Source of the DNA: Candidatus Poseidoniaceae archaeon
Lineage (GTDB): Archaea; Thermoplasmatota; Poseidoniia; Poseidoniales; Poseidoniaceae
Assembly (NCBI GenBank): GCA_949372875.1
Contig: CASIAW010000001.1
Coordinates: forward strand, 554,869 to 618,868
DNA length: 64,000 bases
Direction of reading: 5' to 3'
Below the pieces are notes generated by a model that saw only the letters and a list, made by a program, of their open reading frames with translations, was not told the origin of the DNA and made no database searches. This document shows positions 1 to 64,000 of the stretch, piece by piece; within the stretch, counting starts at the first letter, position 1; each line of letters opens with the position of its first letter. A program made the position numbers and the translations under genes.

Positions 1-725
1 CATTGCTGTGCTGTATGAGGACCATAGGAGGCTGCTGAAAAAGTGTTCAAAGTGGTCCACGTTCCCGAGGAGGTTTTGTATTGAATTTGTAAATCTTCAT
101 TGGCGTCAGGTTCCTCACCACATGAAGAATCTCCTTCACGCACCCATGCATGTAATGGCATAGTCGTCACACCTGCGAGATTGACCACCGGAGATGTAGC
201 GTGCTGTGCACTGGTGGCTTGCGTTTTGATTGAACCTCCAGTAGAACCATTATAGCCACATGAATTGGAGGTCCAGCGGCTCACAAAAGTGGAACTTGAA
301 ACCGTCCATCCTTGAAGACCAGTGTTGAAATCCCACAAGACACCTCCACCTTCTGCATTGAGAGCACCGTTGGCTGTAGAAGTTCCGTTATTGATCGCAC
401 TGCTGTGCGACCAGACAGTATTATCATCCCATACAAAGCCTTGATGTGTAGCATCAACAGAAGGCTTCATTGAAAGATGAACATCGGTCACTGGAGCATT
501 GCTCGGCACCTCAACAGTGAAAGAATCAGAATACAAACCTGAACCGGATAACTGGATAATAGCATCGTCTCCAGCACCTGCAAAAAGAATCGAGTCTTCA
601 TCACTTAGGACATTCGAGTCAAAAGGTGAGGATGCTATGTCAGTCATCATGGTCTGTATCGGGCCACCAAAGAGCATCAAGAGCGCAAGAAGCAAAGCGC
701 CTCGGCGTGGTGAAGACCCCGACAT
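1..725 (-). CDS. Secreted/surface protein, N-terminal part only (runs off left edge)
   Basis: Manual reverse-strand translation from ATG at 725: MSGSSPRRGALLLALLMLFGGPIQTMMTDIASSPF... is open to base 1. Signal-peptide-like N-terminus. Missing from the ORF track because it has no stop in the window. Confidence 0.8.
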   Translation of the reverse strand, partial: MSGSSPRRGALLLALLMLFGGPIQTMMTDIASSPFDSNVLSDEDSILFAGAGDDAIIQLSGSGLYSDSFTVEVPSNAPVTDVHLSMKPSVDATHQGFVWDDNTVWSHSSAINNGTSTANGALNAEGGGVLWDFNTGLQGWTVSSSTFVSRWTSNSCGYNGSTGGSIKTQATSAQHATSPVVNLAGVTTMPLHAWVREGDSSCGEEPDANEDLQIQYKTSSGTWTTLNTFSAASYGPHTAQQ

Positions 726-879
726 ACTCTCCCCTAACGGTTAAAGGACTTCAAACATACCCCGCCACCCTTTCATGTGTTTGAGTTTGTCACCTTCTTT
801 CCAAGAAATGTAAAAGCTGTAGAATGCTCTACTCTACGGAGAGAAGAAGGGTGAGGTTCAAGAGAAAAAAGCATCTCGC

Positions 880-3800
880 ATGGCTATGGCACGTCCAAAG
901 TCAGCAGGTGAATTCGACGCTGTCGAACTGGAAACAGCCTTGTTGGAGGCATGGAAAAGCGAAAACGCATTCCAACAATCCATTGAATCAAACCGCAACG
1001 GAGCGCCATTTATCTTTCTTGAAGGACCACCAACAGCAAATGGAAAGCCTGGTATCCATCACGTTGTCGCTCGAGCTTACAAAGACCTCGTCTGCCGATG
1101 GAAAACGATGGAGGGATTCAAAGTTGAGAGAAAAGGTGGATGGGATACTCACGGACTGCCGGTAGAAATTGAAGTCCAAAAGCGAATGGACTTGATGTCC
1201 AATGAAGCCATCGAAGAATTTGGCATGGAGAATTTCAATCAAGCATGCCGAGATTCTGTTTGGACCTATGAATCCGCATGGAGAGAGATGACTGAGCGTA
1301 TGGCTTATTGGGTCGATTTGGATAATCCCTATGTCACCTTAGAAAACAACTATGTTGAATCATGCTGGTGGGCAATGAAACAAATGTTCGACAAAGGACT
1401 GCTGTATCGAGGCTACAAGGTCCTCCCATATTGTCCCCAAACAGGCACGTCTTATTCAAGCCATGAAGTCGCATTAGGATACAAAGAAGTTGAAGAACCA
1501 TCGGTTTATGTTAAGTTCAAGTTAATCGATGATTCTGCAAGTATACTCGCTTGGACAACCACGCCATGGACTCTGCCTGGGAATGTTGGACTCGCTGTTG
1601 GACCTGATGTCACCTATGTGCGTGCTCGCATTACAGAACAAGCCGAAAACTGGGTCGGCCAAGGCGGTGCTGCTGTTGGTGAAGAAATCATTTTAGCCAA
1701 GGAATTGATGAAGGAAGTACTTCGTCACAATGTCGAGATTATCGAAGAAATGCCCGGCTCGGCCCTTGTTGGCCGTTCATATGAACCCCTGTTCCCCGAA
1801 GCAGTTCCACGTGGCGATTCAAAAACCGCATGGACTGTCCTTGAAGCAGATTGGGTTACAACTACCGATGGAACAGGTGTTGTCCATACTGCAGTCATGT
1901 ATGGTGAAGATGACTACAACCTCGGAATGGCTGCTGGACTTCCAGCATACCACACCGTGGGCATGGACGGAGCATTCCTAACTGGTACACATTCTGAACT
2001 CGACGGACGATATGTCAAAGAATGCGATCAAACGATTATTGAACTTCTTTCTGCCCCTGGTGGAAGTAATGGTAAAGGCCCAGAAAGCGGATTATTGTAT
2101 CGCGAAAAGGCATACCTTCACGATTATCCTCACTGTTGGAGAACCGACCATCCATTGCTCTACTACGCTATGGACTCGTGGTTCGTTCGCATGACTGCTG
2201 TCAAAGAACGTCTGCTTGAATTCAACAACGAAGTTGAATGGGCGCCTGATTGGGTCGGCGAAGGTCGTTTCGGTGAATGGTTGCGCAACGTCAAAGACTG
2301 GGCAATTTCCCGTGAACGCTATTGGGGGACACCTCTTCCAGTTTGGCGCGATGATGAAGGGAATATGAAATGCATTGGCTCAATTACAGAATTACAACAA
2401 GAAGTGGCCAAAGCAGTTGCTGCTGGAATTGAAAACCCTGTATGTCCAGACGAGGTGGATCTTCATCGACCAATTGTCGATGGTTTTACACTTCTTTCGG
2501 ACAATGGGAAACCGATGTATCGAGAGCCTTTTGTCATGGATTGTTGGTTTGATTCTGGTTGCGCACCTTTCGCTCAGTGGCATCACCCGTTTGACGGCGG
2601 TGAGAAATTCAATGCTTCTTTCCCGGTCGACTACATTTGTGAAGGTGTCGACCAAACACGTGGATGGTTTTACACCCTACTCGCGGTATCGACAACTGTC
2701 TTTGACAAACCTGCTTACAAACGGTGCTTGAGCCTCGGGTTGATTTTGGATGCTGAAGGCAAGAAAATGTCCAAGTCACGAGGCAACATTGTTGACCCAT
2801 GGGACCATTTTAATCGGGAAGGAGCAGATGCAACACGTTGGTACATGGTGACCGCTGGAGCACCATGGAACCCGCTCAAGTTCGATTCGAACGGCGTTCG
2901 AGAAACATATGCAAAGATGTTCTTGACGCTTTGGAATATCTACAAGTTCCATGCTGATTACGCAGCACTGGATGGTTTTGACCCTGAACTTTCAGAATCG
3001 AAAGTCGAAAGTCGCCCTTCTCTCGATCGGTGGATTTTATCGAGACTCGCAACGACAGCGCATAATTACCATGCGGACTTCAAAGTTTGGAACTTCCACA
3101 AGGCATGCCGAGATCTTGAAGATTTCATTGTCAACGATGTGTCAAATTGGTATGTCCGCCGCAGTCGCCGCCGCCTATGGGATGATGCGGAGACTACAGA
3201 CAAACTCGCATGCCAGCACACACTCCATGAAATTTTGACAACCGTATGCCGATTGGTGGCTCCAGTCAGTCCATTTATGGTTGATACGATGTATCGTAAC
3301 CTCACTGGGGAAACGGTTCATCAGGCCGCTTGGCCACTTGGAATACCTGGCTCTCTTGAAGGTGCTACAGCTGATGCTTGGGATGAAGAAGCTGCTGCTG
3401 CAACTGCAGTACTCCCACCGCAAGATATGCAACTTGAAGCAACAATGGCTTTGGTTCGAGAACTCGCTGAAGTAGGCCGACGCATTCGTGTTGAAGCAGG
3501 GAGAAGACAACGCTTACCTTGCTCACAAGGATGGATTGTATCGGGTCCAGACATGGAAGAATTCCACGATATTCTTGCTGAGGAATTGAACGTTGAAACG
3601 ATTGCCGTAGAAAACGACCTCGATCGATTCCAACAAATTGAACTCGCACCAAACTTCCGAGCGCTTGCGCCTAAAGCAAGAAGTGAAGTCAATGCGGTTG
3701 CTGGTGAAATAAAGAATGCTGATGATCCGTCCGCCATGTTTGCTGCGATTCAAGCGGGAACATGCGAGATACGAGGTGTCAATATCGAAGAGAACGATGT

Positions 3801-4173
3801 CGAAATCCGACGTGTGGAGCGTGAAGGGTTTGCGGCTTCTACGGTTATGATTGGTCAAGGAGACGATGCACAACAAATCAGCCTCGTACTCGACATGAAC
3901 GACACTCCTGCACTACTTTCAAAGGGTCTGGCACGCGACATTACTCGGCGTATCCAAGCCAAGCGCAAGAGCCTTGACCTCGCTATTGAAGCAACTATTG
4001 ATTTAGAGATATGGACACAAAACGCTCCAGAAATGTTTGAGCAAGACCGTGAATGGATTGTTACTGAAACACGTGCTGCAGCGGCCGTTTTCCACTCCAG
4101 TTCTGAAGCACCTTCTTCTAATGCAGAAACCTTTGAAGTCGACGGAACTTCTGTTTGGTTTACCGTTCAATGA
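880..4173 (+). CDS. ileS: Isoleucyl-tRNA synthetase
   Basis: 1097 aa; class I motifs GPPTANGKPGIHH and KMSKSRGN, plus WDTHGLPVEIEV; long C-terminal anticodon-binding region. Confidence 0.96.
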   Translation: MAMARPKSAGEFDAVELETALLEAWKSENAFQQSIESNRNGAPFIFLEGPPTANGKPGIHHVVARAYKDLVCRWKTMEGFKVERKGGWDTHGLPVEIEVQKRMDLMSNEAIEEFGMENFNQACRDSVWTYESAWREMTERMAYWVDLDNPYVTLENNYVESCWWAMKQMFDKGLLYRGYKVLPYCPQTGTSYSSHEVALGYKEVEEPSVYVKFKLIDDSASILAWTTTPWTLPGNVGLAVGPDVTYVRARITEQAENWVGQGGAAVGEEIILAKELMKEVLRHNVEIIEEMPGSALVGRSYEPLFPEAVPRGDSKTAWTVLEADWVTTTDGTGVVHTAVMYGEDDYNLGMAAGLPAYHTVGMDGAFLTGTHSELDGRYVKECDQTIIELLSAPGGSNGKGPESGLLYREKAYLHDYPHCWRTDHPLLYYAMDSWFVRMTAVKERLLEFNNEVEWAPDWVGEGRFGEWLRNVKDWAISRERYWGTPLPVWRDDEGNMKCIGSITELQQEVAKAVAAGIENPVCPDEVDLHRPIVDGFTLLSDNGKPMYREPFVMDCWFDSGCAPFAQWHHPFDGGEKFNASFPVDYICEGVDQTRGWFYTLLAVSTTVFDKPAYKRCLSLGLILDAEGKKMSKSRGNIVDPWDHFNREGADATRWYMVTAGAPWNPLKFDSNGVRETYAKMFLTLWNIYKFHADYAALDGFDPELSESKVESRPSLDRWILSRLATTAHNYHADFKVWNFHKACRDLEDFIVNDVSNWYVRRSRRRLWDDAETTDKLACQHTLHEILTTVCRLVAPVSPFMVDTMYRNLTGETVHQAAWPLGIPGSLEGATADAWDEEAAAATAVLPPQDMQLEATMALVRELAEVGRRIRVEAGRRQRLPCSQGWIVSGPDMEEFHDILAEELNVETIAVENDLDRFQQIELAPNFRALAPKARSEVNAVAGEIKNADDPSAMFAAIQAGTCEIRGVNIEENDVEIRRVEREGFAASTVMIGQGDDAQQISLVLDMNDTPALLSKGLARDITRRIQAKRKSLDLAIEATIDLEIWTQNAPEMFEQDREWIVTETRAAAAVFHSSSEAPSSNAETFEVDGTSVWFTVQ

Positions 4174-5639
4174 GTCCGATTTCCCGCACTCTATTCCTGC
4201 GACGACTTCAAAGAGATGCGGCACTACGCAGTTTCATGCGTCGCATCGCTCTTTCCATTCTGTTGGTAGCCTCCATGCTATTGGCCGGCTGTTTTGGCGA
4301 CGGTGAAAAATTGGTGGAACAAGAAACTGTAGAGCCACTTTGGGAATCATACTCATTGGTCGACCAGATTCAGCATGAAGACCCGCGGATGTTCGTAACC
4401 ATTGATTTGCGAACCAATGAAACGACCAACACAACTTGGGCTGTTTTTGATGCAACCAAAGGTGGAAACTGTTGTGAACACTACCTCGCAACGACCATCG
4501 AAGGAGATATCCTCAACATTGGAGGCGAATATCCGGTTTACAGTGAAGACCGAGGACATGCTTGGGACACATACATTCCTGGTGTCCTTCCCGCCCTTGG
4601 CCAATGCGTCACTGCAGTCCCTACGAACCCAGGTCAAGAAGGTCTTGGAGAAGGCAGCATTGTGCAAGCGACAAACGGCGACATCATCTCGATGTCGTGG
4701 TTCCCATACATCGGAGCTGACGGAAAAATCGACAAGTTCTACGCAATTCTGTTTGATGAATCTGAAGACGAGTGGAAATGGTGTTACAATCGATTAACAG
4801 AACCATTCTACGACCGTTCCTGGCAAGTAGAAGTGGTTGGTCCGATCACTTCAACCATTGGAAACGGCGACTGGGCGAGTATTGTCGTCTCTAATTTCTG
4901 GCACCAATCGCTCGATGCTGGTGGTCAAATCAGCGTCGATGGCCTGAATTATTATCCGTTCCAATTTACAGGTCGAGATTCAAACGACCCTATTGTCGAA
5001 CTCGACCTCAACTTCACTGCTGAAGGTTTGACTTCTTACTATGATGTCAACAAACCTCACAAGGAAATGAGAGCATTCCCTATGCCAACCGGCGGACTCA
5101 TATTCCCAAGTTACTATTCAAACGGAAATGCTGCTTACATGGATACAACACTGTCTTGGAATCAACTCGAAGTCCAATTCCCGTCCGAGTATTGCCACTA
5201 CGATTCTGCTGGAACGCTTCACTGTGTAGCAAACTCAGGAACTTCATTTACCCATTACATCTCCACAGATGGGGCAATGACCTGGCAGAATCAGACCTAC
5301 GACATGAGTTCTGTATCTTCTTCTATCGAAGAATGGGAATTTCAGGCGAATGGAGAATTAGACCTGTTTGTGCTTAACATTCGATATCAAAGTACTCAAG
5401 GGCCAGATATCGACATGGTCTACCACGTTCGTGGATACTCTGAAGATATGGCTCCAGACACCCTGACGTATATTGGTCAAGGCGATTTGGATTCAACATC
5501 AGGTGCGGGAAACGACATCCGGTTTGATTTCGCCTCTTTAGGCATCTTGAATGACGGTGGCGTAGTCGTTGCCTACCACGATTCAACAGACCCTGACCCA
5601 TTGTTTGCTGTTGAACTGGAATTGCCGTATACAGCATGA
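4170..5639 (+). CDS. Secreted lipoprotein, BNR/sialidase-like repeat protein, function unknown
   Basis: ORF 4155..5639; likely start ATG at 4170 (ATGA overlap with ileS stop) or 4236. Lipobox-like LLVASMLLAGCFGDG. Confidence 0.65.
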   Translation: MSPISRTLFLRRLQRDAALRSFMRRIALSILLVASMLLAGCFGDGEKLVEQETVEPLWESYSLVDQIQHEDPRMFVTIDLRTNETTNTTWAVFDATKGGNCCEHYLATTIEGDILNIGGEYPVYSEDRGHAWDTYIPGVLPALGQCVTAVPTNPGQEGLGEGSIVQATNGDIISMSWFPYIGADGKIDKFYAILFDESEDEWKWCYNRLTEPFYDRSWQVEVVGPITSTIGNGDWASIVVSNFWHQSLDAGGQISVDGLNYYPFQFTGRDSNDPIVELDLNFTAEGLTSYYDVNKPHKEMRAFPMPTGGLIFPSYYSNGNAAYMDTTLSWNQLEVQFPSEYCHYDSAGTLHCVANSGTSFTHYISTDGAMTWQNQTYDMSSVSSSIEEWEFQANGELDLFVLNIRYQSTQGPDIDMVYHVRGYSEDMAPDTLTYIGQGDLDSTSGAGNDIRFDFASLGILNDGGVVVAYHDSTDPDPLFAVELELPYTA

Positions 5640-5683
5640 GGCTGCTGGATTTCAGCATCACATTCTTTGAGTTCCTCGATGAC

Positions 5684-7564
5684 TTACATCGAGTTAACGC
5701 AACGCTCGTGCAAACACTCTGGAGGAGAGAAATAGATTCGATCTTCCGGAGTAAAGGTATCCAAAAGGAGCGTCGATGTTGCACCTTCCTGAACAAAGAC
5801 AACTGAAGATGTGCTCGCTGGCAAGTAGTCCTCACCGGTGGAGAGAAGGCTCAATCGAAGTGTGTGACCTGCAGCAATTTCCGCATCTAAAGGCATGAAT
5901 TCCATTTTGGCATTGATGGTTTCCAAAACTGGCGTCCAAGTTTGTATCTCGTCGCCTCCTGCATAATATCGTAAGTCCATGATAGCATGCCCGATGTGGA
6001 TACAGGTTTCTGAATCATCGCAATCTTCGAGTAAAGCGTAAAGTTGTCCGCCTAACGATGCGGTCGTTACATCAACGTGTAAGCGCGGTATTCCTGCGAT
6101 GTAGAGCGGCTCTGTAAGTGGTTCAGATTGCCACAGAGGGCCAGTGTTCGCATCAGGGAAAACGGTGGTTCCGCCTCCAATGTTGGCCATTATACCACCT
6201 AAGTCATAGGAAATCTCTGTCATATCGCTGGGAGGATAACGGTTTTCCAGTCTCCATGAACCTTGGTTGGATTGGATTTCGATATAGAGTCCGGGTTGCT
6301 CCCCTACGCCGCGCAGATAGAAATCAAACCATTCAAGCAAGTCTTGCATCCAGTCGTACCTCATCATTTCAGGGAAGGCCTCCCCACCTCGACCACCCAT
6401 CTCAGAACGGTCATCAAGTTGTACGGGTCGGTCTGGATAATCATGGTCCCACTGGCCAAACAGTCCCTTCGCATCAATTCCAGCATCTTTGAGGGCATTC
6501 ATTGTAGGAACTGCCATGTGTGGATCAACGTTCCAATCATGCATACCCTGAATCAGATAAACACTGCCTTGATAGTTGTTCAATACTCGTTCAAGGAAGT
6601 ATCGTTCAGACCAATAATCTCCTGCCACTTCTGAGCCAAACATGTAAGCTGCAACACCAGTTCCAGGACCGAGGATATAATCCGGACATATGTTTTGGTA
6701 ATCCTCCTCATCTCCGTCAATTCCGTAGGAACCATAGACGCCGTTGTGCATGATGGGTGCTCTTGCTTCTGCAGAGCCGTTTCTCCACATCAGTTCTTTA
6801 ACGCCAATCAAACCAGAAATAGGAACGATTGTTTTGAGATAATCATGCTCTGCACCAAACATAGCGGCTTGCCATGGAGTGCTTCCATCATAGGATTTAC
6901 CTATCATTCCAACTGCTCCATTCGACCAGTTTTGTTCAGCCAACCAACGAACTGCAGCATCGTTTCCGAGTTGTTCGGCATTCCCCATCAAATCCATGCA
7001 GTGGTTTGAGCGACCGGTGCCTGATACAGATACTTGCGCAAATGCAAACCCGTGTGGAAGTATTTGGTCAATGATCATCTGTCCGAGCCAAGTGCCTGGA
7101 ACTTCAATGCTCGGCGTTTCTACAGAGGCTTCTTGGAAATAGGGGCCAAATTCTGCAATCACCGGAACAGTGACTCCATCGGGAACGTTAGGACGCCATA
7201 CTGCAAGACTAATTACCGCTCCATCGGGTGCCGCCCCACCTTCATCAAGAGGAAGAGAGTATTCGACAAAATGATGCGTGGAGTTCCATTCATTATCTGT
7301 TGGAAGAATCTCATAGGGTCCGAGCTCAAGAGCGATGCTGAATTCACCATCCGTTTGGTATGGCATTGTATTGCGTTGCCAAACTGGCACTCGTGTCGTT
7401 GATTGTTGTTCTTGCTCTTCGATAATTTGGACCAGTGCATCTCCAAATACGGCTGAAACAAAAAGGAAAACCAATGCGACAGCGAGAGTTGAACTCAAAA
7501 CGAGATTAAACTCCCTTGTCAAGCGAACTTGGCTGTCAGATTTATCCTGCTCCAATGACCTCAC
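5684..7564 (-). CDS. CocE/NonD-type (peptidase S15 family) hydrolase, N-terminally membrane anchored
   Basis: 626 aa; serine nucleophile motif [34 protein letters not shown]-terminal TM segment. Confidence 0.85.
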   Translation of the reverse strand: MRSLEQDKSDSQVRLTREFNLVLSSTLAVALVFLFVSAVFGDALVQIIEEQEQQSTTRVPVWQRNTMPYQTDGEFSIALELGPYEILPTDNEWNSTHHFVEYSLPLDEGGAAPDGAVISLAVWRPNVPDGVTVPVIAEFGPYFQEASVETPSIEVPGTWLGQMIIDQILPHGFAFAQVSVSGTGRSNHCMDLMGNAEQLGNDAAVRWLAEQNWSNGAVGMIGKSYDGSTPWQAAMFGAEHDYLKTIVPISGLIGVKELMWRNGSAEARAPIMHNGVYGSYGIDGDEEDYQNICPDYILGPGTGVAAYMFGSEVAGDYWSERYFLERVLNNYQGSVYLIQGMHDWNVDPHMAVPTMNALKDAGIDAKGLFGQWDHDYPDRPVQLDDRSEMGGRGGEAFPEMMRYDWMQDLLEWFDFYLRGVGEQPGLYIEIQSNQGSWRLENRYPPSDMTEISYDLGGIMANIGGGTTVFPDANTGPLWQSEPLTEPLYIAGIPRLHVDVTTASLGGQLYALLEDCDDSETCIHIGHAIMDLRYYAGGDEIQTWTPVLETINAKMEFMPLDAEIAAGHTLRLSLLSTGEDYLPASTSSVVFVQEGATSTLLLDTFTPEDRIYFSPPECLHERCVNSM

Positions 7565-7695
7565 GAAGTATACGTAAGTCCGCTTCCATTTGAGGTTAAC
7601 GCGGCATTGCCAATGACACAGTCAGCATTCACTTTCGCTAAAATACAAGGGGTTTGAGCAATATCCTCAAAAGCCCTTGACAAACGATGTGACAC

Positions 7696-9687
7696 ATGGT
7701 TCTGAGTACCTTACCCGGAGTTGGTGAACGACTTGCCCAAAAAATAACCGACCATTTTGGTGGAGAAGACCAAGCTCTTGCTTCTTTAAAATCCGGTGAT
7801 ATAGCACGAATCGCAGAAATTGAAGGCGTCTCTCCAAAAAGAGCATTATCCCTTGCTCGATTGGTTGCAGGACAGTCTGGAACTTTCTTAGCAACAAAAG
7901 AAGCAGAAAAATTACATCGTTCCTTGCTTCAAGACATTGTGTCATTCGCATCATGTGCTGCTACACGAGAACGAATGCAATTATTGATGCCCGTTGAAAA
8001 TCCTGCGGAACGTCGACTCAAAGTCAGCCATGCAATGAATTACGCACAGAACTATACGCAGAGTATGAACACACTCGGAGGGTTATTTCACAACCTTCGA
8101 CAAACACGCTTCAACAACGAAAGATATGAGCGAGTGGTTGTAAGTAAACAACCGCTTGATTCATTCAAGAAATGGTGCCGAGTCTTACAACCCGGAGAAG
8201 GAGAAACTTGGAAAGATTACACTGTATTCAAATCCGTAACATGGATTGGAGGAGGAGCACCTGCAGATGCACCAGATGGGTGGGTCGTCCTTCCAAATGC
8301 AAATAATTCGGAATTAATTCTTCCTGAACGAACCATTGACTGGTTCCGACATAACCTTCGTACGCTCACCGTCATTTCCGATGTTGTTCAAATGAGCCGA
8401 AGTTCGACTGAAAAACATCCATTCATCAATGAATTATACGATTTAACCGTTGGACTTGAACACCTACCGGAAATCCTTCTCGGTATTGACGAACAAGGAG
8501 ATTTAGACATCATGGCTGAAGTCAAAGACAAACTTTGGAAGACTGCGAAGTCACTTGAAGAGCAAGTGAATGCGGAAGTCGCTCAGGCTATGGACGATGC
8601 AAAGATGAATCTGAGCGGTGCAGAATTATTAGAAGCGCTATCAGATGGAGCAGCATTCCAGAGAAAGTTGCAAGAGGCAACCACCGATGTCATCACTGAA
8701 GCAATGGAAAAGGCCAAACAGACGATGGTCGAGACACTTGAAGGAACTGGTGTTCGTTGCCCATACGAGATATTCTCGTCGCAATGGCCTGCTAAAATTA
8801 ATCGCAAAACTATTGATGAGATTGATCAAGCATTGGAAACCAAATTGAAAACAGGAGAGATTGAACACATGCTTCAACTCGCCAAAAAACTCGGCCCTCT
8901 TCGAGAACGTTGCGAGGAAGTCGTCCGTTCGTTGATTGAATTTGATCAGTGGGTCTGTATTGCTCAATGGGCAACAGACAGGCAATGTGTGCTGCCGGAA
9001 ATTGTCGAACATGGCATCTATATTGAACAAGGAAGACATCTGCTCCTCGGATGTCAGCCTGACCCTGTTACCTACGGGCTAGGATTTGCGGGGGACACAC
9101 AGGACCAGCAATCACTGGCTTTACTCACCGGCGCTAATTCTGGAGGAAAAACGACCTTGCTTGAATTACTTGCACATACCTGCATTCTCGCTCATATGGG
9201 TCTGCCCGTTCCTGCAAATGCAGCACGAGTGGGACAAGTTGACGCTTTACATATTCTTGCAAAAGCTGGAGGTACCCAAAGCGCTGGTGCTCTAGAACAA
9301 ACTCTGGTCGAATTAGCGAATGTAGTAAGCGACCCAACACCTAAACTCATTCTAGCTGATGAATTGGAAGCAATTACAGAACCTGGTGCAGGTGCCCGAA
9401 TTATTGCAGGTATGTTACTGGCAGCAGAATCTCAAGACGATACGACCATGATGCTCGTAACCCACTTGGCACCTGCAATCATCAAAGCCACCGGACGTGA
9501 CGATTTACGTGTTGATGGAATTGAGGCAACAGGGCTCGATGCTAATTTAGAATTAATGGTTGACCGAACGCCAAAACGAAACTACTTGGCTCGCTCAACA
9601 CCGGAATTAATCGTTAGGCGATTAGTTGAACGCAGTGAAGGAAATGCTCAGACATTGTTCCGAGACATCTTACAGATGTTCGACTGA
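7696..9687 (+). CDS. MutS-family ATPase with N-terminal helix-hairpin-helix (archaeal MutS2/MutS5-like)
   Basis: 663 aa; HhH (LPGVGERLAQKITDHFGG); Walker A LLTGANSGGKTTLLELLA; LILADELEAITEPGAG; MLVTHL. Confidence 0.85.
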   Translation: MVLSTLPGVGERLAQKITDHFGGEDQALASLKSGDIARIAEIEGVSPKRALSLARLVAGQSGTFLATKEAEKLHRSLLQDIVSFASCAATRERMQLLMPVENPAERRLKVSHAMNYAQNYTQSMNTLGGLFHNLRQTRFNNERYERVVVSKQPLDSFKKWCRVLQPGEGETWKDYTVFKSVTWIGGGAPADAPDGWVVLPNANNSELILPERTIDWFRHNLRTLTVISDVVQMSRSSTEKHPFINELYDLTVGLEHLPEILLGIDEQGDLDIMAEVKDKLWKTAKSLEEQVNAEVAQAMDDAKMNLSGAELLEALSDGAAFQRKLQEATTDVITEAMEKAKQTMVETLEGTGVRCPYEIFSSQWPAKINRKTIDEIDQALETKLKTGEIEHMLQLAKKLGPLRERCEEVVRSLIEFDQWVCIAQWATDRQCVLPEIVEHGIYIEQGRHLLLGCQPDPVTYGLGFAGDTQDQQSLALLTGANSGGKTTLLELLAHTCILAHMGLPVPANAARVGQVDALHILAKAGGTQSAGALEQTLVELANVVSDPTPKLILADELEAITEPGAGARIIAGMLLAAESQDDTTMMLVTHLAPAIIKATGRDDLRVDGIEATGLDANLELMVDRTPKRNYLARSTPELIVRRLVERSEGNAQTLFRDILQMFD

Positions 9688-11562
9688 TCAGCATAATCTG
9701 CCTGATTCTGCACCATAGCCATGCATCGGTGCTTGGAAGAGATCTGCACAAGTACGATTAACCAAAGGAAGAGTCATGGTCGAATCGGCCCAATTAATCG
9801 TATATCCACCAACTGCTGCGGGTGACGGAACATAGTCATCACCAGTTTGCGAGAGGGTGATGAAGATCGATTCACCTGCTTCAATAAAAACATCCATTGG
9901 CATGAACTCCATCTGTGCCTTCACTGTAGAAAATGCGACAAGTGCTACGTTTCCATCACGACCACCATCAGCAAATCGGAAATCCATGACGGCATGACCA
10001 AGGTGAATCCCTGTTTCATCAGTCATCTCAAGGAAAGCATGACCTCCATTAGCCGTATGTGGTGTTGCAGAAATATGGAATGTCGGCATTCCTGCGATGT
10101 AGACATCTCGGTCAAAGGGACCGTATTGCATGGTGATTGAATCGAATGAAGTCAAGCCCATAGATGCGCCAGATGGACTCATCTCAGAACCGACAACTGT
10201 GAAATATTCAGTATCAAGAGCAGGGTAAGTCGATTCAAATCTCCAACCACCGCGGTTGTCTTGCATTTCAACTCCCAAAGATGGCGCTCGGCCTTCACCC
10301 TTGAGATACCAATCAAACCAGTAGAGCATTTCATCGGCCCAATCCCAACGGAGAGTGTAGGGGTATGCTTCTGCACCTTCACCTGCCGGTAGCCCTTCAT
10401 GCCCGGACTTACGGTCAGGATAATCGTGGGCCCATTGGCCTGCAAGAGTTTTAGTCTCAATTCCTGCATCTTCCATTATTTGGTGCGTTGGGAATGCCAT
10501 GTGCGGATCGACGTTCCAATCCTGCATACCTTGAATGATGTAAACAGAACCGTTGTAATTTTCCACAACCCTGTCAAGGAAGGAACGCTCTGTCCAGTAA
10601 GAGTTACCCGCATACTCGACCATTCCACCAGAAAGGTAAGCAGCAGGACCATTCACATATCCTTCAAGATATCCTTCACAGAGGTTTTCAGGGTCTTCAG
10701 CATCTCCGTCGATACCAAAGGAGCCATAGACACCGTTGTGCATGATTGCACCCCGGGCCTCCATGCTTCCATTACGCCACATGAGTTCATGGACACCAAT
10801 GAGCCCAGACATAGGGACGATCGTTGCAAGGTGAGGGTTGCCAAAGGTGGCTGCTTGCCAAGGAGTAGAACCGTCATAGGATTTACCAATCAGTCCTACT
10901 TTACCGTTGGACCATGCTTGAGTACCGAGCCATGAAACCGCAGCATCTATGCCCCGCTGTTCATCTGTACCCATGAGGTCCATGCAGTGGTTTGATTCAC
11001 CGGTTCCAAAAACCGAGACTTGAGCAACTCCATAGCCGTGTGGGACGTAATTCTCGATCAAAAACTTCCCAAGACGGTCTGCTGGAGTGAGTGCATCAAC
11101 GTCACCATCGTTGTAGTATGGTCCAACTTCAGCAATCACTGGCACTTGACAGTCAGCAGAAAGGTTCCCTGCAGCCCAATCGCATCCTTCAATCACTGGT
11201 AGCCAAAGCCCGAGATGAACTTCGGCATCGCCGGTAATTCCTGAACCACCGTCGGCAGCAGTTATTGTAGGAACAGGGACAAAAATTGATTGTACTGCAT
11301 CAATTCCGTACGACCCATTAACCGAGACTCGAGAGTAGATATCACTGTCGGTATATTGCATATCACTGCGTTCCCACGGCTCTGGGTATACATCGTATGA
11401 AACTCCCTCTCCGCTTTCTTCAGTGGTCTGTTCTCCGAAACAACCCGACAAACTTGTCGTCATCATCACAAACAAAATCAACCACGGTCGGAAGTTCATA
11501 TTACCATGGGGTAAGGGATGTTTCTTGAACGCACCGGCTGTTTGGTTCGGAATACTTCTCAC
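9688..11562 (-). CDS. CocE/NonD-type (peptidase S15 family) hydrolase, lipoprotein
   Basis: 624 aa; paralog of 5684..7564 ([40 protein letters not shown]); lipobox-like [12 protein letters not shown]. Confidence 0.85.
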
Positions 11563-11975
11563 TCAGATTCGTCTTGTTGGGCTGCTTTTTGAGCTTCCAT
11601 TTCTGTTCGAACTTCGTCCATATCAAGGTCTGCAAGTTTCGTAACTAAATCTCGTAGAGCCTCTTCAGGTAGAGCGCCGGGTTGGATGAATACTCCGATT
11701 CCTTCCTTGAAAGCGACGGTAGTAGGAATCGAACGTATGTTGAATGATTGGGCGAGCATTGGTTCGGCTTCGGTGTCAATTTTTCCAAAAACAACATCCG
11801 GGAAATCTTCCGAGACACGTTCAAATACCGGTCCATAAGCCACGCAAGGTCCGCACCATGAAGCCCAAAAATCGAGAAGTACGATGGAATTGTTGTCGAT
11901 GATATCGGAAAACTTCGGTTCGGTAATCTCTACTGAGGCCATGCCACTGTTCCAAAATCGGCGGTACTTCAACAT
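11559..11975 (-). CDS. Thioredoxin
   Basis: [32 protein letters not shown] active site; likely start at the internal Met ([11 protein letters not shown]). Confidence 0.92.
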
Positions 11976-12032
11976 GTTTGTTCATGTTCTTTGAAGCGAC
12001 GAGTTCATGTGCTCACTGCATAAGGCCACACC

Positions 12033-14753
12033 ATGCGCCTCGACCAATTGACGACCCTTCTTGTGCTCGTACTTTTCCTTGCACCTTTTGTTCCAACGGA
12101 ACCAGTGTCCTATGAAATCGCTGAGGTCTCAGAAGCAAGTGCACGTGATTCCGATGTCGTTGTTTCTGAATTATTCATAAGTCCAAACAATCTCGTCTCC
12201 AATGAAACGTCGGCCAATGTATATGGCGCAGTTGATTGGAATAACGATGGAGACTATGGTAAATATTCAGACCAATTTATCGAATTATGGAACACGGGAT
12301 CATCTCCAGTCGACGTTTCAGATTGGAAATTGAGCGTAACATCAGGAAGCCCTCCCTGCCAACTTGCATGGAACACAACCATCGAAGCCGATGGCCGCAT
12401 ATCGATATTTAGCGCAGATTCGGACATCATTCTCGATTACTTTGACGGAGATACGGTGACGGTGACAGATACCTTCTCAACTGTTGCAGACGTAATGTCC
12501 TATCCAGCCCAAGATTCATATTACGGAAAATCATATGTTGAAAACTCTGCAGGAGAACTTGTCAAAGTCACGCCGACACCTGGTTTTGGACCAAATGACC
12601 CTGAATCAAGTGTGGCTCTTAACATTGTCAAGTGTTACAAAATCGCAGAAACAAGTTCTGACGCATTCCTGTTGAAGGGAAGAGTTGTTACTATGGAAAA
12701 TGAAAACAGTGTTCTCAATCAAGGTAACGTTTTGGTCCGAGATGGTAAAATTGATGCGGTGTGGTCGTCAAGTTCTTCGATGCCAATCAGTGTAGACTTG
12801 ACCAATGTCCCTGTGATTGAAACCAATGGAACCATCTATCCTGGATTGATTGATTTACACAACCACATGCATTACAACCACATCCCGCTGTGGGACTTCG
12901 ATGTTCACCTAAGTGAAGGACAACGCTCCGATGAAGGTGGTTATACCAACCGATATCAGTGGGGTAACAACTATGACTACGGGCCAAGCATCACGTGGAT
13001 GAAAAACAACGTTCAGCAAAACAGCCGCTGGGGTATGGCAAGTGAACAGATGAAGTATGCTGAAGTGCAAGCCGTTGCTGGTGGCGTAACAGCCGTTCAA
13101 GGCTCACCCGGTTCAAGCACACAATCATGGGACAGCATGTTGTCTCGTAACATCGAACTCTACAATTTCGGACAGGATGGAATCTCCACATGCGCCGTGT
13201 GTGGCGCTGCGGATGACGACTATACTGGTAGCCACCTCATCTCGCAAAACCAGTCCGGATCATTGAACGCCTGGTTTGTTCACCTCGCTGAAGGTGTAGA
13301 CAGCAGCAGTCAATCAGAATTTGATGCGCTTTGGAACAAGGGTCTCATTATGGATGAAACCGTCGTAATTCACGGTACTGCACTGGACCGTTCCCAGTTC
13401 GACAAGATGGCAACAGTTGGTGCTGATTTGGTATGGTCTCCAATTTCTAATTTCCTCCTTTACGGAAACACGACTGATGTACGAGCGGCTGACGCCGCTG
13501 GATTAAGCATCTCCATTGCACCTGATTGGGGGCCGAGTGGTTCCAAAAATAATCTACATGAACTCAAAGTTGCAGACTTGTGGAACAAGGATGTCATGGA
13601 GTCATACTTCACGAATTATGAATTAGCTGCTATGGTGACAAGCAACCCTGCAAAGGCTGCAAACTGGGATTCGTTTGTTGGTCAAATTAAGACCGGCATG
13701 TATGCCGACCTTGTGGTAATGGATACCTTCCACGATGACCCATACAGAAACCTGATCGAAGCAATTGATGCAGACGTTCGATTGACCATTGTTCAAGGAA
13801 AAGCAGTGTTCGGAGATGTTGACATCATGACTGGAATCAACGGAGATGATTGGGAGCCAATCAATGGAGGCGGTGTTTCCAAAGCAGTCGATGTTACTTC
13901 AATGACCGAAACCGACGGAATGCAAACATGGGCAACGATCGAAGCAGGAATGACAATGGCAATGCGAAACGATGTTTCTGACATTCTTCAACACTGGTCA
14001 GCACCAACCGATGTTGCATGGCAAACAGAAGCAGACGTTGAAGCATATCTCGATACTGAATTCGACGGAAAGAATTCGGCTAATAATGGAATCTCGCAAC
14101 TAAAGAATGTCATTGTCGACCCGATTTTCACTACTGGAGACGAACGATATTTCGATGTCATCAATCGCAGCAGTCATGGAAATACACATGTTGACCTATC
14201 GAAACTCTATTCATATTACGACATAGAAATGGAGGATGGTGAACGAACTGGAGCAAATGTTGATTTGGGTATCGATCCAGACAATGACGGAACATCCGGA
14301 AATTCAAATGACGATACAACTGTTCCGAACGATGGCGATGATAATTCTGATTCTACGGATAATACCGATACTGTCGATAATGTTGATGATACTGTCAATG
14401 ATAACACTGGTGATTCGAACACAGTCAGCGATTGTCTCCCCGGAGATACTTCAGAAGCCTGTGCTGATATCGACCAAGGATTAAGTGACACGGACTCGAG
14501 TTCATCTGATTCTACTGAAAACAAAGCGAAGTTCTTGCTTGCAGGGCTGGTCATTGTCATTGCTGCAGGCTTGTTTTTCTCTCGAAGTGGAAATGGGGAT
14601 GAACTTAATTTGAATCAAGAAGCATTTATCGAAAAGATGTGGGATGACAACGTAATTCAAGATGCGACCTCACTCAGTGACAATGAAGAAAACTTTGTCC
14701 CAGCATTGCCTCCGATGAAAATGGCACCATCAAAATCCACTGAAGAAGAGTGA
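12033..14753 (+). CDS. Secreted amidohydrolase with N-terminal lamin-tail-like domain and C-terminal TM anchor
   Basis: 906 aa; signal peptide; VVSELFISPN...FIELWNTGSSPVDVSDWKL (LTD-like); GLIDLHNHMHYNH (amidohydrolase HxH); Asp/Thr-rich linker; FLLAGLVIVIAAGLFF. Confidence 0.8.
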   Translation: MRLDQLTTLLVLVLFLAPFVPTEPVSYEIAEVSEASARDSDVVVSELFISPNNLVSNETSANVYGAVDWNNDGDYGKYSDQFIELWNTGSSPVDVSDWKLSVTSGSPPCQLAWNTTIEADGRISIFSADSDIILDYFDGDTVTVTDTFSTVADVMSYPAQDSYYGKSYVENSAGELVKVTPTPGFGPNDPESSVALNIVKCYKIAETSSDAFLLKGRVVTMENENSVLNQGNVLVRDGKIDAVWSSSSSMPISVDLTNVPVIETNGTIYPGLIDLHNHMHYNHIPLWDFDVHLSEGQRSDEGGYTNRYQWGNNYDYGPSITWMKNNVQQNSRWGMASEQMKYAEVQAVAGGVTAVQGSPGSSTQSWDSMLSRNIELYNFGQDGISTCAVCGAADDDYTGSHLISQNQSGSLNAWFVHLAEGVDSSSQSEFDALWNKGLIMDETVVIHGTALDRSQFDKMATVGADLVWSPISNFLLYGNTTDVRAADAAGLSISIAPDWGPSGSKNNLHELKVADLWNKDVMESYFTNYELAAMVTSNPAKAANWDSFVGQIKTGMYADLVVMDTFHDDPYRNLIEAIDADVRLTIVQGKAVFGDVDIMTGINGDDWEPINGGGVSKAVDVTSMTETDGMQTWATIEAGMTMAMRNDVSDILQHWSAPTDVAWQTEADVEAYLDTEFDGKNSANNGISQLKNVIVDPIFTTGDERYFDVINRSSHGNTHVDLSKLYSYYDIEMEDGERTGANVDLGIDPDNDGTSGNSNDDTTVPNDGDDNSDSTDNTDTVDNVDDTVNDNTGDSNTVSDCLPGDTSEACADIDQGLSDTDSSSSDSTENKAKFLLAGLVIVIAAGLFFSRSGNGDELNLNQEAFIEKMWDDNVIQDATSLSDNEENFVPALPPMKMAPSKSTEEE

Positions 14754-14754
14754 G

Positions 14755-16254
14755 TCACTCAAGCGACCATGCAGGTCCATCTGGAGTGTCTTTGACGACA
14801 ACTCCCATTGCTTTGAGTTGGTCACGAATCTCATCCGCTTTGCCCCAATCCTTAGCAGAACGAGCTTCACCTCGAGCAACCAAGAGTAATTCTACTTCAT
14901 CTGCGACTTCTGCACGGCGTGGGTCTTCTTCAGGTTCGGCGAGTGCCATCTCTCGTGATGGCAGAACGCCCAGAACTCGGCCCGCAGTTTCCTCAAGCCA
15001 ATCGACGGCATAGTGAGCAAATGCATGCAGGTCAACCTGGTCTAAATCACTGTCAAGCATCTTCGTGATTTCTCGAACTGCCCCCAACACTTTGGCAACT
15101 GCTTCACGGCTGTTAAAATCATCATCCATCGCTTGTGCGAACCCTTCAGCCATTTTCTCAAGCATACCCAATGAGCGAGAAAGCGGTTGCTGACTTGTAA
15201 TCTCTGCTTGCGGCAACTCAACACGAGGTGATTCAATATCGAAGAGATTCAAAGACCGAACATAGGTTTCTAAAATTCGATTGTAATTACGTTCTGCATC
15301 TTTGAGAATTGTTTCATTCATATCGATTGGCGAGCGGTAATGAGCGTTAATTAACGAAAAGCGCAATACCATTGCATCAACTTTTTCCAGAATGTCTCGA
15401 ATCGTCCAAAAATTACCGAGCGATTTACTCATCTTCTCGCCGTCGATATTAACAAAACCGTTGTGAAGCCAATGGTGAACGACTGGGCTGCATCCAGTGT
15501 GGCATTCACCTTGGAATATTTCAGCCTCGTGATGAGGGAAGCGAAGGTCGTGTCCGCCACCGTGAATATCAAATTGTGCACCGAAGTGGTCCATTGACAT
15601 TGCAGTACATTCAATGTGCCAACCGGGCCGACCAGGACCCCATGGAGACTCCCAAGTCGGCTCGTCCGGCTTTGCTGCTTTCCATAGAGCGAAATCCTTG
15701 TGATCTTTCTTGGCTGAACCTGTTGCAGCAACACGCCCACCTGCACCAGAACGAACTGCTTCGATATTTTGGCCAGTAAGCAGACCATACTTTTCTGGAG
15801 CTGAATCAATATGAAAATAAACGCCTTCATCTGTTTGGTATGCATGACCTTTGTCAATCAAATCCTGCGTAATTCGAATCATATCGTCGACATATTCAGT
15901 ACAGCGCGGGTAGTCATCGGCTCGTAGAATATTGAGTGCATCCATATCTTCGTAATATGTGGCGATGTTCTCATCAACCAAAACCTTCCAGTCTCTGTTT
16001 GTCTCATTTGCTCTTTGAATGATTTTATCATCGATATCAGTGAAGTTTTGAACATAATGAACATCAAATCCAGATGCTTCTAGCCAGCGATGAATCAAAT
16101 CAAAAGCAAGGTAACATCGTGCATGACCCAAATGGCAGCGGTCGTAAACAGTCACACCACAAACATACATCGAGACTTTACCGGGCTCCATCGTCGTGAA
16201 ATCGACTTTGGTCCGCCTACGTGTATCGTGCAGTCGTATTGGCATGGGATTCAA
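14755..16254 (-). CDS. cysS: Cysteinyl-tRNA synthetase
   Basis: 499 aa; MYVCGVTVYDRCHLGHARCYLAFD, GWHIECTAMSMDHFG, KMSKSLGNF. Confidence 0.96.
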   Translation of the reverse strand: MNPMPIRLHDTRRRTKVDFTTMEPGKVSMYVCGVTVYDRCHLGHARCYLAFDLIHRWLEASGFDVHYVQNFTDIDDKIIQRANETNRDWKVLVDENIATYYEDMDALNILRADDYPRCTEYVDDMIRITQDLIDKGHAYQTDEGVYFHIDSAPEKYGLLTGQNIEAVRSGAGGRVAATGSAKKDHKDFALWKAAKPDEPTWESPWGPGRPGWHIECTAMSMDHFGAQFDIHGGGHDLRFPHHEAEIFQGECHTGCSPVVHHWLHNGFVNIDGEKMSKSLGNFWTIRDILEKVDAMVLRFSLINAHYRSPIDMNETILKDAERNYNRILETYVRSLNLFDIESPRVELPQAEITSQQPLSRSLGMLEKMAEGFAQAMDDDFNSREAVAKVLGAVREITKMLDSDLDQVDLHAFAHYAVDWLEETAGRVLGVLPSREMALAEPEEDPRRAEVADEVELLLVARGEARSAKDWGKADEIRDQLKAMGVVVKDTPDGPAWSLE

Positions 16255-16311
16255 CCGGTGGTATGAGCAGCCTCACTTGAAGGTTAAGACTCATTACCCT
16301 ATGGGCAGGTC

Positions 16312-17349
16312 ATGGTTGAAGTGGTTTCGGGCGTTTCAAAGACCATTTTTGTTACAGGCGTCAATGGCCATATTGGAAATCAGATAGTTCGAGACCTGCT
16401 TGAAAACGGTTACAAAGTGGTGGGTTCAGTCCGAAATCTCAACGACCCCCTAAAGGTTGATCATGTTCGTCAACATGCAATCGATTTGGACTGTGAACAG
16501 AACCTACAACTGGTCGAAGGAGATGTATTGGATGCAGATGGGTGGTCCGATAAAATCCGAGGTTGTGATGCGCTCTTCCATACCGCAACTGTCTATTCGA
16601 ATTCCAAAGACCCAACGATTATTCTTGATACTGCAAACAAAGGTACAACTCATCTGCTCACTGCTGCAAAAGATGCGAACATTCCGAGAGTCATTTACAC
16701 CTCCAGTGTTGCTGCAGTTGGCTCCTTGCCGAAGGGTCGTGAAAAAACGGAAGAGGATTGGCAAATACTCCGCTCATCACCATACACAGTCGCAAAAACT
16801 GAATCGGAAAAACTTGCTTGGGAATTAGCTGAAAGACATGGACTCGACCTACGAGTCATCAACCCAGGTGCTGTATTAGGCGGCGGTTTTGTCAAACCGA
16901 CTCCAAGTGTTGATTATTTCCCCGATGCGATAAGTGGAAAATTCCCCGTTGCTCCAAAAATTCCAATCCCCATTGTCCACGTTCGAGATGTAGCACGAGC
17001 GCATCGTCGAGCGTTCGAAGTAGATGAAGCGGAGGGACGCTTCATTGTAGCCCCACACAAAAATAAGACCATTGCTGATGTTTGCCGTACAATTCGTGAA
17101 CTATACCCTAAATCAAAGTCTCCACGGTACGCAATTCCACGTTCACTGATGTTCATCGTCGTTTTTCAAGATTGGATGATGGGGGTGTTTGGTGCTGAAC
17201 GTCGTATGACCCGAAAGGCAGTAAAAGGTTACTTCAAAGGTGATTCAAACCTTTCTTCTGAAAAAGCAACAAGAGTATTAGGGATTGAATGGGAATCATT
17301 TGATGCATGCGTCAAGGACACTGTGGAGGCTTTTGGTGATGAAGTTTGA
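16312..17349 (+). CDS. NAD(P)-dependent epimerase/dehydratase (extended SDR, dihydroflavonol reductase-like)
   Basis: IFVTGVNGHIGNQIVRDLLENGYKVVGSVR; YTVAKTESEKLAWE (YxxxK). Confidence 0.88.
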   Translation: MVEVVSGVSKTIFVTGVNGHIGNQIVRDLLENGYKVVGSVRNLNDPLKVDHVRQHAIDLDCEQNLQLVEGDVLDADGWSDKIRGCDALFHTATVYSNSKDPTIILDTANKGTTHLLTAAKDANIPRVIYTSSVAAVGSLPKGREKTEEDWQILRSSPYTVAKTESEKLAWELAERHGLDLRVINPGAVLGGGFVKPTPSVDYFPDAISGKFPVAPKIPIPIVHVRDVARAHRRAFEVDEAEGRFIVAPHKNKTIADVCRTIRELYPKSKSPRYAIPRSLMFIVVFQDWMMGVFGAERRMTRKAVKGYFKGDSNLSSEKATRVLGIEWESFDACVKDTVEAFGDEV

Positions 17350-18061
17350 ACGCGAGAATGGAATTAAAGTAGCCGGTGTTGAACTCAACGACCGTTCGTT
17401 GATACGAATGGGTTGGCTCTTACCTCTGCTTACTGTATTCTCTTCGATGACTGTTCACGCTTTCAGCGGTAATGCTCGCGACATACCGTTTTTCATTTCC
17501 GAGGCTGATTATCCCGGGCTTGAACGATGGATTTTCACGACCGGACTTACCTTGAGTGGGATAATTTTGTGCATCATTGCGAACCGGTTCAAGACCTTGT
17601 TCACTGTCTTTGGGAAGCCAAAGATGCTGCGTTTTTCTTTCCTTGCTGGACTCACAACCGGAACTTCGCTGGTTGTTCTGGCCTTTGCGAATATGTATGA
17701 TGTACTTGCTTTACACTGTGTTTTTGCGATTCTTGTCTTTGGAGGAGGACTGGCATGGGGTGGTTCTACGCACCTTCTGCTTGATTCGAAGGGCCGAGAA
17801 CAAAAAACACTTCGAAGAGTCGCCTTCAGCATTGCCTTACTTGGATTTGTCATCATGAATACTGCCATCACCGGTTACATCGTGATGAACAGAACGAAAT
17901 TATCTGAAAGTGCTTCATTGAGCATCAGACTGAACGATATCCAAGCAGCCATTGATTTCGCAGCTCCTGCAGAATACCTGCTGTTTCTTGGCCTGGTGCT
18001 GACTCTCGCTTCATTCGAGAGTGATGTAAAATCAATTCAATCGACTGATTCAAACGAATGA
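17339..18061 (+). CDS. Multi-TM membrane protein, unknown function
   Basis: ORF 17285..18061; probable start ATG 17339 overlapping the SDR stop; about six hydrophobic segments. Confidence 0.6.
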   Translation: MKFERENGIKVAGVELNDRSLIRMGWLLPLLTVFSSMTVHAFSGNARDIPFFISEADYPGLERWIFTTGLTLSGIILCIIANRFKTLFTVFGKPKMLRFSFLAGLTTGTSLVVLAFANMYDVLALHCVFAILVFGGGLAWGGSTHLLLDSKGREQKTLRRVAFSIALLGFVIMNTAITGYIVMNRTKLSESASLSIRLNDIQAAIDFAAPAEYLLFLGLVLTLASFESDVKSIQSTDSNE

Positions 18062-18702
18062 AGAGGAAGAACCAAGGCTTCAGTCATGTCAATAATCTTA
18101 GAATCTAAATCAAATTGAAGACTTTCTTCTTGAGTCATTTCACCGAACAAAAGAGCGTTCTCAATGACTGCAGAAACTGCCTCAGGGTGGTATTGAACCG
18201 AAAATATCGGACGTTCAGGATGTTGGCAAGCAGCGATCGAACAATGTCCAGCAGAAGCAGTCGTAACCATCTCTCCTGAATCGACAACGTGGTCTTGGTG
18301 TGTAAAAAGAGCGTTGACTTTTCTGCCATCACTGTACGTCACTTCGCTCACGAGGGCACTCGTTTTTTCAGCACGTTTGACTTGACCACCCAACGATGCC
18401 GCAATGATTTGGTGACCAAAGCAGATTCCCAAAAGAGGAGTCGTTGTTGTTTGAATTAGATGAGCGACATCATCCATCCATGGTTCCCATTCAGAGACAT
18501 TTCTTTGCGAACCAGTAATGATAATGAGATCGGAATCTACTGGTTTCTCAACCACCACCCCGAATTCATAATCGACTCGCTGTGCCACATGGGGCGACCA
18601 AAGCGATACTTCAGGTGAATCGAAATGGGATATTATTTCCCTCACCCCTTCTCGACCAAAGGCCTGACGCTCGGCAAGAAGATCAACGATGAGAATGTGC
18701 AT
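18037..18702 (-). CDS. Class I glutamine amidotransferase-like protein
   Basis: LLGICFGHQIIAASLGG (Cys nucleophile) and FSVQYHPEA (His/Glu). Confidence 0.85.
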   Translation of the reverse strand: MHILIVDLLAERQAFGREGVREIISHFDSPEVSLWSPHVAQRVDYEFGVVVEKPVDSDLIIITGSQRNVSEWEPWMDDVAHLIQTTTTPLLGICFGHQIIAASLGGQVKRAEKTSALVSEVTYSDGRKVNALFTHQDHVVDSGEMVTTASAGHCSIAACQHPERPIFSVQYHPEAVSAVIENALLFGEMTQEESLQFDLDSKIIDMTEALVLPLHSFESVD

Positions 18703-19658
18703 TATGATTGGCCTCCAAGTGCGAGAATTTTTTGATCGAGAGAGGAAAGTGCAACCGTCGAAGGTTCGCGCCCCTGTTCACAGGAACCAAGCCAAACTTG
18801 GACAAAAATGTCTCTATGGGAAAGCACGTGTTTGACTTCACCAATAAAAGTCAGTGATTCTGTATTGATTTCCGAGTCCATGCGTGGACCCCAGAGTCCG
18901 GCAAGAATACCATCATCTCCTCTTTTGACAAGAAGGGGGAGGCCCTGTGAATCATATCGAAGTTCACACATGAGGTCGAGTCGTTTCTTTGAGAGTTTTT
19001 TCGGCTGAGGATACTTCAGCGCCTCGCTTTGTCCGACACACGTTGAAGCGACTGGACAATCATTGCAGTTCGGACGACGAGGAGTGCATACAGTTGCTCC
19101 TAATTCCATCAATGCTTGATTCCAATTCCCTGCATCGGCTGTGAAAAGATTTGCTTTAGCCCATTGTTCTACCTCTTTAAGAGAAGGATTGAGCGATTGA
19201 GTTTGTCGCGCCATTACTCTCCGAATGTTTCCATCGACGCACGCCACAGGTTCGCCATGGGCAATACTGGCTACTGCTGCTGCTGTGTAGGGGCCAATAC
19301 CAGGTAAGTTGAGAAGTTCGGAAGAGGTATTGGGAAGAATACCGTCATGCCCGCCTTCATTCATCGGTAAGCATACCCGGCATGACAAGGCGTGCAATCT
19401 TCGAGCTCTGCTGTAATATCCAGCCCCTTGCCAGAGATGAAGCACTTCATCGACTTCTGAATCAGCCATCGATTGTGGAGTTGGAAAACGGTCCACCAAT
19501 TTGAGCCAATATTGGATTCCGCGACTTACTTGTGTCTGCTGGAGTAAAATCTCAGAAAGAAGTATTTTCCAACTGTTGTTGGTGTGCCGCCAAGGTAAGT
19601 CCCGTTTCTGATGGGAATACCAAGCGAGAAGTGCGCTTTGAGAGAGTTGTTTTGGCAC
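18702..19658 (-). CDS. mutY: A/G-specific adenine DNA glycosylase
   Basis: LPWRHTNNSWKILLSEILLQQTQVSRGIQYW; LPGIGPYTAAAVASIAHGEPVACVDGNIRRV; Fe-S cysteines CTPRRPNCNDCPVASTC. Confidence 0.93.
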   Translation of the reverse strand: MPKQLSQSALLAWYSHQKRDLPWRHTNNSWKILLSEILLQQTQVSRGIQYWLKLVDRFPTPQSMADSEVDEVLHLWQGAGYYSRARRLHALSCRVCLPMNEGGHDGILPNTSSELLNLPGIGPYTAAAVASIAHGEPVACVDGNIRRVMARQTQSLNPSLKEVEQWAKANLFTADAGNWNQALMELGATVCTPRRPNCNDCPVASTCVGQSEALKYPQPKKLSKKRLDLMCELRYDSQGLPLLVKRGDDGILAGLWGPRMDSEINTESLTFIGEVKHVLSHRDIFVQVWLGSCEQGREPSTVALSSLDQKILALGGQS

Positions 19659-19678
19659 TGTACCACCTCGTCGGTTGG

Positions 19679-21724
19679 TCAGGCTTCCACTGTTTCAACT
19701 TCAGCCTTTTTCGCTTCAATTGCCGCATCGTTGGCTTTGATTTGTTCCCAAACGATTTCAGCAATGTCTTTGACTTCCATGTCCGAGCCAATCGCAGACA
19801 AACCATCGGTGACCATTGTTGAACAGAAGGGGCAGCCAACTGCAACTGTATCTGCACCTGTTTGAGCGAGTTCTTTTGAACGAATGATGTTCACTCGGTC
19901 ATGGTCGTCATCAACATGCTCTTCCATCCACATTTGAGCACCACCAGCACCACAACAAAATGATTCGTTTCCATGACGTTCAGTTTCAATATCTACGCCA
20001 CCAATTGCATTTCGAGGTGCTTCAAGTTCGCCACCAATACGACCAAGATAACACGGATCGTGATAGGTAACTGAGCCATCGTGTTTTGGTTCAGGCAACA
20101 TGCCCTCAACCTGTAAGTGATTGATGAGTTGTGAATGGTGCATTACCTCAATGTCAGCCCCACCGTAATCTTTGTACTCTTTTCCGAGGGTATGGAAACA
20201 GTGAGGGCACGATGCAACAATCTTTTTGACACCGATTTCTTCAAATGTTGCCAGATTGGTTTCGGCGAGCATTTGGAAGAGATATTCGTTTCCAGCCCTT
20301 CGAGCAGCATCGCCGCTACAGCCTTCTTGCATACCGAGGATTCCGACGTCCAACCCAGCCTCTTTCATGATGCTGATGGTATCGCGAGCCACTTTCTTGT
20401 TGCGCTCATCGAATGAAGCTGCACAACCAGCGAAGTAAATGTATTCAGCAGGTTCTGCAACTTTGACATCCAAGTCAGCAGCCCAATCTCCGCGTTCATG
20501 AGAAGGTAAGCCATAGGGGTTTGAGTCGGATTCAAGGTTTTCAATAGTTGCCATAAGAGGCAAAACTGTATCTTCTACAGACTCATCAAACTCCATTCGT
20601 TCCATCATCAAGTGACGACGTGCATCCGTTAACTTTGGAACATGGTCAATGTAAATTGGACAGGCTTCAACACAAGCGTGGCATGTTGTGCATGCCCAAA
20701 TTGCCTCTTCACCAAAACGAGCAATGATGTCTTGCTCTGGAGTTTCTCCAGCGAGAAGAGTCGTTGCATTATCGTTCGCATAATGGCGAACATCGTGAAT
20801 AATTTGCATCGGGTTCAGTGATTTACCTGATGCATAAGCAGGACATACATCTTGACAGCGAGCACATGAGGTACAGGCCCATCCATCAATCAGGTTTCGC
20901 CAAGTCAAATCGGTGTAGTTAACGGTTCCAAAAGATTCGATATCAAGGTCGTCAAGAGGAACGGCCATTCCATCTTCGCCACGCGCAAGTGGCTCCATAG
21001 CCCCCATAGGGCGCATGTCATGGAAGAAGACATTCGGGAAAGCCATTACCAAGTGCATGTGTTTCGAGAGAGGTATAAGGAATAAAAATGTGGAAATTGC
21101 AAGCATGTGCATCCAGTAAGCCCCTACTACCAAGGTCGTACTCGGGACGATCGTGGATGCAACCCAAGCACCTATTGGCTCCCAGGTTGGAGAAACTGAA
21201 GACTCTCCAGCTTCAACAAAGAAAGATGTTACTGTGATGGTCATAATAAGAAGAAGAATGAAATTGCCTTCAAGTTGCGACTTTCCTTTTAATTTGTCAG
21301 GTGTGAAAATGACTCTACGAATCAATGCCGCCATACAACCAACAAGCGCAAGAGTGTATCCTGTTTCCACCATAAGGTTCCAAGGGCCTTTGACAATAGC
21401 AGGCAGAAGGTTGTGCGAGAACCAGTTTGCAGTGGCGAGATCAAACATATCTGTTGAGAGCATCAGGAAGCCCCAGAACATGAGGACGTGAATACCTCCA
21501 GCGACTCGGTCTTTCAAGACTTTTTTCTGCCCAAGCCAGCCGGTAATCACTTCTTTGATTCGGGCGCCCCAATTATCGAAACGATTGTCGGAAGATCCCT
21601 TGAGGACAAGGCGAGAGGCTTTGACAACCTGATACATGAAAAACGAACCAGAAATTCCTCCTAGAAGGATTAAAAGTAACCATCCAGAAAAAGGGCCATA
21701 TGTCATTGTCAATGGATGTTCCAT
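19679..21724 (-). CDS. Membrane Fe-S oxidoreductase (HdrD/GlpC-like, CCG domains, NarI-like N-terminus); candidate ETF:quinone oxidoreductase (EMO-like)
   Basis: 681 aa; N-terminal TM helices with GQKKVLKDRVAGGIHVLMFWGF; CTSCARCQDVCP and CTTCHACVEACP ferredoxin motifs; two cysteine-rich domains (SCPHCFH; CCGAGGAQMWMEE). Confidence 0.8.
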   Translation of the reverse strand: MEHPLTMTYGPFSGWLLLILLGGISGSFFMYQVVKASRLVLKGSSDNRFDNWGARIKEVITGWLGQKKVLKDRVAGGIHVLMFWGFLMLSTDMFDLATANWFSHNLLPAIVKGPWNLMVETGYTLALVGCMAALIRRVIFTPDKLKGKSQLEGNFILLLIMTITVTSFFVEAGESSVSPTWEPIGAWVASTIVPSTTLVVGAYWMHMLAISTFLFLIPLSKHMHLVMAFPNVFFHDMRPMGAMEPLARGEDGMAVPLDDLDIESFGTVNYTDLTWRNLIDGWACTSCARCQDVCPAYASGKSLNPMQIIHDVRHYANDNATTLLAGETPEQDIIARFGEEAIWACTTCHACVEACPIYIDHVPKLTDARRHLMMERMEFDESVEDTVLPLMATIENLESDSNPYGLPSHERGDWAADLDVKVAEPAEYIYFAGCAASFDERNKKVARDTISIMKEAGLDVGILGMQEGCSGDAARRAGNEYLFQMLAETNLATFEEIGVKKIVASCPHCFHTLGKEYKDYGGADIEVMHHSQLINHLQVEGMLPEPKHDGSVTYHDPCYLGRIGGELEAPRNAIGGVDIETERHGNESFCCGAGGAQMWMEEHVDDDHDRVNIIRSKELAQTGADTVAVGCPFCSTMVTDGLSAIGSDMEVKDIAEIVWEQIKANDAAIEAKKAEVETVEA

Positions 21725-21868
21725 AACTCATGAGCCCCTCGGAAAGATTCCCGTATTTCATTGCAGTCGAGTTCAAACCTTCAATGCACCGACAATTCTC
21801 ACTCGTTGACAGTGACTAGGAACAAGGGATATGAAGCGCGGGGTTCTCGTTAAGTCGAGGGGGATAGA

Positions 21869-23068
21869 ATGGAGGGAGTCACAGCCAGCGCCCCCGGGAA
21901 GTGTATTCTCTTTGGCGAACACGCTGTAGTCTACGGGCAACCTGCAGTTGCTGTTGCCATTGAACAGCGTATCTCCGTGCGTATTGAAGTCTTAGGTTCA
22001 GACAGCGAATCTTGGAGGATAGATGGAATGCAGTTTAACTCAAACCGCCACCCACACGTTCAAGCCCTGCGAAATCGCATGTGGCAGCCGAAGCAAGGTG
22101 CTCCGAACCTTTCCATTCAAATCACGGGCGATATTCCTCCGGCTTCTGGCCTTGGCTCTTCAGCAGCGCTTTCGGTTGCTGCAAGTGCAGCATTACGAAC
22201 TGCCCGAGGACGATGGTTCAACACCCAAGAAGGTCAACAACCAACCGATTGGGCGGAGGGATATTCAAGCCAACTTGAACCGAATGGCATCTACTCCTTA
22301 GAAGACAAAGAATTCGATTTGTTTCGAAAGGGGCCATCTGGGAAAGCAGTTCGATATGTGAACGGCAAAGAAGTATTGGATTTGGATGAAAGCGCTCTAC
22401 TCGGTCATGCTGTTGAGGCAGCTGCGCAAGGTGGAAGAGCATCACCGATGGATGCGTCAACATGCGCACATGGAGGAATTGTCTTACTTTCAGATAAGGT
22501 AGAACCTGATGAAGAGTACCTCTATTCCCGCCATCTCAAAATGCCTGATGGGGATCGTGTTTGGCATTTACATTGTATTGAGTTACCTCCTGCGCATCAA
22601 GAAGTCTTCTTGGTAATTGGAAACACAGGGATTCATGCACCAACCGCTCACCAAGTCGCAAAAGTGGCCTTGGCTCTCGAAGAAAACCCTGAAAGGAAAA
22701 AGGAAATTGAAACAATTGGACTCATTGCTCGAAGAGGTATTCAATCTCTGAAAAAAGGTGATTACGAGGCGGTTGGGAGAGCGATGTCTGAAAACCAAAT
22801 TATGCTTCAAGGTCTTGGAGTTTCGTGCCCGGAATTAGAGACACTTATCCGTGCTGCAGCACCCACATCATACGGAGCGAAACTTACAGGTGCAGGTGGA
22901 GGAGGGTGCATGGTGGCCTTAACGAGCAATCCCAAACAAACCAGCGAAGCCATTGAATTGGCGGGTGGAAGAACGCTCATTTCCAGATTTGGTAATGTCG
23001 GCTTGACCGTCGATGATGCGGGAAATTTGCCATTATGGGCTACAGAACAGAATACTGCCTCGCAGTAG
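21869..23068 (+). CDS. mvk: Mevalonate kinase (GHMP family)
   Basis: APGKCILFGEHAVVYGQPAVAVAIEQR; PPASGLGSSAALSVA; LTGAGGGGCMVALT. Confidence 0.9.
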   Translation: MEGVTASAPGKCILFGEHAVVYGQPAVAVAIEQRISVRIEVLGSDSESWRIDGMQFNSNRHPHVQALRNRMWQPKQGAPNLSIQITGDIPPASGLGSSAALSVAASAALRTARGRWFNTQEGQQPTDWAEGYSSQLEPNGIYSLEDKEFDLFRKGPSGKAVRYVNGKEVLDLDESALLGHAVEAAAQGGRASPMDASTCAHGGIVLLSDKVEPDEEYLYSRHLKMPDGDRVWHLHCIELPPAHQEVFLVIGNTGIHAPTAHQVAKVALALEENPERKKEIETIGLIARRGIQSLKKGDYEAVGRAMSENQIMLQGLGVSCPELETLIRAAAPTSYGAKLTGAGGGGCMVALTSNPKQTSEAIELAGGRTLISRFGNVGLTVDDAGNLPLWATEQNTASQ

Positions 23069-23109
23069 TCCTTTTTTAGAGGAGGGAGGTGCTGTGGGGC
23101 CTGCCTTCT

Positions 23110-23131
23110 TTTTATATAGTCGTTATATATG
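23110..23131 (+). promoter_or_regulatory. AT-rich TATA-box-like promoter region upstream of tbp
   Basis: tttttatatagtcgttatatatgg lies about 10-30 nt 5' of the tbp ATG at 23140, placed for a leaderless or near-leaderless transcript. Confidence 0.5.
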
Positions 23132-23139
23132 GCCCCACT

Positions 23140-23754
23140 ATGACAACTGATGAAGAACGCCTAACTGTAGTAAACGTCGTTGCGAGCACCCGAGTCGCAG
23201 AAGAACTAGATTTGCCGGATATCGCAATCCAGCTTAACTGTGAATACGAACCAGAACAATTCCCTGGAGTTGTATACCGAGTCACAGACCCTAAACTTGC
23301 AATTCTTATGTTCCGTTCCGGCCGTGCAGTATGCACAGGTGGCAAAGACGAAGCAAATATTGAGACTGGAATCGAGCGCATGATCGCTGACCTACGGGCT
23401 GCTGGAATCGAAACCTGGGACCTCGACCAAGTCGAAATCGAAGTTCAAAACATGGTCGCAACTTACGCACTCCACTATCCTGAGGACTATGACGGAAATG
23501 ATAAGTTTACAAACGAGCCACTTGCTGGAGTCCCTCGTAAACTCAACTTGAATAACCTCACCTTCCACCTACCTTTTGACAAAGTCGAATACGAACCAGA
23601 GCAATTCCCTGGATTGATTTACCGACTTGACTATCCAAAGGTTGTTTGCCTTATTTTCGGTAGCGGAAAGATGGTAATCACCGGTGCACGACACAAGGAT
23701 GAGATTCTAGAAGCCGTTGAAATCATCAAAGATGAACTGGCTGACCTTCTCTGA
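23140..23754 (+). CDS. tbp: TATA-box-binding protein
   Basis: Two TBP repeats with EYEPEQFPGVVYR and EYEPEQFPGLIYR; ORF track starts at 23089 but ATG 23140 (MTTDEERLTVVNVVAST) fits best. Confidence 0.96.
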   Translation: MTTDEERLTVVNVVASTRVAEELDLPDIAIQLNCEYEPEQFPGVVYRVTDPKLAILMFRSGRAVCTGGKDEANIETGIERMIADLRAAGIETWDLDQVEIEVQNMVATYALHYPEDYDGNDKFTNEPLAGVPRKLNLNNLTFHLPFDKVEYEPEQFPGLIYRLDYPKVVCLIFGSGKMVITGARHKDEILEAVEIIKDELADLL

Positions 23755-23789
23755 TTTTACCTCGAAAGCAAGAGAACGTTGATGTTCTA

Positions 23790-26700
23790 TTGCGAATGTG
23801 GCTGACCATGGGCAAAGGACCGGGGCGGCTTGCATCTCCTTTGGTGCTGGTATTTCTGCTATTTGTTGCTTCAATGCATCCGATGCTCTCGACATCAGAA
23901 CTTGAAGAAGAGTTCGAGGTTCAATTCACATCATACAACCCAGGTGTTCAAGACGTCCCTACATGGAAAGTCGGTGACAAGTGGATTTATTCAGGCACAT
24001 TTGACCCGACAAAACTCGTTACTGATTCTGGAGTGCAGGCTACGGTTGGCGAAATCTATGGAGATACAACTGCAGAAGTTACTGCCATCACAGAGAGAAC
24101 TGTTGACAACATGACGGTACTTGCCTACACGCTTCGCACCTCTGCTAATTTTGACAAATCTGGTGTGGCCCTTGATGGCTACAGTGGGAATGTGTACATC
24201 ACTTTTGAACAAACCGAATACCTACGTGTTAGCGATTTATCATCAATGAGAAGTGATTTGGAATTGTATATTCGTTTCGTACCTTACGGCTTGTCAAGTT
24301 TGGCACAAGTGCTGGGCGATATCACAATCACCAATACCTACAGCCCCGTAAACGAGGTTTATGATTTCCCATTGCGAGTGGATGAACAGTGGACGACAAC
24401 GACGACTGCATCCTCCGCCTGGTCTGGATCAAGTGACTACATCACTCCATTCCCAGTTCCGTCTTCGGATACAAACAGTACAACTTGGGAGGTGACTGAT
24501 ATTGGAAAGCCTAGAAATTCATACGGTGAAACAATCGGTTATGGCGGTTGTAATGCATCATATGAACTGACTTCGATTAACAGCGATGGTGACCAAAGTG
24601 GCTATCGCTGGTATTGTCCCGAGGCGCGGAATTATGCTTGGCTTCACACTGAAGACGATATTGGACTGGTAATTGACTTCAGACTGAAAAGATACATGCC
24701 ATTGGACTCGACAGGTGTCGAACAATACAGTAATCCAGGAACCCGAGACGAATGCATTACCGTTGATTTGGAGTATGAGATTACTGCCCTCAACACTCCG
24801 ATGGGTGTTTGGGCAAATGCATCTTCAAGCTGTTTCACAAATATCGATGGAATACCCTTAGAGATTCATAATGAAGCGATGAACAGTATTGTTTCGGTGA
24901 ATACAGCCAGTAACGGAAGTGCCTATGCTGTTATGAATATGGGTGATGCAAAAGATTCCTCAGCATCTGCTCTTGACTGGGCGAGTCATGGAATTGTTGC
25001 TCGTGTACAACCCACTGCAATTGCTTCATATGGGAATGCAGTTGGTTCCTCGACGCTAACATTGGATGAATTTTTAGTTGGGCTGGATTTGATTTCCAGT
25101 GAAAACTTTGCTAAAGTTCTGAGAAACAGAAGTGGCGTGGTTACCGAGCTCAATTCGTTATCCGGATGGAATATACTCCCCGGTGATGGATTATTGGTTG
25201 AAGTAGCAGTTCAAAACAGAGGCATTACTGCAAGTACGCCAACGACAATGACCATTACACACCCGGATGGTCAGACATCGAGTCATCCACTCCCATCCCT
25301 TGCCACATATGAAGCGCACAAAGTGAATTTCACTTGGACAGTTCCAAGTGACCAAGCCATTGGCATGGTTCCTGTCTCGTGGCAAGCAGACCCAGATGGA
25401 ATAAATTCCGCTGATTCTGATTCAAGCAACAACTACGCTGAACTCTCGATGTTTGTTGGAAGACTTCCAACTCCTCTCTTGACTGACACATCGGCTCTTA
25501 CTCTTGAAAGAATACAACTTGAAGCGAACCAAAGTTTTGATGAAGACGGAGGAGAGGTATCCTGCGTGTTCAAAATACCTTATGATGACGGTTCACGAAC
25601 GTGGGCTTGGGAAACAATTCCTTCGGCTTCATGTTTCGTAAATTGGACGTGGACTGACGATGGAGATTATCCCGTTGAAGTCACCGTTATCGATGAAGAG
25701 CGTGATGAGCAAACAGCCATTATGATGGCAAATATAGGAAATCGAAAGCCGAAAATTGAGATCATGAGCGCTCGAAGTGAAGCAAAAGTAGAACATCCAA
25801 TCACGCTCTATGCCTTTGCGAACGATTCGGATTCTGAAGATGTATGGCCGGGAGTGGTTGACGTTCACTGGCCAAATGCACTGTGCAAAGAAGGCTACTA
25901 CACTCGTGTGTGCACGACAACTGCACCGACCGAAGGCTGGCACACATTTACCGCTGTTGCAACGGATGATGATTTTGAGACAACTGCCGCTTCATATGAC
26001 ATCCGCTTCACCAATATTGCACCATACAGCACCTCGATTACTCTCCAGAAAAACGGCCAATTGCTTGAGAGTGATGAACAGCAAATCTGGCATTTAGATG
26101 AAGATGAACAAATCATTGTCAAAGGACAAGCACTGGACTCTATCGATGACTTAGAAAGCCTAACTCACACGTGGTGGCCCGACGGCCAACAACCTTCACT
26201 CATGTATTCCTTTACTGGACGAACCTCCACCTTCCCAATGCAATGGGATACTTCTGGACTTCACACAATTCGTTTAGAGGTCAGTGACACCGATGGTGAA
26301 TCAAGCCACATTGAAGAGCGCTGGATTAACATCCGCAATGTCCCTCCTGTCATTGAACCATTGGTCTCTCTTCTGCCGATTGCTGAAGGTCAAAGCATCA
26401 CGATTGAGGGGAATTCAACAGATACCGCAAGTGATATCGAATCTTTGGTCAAATGTTGGGACATCGACCCAGGAATAGACAGTGATGATATCGGAGGTGC
26501 TGATGATGATTGTGATGTACGCGGCGATATTCTTGAGTACGCTTGGAATCGCAGTGGTTCGCATACAATCATCTATCACGTCACCGATGATGACGGAGCT
26601 CAAACGAGCGAAGTCTTGATTGTAGAAGTACTCAATATGCCTCCAATTGTCCGATTGAAACAAGTCAATTGTGTCGCTTATCGCGACTGTTTCCTCAATG

Positions 26701-27407
26701 CAGAACAAACCATTGATTCACTCAATGACTTAGAAGGTTTGACAATTGTTTGGGACCTAGATGTAACCGTGGATAGTAACGGTGACGGAATAAAGGACAA
26801 CGACGCGGATTTAGTTGGCTCAACGGTCACGCACATGTTCCGAAGTTCAGGAACTGTGCGTGTTAAAGCAATGGCATGGGATGAAAATCCAGAGCGACCT
26901 GGTCAATCGACAATGAGCATTGATGTTGCCCCGCCTGAACGAACCTCGATCGAACAGGTTGGTGCTGCATTGATTGGTGATGAAGCAAATCCATTTGCAC
27001 AAATGGGACTTCTTGTAGGGACCTTGGCCATCTTAGCAATGTTGACTCGTCGAAAGAAAACGAATACTGAAACTGATCCATGGCAGCAGACTGGGCTCGA
27101 AGGTGAAGACTTGCCAGGCCATGAATTGGAATCGCAATCATTGGTTGATGGGGCTCAATCGAGACGCCCAAAATCTCCACCTGCAGACCTGATGTTTGTT
27201 ACTTCTTTTGAGACTGAAAATTCAATAACAGAATCTCCTGATACGGACAATGAAGCCATTACTGAACCAGTTTCAACAGCCCCTGAGCCCGTTGCAGAAT
27301 CTCAAGGACCACCAATTCCAGCGGATGGCTTACCTCAAGGGTGGACAGAAGAACAATGGTCACACTATGGCCACCAATATCTCGAAGCCCAGTCATCCCA
27401 TCCTTAA
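23790..27407 (+). CDS. Large secreted, membrane-anchored surface protein (CARDB/PKD-like domains)
   Basis: 1205 aa; signal peptide; Ig/PKD-like repeats; TM MGLLVGTLAILAMLT followed by a cytoplasmic tail ending GLPQGWTEEQWSHYGHQYLEAQ. Confidence 0.8.
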   Translation: MRMWLTMGKGPGRLASPLVLVFLLFVASMHPMLSTSELEEEFEVQFTSYNPGVQDVPTWKVGDKWIYSGTFDPTKLVTDSGVQATVGEIYGDTTAEVTAITERTVDNMTVLAYTLRTSANFDKSGVALDGYSGNVYITFEQTEYLRVSDLSSMRSDLELYIRFVPYGLSSLAQVLGDITITNTYSPVNEVYDFPLRVDEQWTTTTTASSAWSGSSDYITPFPVPSSDTNSTTWEVTDIGKPRNSYGETIGYGGCNASYELTSINSDGDQSGYRWYCPEARNYAWLHTEDDIGLVIDFRLKRYMPLDSTGVEQYSNPGTRDECITVDLEYEITALNTPMGVWANASSSCFTNIDGIPLEIHNEAMNSIVSVNTASNGSAYAVMNMGDAKDSSASALDWASHGIVARVQPTAIASYGNAVGSSTLTLDEFLVGLDLISSENFAKVLRNRSGVVTELNSLSGWNILPGDGLLVEVAVQNRGITASTPTTMTITHPDGQTSSHPLPSLATYEAHKVNFTWTVPSDQAIGMVPVSWQADPDGINSADSDSSNNYAELSMFVGRLPTPLLTDTSALTLERIQLEANQSFDEDGGEVSCVFKIPYDDGSRTWAWETIPSASCFVNWTWTDDGDYPVEVTVIDEERDEQTAIMMANIGNRKPKIEIMSARSEAKVEHPITLYAFANDSDSEDVWPGVVDVHWPNALCKEGYYTRVCTTTAPTEGWHTFTAVATDDDFETTAASYDIRFTNIAPYSTSITLQKNGQLLESDEQQIWHLDEDEQIIVKGQALDSIDDLESLTHTWWPDGQQPSLMYSFTGRTSTFPMQWDTSGLHTIRLEVSDTDGESSHIEERWINIRNVPPVIEPLVSLLPIAEGQSITIEGNSTDTASDIESLVKCWDIDPGIDSDDIGGADDDCDVRGDILEYAWNRSGSHTIIYHVTDDDGAQTSEVLIVEVLNMPPIVRLKQVNCVAYRDCFLNAEQTIDSLNDLEGLTIVWDLDVTVDSNGDGIKDNDADLVGSTVTHMFRSSGTVRVKAMAWDENPERPGQSTMSIDVAPPERTSIEQVGAALIGDEANPFAQMGLLVGTLAILAMLTRRKKTNTETDPWQQTGLEGEDLPGHELESQSLVDGAQSRRPKSPPADLMFVTSFETENSITESPDTDNEAITEPVSTAPEPVAESQGPPIPADGLPQGWTEEQWSHYGHQYLEAQSSHP

Positions 27408-27465
27408 TCGTCCCTACGGGACGGAGAGTCAAGCCTCTCAAGTAGGAGAACGCTTTCGGAGTTGT

Positions 27466-30400
27466 ATGAATCGCTTTGGCCCTGTAGTCTTTGGATTGAT
27501 ATTTTTAATGCTAGCAGCTCCTTTGACGGGGATGGTTTCGCATCATGCAATCGCACTTTCAGAATATGAGATCAAGTCTGCGGAAGGCTGGAATAAAGAT
27601 ATTGATGTTCCAACTTGGAGAATCGGAGATGAATGGGTCTATGAAACCAAATTCGATGTAGCGCAACTGATTGCTCAAGCAAATGTATCAGCCACGCTGA
27701 ACACGCTCACAGGTGATACAACCTACACTGTAGAAGACATTCTCTTCATCGACATTGATGGAACGCAGACTCTTGCGTACGTGCTCAAACTCGATGGAGA
27801 TTTCACCTCGGGAAACAGTGGAGCGACATTAGAGGGCGTCTCTGGAAGACTTGACATTGGCTATCAAGGCGAAGACTTAGTTCGTGTTCGAGACCTTGCA
27901 GTTATGAATTCCGAATTTACCCTCGATGTTACCTTCCGACCTTTCAACATCGGCTTCCTCGAACAAGACATTGCCGAAATCACTTTTGACACAACGTATT
28001 CACCCCCGAAAGAAAAACTCGACTTCCCCCTACATACTGGCGATCAATGGTATATGCCGTTCTTTGCATCCACAGGAGTGAGTGGAAGTTCGGATTATTT
28101 CGACCCTTCAACATTCGACACCGCAGGGCCTGAGAACAGTAGTTGGCAGATTACAGCAGAAGGAATTCCTACCGATGGTACTGATTCAATTATCTACACT
28201 GGCTGTGATGACTCTTTCAAAGTAAACGAGTGGAACGAAACCGGAGTATCTGCAGGTTACAACTGGTATTGCCCTGCCGTCCGATATAATTCTTGGATGA
28301 GAATATCAAATGCTGCAGGCTTCACCATTGACTGGCTGCTGAAATCCTATTCACCTGCTGATTCATACGGTGTTCAATCTGATTCAACACCCGGAACTCG
28401 GAACATCGCGGTTGATGTTGATTTGCAATTTTTGGCGACGTTACCCAATTCCGAGCAAATTGTTACTGCGACCTATCAGACCTCACCGGGAGCTGTTCCT
28501 CAAGGCAATACGAATATGCAGGTTCGCTATGAATCGACCAACCTTTTGGCAAATCCAACTACCGATGGTTCAGGCATTGTCGATTACACACTGAATATTT
28601 CGACTGGAATGGATTCAACGCCATCAAGCGATGATTATTCGAGCAATGGAATCATTGTATGGGATCCTATCACCGAAATTATTGGGGCAGCAACCGTCGT
28701 GATTGATTTGAATGTCGTTGCTATTGATTTAATTGCACAATCCGATTCGATAATCGTGACCCGTACACGAGGAACAGATACCACTACGCTGAATCAAGCG
28801 ATTGGATATGGAGCACTCCCAGGAGACTTGTTGTCCTTCTCCATTCCTGCTCAGAACCGTGGTGTTCTCACATCACCGGCCACTGAAATTGAAGTTGTCA
28901 CACCGGACGGCACCAGTATCCGAGAATCAGTGCCGGCAATTCCCTCATACAGTGAACAACGTATCACTGTGAACTGGACCGTCTCCGCTGACGCTGCTAT
29001 CGGTAACCAAGCGCTTTCGTTTACCGTTGACCCGGATGAACTGGTGACTGAGGATGCAAACCGTTCGAATAATGATGCAAGTATCGACATTTTCATCGGT
29101 CGGGCACCGACTGGTTTCTTTACTTATGAAGAAGGAAAATACACCTATGAAAACATTATTCTCAATGCTTCAACGAGTTTTGATGAAGATGGTGGAGACG
29201 TCGATTGTCGATTCGAACTCGAATCAAAACCTGGACTTATTGAAGTCATTGAAGCCCCTGATTGTATCACACAATGGAATTGGAGTGATGATGGCGACTG
29301 GAATGTCAAAGTCATTGTCTTTGATGAAGAACTTGATGAAGACATTGTTGAACTCAATGTTACCGTACTCAACCGAGCACCTTACCTTAACCTGAGCATG
29401 GTTGAAAGTATTGATGTGGAATCAGAAATCACCATCGATGCAACAGATACTGGCGACATCGACAGTATCTCTCCACCAGGTCAACAAGTCAGCATCACAT
29501 GGCCAGGGTTGAATTGTCAAGAAGGATTGACACAACCAACATGCACCTTCATTCCAATGGGTGAAGGACCTGTTCAAATTACCGCAGTTGCTACCGATGA
29601 TGATGGTGATACAACAACGGTAACTTCAACACTTGATGTCCTCAATGTTGCACCGACTTTGCAGTATCCTGAACTTTGGTATGGTGGCACAAACTTGACT
29701 GCTGATACCATGGGCATGTGGACTTTAGATGAAGATCAAGTGGCCTTGTTACGAATTGTTGGCGACGATACACTGTCTGACCGAGATGACATCAACATCG
29801 AATGGGTGCCATCGGACCAAGATCCAAATTGGACGGAAACCACCAAAGGACCTTCATCCACTGCTACCGTTTCATGGCCGACTTCCGGATTGCACACGAT
29901 TCAGGTCTCTGCGTATGACGATGATGGGGCTCGTTCAGAAGTCCGGACTGCTCTCGTGAATATCGTCAATGTTGCCCCAAGCATCACAGGACTTGGTTCA
30001 ATCATTCCGATTTTTGAAGACGATAACCTCACACTCACCGTTGATGTGTCTGACACTGCCTCAGATATTGATTCGTTAGAAGTATGTTGGGACATGGATG
30101 CACTTATCGATACCGACAGTGACATGAATCCAACAAACGATTGCGAAATGCAGGGATTGGAAATGACGACACTCTGGTCGACTCGAGGAATTCGTCAAAT
30201 CACTGCAACTGTCACCGATGATGATGGTGCACAAGCCATGGCTTCGGTAAACATCAGTGTTCAAAACCTTGCTCCGTCCGCTTCAATCACGAACTCAAGT
30301 AACGTGTTTGAACTCATGGAAGGCGACAATATCACCCTTTCAGGATTGAACTCTCGAGAAACTGCTGGAGACAAACTCATCTTGCAGTATGATTGGGACA

Positions 30401-31242
30401 GTGACCTCATTGACAGTAATCTTGACGGAGATTTCACTGGAGAAGTCGATTTCAGTGGAGCTGAATACACGCTCACAAATCTAGAACCAGGACAGTGGGA
30501 GTTCACGCTCACAGTCACTGATGACGATGGAGAAACCTCTACTGACACCATTACACTGACCGTTACCGCAAAACCCGCGGAAGGATTTGTGGAAAGTGTA
30601 AGTGCCGCACTTGGCTCGGTTCCAACCGCAATCATTGGCGGTCTTGGCATTATCGTGATTATTCTCGCTGGATTCTTACTGCTCACCAGAGGAAGAGGGA
30701 GAAGTGAAGATGAAAAATATTCAGCATTTAGTAATGTTCCATCCATTGAACCCCCAATGAACTCACAACCACAGTATGCAATGGATGCACCTGCTACCCA
30801 AACTCAAAACGAAATGTATGTTCAACCTGCAGTCGCTGCTGACCCGTATGCACAACCTGCAGTCGCTGCTGACCCGTATGCACAACCTGCAGTTGCTGCT
30901 GACCCGTATGCACAATCCTATGATGCATACCAAGCACCTGTAGAACAGACCTCTTCCGCATCAGATGCTCTCGCTGCGTTGAGTGCTTTCTCTGCGCCAG
31001 TGGCCCAACAACCGACCCCGACAGTTCAACCTGTAGCAGTCCAAGTGCCACAAGTTGGCCCAGCACTTCCTGCATCAGGGCTTCCTCAGGGATGGACAAT
31101 GGAACAATGGCAACACTATGGAGAACAGTATCTTGCTGCGCAAATGGGACAACAAGCTCCAACTCAGCCGACAACTACCAATACCCCAAGCACCTCAGCA
31201 AGTACAGATATGTCAGGATTCCTTGATGACCTCGATTTGTGA
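27466..31242 (+). CDS. Large secreted, membrane-anchored surface protein, paralog of upstream gene
   Basis: Probable start ATG 27466 (MNRFGPVVFGLIFLMLAAPLTG); same order of motifs as 23790..27407; TM AIIGGLGIIVIILAGFLLL; tail GLPQGWTMEQWQHYGEQYLAAQ. Confidence 0.82.
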   Translation: MNRFGPVVFGLIFLMLAAPLTGMVSHHAIALSEYEIKSAEGWNKDIDVPTWRIGDEWVYETKFDVAQLIAQANVSATLNTLTGDTTYTVEDILFIDIDGTQTLAYVLKLDGDFTSGNSGATLEGVSGRLDIGYQGEDLVRVRDLAVMNSEFTLDVTFRPFNIGFLEQDIAEITFDTTYSPPKEKLDFPLHTGDQWYMPFFASTGVSGSSDYFDPSTFDTAGPENSSWQITAEGIPTDGTDSIIYTGCDDSFKVNEWNETGVSAGYNWYCPAVRYNSWMRISNAAGFTIDWLLKSYSPADSYGVQSDSTPGTRNIAVDVDLQFLATLPNSEQIVTATYQTSPGAVPQGNTNMQVRYESTNLLANPTTDGSGIVDYTLNISTGMDSTPSSDDYSSNGIIVWDPITEIIGAATVVIDLNVVAIDLIAQSDSIIVTRTRGTDTTTLNQAIGYGALPGDLLSFSIPAQNRGVLTSPATEIEVVTPDGTSIRESVPAIPSYSEQRITVNWTVSADAAIGNQALSFTVDPDELVTEDANRSNNDASIDIFIGRAPTGFFTYEEGKYTYENIILNASTSFDEDGGDVDCRFELESKPGLIEVIEAPDCITQWNWSDDGDWNVKVIVFDEELDEDIVELNVTVLNRAPYLNLSMVESIDVESEITIDATDTGDIDSISPPGQQVSITWPGLNCQEGLTQPTCTFIPMGEGPVQITAVATDDDGDTTTVTSTLDVLNVAPTLQYPELWYGGTNLTADTMGMWTLDEDQVALLRIVGDDTLSDRDDINIEWVPSDQDPNWTETTKGPSSTATVSWPTSGLHTIQVSAYDDDGARSEVRTALVNIVNVAPSITGLGSIIPIFEDDNLTLTVDVSDTASDIDSLEVCWDMDALIDTDSDMNPTNDCEMQGLEMTTLWSTRGIRQITATVTDDDGAQAMASVNISVQNLAPSASITNSSNVFELMEGDNITLSGLNSRETAGDKLILQYDWDSDLIDSNLDGDFTGEVDFSGAEYTLTNLEPGQWEFTLTVTDDDGETSTDTITLTVTAKPAEGFVESVSAALGSVPTAIIGGLGIIVIILAGFLLLTRGRGRSEDEKYSAFSNVPSIEPPMNSQPQYAMDAPATQTQNEMYVQPAVAADPYAQPAVAADPYAQPAVAADPYAQSYDAYQAPVEQTSSASDALAALSAFSAPVAQQPTPTVQPVAVQVPQVGPALPASGLPQGWTMEQWQHYGEQYLAAQMGQQAPTQPTTTNTPSTSASTDMSGFLDDLDL
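30823..30912 (+). repeat. Three tandem copies of a 30-bp coding repeat (QPAVAADPYA)
   Basis: caacctgcagtcgctgctgacccgtatgca x3, third copy with one c-to-t change. Confidence 0.95.
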
Positions 31243-31859
31243 ACGGTGAAAGAATGGCAAGTTTATGGCAATTTTTTGGATTACCAGACCCCGATGGGCA
31301 AAGTGATGCTAAGAAGCGCTCGAAGAAGGTCGAACGCATGCCGACCCTCGGAAATGAGCCGAATGCACCCCTACAGCAAACACTTGAATCTCCAAAGGTG
31401 ATTCAGCAACAAGAACTCGTAAGAGAGAAGCCAGTCCAAATAGCAGTAAAGAAAGAGGCGCCGAAAATTCGAACCTCAGTACCGCTGAACTGGAAGGGGC
31501 CCCTCACTGCTGAGGGAGAAGCATTCCATGACCTAGGATCTCATACACGAGTCAAAAACTCATTTCCAAGAAGAGCGCTTCGTTACATATCTCCGGACGT
31601 GAAAAACCGTATACCGACTCGCGAAATGGCAAAAAGAATCCTACAAGGTGATTCAGTAATTGTAGACTTACGACCAATGGTTCACATGGATACGCACCAA
31701 AACGTGTGTCGCCGAGAACTCCAACAAATGAGTAATGAATCAGGAGTTGGTATTTTTGCACTGGATGCTGAAGACAAATTGTTACTTCTACCAGGAAAAG
31801 ATGTAGTGGTGGATGTTGGCCGTCATGAACTGGGCCTTCTCTCGATCATGTCAGAGTGA
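31239..31859 (+). CDS. SepF-like cell-division protein (candidate)
   Basis: Amphipathic N-terminus MASLWQFFGL, basic linker, C-terminal ILQGDSVIVDLRPM...RRELQQMSNESGVGIFALDAEDKLLLLPGKDVVVDVG resembling the SepF fold. Confidence 0.5.
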   Translation: MNGERMASLWQFFGLPDPDGQSDAKKRSKKVERMPTLGNEPNAPLQQTLESPKVIQQQELVREKPVQIAVKKEAPKIRTSVPLNWKGPLTAEGEAFHDLGSHTRVKNSFPRRALRYISPDVKNRIPTREMAKRILQGDSVIVDLRPMVHMDTHQNVCRRELQQMSNESGVGIFALDAEDKLLLLPGKDVVVDVGRHELGLLSIMSE

Positions 31860-32414
31860 TAGAGAATGGAGCAGTTTCATTGCTTCACCAGCAATCCCGA
31901 GAACGGTAGATTCTGAACCTTCAATGAGGCGAGCATATGCGCCCATTGGACCTGCTAAATCGTATCCTCCTGCTTTCCCTTTCCATGACCCACTTCGTAC
32001 AAGTTCCACTAACTGTTCATCAGACAGGGTGTCTATTTCCACAATGGCATGCTCCACAAAAAAAGTCCATTCACCATGTAATTGGATTCCCGTAGCGGTC
32101 CAAACTTGGTGCCTCCTACCTGACAGCCGGTGCAACATCATGGCTGCTTCAATCGTATCATTCGGTTTACCCAAAGCCAAATCCATGTCATCAGGATCTG
32201 CAAGCATTGTGTCACTCACGATAACCAAATCAAATCCATGCTCTTCGAGAACCGCTTGCGACTTTTTCTTACAAATTGACAGAACTTGAATGTCAACAGT
32301 ACCACCCGAAGGTGTCTCGTCGACATCAGGAAACCCTTGACACTTCAACGAGCCAAAGAGTGATTCCAGCATGACTGCTCGACGTGGAGATTGAGATGCT
32401 AACCAAACGTTCAT
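31851..32414 (-). CDS. Maf-like nucleotide pyrophosphatase
   Basis: WLASQSPRRAVMLESL; DLVIVSDTMLADPDD; LGKPNDTIEAAMMLHRLSGRRHQVWTA. Confidence 0.9.
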   Translation of the reverse strand: MNVWLASQSPRRAVMLESLFGSLKCQGFPDVDETPSGGTVDIQVLSICKKKSQAVLEEHGFDLVIVSDTMLADPDDMDLALGKPNDTIEAAMMLHRLSGRRHQVWTATGIQLHGEWTFFVEHAIVEIDTLSDEQLVELVRSGSWKGKAGGYDLAGPMGAYARLIEGSESTVLGIAGEAMKLLHSLSL

Positions 32415-33259
32415 CCTTCGCCCTCATGTTACGCAACAGAATGAATGTCTTGTCTTTTTTGCTTCCGAGAGGTGAATATTCCAAAAAAAAGAAGGGTGAG
32501 GTTGAAGAATCAAATGGTATACCCACATATGGTGCCGGCATGGGTGAAGTAACTAGAATACCAACGCATATTGAAGGATTAGATGAAAATATGCAGGGAG
32601 GTATTCCAGAAGGTCACATTTGTATTGTTGCCGGTGCATCTGGAGCAATGAAGTCCAGCCTCACCTTTTCGATGCTTTACAACGCCGTTCTTTACGGGGA
32701 AACCAGTGGAATCTATGTAACTCTTGAACAAGGTAAAGATTCTCTTCGCTCACACATGTCAAACATGGGAATGAACATCGAGGACAAGCGAGTGAGTAAC
32801 AGAATCGCCATTATCGACCTTTCAGATTTGCGTGTTCAACTCGATGAGCAAGGAATGAGCAGTCGAGTCGATTGGATGGGACAACTCATCAAACAACTCA
32901 CCTCATACCGAGATTCCATCGGTTTTGAATTACTGGTGTTTGACTCTCTCGGAGCATTCTTTACCTTAACGAAAATGGAAAATCCACGTGATGAGATTTT
33001 CAGGCTTTTTGAAGCTGTTCGTCGGCTTGGTCTCACTTCGTTCTTCATCTGCGAGATGACTGGAGAAGATCACAAACAATTCGGTGAATACGGCGTTGAA
33101 GATTATCTCGCTGATGGTGTCATCCATTTGGTGATGGAACGGTCAGGCGATGATGTTGCTCGAAAGATGGGTGTTGTAAAAATGCGACATACAAACCACA
33201 AACTCGGATACAAGCCATTCAATTGGAAAGAAGAAGAGCAACGGTTCACTATTCTTTGA
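32384..33259 (+). CDS. KaiC/RAD55-like RecA-superfamily ATPase
   Basis: TRIPTHIEGLDENMQGGIPEGHICIVAGASGAMKSSLTFSML (Walker A GASGAMKS); LLVFDSLGAFF (Walker B). True start is probably downstream of 32384. Confidence 0.82.
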   Translation: MEIEMLTKRSSFALMLRNRMNVLSFLLPRGEYSKKKKGEVEESNGIPTYGAGMGEVTRIPTHIEGLDENMQGGIPEGHICIVAGASGAMKSSLTFSMLYNAVLYGETSGIYVTLEQGKDSLRSHMSNMGMNIEDKRVSNRIAIIDLSDLRVQLDEQGMSSRVDWMGQLIKQLTSYRDSIGFELLVFDSLGAFFTLTKMENPRDEIFRLFEAVRRLGLTSFFICEMTGEDHKQFGEYGVEDYLADGVIHLVMERSGDDVARKMGVVKMRHTNHKLGYKPFNWKEEEQRFTIL

Positions 33260-33264
33260 ACGTA

Positions 33265-35085
33265 TTATTCGACCGTAACTGACTTTGCAAGGTTGCGAGG
33301 GCGATCAACGTTACAACCGAGCGCCAATGCAGTGTGATAAGCAATTAATTGTGTAGGAATTACGGTAAGCAAGGGTGAAAGTAACGAATGTACCTGTGGC
33401 ACTGGGATGCTAATATCTGCTTCACTCGCAATGTCGTCACCCTCTTCATGAATCAAGATTATTCGGGCTCCTCTCGCTTTGCACTCATGCATGGCAGAAA
33501 TGGTTTTGACTTTCACGTGGTCGTTTGGAGCAATAAATACAACCGGACTACCTTCTTCAAGAAGAGCAATCGGGCCGTGCTTCATTTCTCCAGCAGGATA
33601 AGCCAAGCAAGGGATATAAGCGATTTCCATTAATTTAAGCGCACCTTCTTTAGCCACAGGAGCTGAAATTCCTCGGCCAAGGAAAAGAACACATTTTGCA
33701 TCTTTAATCATTTCAACCGCCTCAAGGATTGGTCCTTGATTCTCGAGGTATTCTTCGATGAGGTGAGGTATTTGCTGCAAACCATTAATCAAATCTTTTC
33801 CTTGTTCTTTGCTGGTTGCTCGTGAACGCCCAACTTGAAGTGCGAACATTGACAGGGCTGCAACCATATTGGAGAATGCCTTGGTAGAGGCAACTGCTTG
33901 TTCAGGACCCGAGTGGATATACACTCCTTTACCACATTCACGCGCAATAGATGAGCCGACAACATTGACTACACCGTAGACACTTCCTCCTTTGAGTTGG
34001 ATTTCTTTTACAGCAGACAATGTGTCTGCGGTCTCTCCAGATTGTGTTACGGCAAAGTGCAATGCATTCGGATTAATAACAGGGTCATTGTGACGGAATT
34101 CACTTGAAATGTGGGCCACTGCAGGTATCCGGGCTAACTTTTCAATGAGCATTTGACCGATCTCTGCAGCGTTGAATGCGGTGCCACAGCCCAAAAGACG
34201 TACGTGGGGGACTTTGGCTAAATCACGGGGTTCTAATTTCAACCCACCAAGCCGGCCGTTTCCACGAACTCTGTCGAGACGACCGCTGATGCAATGGCGA
34301 AGAGCATCGGGTTGTTCGTAAATTTCTTTCAACATGAAATGTGGATATTCACCGAGTTCTGACTCACCCCAATCATCTTCAAGAACCGTTATGCTCGGGT
34401 CGAAGTTCTTACCTTTTATCGTGGAAAGAGACATTTGATTTTTAGTAAGCGTTGCCATTTCCCCATCCTCTAAGAAAACAACTCTCTGAGTGTAAGGGGT
34501 AAGTGCGTGCGGATCGCTGGAAACAAACATCTCGCCATCACCCTGTCCGATGATGAGAGGAGAGCCATTTCGGGCGCAGACAATCATGTCATATTCCAAA
34601 AACAAAACACATAGACCCCAGGTCCCCCGAGCGAGGTGAAGTGTTCTTCGCACAGCGTTTTCAGGGTTATTGTCAACACTCAGTTCTCGTTCTATAACAT
34701 GTGCAAGAGCTTCCGAATCTGTATCACTCTGCAACTCGACTCCTTGGACAGTCAATGAAGTCCTAAGTTGACGGGTATTTTCAATAATCCCATTATGGAC
34801 AATAACGACTTTCCCGTTTGCAGAGCGGTGTGGATGAGCGTTTGCATCAGAAACAACACCGTGTGTAGCCCAACGCGTGTGTGCAATGCCAACAGTACCG
34901 TCAATCTGTGAAGGTAATATCGTTTCGAGATCTCCAACTTTTCCAACTTTCTTGTAGATTTGAATTGTCTCATCTTTCACTGCGATACCGGTTGAATCAT
35001 ACCCACGGTATTCGAGTCGGCGCAATCCATCAAGTAAAATGTTCGAGGCTTGCCGTGAACCGAGATATCCAAATATACCGCACAT
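33265..35085 (-). CDS. glmS: Glutamine--fructose-6-phosphate aminotransferase (isomerizing)
   Basis: MCGIFGYLG...RRLEYRGYDSTGIAV; HTRWATHG; SIS domains; C-terminal DRPRNLAKSVTVE. Confidence 0.96.
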   Translation of the reverse strand: MCGIFGYLGSRQASNILLDGLRRLEYRGYDSTGIAVKDETIQIYKKVGKVGDLETILPSQIDGTVGIAHTRWATHGVVSDANAHPHRSANGKVVIVHNGIIENTRQLRTSLTVQGVELQSDTDSEALAHVIERELSVDNNPENAVRRTLHLARGTWGLCVLFLEYDMIVCARNGSPLIIGQGDGEMFVSSDPHALTPYTQRVVFLEDGEMATLTKNQMSLSTIKGKNFDPSITVLEDDWGESELGEYPHFMLKEIYEQPDALRHCISGRLDRVRGNGRLGGLKLEPRDLAKVPHVRLLGCGTAFNAAEIGQMLIEKLARIPAVAHISSEFRHNDPVINPNALHFAVTQSGETADTLSAVKEIQLKGGSVYGVVNVVGSSIARECGKGVYIHSGPEQAVASTKAFSNMVAALSMFALQVGRSRATSKEQGKDLINGLQQIPHLIEEYLENQGPILEAVEMIKDAKCVLFLGRGISAPVAKEGALKLMEIAYIPCLAYPAGEMKHGPIALLEEGSPVVFIAPNDHVKVKTISAMHECKARGARIILIHEEGDDIASEADISIPVPQVHSLLSPLLTVIPTQLIAYHTALALGCNVDRPRNLAKSVTVE

Positions 35086-35094
35086 AATTTCACC

Positions 35095-38000
35095 TCAGCA
35101 CTCCACTTTCGCGGAGCAAATAGGACAATCGACTCTCGTGAGAGTCATGTCTTTGACCGTGAACTTTGCAGAACATTCAGGGCACGTAATATCTCTTTGC
35201 GGAGGTGCAATCATTGGCAAAGGAGGCAGGCCAGGCAGAGGCGGAAGGAGGCTTGCATCCAATGGAGGCAGAGGTGTTGCACTCAGGTCTGCCATCAGTG
35301 GAGCTGGTTCTATTACTAGCAGAGGTGGTAGAGAGTCCTTCATCGATTCTACCATGTCAGTGATTTCCCGTTGTTGCTTCCTCTTCATTCGACGGTTGAG
35401 TCGTGCATTGCCATCTCCTGATTCATTCTTGACTGCAAGAGTCTCCGAGAGACTCAATTCTTCATCGAGAACTGCCACCGGCGTATCCATCTCAACAACC
35501 AAATCTTCTGTTTCGGTATCAATAGCGAGCAATGGACCATCATCTTGAACGGGAACAACAAGCAGTTCCAATCCATCTCCATCTTCGATTAAATTCGCCT
35601 CAGAAGAGATTAATTCATCCTCCCTTCGACGGGAAGAGCGAACGGAAATTGTAATGACAAGTAAGAATACAACCAAAAAGCTCGTGGTTAAGCCCAATAT
35701 GAGCAACTTTGTCTCCTCATCACCAGGGAGTGGTTCAAGCAAAGTGTCAAGGAATGATGCAGAACCTCCGGCTCCGTTTGAATCACTGTTCATGTCGGCA
35801 ATTGTTCTCATTTTCAGAGAACCACTGGCTGAAGAGAGCAGTAAGATTCCATCTCCACCCAACCCAGCATGCCCCTTCAAGAACCCCTCCGTAAGGATGT
35901 TAGAAAGGGCCATCGATTGGCCAGAAGACCCATCAGAAAGAAGGCCGTAACGCGTAACTGGGCCATACATATTGATTTCATCATAAAATATTTGCACTCC
36001 GTCAGAAGTTGGATTGAGTTCAATATGAGAGGCACCGGGGGCCTCGATACGTTCAGCGTCCATCGACCACGAATTATCAGTAACAATGTGGGCGATCATT
36101 GCATCTTTTCCTCTACCTTCAATCCATGATGCGATAAGCACATCTTCACTGGAGTTTGTCTGAACAATAAGTTGAGCCATGCGAGCATCGTCCCCAACAG
36201 AAGATTGGAAACCCCAAGCCGCATAATTCGGTGAGCCATGCGTATACATCAACCCGACGCGGTCCAAACCAGTAACATCGTTTCGGACTTCTTGATAGAG
36301 TATGTGTAAGTTTTCTTCACCCCAGCCGATAGCGAGCGCGTCACCTTGGGATGGCCGAATGTCAATATCCGATACCACAACGTTTGGAGGACTCCAAGAA
36401 ACTGAACTATCAGGGTTTGTGGATGTGAGGGTGAAAATCGATGTGATGTCTTGCCAAGAGCCCGAGGTGGAGATATCTCGATGATACCCTGCAAGAATCA
36501 TTTGACCTTCGTATTCACTAAGAGCGAGGCCCCAATATGTGCCCTCTGACAATTTAATCGCGGGCATTTGATGGTGTATCGGTGTTTTCTCTGCTAATCG
36601 GGTCAAAGAGGTCATCGCAAGGTCAGTGAGCGTGTATCCGTCTGGACTGATAGTCTTACGATTCCAGACCGCTTGAACGAGGCCATCATCTCGTAAATGA
36701 GTGGCTAATTCTCCGCCCCACTTTTCTTCAAGTAAGAGGTCAACTTGCATGACCATTTTATCGGTTGTTGTTCGAACATGAAGTTCTCCATCACGAGTCG
36801 TGAACAACAAGCCACCCTTTTCCATTCCAATGAAGTCAATAGCAACTTCACCTTCACTTAGCGATACGGTAACTTGAGAGCCGAGGCTTACATCATCGAT
36901 GATAACCGAAAAACGATGTTCACTAAATTCTGTTTCAACCCCATCACCCTCCAAAATTACACGATAATCGTCATGACCAATTGGCCGACCAAGTTCATTG
37001 AAGTTACCTATCGCGTTACCGGAACTCGAGTCAGAACCTGGAACAATCAAAATATTTGATGTGCCAATTTCAAGCCAACCTGCTGAAGTCTTGCGCTCGA
37101 GGCGCATGGTGAGTTGAGTCGCTTCAGTTTGACCTAAATTATCGATTCTTACATCGATATTAAACATCGTATCAGGAAGAGGAACTTTTGGATTGGTCGT
37201 CACTGCACCGGGCAAAAATCTGAGCATTGCTTCTACCGGTCGTTCTTCGACCTCAAAAGAAAAAGTATAGACGTTGTTACTCGGGTTTGGGTCTGCATGT
37301 TGGTTATTAGGGTCAATTGAAATCTTCACATCATGCGTTCCTGCTATGGTAGCCCACCAGTAAAGTGTCACTCGCTGGCTTTCACCCTGATTGAGGGTCG
37401 AAAGGCGGGTCTCTTTGGGGTATGTTTCAGATTGACTTCCGACTGCTTCGATTTGAACAAAAACATCAGTAGCATCTAAGTCGCCGACATTTGCAATGGT
37501 GAAATCCACTTCGAGAACAGTGCCTGCAACGGCGGAATAGACGGGCAGGTCTTGGTCTCTTATCTCCACTGAACCTTGGAATATGAAATCAGGTGCTGCG
37601 GGTTGATTATCGATGGTATATGTGCGCCGAACATCGTCTGAAATCACTCCACTTTGATTGACCATTCTAAACGCAATTCGATGAGTTCCGTCATCAACTG
37701 AATTTGAGTTCCAACTGAACGACCAATCTTGCGTACCCACTTCCATTTCCGATAGTTCTCCTCCAAGAAGCCAATCACCGTTGTCAATACGGTATTCGAT
37801 AATGTCATGTTCTACGCCTTCGACCGTTCCACTGAAATCGACTGACCCTTGAAGTGCTGTACCCAGAGGCGGTCCGGTGATCGTGACTTCCATGCGAGCG
37901 ATTTTTACCCATCGAGCGTCAATTAACGATTCTTCACCATCTTCGGTAAGAGCACGAGCCATAACCAAGACATAATCTTCATCCTGGCGTACCCAACTGT

Positions 38001-40023
38001 CTTTGATTGAGACGTCTAGGAACCAAGAAGAGAGTTCTCCACCAGTATCGACCCAATTTTGTAGTTCGCGAACTGTGCCTGACTCAAGATATTGTTCGAT
38101 TCGAACTTGAATCTTGGTATAGTCATCACCGCCATCATTGGCTTGAGATGTACCTGAAACCCGAAAGAAGTCGCCTTCAATCCACCATGAACCGTTTAAT
38201 GGTCTTGACATGTTAACGTGGTCACCTGAACCATTTCCAGTCGGTGGTGGAGTTGTGATACTGCCGCCAGAGGTGAGTGGAGTACATGCCTTTTGTAATA
38301 CCATGTCAATAGCGCATGATGCATCAATGAGCCCAAAGCCCCATTCATCATTCCAACGATCTGATACGCCAGGTTCGCTCGCAGTTCCGCGAGCTTCTGA
38401 AGAGTTACGAAGAATATCTTTGACTTCTTGAGGTTCAAGCGATGGGTCTGCTTGTAACATTAGTGCGACAATACCTGAGGCGATAGGAGTCGCCATGCTC
38501 GTGCCGTCTTTGCTATCGTAGTCTGAGCCGGCTAGAGGTTTTGCAGGTTGACCTGGGAAAGATGTGCCGGTTTGTGCGGTTGCTGACATGATATCAGAGC
38601 CATAAGCGGTAATATCAGGCTTCAATTCATCCCACTCATCATCATCACTATCATCGATTCTCGGACCGGTATTGGAATAATCAGCAACATCATCGTTGGT
38701 TCTGTTAATATCGCCTCGGTCTGTGGCAGCACCGATTGAAATTGCCTTGTCCGCACTGGCCGGTGACGGGACTCGATTGGTTCCATCATTCCCCATTGCG
38801 ACAACACAAACGATTGAAGCATTCACTGCATCGTTGACAAGGCGAGCTTCTGAACCACTGCCGTTATCGCCTTGGTCCCCAGTATCAAGTGGAGAAGAGG
38901 CTGAACCAAAAGACATCGAAGCAACTTGAATTCCTCGAGTGGAAGAATTATGCCCCCAATCGGTATCTTGGTTGTTTATCAACCATTGAATTCCATTCAG
39001 AGATGCCTGAGAGTTTGTTCCACCTGCGTCTGTGAGGACTTTGATATCAACCAGATAGGCGCCAGGCGCAGTGCCCATGTGGACTCGACTGTTATCGCCA
39101 GTACCAACTGTGGAACCAGCGACGTGAGTGCCGTGCCCATTTCCATCGTCAGGGTCTTGTGTGCCATCAGGATTCGATGCAGAAGAAGTTGCATCGTAAC
39201 CTGCGACCCATTTGTGATCGTTATAGGAAAGAGCGTCTTCATCTGGTTCGTCGTTTTGATCGTCGAAATCATTCAACGATTCGTGCTCATTATCGACACC
39301 GGTATCAAGAACAGCAACGACGATTCCGTCTCCGATATAATCGCGCTCATATGCCGTCGCAGTGTAAACGTCTGATGGACGTGCACGCGATGCTTTTGCA
39401 GCGACGTCGTTTGATGGAATCATGATGTTTTGCATTTCGATAACCACGACTCCATGCAGAGAATAAATATCCATAAGGGCAGAGACCGGAACTTTGTCAA
39501 CTGCGACAGAATCGATATCGATGAGTTGTTGGAACCACGCACCGCCATCTTCGCCGACCCAGCCATGGGCATCAAGTACGGAACGAAGTGTTTCGATTTC
39601 GGCATCGTTGGCACGCCAAGCATAGTCGACAACAATTGCTACTGTCTTTCGACCATCAGGACCAATGATAGCAGTCGGTGAAACTGATTCAGCACCATCT
39701 AAAACACGTTGAAGACGATCATCCATGCCATTCCAATCAAGGTCAGGGCCATACGATTGCCACCATTGAACGTCTTCAGCGGAGATTCGATCACCTCGAT
39801 CAATATCACGAATGGGGCGCAGACACAGTTCTTCGCCACACATGAGAGGTGGGAGTCCATCAACGAGAATTGGGTCGGAAAAGAGAGATTGTGAGAGGGG
39901 CTCAACTGGAGTAGATTCCGTTTCATTCGCAAGAACCCCGAGGTCTGCAACTAAGAAAATCAAAACTAAAAGCAGAGAAACGCGCTGAGATTTCCATGTT
40001 TTCGACGACTGCAAACAACCCAC
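35095..40023 (-). CDS. Subtilisin-like (S8) serine protease, membrane anchored, with C-terminal zinc ribbon
   Basis: 1642 aa, GTG start; VAVLDTGVDNEH, NGHGTHVAGS, GTSMATPIASG triad; CARDB/Ig-like region; TM LLILGLTTSFLVVFLLVI; terminal CPECSAKFTVKDMTLTRVDCPICSAKVEC. Confidence 0.9.
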   Translation of the reverse strand: MGCLQSSKTWKSQRVSLLLVLIFLVADLGVLANETESTPVEPLSQSLFSDPILVDGLPPLMCGEELCLRPIRDIDRGDRISAEDVQWWQSYGPDLDWNGMDDRLQRVLDGAESVSPTAIIGPDGRKTVAIVVDYAWRANDAEIETLRSVLDAHGWVGEDGGAWFQQLIDIDSVAVDKVPVSALMDIYSLHGVVVIEMQNIMIPSNDVAAKASRARPSDVYTATAYERDYIGDGIVVAVLDTGVDNEHESLNDFDDQNDEPDEDALSYNDHKWVAGYDATSSASNPDGTQDPDDGNGHGTHVAGSTVGTGDNSRVHMGTAPGAYLVDIKVLTDAGGTNSQASLNGIQWLINNQDTDWGHNSSTRGIQVASMSFGSASSPLDTGDQGDNGSGSEARLVNDAVNASIVCVVAMGNDGTNRVPSPASADKAISIGAATDRGDINRTNDDVADYSNTGPRIDDSDDDEWDELKPDITAYGSDIMSATAQTGTSFPGQPAKPLAGSDYDSKDGTSMATPIASGIVALMLQADPSLEPQEVKDILRNSSEARGTASEPGVSDRWNDEWGFGLIDASCAIDMVLQKACTPLTSGGSITTPPPTGNGSGDHVNMSRPLNGSWWIEGDFFRVSGTSQANDGGDDYTKIQVRIEQYLESGTVRELQNWVDTGGELSSWFLDVSIKDSWVRQDEDYVLVMARALTEDGEESLIDARWVKIARMEVTITGPPLGTALQGSVDFSGTVEGVEHDIIEYRIDNGDWLLGGELSEMEVGTQDWSFSWNSNSVDDGTHRIAFRMVNQSGVISDDVRRTYTIDNQPAAPDFIFQGSVEIRDQDLPVYSAVAGTVLEVDFTIANVGDLDATDVFVQIEAVGSQSETYPKETRLSTLNQGESQRVTLYWWATIAGTHDVKISIDPNNQHADPNPSNNVYTFSFEVEERPVEAMLRFLPGAVTTNPKVPLPDTMFNIDVRIDNLGQTEATQLTMRLERKTSAGWLEIGTSNILIVPGSDSSSGNAIGNFNELGRPIGHDDYRVILEGDGVETEFSEHRFSVIIDDVSLGSQVTVSLSEGEVAIDFIGMEKGGLLFTTRDGELHVRTTTDKMVMQVDLLLEEKWGGELATHLRDDGLVQAVWNRKTISPDGYTLTDLAMTSLTRLAEKTPIHHQMPAIKLSEGTYWGLALSEYEGQMILAGYHRDISTSGSWQDITSIFTLTSTNPDSSVSWSPPNVVVSDIDIRPSQGDALAIGWGEENLHILYQEVRNDVTGLDRVGLMYTHGSPNYAAWGFQSSVGDDARMAQLIVQTNSSEDVLIASWIEGRGKDAMIAHIVTDNSWSMDAERIEAPGASHIELNPTSDGVQIFYDEINMYGPVTRYGLLSDGSSGQSMALSNILTEGFLKGHAGLGGDGILLLSSASGSLKMRTIADMNSDSNGAGGSASFLDTLLEPLPGDEETKLLILGLTTSFLVVFLLVITISVRSSRRREDELISSEANLIEDGDGLELLVVPVQDDGPLLAIDTETEDLVVEMDTPVAVLDEELSLSETLAVKNESGDGNARLNRRMKRKQQREITDMVESMKDSLPPLLVIEPAPLMADLSATPLPPLDASLLPPLPGLPPLPMIAPPQRDITCPECSAKFTVKDMTLTRVDCPICSAKVEC

Positions 40024-40075
40024 TCCGATATACTGCTATACCGTGCCACCTTTGAGCCTATCCTTTCTATGGCCA

Positions 40076-40104
40076 CTCCCCAGCCCCTTAAGGGGCTAGG
40101 GGAG
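40076..40104. other. GC-rich palindrome/hairpin in intergenic gap
   Basis: Perfect 16-bp palindrome AGCCCCTTAAGGGGCT (40082-40097) extended by ctcccc/aggggag with a one-base bulge. Confidence 0.8.
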
Positions 40105-40115
40105 GTCTTAGGAGT

Positions 40116-41183
40116 TCACTCGGGCCAGTTGAGGTGTGCTGGAACCAAAGAGCATTGCAGTTGAGGTCCTGAAGTTCGTTCAACGACACCGAGCGGTGCC
40201 TGGCAATCTGGACATTCTCCCGCATCAGCAAGATGTTCCATCCAAGCAAGTCGAGTTTCTGGCTCATCAGCTGAAGCAAGAAGGCTACGCAGAGGGTCGC
40301 GAATGTTCCGAGGAATCTCAACATTTCGAGCAGTCCACGGATCAACGGCGTCGGACATATCGACCATTGAACTCTTGATTTGATTAAGTCGAGAACGCAC
40401 TCCACTGGAATTTGAAGGGCCGCCATCCTCGACGCCCAGCGCGTAAGGTCCACCCCTTGCGACCAATGGAAGGAGGATATACGCTGCCAAGAATCCTCCA
40501 AGATGAGCCATGTGAGCCACATCACTAGGTTGATTGAGACCAAGGGTTGAGTAAGCACGTAAGATCTCCATTCCGAAATAAAACAAAGCGAGGTAAAATA
40601 CCGGCCATTTGCGAATCAAAATGAGAGGAAAAGGTATCTCGTCTTTCGGCCAACCAGCAAGGTATGCGCCAAACAGTCCAAACGCAGCACCAGAAGCGCC
40701 TAAAGAAGGAGTTCCGGACGTAGAATTAAGAGCATACCATGCAAAGGAACCGCCGAATAAACCAATTGCATAAATGAGGGCAAAACGACGAAGACCCAGG
40801 CGTTGTTCAAGTGGAACACCCACCAATGCGATGACCAAGATATTACCCAACACGTGGGTCGCATCAAACTGACTGTGCAAAAACCCTGCAGAAAAGAACG
40901 TGTGAAACCAATTTAAGCCGCTGATGCGATTTGGTATCAAAACGAAATCCCACCAAAGCCAACCTCCTACCCAGCCATTCACCGCTGCGTATTGGCAGAC
41001 CACTTGCACAAGATAAGCGAGCAATAACCCGGTCGTAATGGATAAGGCAAGTGAAGTCCGATGGCGGATTGCGTATCCAATCGGCCAAACTATCGCCAAG
41101 ACCCAAAGTCCAAACAACACCCATTCGGATGCTCCGAACAAGGACATGAGCGTCGCCATACCTGTGCTAATGGGGAGACGCAT
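40116..41183 (-). CDS. Rhomboid-family intramembrane serine protease
   Basis: SLGASGAAFGLFGAYLAGWP (GxSG), HVLGNILVIALVGVPLEQRLG, MAHLGGFLAAYIL; C-terminal CPDCQ...C..H tail. Confidence 0.9.
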   Translation of the reverse strand: MRLPISTGMATLMSLFGASEWVLFGLWVLAIVWPIGYAIRHRTSLALSITTGLLLAYLVQVVCQYAAVNGWVGGWLWWDFVLIPNRISGLNWFHTFFSAGFLHSQFDATHVLGNILVIALVGVPLEQRLGLRRFALIYAIGLFGGSFAWYALNSTSGTPSLGASGAAFGLFGAYLAGWPKDEIPFPLILIRKWPVFYLALFYFGMEILRAYSTLGLNQPSDVAHMAHLGGFLAAYILLPLVARGGPYALGVEDGGPSNSSGVRSRLNQIKSSMVDMSDAVDPWTARNVEIPRNIRDPLRSLLASADEPETRLAWMEHLADAGECPDCQAPLGVVERTSGPQLQCSLVPAHLNWPE

Positions 41184-41191
41184 TTGAGTTC

Positions 41192-42460
41192 ATGGTTGTT
41201 TCAAGTCCCAATGCGAGGTTTGATGTCGGTCTGCAAACTCGCAACTTCATGGCAGAATCATTGCTTAGCCTCGTGGACCTTGAAGTCCGACGCGGTATGA
41301 GCACTGTCTTAACCGGTTTCAATTTGGAAGTAGCATCCAAGGATGTCGTCGTACTTCATGGGAAAAATGGGTCTGGTAAATCCACCGTGATTGAAAGTTG
41401 TGCAAGGTTACTTCCTTTAGAAAAAGGCGTAATCCGCCACCATGGTTCGTTAATCGTGGATTCAGAGGGACGCCGGAACTTAGCAAAATACCCATTTGGA
41501 TTAACGCTTCAAAGCAATGCCTTGCTCGGTGATGAAACAATTGAAAATCACCTTTCTACTGTATGTTCATTGTCCAATATGAAAACAGATTTGCTACCAA
41601 TTCTCGAAGCCTATGGGCTGGGTCACCGTAGGCACGACCGAATAGGGCAATTATCAGGCGGACAGGCTCGCAAAGTTGCCGTAATTGCAGGACTACTCCC
41701 GGCAATGCTCTCTTCTCAACCACGTTTAGTTTTCTTGGATGAACCGGATGCGGGTCTGGACAAGAGTGCCTTATCAGCGCTGATTTCAGACATTGGGCAA
41801 CTCCGTGAAGCTGGGCATGCTTTCCTCATCGCTTCACACCATTCACAGATAATGGAATGCGCAACCCGTTTACATGATTTAGAGGGAGAAACTAAACAGC
41901 CTCAGCCTACGGTTTCATCTTGGAAAGCCATTGGCGTTCATGAAAAGAAAGGAATGCTCTCCACACGAGTCGGGCAACGGTATCTGCGTTCTACGCGCGC
42001 AGGCATCGCACGCAATGGGCTGACAGCATTGCTGGTACTTGGAACACTCTTGGCTCTTCTCGACCCCGTTACAGAGAGTCGAACACTTCTATTCGGCTTT
42101 GTATTGGCAGCACCTTTCGCTGCGGGTCTGGTCGGAGATCCGGTCGTTTACCTAATGAGGGAACAACGTGCTGTCGACTGGTGGAGAGCGCATGCGAATC
42201 GTCTGCCATCGGCGGATTTGTCGTCACCTGTGATTGGATTTATTCTCGCTTCGCTTGGAGCAATACTGTTCCTTAACGAGGTGAACTGGACCCTCTCGTT
42301 CCTCGGAGCAGGAATACTTTGGTCAACGCTCATCTGTGTTCGATTCATCGAGTTAAGTACTCTGAGACTGGCTCGCCCCAATGCCGTTTTCATCAAACTC
42401 CTTATTCCAATTTTGATATTGCCTTGGGCATTAATTGTCGAATACGCAGCAACATTGTGA
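41192..42460 (+). CDS. ABC transporter, CcmA-like ATPase fused to a C-terminal multi-TM domain
   Basis: LHGKNGSGKSTVIESCARLL (Walker A), LSGGQARKVAVIAGLL (signature), LVFLDEPDAGLD (Walker B); C-terminal ~160 aa hydrophobic; immediately upstream of ccmC. Confidence 0.75.
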   Translation: MVVSSPNARFDVGLQTRNFMAESLLSLVDLEVRRGMSTVLTGFNLEVASKDVVVLHGKNGSGKSTVIESCARLLPLEKGVIRHHGSLIVDSEGRRNLAKYPFGLTLQSNALLGDETIENHLSTVCSLSNMKTDLLPILEAYGLGHRRHDRIGQLSGGQARKVAVIAGLLPAMLSSQPRLVFLDEPDAGLDKSALSALISDIGQLREAGHAFLIASHHSQIMECATRLHDLEGETKQPQPTVSSWKAIGVHEKKGMLSTRVGQRYLRSTRAGIARNGLTALLVLGTLLALLDPVTESRTLLFGFVLAAPFAAGLVGDPVVYLMREQRAVDWWRAHANRLPSADLSSPVIGFILASLGAILFLNEVNWTLSFLGAGILWSTLICVRFIELSTLRLARPNAVFIKLLIPILILPWALIVEYAATL

Positions 42461-42492
42461 AGCCCAAGTTCAAGAAGGGGAGGCCGAGAGTA

Positions 42493-43203
42493 ATGAACAT
42501 GCGACAACGAGTCCCTGAGATTTTTCTTGGCCTCGGTTTTGTTGGCATCATGTCAACACTTTACCTCGGCATGAATTGGGCTCCAAGTGTCTCGATTAAT
42601 GCTTTTGAATCACCAGCAGCACAACGGATTTTTTATTGGCACGTTCCAGCAGCTTGGTCCGCTTTCATCGCATTTGGTGTCTTATTCATTGGTTCTGCAT
42701 TATGGTTTTTCAAACGAAGTCCGATTGGTTGGCGTCTGCATGTAGCAGGTGCCGAAGCAGGATTAGCTTGCGGCTTGATGACCGTTTGGTCTGGATGCGT
42801 ATGGGGTGCTGCTGAATGGGGAACTCCTTGGGATTGGACCGATGTCCGATTGAACACTTTTGGACTGCTCACTCTGCTTGCGTTATTTTTAGTTCTCGGG
42901 CGTCAAAGTCAACCAGATGGTGTGGAGACTCGAGATACCTTTTCGACGTTCGGACTGTATGGTTTTGTATTGGTCCCGTTGACATACATCGCCACCCGAA
43001 TCTGGCAAATTAGGCACCCTGGGCCTGTTATTGCTGCTGGAGATGACAGTGGAACTTTGCAATCCAGCATGGCTCTTGTTCTCTTGATTGGTGCACTCTC
43101 ATTCACAATATTCATCATCGGTCACATGATGATTTCAATGCGTATTACGCATCTTGAGCAACGTCTTGAACAGGCTCAAAAAGCCCTTGACGGAGGAAAT
43201 TAA
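42493..43203 (+). CDS. ccmC: Cytochrome c maturation heme transporter CcmC
   Basis: YWHVPAAWSAFIAFGVLF; WGTPWDWTDVRLNTF (WWD-like heme handling motif); six TM segments; start at ATG 42493. Confidence 0.85.
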   Translation: MNMRQRVPEIFLGLGFVGIMSTLYLGMNWAPSVSINAFESPAAQRIFYWHVPAAWSAFIAFGVLFIGSALWFFKRSPIGWRLHVAGAEAGLACGLMTVWSGCVWGAAEWGTPWDWTDVRLNTFGLLTLLALFLVLGRQSQPDGVETRDTFSTFGLYGFVLVPLTYIATRIWQIRHPGPVIAAGDDSGTLQSSMALVLLIGALSFTIFIIGHMMISMRITHLEQRLEQAQKALDGGN

Positions 43204-43204
43204 A

Positions 43205-43372
43205 ATGGAAGGAACAAATTATCTTACTGTCGCCTATCTTGGAATGATTGCCGCTATTGCGATTTGGACATGGACTGTTGTCGTCCGAAGTCGGCGTATT
43301 GAAGCACGGCTTGAAGCGGTTGAAGCAAGCATTGGTATCGATCCTGCCCAAGCAGATGAACTGTCGAAGTAA
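43205..43372 (+). CDS. Small single-TM protein, CcmD-like
   Basis: MEGTNYLTVAYLGMIAAIAIWTWTVVVRSRRIEARLEAVEASIG; size, topology and position directly after ccmC. Confidence 0.6.
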   Translation: MEGTNYLTVAYLGMIAAIAIWTWTVVVRSRRIEARLEAVEASIGIDPAQADELSK

Positions 43373-43441
43373 TCCGCAGACGCTCAAGATGATGCTACGG
43401 TTTGAAAGCGGGTACGCTCACCCAACCACGAGAGGGATTTG

Positions 43442-44521
43442 ATGGCTGAAGGACTTGGACGTGAGTTTTGCTTAGTCTGTGGTGCGGATCCGCCCTTGTA
43501 TGGAGACCGAATGTGTGAGGTATGCATTCGAAAAAGAATACAACTCGTGCAGGTTCCTGAGAACATCCCGTGGGTGAGGTGTGCTCGGTGCGGGATTGTA
43601 GAAATTCAGGGGAAATGGGTTCACATTTCAGAAGAAGAAATCTGGGACGAACTTATTCAACGCCACGTGCAATTCCATGAAAAAGCTGTAGATATTAGCC
43701 TTGCAGTCCACCCTCGAACGGTCTCTGACCGGCACACAGTATTACATTTACAAGTTGAAGGAACAATAGAAGGTCTCTTTTTCAAAGAAGAGCACAAAAT
43801 GCGTGCGCGTATGGCAAATGGTGTTTGCTTAACATGCACACGTCGGGCGGGGAATTACTTCGAAGCAACAGTACAATTGCGTTCTACTGGCCGACGTCTT
43901 TCAGAAGAAGAATTCACATCACTTCGAGCAACACTGGACACCGTCATTGAGAATCTTTCCGATGACCCGATGTTCTTCATTACCTCTGAAGGGCCTGTTA
44001 CCGGTGGTTACGACGTGGTTCTCGGCAGCAAGGGCCTAGCAAGAACTTGGGGCCGTCACTTGGTTTCAGAATACGGCGGACATATTGCTGAATCGAATTC
44101 AACAGTCGGACGTAAGGATGGAATTGACGTCACTCGTTTGACACTCCTGTATCGGAAGCCTGGCTATGACATCGGGGATGTGCTCCGCTGGAGAGATCAT
44201 TATTGGCGTGCAGCCTCCTGGTCCAAAGATGGAGCTATTATGTCGAGAGTCGACCGTCAAGAACGGACTGGAGCAACTTGGCGAGACCTTGAATCTTCAA
44301 ACGTAGTGGCTCAAATGAAAGACCACATTCTTGCCGACATCATGACCGAAGATTCTTCAGTTGCTGAATTTCTCGACCCTTCAAGTTGGAACATGGCATC
44401 AGTTCGAGTCGCTTGGGACCACACGCCACGCCAGAAACTGCGCCTAGCACGTATTGATGGCGAGTGGTTAGCACTGCACAAACTCGGTTGCGATAATGAA
44501 AATCAGGAGAAGTCCGTATGA
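43442..44521 (+). CDS. NMD3-like ribosome biogenesis/export family protein
   Basis: N-terminal zinc-binding CLVCGADPPLYGDRMCEVCIRKR...CARCGIVEIQGKW; remainder matches the archaeal Nmd3 pattern. Confidence 0.8.
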   Translation: MAEGLGREFCLVCGADPPLYGDRMCEVCIRKRIQLVQVPENIPWVRCARCGIVEIQGKWVHISEEEIWDELIQRHVQFHEKAVDISLAVHPRTVSDRHTVLHLQVEGTIEGLFFKEEHKMRARMANGVCLTCTRRAGNYFEATVQLRSTGRRLSEEEFTSLRATLDTVIENLSDDPMFFITSEGPVTGGYDVVLGSKGLARTWGRHLVSEYGGHIAESNSTVGRKDGIDVTRLTLLYRKPGYDIGDVLRWRDHYWRAASWSKDGAIMSRVDRQERTGATWRDLESSNVVAQMKDHILADIMTEDSSVAEFLDPSSWNMASVRVAWDHTPRQKLRLARIDGEWLALHKLGCDNENQEKSV

Positions 44522-45651
44522 AGGAGAACACCGCACAACAACCTATGACTGGTTCAGAGGGTGAAGAAAAGAAGGTTGGCATGGTCGACCTTGCCAAGGC
44601 ACTTGATAATGAAGGAATAATCGGTTTTACTCAATCATTTGTTGATGATTTGCAAAAAGGGCTTGCGCATGCCACACCCGAACATTTTCCTTGGATGGAG
44701 CAAATTGCTTCCACCAAATGGGAGGGGATTCTCTGCCTTGGGATGGGCGGTTCTGCAGCTGGAGGCGACTTTGTCTCAGCGTTGTCGAGTTTTAACGGAA
44801 ATCTACCCGTCATCATTCAACGCGATTATGTTCTGCCTTCCTGGTGGAATAAGTCGTGGCTTGTTCTTTCTACGTCACACAGTGGGAATACTGAAGAGGC
44901 CCTCGAAGCAACTGAAACAGCATTGAAAGCAGGAGCCACTGCCATCATTATATCCACTGGAGGCATACTCTCTGGATTGCCCGAGATTTATCCAAATTGC
45001 TTCCTTATCCCTTCTATCGGAGGGCAACCACCTCGGACTGCTTTCGGCCATATATTTAGCCGCCAACTCGGTCTTTTGAGAGGCATTGGTGTTCTCCCAT
45101 CACCTCGTGAAGGTGCGGATGAAGCTATGTTCACTCGCTTGCAAAAAGCGTGTGAAGGATTTGATATTCTTAACGACCCCGAAGGAGATGTAGCACAATT
45201 AGCACTCTGCATGCTTGAGCGGCCTATCGCTTTGCTCGGCCCAACTGAATTACAACCTGCTTTGAATCGATTCAAAAATCAACTGAATGAAAATTCTGCT
45301 CGCTTTGCTCGAATTGGAGTCATACCAGAAATGAATCACAATGAAAGTGTTGCTTGGGGTGGCGTTGGTTCAGATCAAGATGCATCTGCCATCGACCACG
45401 TTCTTTTACTCCTCACGTGGCAAGGAATGCATCGCCAAGTCAATAAGAGAATGGACTGGATGGTCGCACATGCTGCAACGGACTATGCATGGAAAATTGC
45501 TGGTGAAGGTAATTCTTTACTCGAGTCCTTACTTCACTTGTGCATTTTGATGGATTGGATTTCTATCGCTCTAGCCTTCCTTCACGGAAAAGACCCTGCT
45601 GCAATAGGACCAATCTCAGCTCTAAAAGCACACCTTGAATCTGTCCAATGA
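44518..45651 (+). CDS. Bifunctional phosphoglucose/phosphomannose isomerase (SIS domain)
   Basis: LGMGGSAAGGDFVSAL; VLSTSHSGNTEEALEATE; PEMNHNESVAWGG. Confidence 0.88.
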   Translation: MKENTAQQPMTGSEGEEKKVGMVDLAKALDNEGIIGFTQSFVDDLQKGLAHATPEHFPWMEQIASTKWEGILCLGMGGSAAGGDFVSALSSFNGNLPVIIQRDYVLPSWWNKSWLVLSTSHSGNTEEALEATETALKAGATAIIISTGGILSGLPEIYPNCFLIPSIGGQPPRTAFGHIFSRQLGLLRGIGVLPSPREGADEAMFTRLQKACEGFDILNDPEGDVAQLALCMLERPIALLGPTELQPALNRFKNQLNENSARFARIGVIPEMNHNESVAWGGVGSDQDASAIDHVLLLLTWQGMHRQVNKRMDWMVAHAATDYAWKIAGEGNSLLESLLHLCILMDWISIALAFLHGKDPAAIGPISALKAHLESVQ

Positions 45652-45652
45652 A

Positions 45653-46297
45653 TCAGTACGCATTCCCCACGATAAGACGCGGGTCTGGATAATCCTTCAA
45701 TGCTTGAACACGTTCCTCATCTGAAACAACACCTGGCAAGTCATAGCCTTCTGGTTCGGTGATTGAAATCTGTAGATGGAGATGTGGAGGCCAGCCCCCA
45801 TTTTCATGTTCAGCACCGATGAACGCTAAGCGATCTCCTGACGAAAACGACAGACCCTTGTGTAGGCCTTCGAGACTGTCCAGACGAAGATGGCCATACA
45901 ACACCCAGAACGTCTGAACTTCTCCTTTCAGAGGTGAACCGACGGCTGCTGGAAGAGCGACTGTATGTTCAGTGATGATGGTCGGGCCGTATGAGCCCTC
46001 TTCGGAATTGATTCCAAAAGAATGAATCTTACCCGCACTAAATGCAAATACTTCAGTACCTGCAGGTGCACCAATGTCAAGACCGACGTGATGATTACGT
46101 TCTCCTCCAAACAGCGCCGCTGTATACATGCCTGGGCGCCTCTCATCGTATTTGCCAATTGAATAGTCATGATGACTTTCAAAGTCGCTTTGAGGGCCTC
46201 GAGAAAAATCAAACACCCAATAGTCTTCTGGAAGTTTTACGACAGGATGAAAATCAAGTGGAGAGGAGACCATACCTCCGTGACTGACCTCTTTCAT
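45653..46297 (-). CDS. M23 (LytM-like) metallopeptidase domain protein
   Basis: HHVGLDIGAPAGTEVFAFSAGKI (HxxxD), VLYGHL, HLHLQIS (HxH). Confidence 0.8.
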   Translation of the reverse strand: MKEVSHGGMVSSPLDFHPVVKLPEDYWVFDFSRGPQSDFESHHDYSIGKYDERRPGMYTAALFGGERNHHVGLDIGAPAGTEVFAFSAGKIHSFGINSEEGSYGPTIITEHTVALPAAVGSPLKGEVQTFWVLYGHLRLDSLEGLHKGLSFSSGDRLAFIGAEHENGGWPPHLHLQISITEPEGYDLPGVVSDEERVQALKDYPDPRLIVGNAY

Positions 46298-46344
46298 ATG
46301 ATTGTTAGCCGAACAATGAAAGCCTATGTTCCGAAGTTCGAACC

Positions 46345-48678
46345 ATGTTTCAGACGGCGGCCCTCCTGCTGCTGGTAACTGTCACCCCGGGATACGCACT
46401 GTGCAAAGTGTTGGATGGAAGCGCTGACCGGTTGAGGAAATTAGCGTTATCACCTGCATTGGGTTTACTTCTCGCCTACGGACTTGCTGGAGTCTTGTTG
46501 TTGAGTGATCTGTGGAGCTGGCAATCCATGTCAGCACTGCTGCTCTTACTCAATACATTGGCGTTGGTTCACCTTCGGCGACGTCCAGAGGCTGGAAAGA
46601 CGCTGACTTCTTGGCAAAAATTAGAACGCGCTATGCATGGCGAAGTGTACGGCACACTGGAGGAGAGCATTAGCGATGAAGTATCTGCTCAACGATGGTT
46701 GCAAAATCAACGTAAGCCTTGGATGCTCGCTATGGCTGCTGGAGTCGTGCTGAGTTGCCTAACTTTACCGATACTTCAGGAACTTCCCTTTGGTGTCGAT
46801 TGGATTGGTTTTTCAACACTCACACACCAAATAGCCAGCAATGGAAATCTTTCTCTTCCGGGGACAAATGAGGGGTTTTGGACCTATTCTCCAGCGTACC
46901 CTTCACTTGCCGCATGGATTCAAGAGACATTGAGTATCTCTTCAGCAAAAGCAGTGTTTGAACTCGGGCATTACAGCCTTTTGGTCTTACTTCTTGGAAT
47001 TGGAGGCGCTATGGACCGCCACGGTGCAGGTGCTCATGGGATTCTCGCCATGGGGCTTGGCGCAGGCCTTTTCGCTAAGACATTTGATTCTGGATATCCT
47101 TCCGTGGCCAGCCAACTAGGTTTGGTTGTAGGGCTACTGGTATTCCTGAGACCTACCTCGACTCGAGGTAAACACCATACCTCTGGTTTTATCCTCGCCT
47201 TTTTCAGTGTCTTAATGATTCACCCGACGGGAGCAATATATCTTGGAATGCTGATGCTCTCTCATGTCATCATAGGATTGAGTCTTGATGATACATACGG
47301 CACTAATATCAAAAAATTGCTTTTTACCAGTATGGTCTTACTGACAATTGCAGGAACAATAGCCCTTCTCCTATTAGCTCCGAGGATGCTCAACACTGCA
47401 GTCTTTGCTGAATATGGATGGCAAGGAGGTCGTCCCATGCTGATGTATAACGGAATCTTATTGGTACTCGGAATAACTGCTGCATGGAAAATGAGAAACA
47501 GCATCGAAGGGCGATTACTCGCTGTTTGGTTTACCGGCTTATGGGTGCTAACTGCGATTCATCTCATCGATGGGCTCGAGCAAATCCCCGTACTTTCTTT
47601 GCTCTCATATGTGTTGTATTCTATGGGCCTACATGCATTCCATGTCCCCTTAGCAGCCCTTGTAGCACTTTGGTGGAGCGATTCTACATGCCTTACATCG
47701 TTGGATGAAAAACGCAGCTTACTTACAATCGGGTGGGATCCACACCCACACAGATATATTGCAATTGGACTTTCTGCAATTTTATTAGCTGGCATTGTTT
47801 TGGGCAACTTCGTATTACTCCAAGTATCTGAACACGACGAATTACATGCAATAACTGATGGTGACCTGGAAGTTCGTGAAGCCTTGAGTGAGTTGCCTGA
47901 TGGAAGCATCGTGTATACCGAGAATGCACATTGGGGGTACGTGTTCAATGCTCCGGAAAATGTCAAAATGACGAGCATTCCAACACTTGGCCTCATCTAT
48001 GTCGAATCCAGCATCCAGTCTGCTGCAACGACTGCTGTTTATGCAAACTCTGCCTCAAAGATTCAAGCACTCAATATCACTCATGCTCTTTCATCACCAA
48101 TAGGTACCGTTGGTTGGACACTCGCTCAATCCATTTATTGGGAACCTCTTGTTGAGCATCAAGGCAGTGTCTTGTGGGAATTTAAATCGGATGGTTCTGC
48201 TATTCCTTCACTGTTTTTGAGCCTTAATCAATCAAGCTGTAGTGAAGAGTGTTCCATGCGAGATGAGCCTTGGAGAGAACATCGGTTCAGAGATACGCTC
48301 GGACTTGGAAATCAAAGAGCAACTGTCCCTGAGGGCAGTGATTCTCAGGTGACCTTCAATGCCAATGAGGTTGACATGAGTGGCAATCTGTGTCTCGTCT
48401 TTGAAGCGAGAGGCGACCTCAGTGAAGTGAAATTCACGTTGAAATCACATGGAAATGAGTCTACTGAAACTTCTATTTTTTCCGCAGGATGGCATTCATT
48501 GTGCTTCGACCAACTTCATATCGATTCAATGTTAGAACTCGAAATCGAGTGGAGTGATGAGGGCAGTGAGAATCGATGGCTCAATCCTCTCGGGCTTTCG
48601 GGAAGAGGGGATAAAATCCTTGATTCATCTGGAATTCGACTTCATTGGTTAGAAATACGCCATTCTGCGATAGAATAA
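46345..48678 (+). CDS. Polytopic membrane protein, GT-C-glycosyltransferase-like topology
   Basis: 777 aa; about 12 TM segments in the N-terminal two-thirds, soluble C-terminal domain; next to a GT2 gene. Confidence 0.5.
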   Translation: MFQTAALLLLVTVTPGYALCKVLDGSADRLRKLALSPALGLLLAYGLAGVLLLSDLWSWQSMSALLLLLNTLALVHLRRRPEAGKTLTSWQKLERAMHGEVYGTLEESISDEVSAQRWLQNQRKPWMLAMAAGVVLSCLTLPILQELPFGVDWIGFSTLTHQIASNGNLSLPGTNEGFWTYSPAYPSLAAWIQETLSISSAKAVFELGHYSLLVLLLGIGGAMDRHGAGAHGILAMGLGAGLFAKTFDSGYPSVASQLGLVVGLLVFLRPTSTRGKHHTSGFILAFFSVLMIHPTGAIYLGMLMLSHVIIGLSLDDTYGTNIKKLLFTSMVLLTIAGTIALLLLAPRMLNTAVFAEYGWQGGRPMLMYNGILLVLGITAAWKMRNSIEGRLLAVWFTGLWVLTAIHLIDGLEQIPVLSLLSYVLYSMGLHAFHVPLAALVALWWSDSTCLTSLDEKRSLLTIGWDPHPHRYIAIGLSAILLAGIVLGNFVLLQVSEHDELHAITDGDLEVREALSELPDGSIVYTENAHWGYVFNAPENVKMTSIPTLGLIYVESSIQSAATTAVYANSASKIQALNITHALSSPIGTVGWTLAQSIYWEPLVEHQGSVLWEFKSDGSAIPSLFLSLNQSSCSEECSMRDEPWREHRFRDTLGLGNQRATVPEGSDSQVTFNANEVDMSGNLCLVFEARGDLSEVKFTLKSHGNESTETSIFSAGWHSLCFDQLHIDSMLELEIEWSDEGSENRWLNPLGLSGRGDKILDSSGIRLHWLEIRHSAIE

Positions 48679-48715
48679 GCGAAGTCATCAAAGCCAAACT
48701 ATTGCAGGACTTGCT

Positions 48716-49450
48716 ATGAAGCGAGTCATGGTACTTCTTCCGACCTTGGATGAGGCGGAAGGGTTGGCTCTCGTTCTACCCCGTATTCCAGTGGAGCAAC
48801 TTTCAAAGAAAGGTTGGGAATTAGAAATCCTGGTGGTTGACGGAGGTAGTCAAGACGGGACAAAAGAAATTGCACAACAATTTGGTTGCAATTTTATCCC
48901 CCAACAGGGAAAAGGAAAGGGAGCAGCAATGCGACTTGGATTCCTTCGTTTCCTCAAGTCAAAATGCGATGCTTTGGTAATGTTTGATGCTGACGGCACT
49001 TACCACCCAGAAGAAATTCCTAAACTCCTATCAAAGCTTCATGATTACGATGTTGTCATTGGAGACCGTCTTGGAGGCTCAATTGACCCTGATGCCATGA
49101 ATCGAACCAATTATTTTGGAAACCACATGCTCACGTGGATTGCTGTCGCCCTTTTCGGAGTCCCGATAAACGATCTATGCTCCGGATATTGGGCTTTTTC
49201 TCGCCGAACTATATCTGAATTGAAATTGAATTCGATGCGTTTTGAAATCGAGGCGGAAATGTACACATCCTGTGCTGTTGAAAATCTTGAAATTGCACAT
49301 GTTCCAATCCGCTACAGTAAGCGCTTGGGAGATGCAAAATTAGGGTCTGTTAAAGATGGATGGAATATCTTTCGGAAATTACTCGTACGTCGCATATTTT
49401 CAACACCGCATGAATCACGTCTTGGTGAAGGGAATCTCACAATTCAATGA
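48716..49450 (+). CDS. Family 2 glycosyltransferase (dolichol-phosphate mannosyltransferase-like)
   Basis: MVLLPTLDEAEGLALVLPRI; ILVVDGGSQDGTKEIA; ALVMFDADGTYHPEEIPKLL. Confidence 0.88.
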   Translation: MKRVMVLLPTLDEAEGLALVLPRIPVEQLSKKGWELEILVVDGGSQDGTKEIAQQFGCNFIPQQGKGKGAAMRLGFLRFLKSKCDALVMFDADGTYHPEEIPKLLSKLHDYDVVIGDRLGGSIDPDAMNRTNYFGNHMLTWIAVALFGVPINDLCSGYWAFSRRTISELKLNSMRFEIEAEMYTSCAVENLEIAHVPIRYSKRLGDAKLGSVKDGWNIFRKLLVRRIFSTPHESRLGEGNLTIQ

Positions 49451-49489
49451 GACGAAAAGTCTCAAATCATCCGGTTGGGAGCCCGTGAT

Positions 49490-50575
49490 ATGCGCCGAAG
49501 ACCTGCCATCGTACTCGGTGCATCAGGCTTGGTAGGACAACGCATGCAGCAACGGCTTTCCAACCACCCTTGGTTCGAACTGAAAGCCGTTGGTGGCCGC
49601 CCTGAAAGTTCACAGAAGGCATTTGAAGAAATACCTTGGAGACTTGAGCAGGAGCGCCCAGCACTCCCGTCAGTACCCATACTCGACCTTTCCAGTGAAT
49701 CTTTCCTAGAAGAAATATTGAACTTGGGAATTGAGGTTGCTTTTTCCTGTTTGCCAAGTGAAGTTGCTGAATCAATTGAAGAACCCTTAGCGAAAATGGG
49801 AATTGCTGTCTTTTCAAACGCCAGTTTTAATCGAAGAAAAAAAGCGATACCGCTGGTAATCCCGGAAATTAACTCCGGTCATTTATCTGACTTTTCAACC
49901 TCGAAAGGACCAATTGCATGTGGGACTAATTGCACATTAATTCCGATGGCAACCCCCCTTGCAGCACTTCGTGATTTTGAGATTAACACCGTTCAGATGC
50001 GCAGTGAACAAGCACTCTCTGGCGCTGGTTGGAGGCTTTTATTCGACAAGAGTGTCGATGAGGGGAACCTCGATTCATCGATACCTGGCGAAGCTGAAAA
50101 AGTGGCTGAAGAATTTCTCCATGTCTTTGGGACCCTTCAAGACAGTATAGTTCAGCCTGCTGAATACGAACTTGACGTGAAGTGCGAGCGTGTTACTCGA
50201 AGGGATGGACACCAAGTTTTTGTTGAAGCAACTTTCATTCAGCCTCTCAGTTTAGAGAAAGTCATGGATGCTTTCAATTCCTTTCAATTCTCAGAAACCA
50301 CTTCGACCTGCCCCAGTGCGCCAATCCGTCCTCTGCACATTGTGGAGCAAATCGATGTGAATCACCACTTGTGGAGTGATGGTGAAACATTTTCCAATCA
50401 CCCACTGCCGAGTAAAAACCTGCAAACTGGTATGGCTGTGGTCATTGGGGATGTGAAACTCGTAGATGAATACACGTTGCGTTTTTCAGCCTACTCCCAC
50501 AACACCATCCGTGGAGCGGCTGGAGGTACACTGTTGCTTGCTGAACAAGCAGTGGTTGAAGGACGAATACGCTAA
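49490..50575 (+). CDS. asd: Aspartate-semialdehyde dehydrogenase
   Basis: AIVLGASGLVGQRMQQRL; GTNCTLIPMATPLAAL (catalytic Cys); SEQALSGAGW. Confidence 0.9.
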   Translation: MRRRPAIVLGASGLVGQRMQQRLSNHPWFELKAVGGRPESSQKAFEEIPWRLEQERPALPSVPILDLSSESFLEEILNLGIEVAFSCLPSEVAESIEEPLAKMGIAVFSNASFNRRKKAIPLVIPEINSGHLSDFSTSKGPIACGTNCTLIPMATPLAALRDFEINTVQMRSEQALSGAGWRLLFDKSVDEGNLDSSIPGEAEKVAEEFLHVFGTLQDSIVQPAEYELDVKCERVTRRDGHQVFVEATFIQPLSLEKVMDAFNSFQFSETTSTCPSAPIRPLHIVEQIDVNHHLWSDGETFSNHPLPSKNLQTGMAVVIGDVKLVDEYTLRFSAYSHNTIRGAAGGTLLLAEQAVVEGRIR

Positions 50576-50634
50576 TCCTCACGAAACAACAGTAGGCATA
50601 AAACCGGCGACGACACCCTCGGTTCGGTGCGGAC

Positions 50635-51741
50635 ATGGGTATTACTGCAATGATTCCAGACATGACCATTGGACAACTCGCTATTGAGGCGGAGTCGCGA
50701 TGGGGAGAAATATGGGATGAGAACGCTGCTCGTATGCTCGTTTTGGTTATCTGCCCTCGAAAGGAAAGGAAACTCTTGGAATTACACGGAGATATGGTCG
50801 AACACGGACAACCGGTTCTTACCGTATTCCACCGACCTCGGCAAGAAGCATCTCTGCTCGAACAACAAGGTTTCAATTCTCGCGATGCATCGTTCCAATT
50901 TGTAAATTTAGCAAGTCCAGACTTAGGACCTTGGATGCAGCACTTCATCTCCAATGAAAATTGGTTGCGCAGTTCTATTGAAATTTCATCGGTTCCATTT
51001 TCAATGGACTTACCATCTCAACGGCCCTTTGAAACAGAACGCATGCTTTGCTTCAGACACCCATCACTTCCCGCACTTGAGCGCTATTACCTGCCTTTCC
51101 CTCCGGCTTCAATACCGGGTAAGTGTTTTGTGAGTCTACCCCGACGCCAAGCAGCTGAATTCGCCCGTCAGCAAGCGGAAGTTCTCGGAGTTGGACGTCT
51201 TGAAAAGAAGGCTAAAATCACAGTTGTATCTCCAAGCGAAATGCCAGTAAGTGCGCCTCCGGTTGAAACTCAAACCGCTTCAAACATGGATGATATGATG
51301 ACTGACTTTTCTGCGAATATGCTTGATGGCATGACCAATGAAACAGAATCGGAGGAACAAGTTCACGTCGCATTACCAACACAAATGAAGGCTGAAGAAG
51401 TGGTAGAAGAATCACCAGAGCATGTGTTTGTCCCATTACCCCCCGGTGCACAACCCGATCCTGCACCTGTCCAATCTGTATCGACTGAGGCTCCTGCCGC
51501 ACCAGTCACACCGGCCGAACCATCCGGAAATAATGTTCCAATTCCAGAACCTGAACCAGAGCCTGAACCGGAAATGTCCAATGTCGAAAGAGAGTTTCGT
51601 GAACTGGTCACCGGTCTTCTCGCCGCAGGTGTAGATCCCAAAGATATGATGGATGATCCACGCTGGGAAGATTTGACTGAGCGTGCTGCTGCTGAAGGTT
51701 TTGAAACTTGGCCAGTGTTCTTACAATTAGCCGCAATGTAA
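50635..51741 (+). CDS. Hypothetical protein with acidic Pro/Glu linker
   Basis: 368 aa ORF in a compact + strand gene series; PEPEPEPEPE linker before a conserved-looking C-terminal helix region. Confidence 0.6.
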   Translation: MGITAMIPDMTIGQLAIEAESRWGEIWDENAARMLVLVICPRKERKLLELHGDMVEHGQPVLTVFHRPRQEASLLEQQGFNSRDASFQFVNLASPDLGPWMQHFISNENWLRSSIEISSVPFSMDLPSQRPFETERMLCFRHPSLPALERYYLPFPPASIPGKCFVSLPRRQAAEFARQQAEVLGVGRLEKKAKITVVSPSEMPVSAPPVETQTASNMDDMMTDFSANMLDGMTNETESEEQVHVALPTQMKAEEVVEESPEHVFVPLPPGAQPDPAPVQSVSTEAPAAPVTPAEPSGNNVPIPEPEPEPEPEMSNVEREFRELVTGLLAAGVDPKDMMDDPRWEDLTERAAAEGFETWPVFLQLAAM

Positions 51742-51790
51742 TGAGAAGGTTCAAGTTGATTCGACCAAAGGACAGTATGGAGGCACACAC

Positions 51791-52012
51791 ATGGGATTCT
51801 GTATCAGTTGCGGTCAACAACACCAAGATGGCATACGATTTTGTCGATTCTGCGGCAATCAGCAACCCGGTGAACAACTCCTTGCTCGTCTTCGACAAGA
51901 AGCCGAACAAATTCATTATCTTCGCCTCCAAGCGCAAGCATTGGCCCAGCAGCAACAGCAACAACAGCAGCAATATTCACAAAACCAGTATAATCAACAG
52001 CAACGCTGGTGA
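51791..52012 (+). CDS. Small zinc-ribbon protein with polyglutamine tail
   Basis: MGFCISCGQQHQDGIRFCRFCGNQQ...QQQQQQQQQYSQNQYNQQQRW; ATGA overlap with the next gene. Confidence 0.65.
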   Translation: MGFCISCGQQHQDGIRFCRFCGNQQPGEQLLARLRQEAEQIHYLRLQAQALAQQQQQQQQQYSQNQYNQQQRW

Positions 52013-52674
52013 TTGGTTTGCGCCCGAAACATCTCGCAATCGAATTGTCGAAACTGCAACCACACCCATGCACTTCTGTCGAACTTGAGCAATATGCAAC
52101 TGAGGGCGACCTAGCGGCTTACTGGATTCTTGGAATCGACCAAGTTGATGAAGTCGAAGGGAAACGTATCCTCGACATTGGAGCTGGAAACGGTATTCTC
52201 GGCTTTGGATGTTTGCTCATTGGAGCACAACATGTCACACTCGTTGAATCGGATTCTCAAGTCATGGAAACTCTTGAAGCAAATGCTGAACGTCTTTCCA
52301 CCCGTTGTGAAGGAACTGTTGAAATCATCCAAGAGCACGTTACTTCTCGTTCTGAAACACCATCACTTATCCCGGATATTATCGTCATGAATCCACCGTG
52401 GGGGGTGCAAACTGCAAAGGCAGACCGCCCGCTTTTGGAATATGCCTTTTCACTCGGTGCACCGGTAATTCACATTCTCCACAGTGCTCGTTCCAAACAT
52501 CTGCAAGCCCTTGGTCGGGATTTCGGTTACGAATCTGAAGCGATGCTTGAAACTGAGTTTCGACTTCCTCCAACCTACCTTCACCACACGAAAAAGAAGG
52601 CTTCAACCACCGTTCGATGCTGGCGCTTTCACCGACCTGGTGATGCGAAGTTACTCGAAGACGAGGACTCATAA
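52009..52674 (+). CDS. SAM-dependent methyltransferase (METTL5-like N6-adenine type)
   Basis: LEQYATEGDLAAYWIL; ILDIGAGNGILGFG; IIVMNPPWG. Confidence 0.85.
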   Translation: MIGLRPKHLAIELSKLQPHPCTSVELEQYATEGDLAAYWILGIDQVDEVEGKRILDIGAGNGILGFGCLLIGAQHVTLVESDSQVMETLEANAERLSTRCEGTVEIIQEHVTSRSETPSLIPDIIVMNPPWGVQTAKADRPLLEYAFSLGAPVIHILHSARSKHLQALGRDFGYESEAMLETEFRLPPTYLHHTKKKASTTVRCWRFHRPGDAKLLEDEDS

Positions 52675-52784
52675 CGCCATCGGCATGATATGAGGGGTTG
52701 AAAAGGGGTAAGCACACCCGTTCAAACAAGCGAAACAGCATGCGACCTACATCGGGCCATGTTTGTGCTAAAGGAATGAAAATT

Positions 52785-54206
52785 ATGACGCCGAGCCTCG
52801 TCACCCCCGGGACACATGTATCAACCTCAGCAGAATGCGAGGCTGGAGAAGGAACCATCGAAATCGATGGGAAGATTTTAGCAACAACAACGGGGATGTT
52901 TTCCATCGATGATGGAATGGCAACTGTTTCTGCTGGAAAGAAAATTGTCATGCCAGAAGTAGGCGACACCGTACTTTGCGAAATTGTCAAACTCAATGAA
53001 AAGAACGGTGAGGCACAAGTCATTTGTATCGAAGGAAAACCTGGCAGCGTGCTCCCTGAACACCTCTACGGACAATTCCACGTAACGGGAATTGTCGACC
53101 GCTATATGCACCAAACGGCAGATGCTGTCCGACGACGGGATGTCTGTCGAGCTGAAGTCAAAGAAACCAGTCCTGTCTTACGAATCAGTTTCCGAGACCG
53201 TGATGACTGTGGTGTTCTCCATGCGATTTGCCCATCTTGTGGCGATGTTCTTGGAGCAGACCTCGACGGAGATTGGAATGTTCGCTGCCCTACGTGTAAT
53301 TATCAATCCTATCGCGCTCTTGCCGACAATTATGGCGCAGGTTGGGAAGAACTCGACCAAGGTGCAAGTGTCCTCAACAACTCAGGAAAGCGGTGGGGTG
53401 GCGCTGCTGAAGCAATGTTCGCTAAAGGACCAGCTGGCCGTGCTACATTCATAGCCGCTGACGTTCGTGAAGATGGACGAGAGCGATCTTATTTCCGATT
53501 TGAAGGAGAAAGTGCAGGCAAAGGTCGCCGTCCACGAAATGCTCCTGGCTGCCGCCTATTCGTCGGAGGACTCCCTCGTGATGTCGGCACAGAAGAATTA
53601 CGTGCACTGTTTACCGAACACGGCGACATGACCGATTGTATTGTCCTCACCGATGATAACGGCGTGAACCGAGGCTTTGGGTTTGTCACCTATTCCGACA
53701 AATCACAGGCTGATGCCGCAATTGCAAAACTCAATGGTCACAAAATAAACGGCCGTAAAATTGGCGTTCGTGATGCGGACAGCGATGATAAGAAAGGCAA
53801 GAAAGAGAAAAGAAGCGACCCTGAGGGACTCAAACTCTACATTGGCAACCTTCCATTCAAAGCGACAGAAGAAAATATCAAAGCCATGTTTGATGGAATT
53901 GCTACCGTCAATGGACTGGTTATCGCCACCAGTGGAGATGGTAAACCCAAGGGCTTCGCATTTGCATTCATCAAGGAGATGGACAAGGGCGAAGAAATCG
54001 TTTCCAAACTCAACGGCTCTGAACTTCTCGGACGCCGAATCAAAGTCGACGTTTCTCAAGGCGGGAAGAAAGGTGGTTCTCGCGGACCAAAGCGTGAAGG
54101 TAACAACAATTCAGATGGCAAATCATCTCGAGAACTTCAAGCACTCCGTGAAGAACAAGAGGATGCAAAGAAGCGCCCTCGACGCCGCCGAGAGAAGAAG
54201 GATTGA
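52785..54206 (+). CDS. Exosome RNA-binding subunit Csl4 fused to two RRM domains
   Basis: MTPSLVTPGTHVSTSAECEAGEGTIEIDGKILATTTG (Csl4 N-domain), S1-like region, CPSCGDVL...CPTCN zinc ribbon, then two RRMs (LFVGGL/RGFGFVTY and LYIGNL/KGFAFAFI) and a basic tail. ORF track starts at 52698; ATG 52776 or 52785 preferred. Confidence 0.88.
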   Translation: MTPSLVTPGTHVSTSAECEAGEGTIEIDGKILATTTGMFSIDDGMATVSAGKKIVMPEVGDTVLCEIVKLNEKNGEAQVICIEGKPGSVLPEHLYGQFHVTGIVDRYMHQTADAVRRRDVCRAEVKETSPVLRISFRDRDDCGVLHAICPSCGDVLGADLDGDWNVRCPTCNYQSYRALADNYGAGWEELDQGASVLNNSGKRWGGAAEAMFAKGPAGRATFIAADVREDGRERSYFRFEGESAGKGRRPRNAPGCRLFVGGLPRDVGTEELRALFTEHGDMTDCIVLTDDNGVNRGFGFVTYSDKSQADAAIAKLNGHKINGRKIGVRDADSDDKKGKKEKRSDPEGLKLYIGNLPFKATEENIKAMFDGIATVNGLVIATSGDGKPKGFAFAFIKEMDKGEEIVSKLNGSELLGRRIKVDVSQGGKKGGSRGPKREGNNNSDGKSSRELQALREEQEDAKKRPRRRREKKD

Positions 54207-56011
54207 AGGCAACCGACTCGAGGTTAGCCATCATGGTCGAACAGTCATCTCCGAAATGGCTGGTTCTTGATGGCTATGAGGATGAACCCGCAGCATTCGG
54301 TGTTCCACCCTATGTTGGATTCCATATTCGCTACCTTTGTGGAGTTTTAGAACAAGCTAAAATCGATTATGAATACGTTACGATTGATCAATGGCGCGAC
54401 TCCATTAGAAAAAACGGAGACGATTGGGCACGTAATCGACTTTCATCTGTTCAAGGCATCGCATGCATTGCTGGAGCAGTTGTACCCGGACGTTATCTCC
54501 GAGGCACTCCTCTTTCGCTTAAGGAAACTCGAAACATTATCCGAGAACTGCCATCAAACATACCAGCTTTGTTTGGCGGCTGGGCGATTCGAGGTTGGAG
54601 GCAACAAGGATGGACACCCCTGCGAAAAAATCTCTTCTTAGCGGTTCAAGATACGGATGCAACCCTCAATACATACCTTGCTACGGGGGAATGGAAGCAT
54701 ACTCGCCGCACTGCTGAACAATGGACACAGTGGGCACAAGCAGGTGCTTTGAGTAAATCGGTAACCGAACACCCAGACCTTGGAACAGAAGATAAGCAAG
54801 GCCCACTCACCTATGAGGTCGAAGTGTACCAAGGCTGTGTACGATACAAGCGTGGGTGCAAATTTTGTATTGAACCGAAAAAAGGAGTTCCAATCTGGCG
54901 CACTCCTGAAGATATTATCGAAGAGGTTCGACGGGCACATGATGCAGGCGTACAACACGTACGGCTTGGTGGGATGACGGACACGTATACATACATGGCA
55001 GAAGGCGTCAAAGAACTCGAATATCCCATACCTAACCCGGAACCAATTGCTCAACTCTTGCATGGATTACGTGAAGATGAACGACTTGGAATTCTTCATA
55101 CGGATAACGGCAACCCGTCAATCATTGCTGAGAACCTCGAAGAATCTGAAGCGATTACTAAAACACTGGTCGAAACACTTTCTGATGGTGCTGTCCTTTC
55201 TTTTGGGCTTGAATCTGCAGATCCGTCTGTCCATGACGCTAATTGGCTCAATTGCGATCCTGCACAACTGAAGGCTGCGATTCGTTTGGTCAACAAATAT
55301 GGTAAAGAACGCGGTTCACGTGGTTTGCCCAAACTTTTACCCGGTCTCAATTTCATTGCTGGGCTTAATGGAGAAACCGAGGCCAGTTACCAAATGAATC
55401 TCGACTTACTGCATGAAATCCGTCGCGAAGGGCTTCTCCTACGCCGAATAAATATCAGGCAGGTTGAAGGCGAAGGCTTCCAAGAGATTCCTCAAAAGGA
55501 ATTTAACATGTTCAAAACAAATGTTCGCGATACAATCGATGGTCCCCTTCTCGAAGAATTATTCCCAATGGGTGGAATATTATCCGATGTGCATTGGGAG
55601 ACGCATGATGGACGAACACGATTAGCTGCGCACCAACAAGAAAGCCATACTGCGGAAACATGTCGCGGTAAAGCCGGTATTACATTCGGACGCCAAATTG
55701 GCGCTTATCCAATTTTAATTGGTGTAGAATACCACATTCCACTGGAATCTCAGTCTGATGTCGTCGTTACGGGCCACGGTGCACGTTCGATCACAGGGGT
55801 TGAAATCAACCTCGACCATGAAACAATGACTCAGAAGCATCTTGAGGCTATTCCAGGGATTGGAGAGAAAACAGCATGGCGCTTGATCAGTGAACGAGCG
55901 AAGCGAAAACGCAAGACAAGAGAGCTTGCAGCATTCGAGCATCCAGAAGACTGGTTTAAGGCTGCATCCGTTGATTGGAATGATGAATTTTCACTTTACA
56001 TTAAATCATGA
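54203..56011 (+). CDS. Radical SAM protein with C-terminal helix-hairpin-helix (COG1031-like)
   Basis: YQGCVRYKRGCKFCIEPKKG cluster motif; C-terminal LEAIPGIGEKTAWRLISERAKRK. Confidence 0.85.
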   Translation: MKATDSRLAIMVEQSSPKWLVLDGYEDEPAAFGVPPYVGFHIRYLCGVLEQAKIDYEYVTIDQWRDSIRKNGDDWARNRLSSVQGIACIAGAVVPGRYLRGTPLSLKETRNIIRELPSNIPALFGGWAIRGWRQQGWTPLRKNLFLAVQDTDATLNTYLATGEWKHTRRTAEQWTQWAQAGALSKSVTEHPDLGTEDKQGPLTYEVEVYQGCVRYKRGCKFCIEPKKGVPIWRTPEDIIEEVRRAHDAGVQHVRLGGMTDTYTYMAEGVKELEYPIPNPEPIAQLLHGLREDERLGILHTDNGNPSIIAENLEESEAITKTLVETLSDGAVLSFGLESADPSVHDANWLNCDPAQLKAAIRLVNKYGKERGSRGLPKLLPGLNFIAGLNGETEASYQMNLDLLHEIRREGLLLRRINIRQVEGEGFQEIPQKEFNMFKTNVRDTIDGPLLEELFPMGGILSDVHWETHDGRTRLAAHQQESHTAETCRGKAGITFGRQIGAYPILIGVEYHIPLESQSDVVVTGHGARSITGVEINLDHETMTQKHLEAIPGIGEKTAWRLISERAKRKRKTRELAAFEHPEDWFKAASVDWNDEFSLYIKS

Positions 56012-56104
56012 AGTAGTTTATGCGAGTGGCATAACACTTCATTCATTTCGCTTTAGGCCCGGGAAAGCCAAAAAATTTCGAGAAGGCATCATTAGCGTTT
56101 ACAC

Positions 56105-56110
56105 TTTAAA
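56105..56110 (+). promoter_or_regulatory. TATA-like element upstream of the 1395-aa surface protein
   Basis: acactttaaagtag; TTTAAA begins 27 nt before ATG 56132. Confidence 0.4.
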
Positions 56111-56131
56111 GTAGAGATACCTAGAACAAAC

Positions 56132-59100
56132 ATGCGAACCAAGAATGTTACTTCAATTGCCCTTCTGTTCATGCTAATGCTACTCGGACAAGCGATGACT
56201 GGCCACCTATACCAATATCCAGGAATGGATGGAGATGCATCTCTTGAATCAGAGAACATTGTCATGGCCTCAAACTCTACAGATACTGATGGTGACGGCG
56301 TATATGACGTAGACGATGCCTGTCCGAATGGAAACACAGGATGGACTTCTTCTTCAGCAACTGATTATGATGCTGATGGATGCCAGGATTCGAGTGAGGA
56401 CACTGATGATGATAACGACGGATTACTGGATGCAAACGACTGGTGCCCCACTGGAAGTCTAGGGTGGACTTCTTCTTCAGTAACTGATTATGATTCTGAC
56501 GGATGTCAAGATTCTACCGAAGATGTTGATGACGATAATGACGGCGTAATAGATGCGGACGACTCGTGCCCGAAAGGTGATTTGGGATGGATTTCAAGTT
56601 CGTCAACAGATGCTGATAGCGACGGATGCAGAGATTCTACCGAAGATCCTGATAACGGAGGAAACAGCGGTAACAATACTGGTAACAATACTGGGAACAA
56701 TACTGGAAATGATTCAGACGGAGATGGAATCTCTGATGCACTCGATGACTGTCCGAATGGAGACACAGGATGGACTTCTTCTTCAGCAACTGATTATGAT
56801 GCTGATGGATGCCAAGATTCGAGTGAGGACACTGATGATGATAACGACGGATTATCAGATGTAAATGACGACTGTGCCGTTGGAAACCTCGGATGGACTT
56901 CTTCTTCAGTAACTGATTATGATTCTGACGGATGTCAAGATTCTACCGAAGATGTTGATGACGATAATGACGGCGTAATAGATGCGGACGACTCGTGCCC
57001 GAAAGGTGATTTGGGATGGATTTCAAGCTCGTCAACAGACGCTGATAGCGACGGATGCAGAGATTCTACCGAAGATTTCGATACCCTTTCTTGGAGCACA
57101 CCGGTCTCACTCGACAGCACAGGTTGGGTCGGCTTGGACACCTCATTAGCGATTGATTCCAACGATCATCTGCATGTGACCTACCAGGACAACAGCAATG
57201 CAAATCTTGCATATGTGACCTATGATGGCTCCTCCTGGAGCACACCGATCACACTCGACAATAGAAACATCGTTGGCCAAGAGTCCTCATTAGCGATTGA
57301 TTCCAATGATAACCTCCACGTGACCTATTATGCCGACTATCCTTCTTACAGTCTTGAGTACATGACCTATGATGGCTCTTCTTGGAGCACACCGGTCTCG
57401 CTCGACAGCACAGATAACGTAGGCAGGGAGTCCTCATTAGCAATAGATTCCAACGATAACCTGCACGTGACCTATCGTGACGGCACCAATGCCAATCTTG
57501 AGTACATGACCTATGATGGCTCTTCTTGGAGCACACCGGTCACACTTGACAGCACAGATAACGTCGGCTGGCAATCCTCATTAGCGATTGATTCCAATGA
57601 TCACCTGCACGTGACCTATTATGATTACACCAATGGCAATCTTGAGTACATGACCCACAATGGCTCTTCTTGGACCACGCCTGTCTGCCTCGAGAGTACA
57701 GATAACGTCGGCTGGGACTCCTCGCTAGCTATTGATTCCAGCGATAATCTGCACGTGACCTATTTTGACACTTCGAATGGTAATCTTGAGTATATGACCC
57801 ATGATGGCTCTTCTTGGAGTTCATCTGTTTCACTCGACAGTACAGATGAAGTGGGCTGGGTTTCCTCATTAGCGATAGATTCCAATGATCATCTGCACGT
57901 GACCTATTATGACAACACCAGTAAAAATCTTGAGTACATGACACATGATGGCTCATCTTGGAGTACACCTGTTTCGCTCGACAGCACAGATAACGTCGGC
58001 TATGACTCCTCGCTAGCGATTGATTCCAATGATAACCTGCACGTGACCTACCATGACAACACCAATGGTAATCTTGAGTACATGACCTCCAGCAATAGCT
58101 CAGGTGGCAATGGAACTGCAAATAACACCGAATGCCTGATCTTCACGAATTTCAATTTTGATTACAATTACTCTGCTGCACCACAGGATTCCTTTAATTT
58201 AACAGCTAATTTAACCAACACCTGTGCAGAAAGCGTCCTGTATCCAAACACTGTTGTGGTTTTCGAACAACAAGGAATCAACATTACTCATTCAAGCCAT
58301 TGGCGATATGAAATAAATGGAGAGAATTCGAGTTACTCTGTATCATGGCAAGTATCTCGAGATTCCACCTTTGGTGAAGGCGAAATGGTAATTTTTGAAA
58401 TACATCCCTCAAGAGATAATTGCTATGAAAATTGCACTGAAAGTCAAAATTATAACTATACAGTAGAAATCCCATTCGGACTCTTCGACCTGAATTCGTG
58501 CTATACAATAGGAAACATCACCGATGACTATTCCGCTGATATGACCTCATTCAATTTGTCTGCTGATTTAATCACCGACTGCTCGATGGGTTATGGAGGA
58601 TTACTCCATTATCCATGGGCGGATTTAGAAGGAGATTTCATCAACGGGACATATGTTGGGTATGGTGCGTCTTTTTATGCAATGGGCCTGAATGATTCGA
58701 ATCCTGTCCAATGGTCAATTGCAGTCCCGTCAAACCTAACCAACGGTACTGTGATGACGTATTCACTCGCTCCAACATGTGCCTGGGTCACAATGTCACT
58801 TCTCTGGCCATCGGTGAATAACTATAATTCATACAATCAAAATTGTGATGATGTGGGTTTTGATGAAATGTATCATTCTGTGGTTGTAATCAATTCCAAC
58901 TTCGATGATGAAAACAACACCGGCGGCACCAATATCTCAGAGTCATCTGTATCCATCGATTGGATTTATGTCAACTCAAGTATGAGTGGCGTTCATGATG
59001 CTCAATTCTCGGTCGAACATAACGGCACATGGACTGCGTATTGGGGCATCACGAATCCAAACACGGCTCCTACCTTCCCAACATGGAATTCCACTACTGG

Positions 59101-60319
59101 ATGGTGGGATGCGTCGGCAAGTGGCGACATCGGAACAACATCCGGCAACGGTGATACGACATGGATGTTCAATGATATGGAGCAATGGGGCGCTCTGGCA
59201 CCTCCATCATGCCACATCTTGATGATTGCATTATTTGAAGGTGAACTCGGAAGCGCATCGTCTCAAATGACACCTGCCCAAGGATTGCCGTTGTCGTCCG
59301 ACTTCCAAACTTTTGTCATAGGCAACCTCACCGATGCAGATTGTCAATGGGACGAAAGCTGGGGAAGCGAAGCCCCTTCAGAAAACAACACCGGGAATAA
59401 CACTGATGACAACACCGGAAACAACACTGGTGACAATACCGGAAACAATACTGATGACAACACCGGAAACAACACTGGTGACAATACCGGAAACAATACT
59501 GATGACAATACCGGAAATAACACCGGAGACGATGTGGATAACCAAGATGATTCAGTGGAAATATTCGACTGTGTATTTGGAGATATCAACTATGCTGAAG
59601 GAGCAGAAGTCATCTTCTACGTTTCTTGGGTTGATGCTTCAAATGTTCAGCATTGCGGAACAATTCAGTTTGAAATGTATTCCAATTCTGCCCCAATCCA
59701 TTCCCAAAACTTCCGAGACCACGTGGAAGCAGGAAATTATGACGGCGTCGGATTCCATCGCGTCATTGATGACTTCATGATTCAAGGAGGCGACATTGAA
59801 TTTGGAAATGGAATGGGCGGTTATGCGTATTCGTGGCAAGGATACTGTAGAGGTCAAATGATTGACCAAGCTGATTGCCTGCTCAATGATTATTCGATAC
59901 CGGATGAATTTGATACCAGTTTAGTACATCAGAAAGGTGCACTCTCCATGGCCCATTCAGGCCCGAATACCGGAGGATCTCAATTCTTTATTATGGACCG
60001 AAACGACGCTACGTGGCTCGATGGAGTTCACAGCGTGTTTGGACAAGCCATTGCAGGAACCATTGATGGCGTGGAAGTCACTGGAATCGAGGTTGTCGAT
60101 GCAATGAGTCTTGTTGAAGTCGAAGGCCCATCAGCAAGTTCACCGGTTCACGATGTGACTATCCTCAGTGCTGAGAACATAGGAACGCCCCAGAGCAATG
60201 AGAATCCAACTTTACCTGATGAAGAGGTTCCGCAGATTTCTTCGATTGGAGTGATTGGAACTGCTGTAGCCATCAGTGCTGGATTCTTCATCTCTATTCG
60301 ACGTGAAGATGAAGAATAG
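56132..60319 (+). CDS. Multidomain surface protein: TSP3-like Ca-binding repeats, seven 48-aa propeller-like repeats, cyclophilin-type PPIase domain, C-terminal TM
   Basis: 1395 aa; DADGCQDSSEDTDDDNDG repeats; SWSTPVSLDSTDNVG..SSLAIDSNDNLHVTY repeats; GFHRVIDDFMIQGGDIEFGNGMGG and SMAHSGPNTGGSQFFI cyclophilin motifs; TM IGVIGTAVAISAGFFISIRRE. Confidence 0.9.
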   Translation: MRTKNVTSIALLFMLMLLGQAMTGHLYQYPGMDGDASLESENIVMASNSTDTDGDGVYDVDDACPNGNTGWTSSSATDYDADGCQDSSEDTDDDNDGLLDANDWCPTGSLGWTSSSVTDYDSDGCQDSTEDVDDDNDGVIDADDSCPKGDLGWISSSSTDADSDGCRDSTEDPDNGGNSGNNTGNNTGNNTGNDSDGDGISDALDDCPNGDTGWTSSSATDYDADGCQDSSEDTDDDNDGLSDVNDDCAVGNLGWTSSSVTDYDSDGCQDSTEDVDDDNDGVIDADDSCPKGDLGWISSSSTDADSDGCRDSTEDFDTLSWSTPVSLDSTGWVGLDTSLAIDSNDHLHVTYQDNSNANLAYVTYDGSSWSTPITLDNRNIVGQESSLAIDSNDNLHVTYYADYPSYSLEYMTYDGSSWSTPVSLDSTDNVGRESSLAIDSNDNLHVTYRDGTNANLEYMTYDGSSWSTPVTLDSTDNVGWQSSLAIDSNDHLHVTYYDYTNGNLEYMTHNGSSWTTPVCLESTDNVGWDSSLAIDSSDNLHVTYFDTSNGNLEYMTHDGSSWSSSVSLDSTDEVGWVSSLAIDSNDHLHVTYYDNTSKNLEYMTHDGSSWSTPVSLDSTDNVGYDSSLAIDSNDNLHVTYHDNTNGNLEYMTSSNSSGGNGTANNTECLIFTNFNFDYNYSAAPQDSFNLTANLTNTCAESVLYPNTVVVFEQQGINITHSSHWRYEINGENSSYSVSWQVSRDSTFGEGEMVIFEIHPSRDNCYENCTESQNYNYTVEIPFGLFDLNSCYTIGNITDDYSADMTSFNLSADLITDCSMGYGGLLHYPWADLEGDFINGTYVGYGASFYAMGLNDSNPVQWSIAVPSNLTNGTVMTYSLAPTCAWVTMSLLWPSVNNYNSYNQNCDDVGFDEMYHSVVVINSNFDDENNTGGTNISESSVSIDWIYVNSSMSGVHDAQFSVEHNGTWTAYWGITNPNTAPTFPTWNSTTGWWDASASGDIGTTSGNGDTTWMFNDMEQWGALAPPSCHILMIALFEGELGSASSQMTPAQGLPLSSDFQTFVIGNLTDADCQWDESWGSEAPSENNTGNNTDDNTGNNTGDNTGNNTDDNTGNNTGDNTGNNTDDNTGNNTGDDVDNQDDSVEIFDCVFGDINYAEGAEVIFYVSWVDASNVQHCGTIQFEMYSNSAPIHSQNFRDHVEAGNYDGVGFHRVIDDFMIQGGDIEFGNGMGGYAYSWQGYCRGQMIDQADCLLNDYSIPDEFDTSLVHQKGALSMAHSGPNTGGSQFFIMDRNDATWLDGVHSVFGQAIAGTIDGVEVTGIEVVDAMSLVEVEGPSASSPVHDVTILSAENIGTPQSNENPTLPDEEVPQISSIGVIGTAVAISAGFFISIRREDEE
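56299..57079 (+). repeat. Two near-identical copies of a block of TSP3-like acidic repeats at 429-bp spacing
   Basis: tgtccgaatgg...acaggatggacttcttcttcagcaactgattatgatgctgatgg at 56321 and 56750; gattctaccgaagatgttgatgacgataatgacggcgtaatagatgcgg at 56511 and 56940. Confidence 0.9.
57089..58096 (+). repeat. Seven tandem 144-bp (48-aa) coding repeats
   Basis: Consensus SWSTPVSLDSTDNVGxxSSLAIDSNDNLHVTYxDxTNxNLEYMTYDGS, seven in-frame copies. Confidence 0.93.
59384..59533 (+). repeat. Tandem ~24-bp repeats encoding D(N/D)NTGNNT units
   Basis: gacaacaccggaaacaacactggtgacaataccggaaacaatactgat repeated. Confidence 0.92.
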
Positions 60320-60350
60320 GCTCATGTAGGGTCTACGCTTTCATCACAAC

Positions 60351-61118
60351 ATGGAGATAGGAGAACAACTGGCACAGGCGGCGCTCCGCCTCTCTGCGAT
60401 TTGTGATGCTGCTATTCCAAAGTTAGAGAAAAAATCTATTGTGGCGCATGCAACTAATCCTCTCGATTATGCGTGGCCTCACCATGAACAATACCTGTAC
60501 AAATGGGGTAATAGAGGCGGGCATACTCTTCTGCTTGGCATGAACCCTGGGCCTTGGGGCATGGCACAAACCGGCGTTCCTTTTGGTGCCACTGAAGTCG
60601 CTCAATCGTTCTTGCAAATTGAGGCACGAGAACTTGAAACTCCACCAAATGCTCACCCAAAACGGCCGATTGAAGGTATGGCTCTCGAACGTCAAGAGAT
60701 ATCAGGAACCCGGCTTTGGAATTTAATGGAAACACATTTCGGTTCAGTAGAGAACACATTTGACAATATTTTCGTGGTCAACCATTGCCCGTTACTTCTG
60801 CTTGGCGAGACTGGAAAGAACATCACTCCAAACAATCTCCCGGCGGCTCTGATGACACCTTTACTCAAAGCGTGTGATGAACACCTTCTCGATGTCATTG
60901 ATATCATGGGCATTACCAGAGTCGTTGGAGTTGGGAAATATGCTGAGCAACGCGCCCGAATGGCACTTGGAGCAGGAAAATCAGGACCTGGCACCTCTCG
61001 TAATGGTCGAAGTGTGCGTATTGATACATGCTGGCATCCAAGTCCTGCAAGCCCATTAGCCAATCGTAATGAGGGTGCAGATTGGCGAAAAAATGTCATC
61101 ACTTGTCTTGAAAATTGA
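60351..61118 (+). CDS. SMUG1-type uracil-DNA glycosylase
   Basis: LLLGMNPGPWGMAQTGVPFGATEVAQSFL; FVVNHCPLLLLGETGKNITPNNLP; CWHPSPASPLANR. Confidence 0.9.
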   Translation: MEIGEQLAQAALRLSAICDAAIPKLEKKSIVAHATNPLDYAWPHHEQYLYKWGNRGGHTLLLGMNPGPWGMAQTGVPFGATEVAQSFLQIEARELETPPNAHPKRPIEGMALERQEISGTRLWNLMETHFGSVENTFDNIFVVNHCPLLLLGETGKNITPNNLPAALMTPLLKACDEHLLDVIDIMGITRVVGVGKYAEQRARMALGAGKSGPGTSRNGRSVRIDTCWHPSPASPLANRNEGADWRKNVITCLEN

Positions 61119-61159
61119 TTTCTTTTCATTGAAAAACCGGCGAACCCTTCAAGTGCTTT

Positions 61160-63088
61160 ATGCAACACTTAGTGCACATGGCAGAACTGCAAATGGCTTG
61201 GGAAAGACAACCGGACGACCGACAATGGGTAAAACCCGAAGGTGATGATCCTCGAACACTGTATCAAATGTTGATGACAAGCGTTGGACGCTTTGGCGGA
61301 CAAGATTGTTTCGGATATATTCCTGCAAAAGGCGCAGCACGTATCCATTTGACGTATGATGTATTCGGAGAACTTGCAACTGCAGTAGGCCAGCAATTGG
61401 CTGATGTCGGCGTGGGCTCAGGAGACCGAGTCGCTTTGATTCTCGACAACAGTGTTGAATGGGCTGCTCTCTCTTATGGTGCAAACGGAATTGGTGCTGC
61501 TTACACTGCTATGTATACACATCAACATGGCGATGAATGGGCTTACATCCTCAACGACTCAACACCATCAATACTCGCTGTGGCAAACACTGGTGTTCTT
61601 GACAAACTGGTCAAGCACCTTCCTGCTGACGCTGCTGCTTGGCCTCGATGTGGAATTATTCTGCTTGGTGACGAACCTGCAAATGAGATTCCTCCAGAAG
61701 GCATTGAAGTCCACGCTTGGAAAGATTTTGTAGCCGCTGGTCGAGCAAGTAAAAATACCTTTGAGATTGCTGATGACCCGTTCGCTTTGAACACCCTCAT
61801 CTATACTTCAGGAACAACTGGAAACCCGAAAGGGGTTATGTTGACCAATTGGAACACACTCTCCAACATCTTGTGTGTTCAATCCGCTTTCAAGGTCTAT
61901 GTCGGTGACAAAAACGCTGCATTCCTTCCTTGGGCTCACTCCTTTGGAAGCACCTTTGACTTGCACTGGATGATTCGCTGTGGTGTTCACATCAACCTCA
62001 TTTCGGAACTCACTCGCATTGCGGATGAATGTATTGAAATCAAGCCTGCAGTTCTCTTGGCAGTTCCTCGTGTTTGGAACAAGTTCTATGACCGAGTCAA
62101 CAGTCAATTCGAAGAAGCAACTGGTGTCAAAAAGTTCCTCATTGGAAAAGCAAAGAAATCCGCTTCAAAGCGAATCGCAAAGGCTGGCGTTGAATGTGAC
62201 GCTGTCCCTGCAACAGGATTCTTTGACAAATTCTACGACAAGTTGGTTTGGTCGAAAGTTCGAGCACGATTTGGTGGAAACATTCGATTCTGTATGTCAG
62301 GTGCTGCTGCACTGTCTCCGGATGTTGCAGCGTTTATCCAACAAGTTGGATTCAGTTGCTATGAAGGATACGGACTTACTGAAACCTCTCCATTGGTCGC
62401 TGCTAACGGATGGGCTGGACCCGGAACTTCGAAACTTCGCTGTGTAGGACGAGTTGCTAACGGTGTCAAAGTAACCATCGATACCGATGCATGGGATGAC
62501 CCAGATCGAGCTGATGAAGGCGAAATCATTGTTCACGGACCAAACGTTATGCAAGGATACTGGAACAATGATGCTGCTACCAAGGAAGTCATCATTGAAC
62601 CTGGTGTCTTTAGAACTGGAGATTTAGGAAAACTCTCAGCAGATGGTTTCCTTTCAATCACTGGCCGTGTAAAGAGTCAATTTAAACTTGAAAACGGAAA
62701 GTATGTCTCTCCTGCCCCTCTTGAAGAGAACCTCAAACTCTCTCCATTGGTTGAACAGGCTGTTCTGGATGGTCGAAACATGTTGAGAACTTTCTTGATT
62801 GTTCACCCGAACATGCATGCCCTCAAGGCAGCATTAACTGGTGCTGGTGTCGATGCCTCGGGTAGCGACTCAGATATCTGTGCTCGTGCTTCAACCCGCG
62901 AATGGATGCTAAGTGAACTCAAATCAAAGAACATGCAAGAACCTACTTGGAAAGGATACGAGCGAGCTGCTCACCTCATCTTGGACCCGGTTGAGTGGAC
63001 GACTGACAACGACATGTTGACTCCATCAATGAAGGTCAAGTTGCGGAACTTGCTCAAGCATCACGATGCTGAAGTCAAAGCAATTTGA
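61160..63088 (+). CDS. Long-chain acyl-CoA synthetase (AMP-binding)
   Basis: LIYTSGTTGNPKGVMLTNWN; YEGYGLTETSPLV; FRTGDLGKLSADGFLSITGRVKSQFKLENGKYVSP. Confidence 0.93.
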   Translation: MQHLVHMAELQMAWERQPDDRQWVKPEGDDPRTLYQMLMTSVGRFGGQDCFGYIPAKGAARIHLTYDVFGELATAVGQQLADVGVGSGDRVALILDNSVEWAALSYGANGIGAAYTAMYTHQHGDEWAYILNDSTPSILAVANTGVLDKLVKHLPADAAAWPRCGIILLGDEPANEIPPEGIEVHAWKDFVAAGRASKNTFEIADDPFALNTLIYTSGTTGNPKGVMLTNWNTLSNILCVQSAFKVYVGDKNAAFLPWAHSFGSTFDLHWMIRCGVHINLISELTRIADECIEIKPAVLLAVPRVWNKFYDRVNSQFEEATGVKKFLIGKAKKSASKRIAKAGVECDAVPATGFFDKFYDKLVWSKVRARFGGNIRFCMSGAAALSPDVAAFIQQVGFSCYEGYGLTETSPLVAANGWAGPGTSKLRCVGRVANGVKVTIDTDAWDDPDRADEGEIIVHGPNVMQGYWNNDAATKEVIIEPGVFRTGDLGKLSADGFLSITGRVKSQFKLENGKYVSPAPLEENLKLSPLVEQAVLDGRNMLRTFLIVHPNMHALKAALTGAGVDASGSDSDICARASTREWMLSELKSKNMQEPTWKGYERAAHLILDPVEWTTDNDMLTPSMKVKLRNLLKHHDAEVKAI

Positions 63089-63189
63089 TTCACCTCATTG
63101 ACTCCGAAGCATCTGCTGAGGTCTGATGTTACCGTTTGAAAGATTACGTCCGGCAAAGGGATTATAATCCGTCAAATGTAACTCAAGTC

Positions 63190-63522
63190 ATGAATAGTGA
63201 CTTTGAACAGGAAAAGTTGTTGTCCGATTCACAGCAAAAAACTCCTCAATACGGTTCGCGCTTGATTCCAAAAATCATGAAAAAACCCATTGGTGTAGGG
63301 TTTCTTGTCGGACTTTCTATGGGAGTTGCAAATACACTCATCCTTTCAATTCCGTTCTTTATGTCGGTTCCTGCCGGTATTGTTCTTGGGATTTCGGTAT
63401 GTTTGATTGCCAGCCCAGGAATGCGCCATGACTTGGCTCAATTCAAACAACAACAACGTGAGCATCGTAAGCGACTACTCGCTCGAAAGGGAAGGAAGAA
63501 CGCTTTCACCATGTATGATTGA
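63190..63522 (+). CDS. Small membrane protein, unknown function
   Basis: ORF 63136..63522, likely start at MNSDFEQEKL (63190); two hydrophobic segments and a basic C-terminus. Confidence 0.5.
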   Translation: MNSDFEQEKLLSDSQQKTPQYGSRLIPKIMKKPIGVGFLVGLSMGVANTLILSIPFFMSVPAGIVLGISVCLIASPGMRHDLAQFKQQQREHRKRLLARKGRKNAFTMYD

Positions 63523-63605
63523 TGCCAAGAAACTCTTGCTCTGACTGCAAAGTGGGAGGCATGGTGTTTATGAGGTGTTGACGGGGGCCGTAAAATGGGG
63601 AGAAC

Positions 63606-63983
63606 ATGGCACGCCAACTCATCAACATCGAAGGAGTCGACCGAAGTTTCGGCCCTGTTGACGTTTTGCTCGATATCAATCTCTTGGTTCAAGACGGAGA
63701 TCGCATAGGAATCGTTGGACATAATGGTGCTGGAAAGACCACACTGCTCAATACAATAAGTGAACAATCCCAAGACGTTGGGATGATCGATTACGCCCCA
63801 GGAATCCGTATCGCTTACCTCACTCAAATTCGAGACATTGATTCTGATTCATCCATCGAAGAAGAGTTGAGTCGTAAAGGACGGCAATTCCAAGAATTAG
63901 AAGAAGAAATCGCAGCCATTGAAGCACAAATGGCAGACCCAGCATTTTACGAAGGTGACTGGGAGTCGGTCATGGAGCGCTAG
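63606..63983 (+). pseudogene. ABC-F-like ATPase N-terminus, interrupted near the window end (frameshift or sequence error suspected)
   Basis: IGIVGHNGAGKTTLLNTIS Walker A and an ABC-F-like EEEIAAIEAQMADPAFYEGDWESVMER, then an in-frame TAG at 63981 before any signature or Walker B motif. Confidence 0.55.
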
Positions 63984-64000
63984 AGTGCTTAAAAGAGTGC

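Follow-up and report, generated by a model that had tools for sequence, protein, structure and literature searches.

In known exosomes, the N-terminal domain of the Csl4 subunit serves as its anchor to the Rrp41/Rrp42 ring. Substrate choice by archaeal exosomes is poorly understood, and the known preferences trace to Rrp4 and DnaG. Described archaeal Csl4 proteins (NF034126; e.g., A. fulgidus Csl4, PDB 2ba1) consist of an N-terminal domain, an S1 domain and a zinc ribbon, and end at the ribbon (∼180–200 aa). The Csl4 of Sulfolobus is not a strong poly(A) binder. After the N-terminal RNA-binding domain of DnaG had been fused artificially to the Csl4 C-terminus (chosen because the Csl4 N-terminal domain anchors to the ring), the fusion preferred poly(A), and reconstituted exosomes containing it degraded poly(A) faster than those with Csl4 alone (PMC4227792). 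In eukaryotes, RNA-binding proteins with RRM domains (RBM7 in NEXT, PABPN1 in PAXT) deliver RNA to the exosome as separate proteins, working via the helicase MTR4 and zinc-finger scaffolds; RBM7-type adaptors are analogous to, but physically distinct from, an RNA-binding exosome subunit (PMC5322736).

The gene compared here with these systems lies in a window of 64,000 nucleotides (the whole stretch of DNA analyzed) from a Candidatus Poseidoniaceae archaeon. The order Poseidoniales (Marine Group II) comprises two families, and its members have been called the most abundant planktonic archaea in ocean surface waters (PMC6461757). A preliminary description had proposed that one frame joins Csl4 to tandem RRMs, and its coordinates proved accurate: a single unbroken ORF (Table 1) scores above the cut-off of the Csl4 profile NF034126 and strongly matches Pfam RRM_1. 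The Csl4-RRM fusion is real and occurs lineage-wide across Poseidoniales. The protein resembles known archaeal Csl4 in its N-terminal domain, S1 region, zinc ribbon, methyltransferase neighbor and top-ranking fold match (A. fulgidus Csl4); unlike known Csl4, it continues past the ribbon into a conserved linker followed by a pair of RRMs and a basic tail, a layout characteristic of Poseidoniaceae.

Table 1. Features of the csl4-RRM locus (window coordinates).
Feature	Position	Strand	Details and evidence
Upstream methyltransferase (NPPW motif)	52009..52674	+	Pfam Cons_hypoth95/MTS
csl4-RRM fusion gene	52785..54206	+	473 aa; ORF, Pfam/NCBIfam profiles, orthologues
Csl4 N-terminal domain (ECR1_N)	52797..52907	+	Pfam PF14382, 28.3 bits (cut-off 27)
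S1-type beta-barrel	52968..53189	+	AlphaFold strands E62-70 to E132-135; fold match 2ba1_A; within NF034126 match
Zinc ribbon CPSC...CPTC	53211..53297	+	Sequence; four Cys invariant, 76/76
Conserved linker LNNSGKRW..AE..FAKGPAGRATFIAADVREDGRE..F	about 53376..53513	+	Invariant residues; dN/dS 0.038 (approximate)
RRM1	53556..53762	+	RNP2 LFVGGL, RNP1 RGFGFVTY; Pfam, AlphaFold, invariant aromatics
RRM2	53835..54044	+	RNP2 LYIGNL, RNP1 KGFAFAFI; Pfam, AlphaFold, invariant aromatics
Low-complexity basic tail (KKRPRRRREKKD)	54057..54203	+	Sequence; low pLDDT; dN/dS 0.18 (approximate)
Downstream radical SAM + helix-hairpin-helix gene	54233..56011	+	Pfam; starts about 27 nt past csl4 stop

The NCBIfam equivalog NF034126 matches residues 5–184 of the protein over positions 2–179 of its 180 (105.1 bits; cut-off 90). 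The Csl4-like N-domain of the preliminary description is recovered above the Pfam cut-off as ECR1_N, and the four zinc-ribbon cysteines (C149, C152, C168, and C171) lie at 53229–53297, where it had placed them, and are unchanged in 76/76 aligned sequences. Its S1-like region is present as a beta-barrel in the AlphaFold model, although a Pfam search of the fusion protein returned no separate S1 match. The single-chain AlphaFold model (mean pLDDT 75) has a confident Csl4 body and two RRMs, connected by low-confidence linkers, and a Foldseek search with this model ranks A. fulgidus Csl4 (2ba1_A) at the top (E 1.5e-16), followed by tandem-RRM proteins. By sequence, the C-terminal part finds the best PDB matches, in tandem-RRM proteins, and the N-terminal part retrieves A. 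fulgidus Csl4. Partner genes are also encoded, with SBDS-Rrp4-Rrp41-Rrp42 forming one cluster on contig C1 of the window's genome; in profile searches of this genome, Rrp41 scores 325.6 bits (above its cut-off of 318.7), and Rrp42 (236 bits) and Rrp4 (145 bits) are strong matches that fall below their cut-offs. By profile, domain set (N-terminal beta domain, S1 fold, and zinc ribbon, from Pfam, AlphaFold, and the fold match), and partner genes, the fusion protein is assigned to the archaeal exosome subunit Csl4. A search of the window's genome with the fusion protein found no second, unfused Csl4; the weaker second match that the Csl4 profile gives per genome should be Rrp4, as it is at locus L116. 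A bacterial-type RNase PH, unusual for an archaeon and perhaps tied to RNA 3'-end maturation, is encoded besides Rrp41/Rrp42 (G000:C7:33570-33959; L117:2005-2847; TIGR01966, 241 bits, above 141.5).

Downstream of the Csl4 body, the RRM profile check called for by the preliminary description gave a strong result, with Pfam RRM_1 (PF00076) matching the two stretches that contain the RNP motifs at a total of 113.5 bits. Both have the beta-alpha-beta-beta-alpha-beta topology in the AlphaFold model, and they belong to PF00076 on profile, topology, and RNP1/RNP2 aromatics. The predicted RNA-contacting aromatics (F259, F298, and F300 in RRM1; Y352, F391, and F393 in RRM2) are invariant in 76/76 sequences. 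An RRM profile search found no RRMs in the window's genome other than these two. The basic C-terminal tail, likewise anticipated, is present and of low complexity. Comparisons with close relatives put dN/dS at 0.015 in RRM2, 0.032 in RRM1, 0.038 in the linker, 0.056 in Csl4, and 0.18 in the tail, values that are approximate, having been obtained by the simple Nei-Gojobori method with dS near or above 1. The tail is the least constrained segment and the RRMs are constrained at least as much as the Csl4 part; these estimates show Csl4, the linker, and the RRMs to be under strong purifying selection.

The ∼45-aa conserved linker between the zinc ribbon and RRM1 had been overlooked in the preliminary description. 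Its residues N198, G201, W204, D226, and R228 are invariant across both Poseidoniales families. A class-wide search with the Poseidoniaceae linker found one copy per matching genome, solely in the csl4 frame; this short query misses the diverged linker of the second family. Judged by these comparisons, the linker is new and unique to Poseidoniales Csl4. Because a linker with invariant residues is common to both families, a single ancestral fusion or extension may be inferred, and this shared element points to the fusion having arisen once.

The preliminary description had suggested looking for the fusion in related genomes, and it was found throughout the order. The fusion protein has matches in 223 of the 244 Poseidoniales genomes searched, spanning 22/22 genera, and RRM(s) are present in the csl4 frame at all 19 loci opened, from both families. 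A further set of 80 named loci was drawn from records labeled Ca. Poseidoniaceae or Poseidoniales, some of them single-cell genomes and one the closed MG-II chromosome, CM001443.1. In this set the frame is complete in 75, with two RRMs in 74 and three RRM segments in one, and it runs off the contig in the remaining five. The exception (L201:738-2570) is a 611-aa frame with three RRM-like segments, possibly a recent duplication or insertion. In the order's second family (which we infer to be Thalassarchaeaceae, since the order has two families and the named matches mark the window's as Poseidoniaceae), Csl4 is followed by the same linker, a treble-clef zinc finger (CxxC-x17-CxxC; PF23477/TIGR04272; e.g., loci L034 and L037) in the position of the Poseidoniaceae RRM1, a single RRM, and an RG-rich or basic tail. 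One bin (G233) carries both Poseidoniaceae-type and second-family-type csl4, on contigs C52 and C65 (L043 and L035), probably through bin contamination.

Outside the order, the Csl4s opened are of the ordinary kind. A search of 380 genomes from the phylum (Thermoplasmatota) recovered Csl4 in 374, and the frames listed outside Poseidoniales are mostly 185–220 aa; those opened stop at the zinc ribbon without extension, so that the usual archaeal ending given in the preliminary description holds for the Csl4s opened outside the order, within the phylum. For the class's sister family, which lies outside Poseidoniales, Csl4 is about 185–214 aa long and the zinc ribbon is its end. Several longer Csl4 frames elsewhere in the phylum (297–511 aa) were considered as further extensions; the five opened (G264, G384, G456, G272, and G406) owe their length to spurious N-terminal read-ahead, not to C-terminal domains. 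One scan of viral contigs with the Csl4-part alignment found no viral relatives.

The same sister family carries an RRM as a separate small gene (frames of 85–105 aa), and in a tree of RRM sequences the nearest kin of the fused RRMs are the standalone RRMs of this class, with moderate support; the tree rests on 77 columns, and the placements of RRM1/RRM2 and of eukaryotes are unsure. The NCBIfam model NF058537 ("RNA-binding regulator"), which describes bacterial-type Rbp, recognizes standalone relatives at 115.5 bits (cut-off 100); the fusion protein scores 96.7 bits, just under the cut-off and therefore outside the family, and a deep Poseidoniaceae homologue scores 129.5 bits. The fusion shares RRM sequences with these bacterial-type Rbp and standalone proteins, but they are single-domain, 80–130 aa long, and not joined to Csl4. 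A standalone bacterial-type RRM is a likely source of the fused domains. Since a methyltransferase, the ancestral neighbor, also adjoins csl4 in 14/19 loci outside the order, the RRMs appear to have been added to a resident, orthologous csl4. In the Poseidoniales ancestor, a small bacterial-type RRM gene would have been appended once to this gene, after which one daughter family would have come to carry two RRMs and the other a zinc finger and one RRM. The resemblance to eukaryotic exosome adaptors drawn earlier stands as an analogy but not as kinship: the RRMs come near the cut-off of the bacterial Rbp model, their grouping is with standalone RRMs of archaea rather than with an exosome adaptor family, and the protein falls outside the RBM7/NEXT type, as its RRMs sit inside the Csl4 subunit itself, covalently part of the cap.

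Our preferred reading, at a probability of roughly 0.7, is that the fusion protein is the sole Csl4 of this organism's exosome, with a built-in RNA-capture arm, because the Csl4 body is intact, the exosome partners are encoded, and in the same protein a flexible linker leads to two RRMs with intact RNP motifs. The N-terminal domain would dock the protein onto the Rrp41/Rrp42 ring, and the RRMs would hang over the pore and bind single-stranded RNA segments. Such binding would raise the local substrate concentration and bias the choice of RNAs threaded for phosphorolytic decay or, alternatively, for A-rich tailing in the reverse reaction, and the basic tail would contribute non-specific affinity. 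The RRMs are thus probably RNA-capture arms on the exosome cap that help catch and sort RNAs for decay. DnaG and Rrp4 already confer RNA preference on other archaeal exosomes, which counts against this reading, as any value added by the RRMs is conjectural. Compensation for a loss of DnaG is ruled out, as DnaG is encoded in the genome (371 bits; cut-off 300). The substrate selectivity suggested in the preliminary description has an experimental precedent in the engineered Csl4-DnaG-NTD fusion, which likewise places an RNA-binding domain on the Csl4 C-terminus but is a laboratory construct with a non-RRM domain, whereas the Poseidoniales fusion is natural and order-wide (PMC4227792).

Other readings were considered. 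The RRMs may bind RNA in a role other than decay, as an RNA chaperone or a translation/cold-adaptation factor like bacterial Rbp, the exosome link being incidental; the NF058537 match of the standalone relatives fits such a role, and the genome's sole RRMs, sitting in the fusion, may have absorbed the job of a former standalone gene. We regard this as unlikely, given that the Csl4 body, the zinc ribbon, and the ancestral csl4 gene position are all conserved and that a genome in which no second, unfused Csl4 was matched must use the fusion protein as its cap. Slightly less probable still is that the RRMs mainly bind protein and recruit a partner (helicase, ribosome, or RNase) to the cap. RRMs can bind proteins rather than RNA, as in the binding of ZCCHC8 by the RRM of RBM7 (PMC5322736), which weighs against an RNA-capture arm, and RNP1 of RRM2 is less canonical, but the invariant RNA-contacting aromatics of both RRMs and the RGG/basic tails of the second family suit RNA binding. 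An assembly chimera, a frameshift, or a mis-called ORF, which would make the fusion an artifact, is refuted by identical architecture over 22 genera, in single-cell genomes and in a closed chromosome. A tentative extension of the RNA-capture reading, with the odds somewhat against it, is that the Poseidoniales cap carries sequence-selective RRM targeting modules that evolved independently of eukaryotes, as a self-contained, RNA-programmed decay machine replacing separate adaptors, in which family-specific arms would select different target sets.

The preliminary description would have counted it as a refutation if Csl4-RRM fusions were already widely described in archaea; no description of them was found in the open-access papers searched, and the main phylogenomic paper on Poseidoniales is silent on both the exosome and RNA-binding. 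In Poseidoniales, RRMs and the exosome cap are naturally and covalently joined throughout the order, which makes a clean Rosetta-stone case for RRM proteins and exosomes acting together and a parallel to the eukaryotic RRM adaptors. Four recombinant proteins would suffice for an in vitro test of the activity predicted for this small protein.

The radical SAM + helix-hairpin-helix gene is kept downstream of csl4-RRM in 74 of the 80 named loci, and it does not adjoin csl4 at the loci compared outside the order. It is probably co-transcribed with csl4-RRM, and a link to RNA modification is possible. A fusion of Csl4-RRM with this gene, to which three genomes with open frames of ∼1000 aa had pointed, was rejected, as a stop codon separates the genes in L038, the one inspected. 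Further downstream, the window encodes a 1395-aa, secreted-looking protein (56132–60319) that combines DxDxDG repeats of the calcium-binding type with a C-terminal part resembling cyclophilin.
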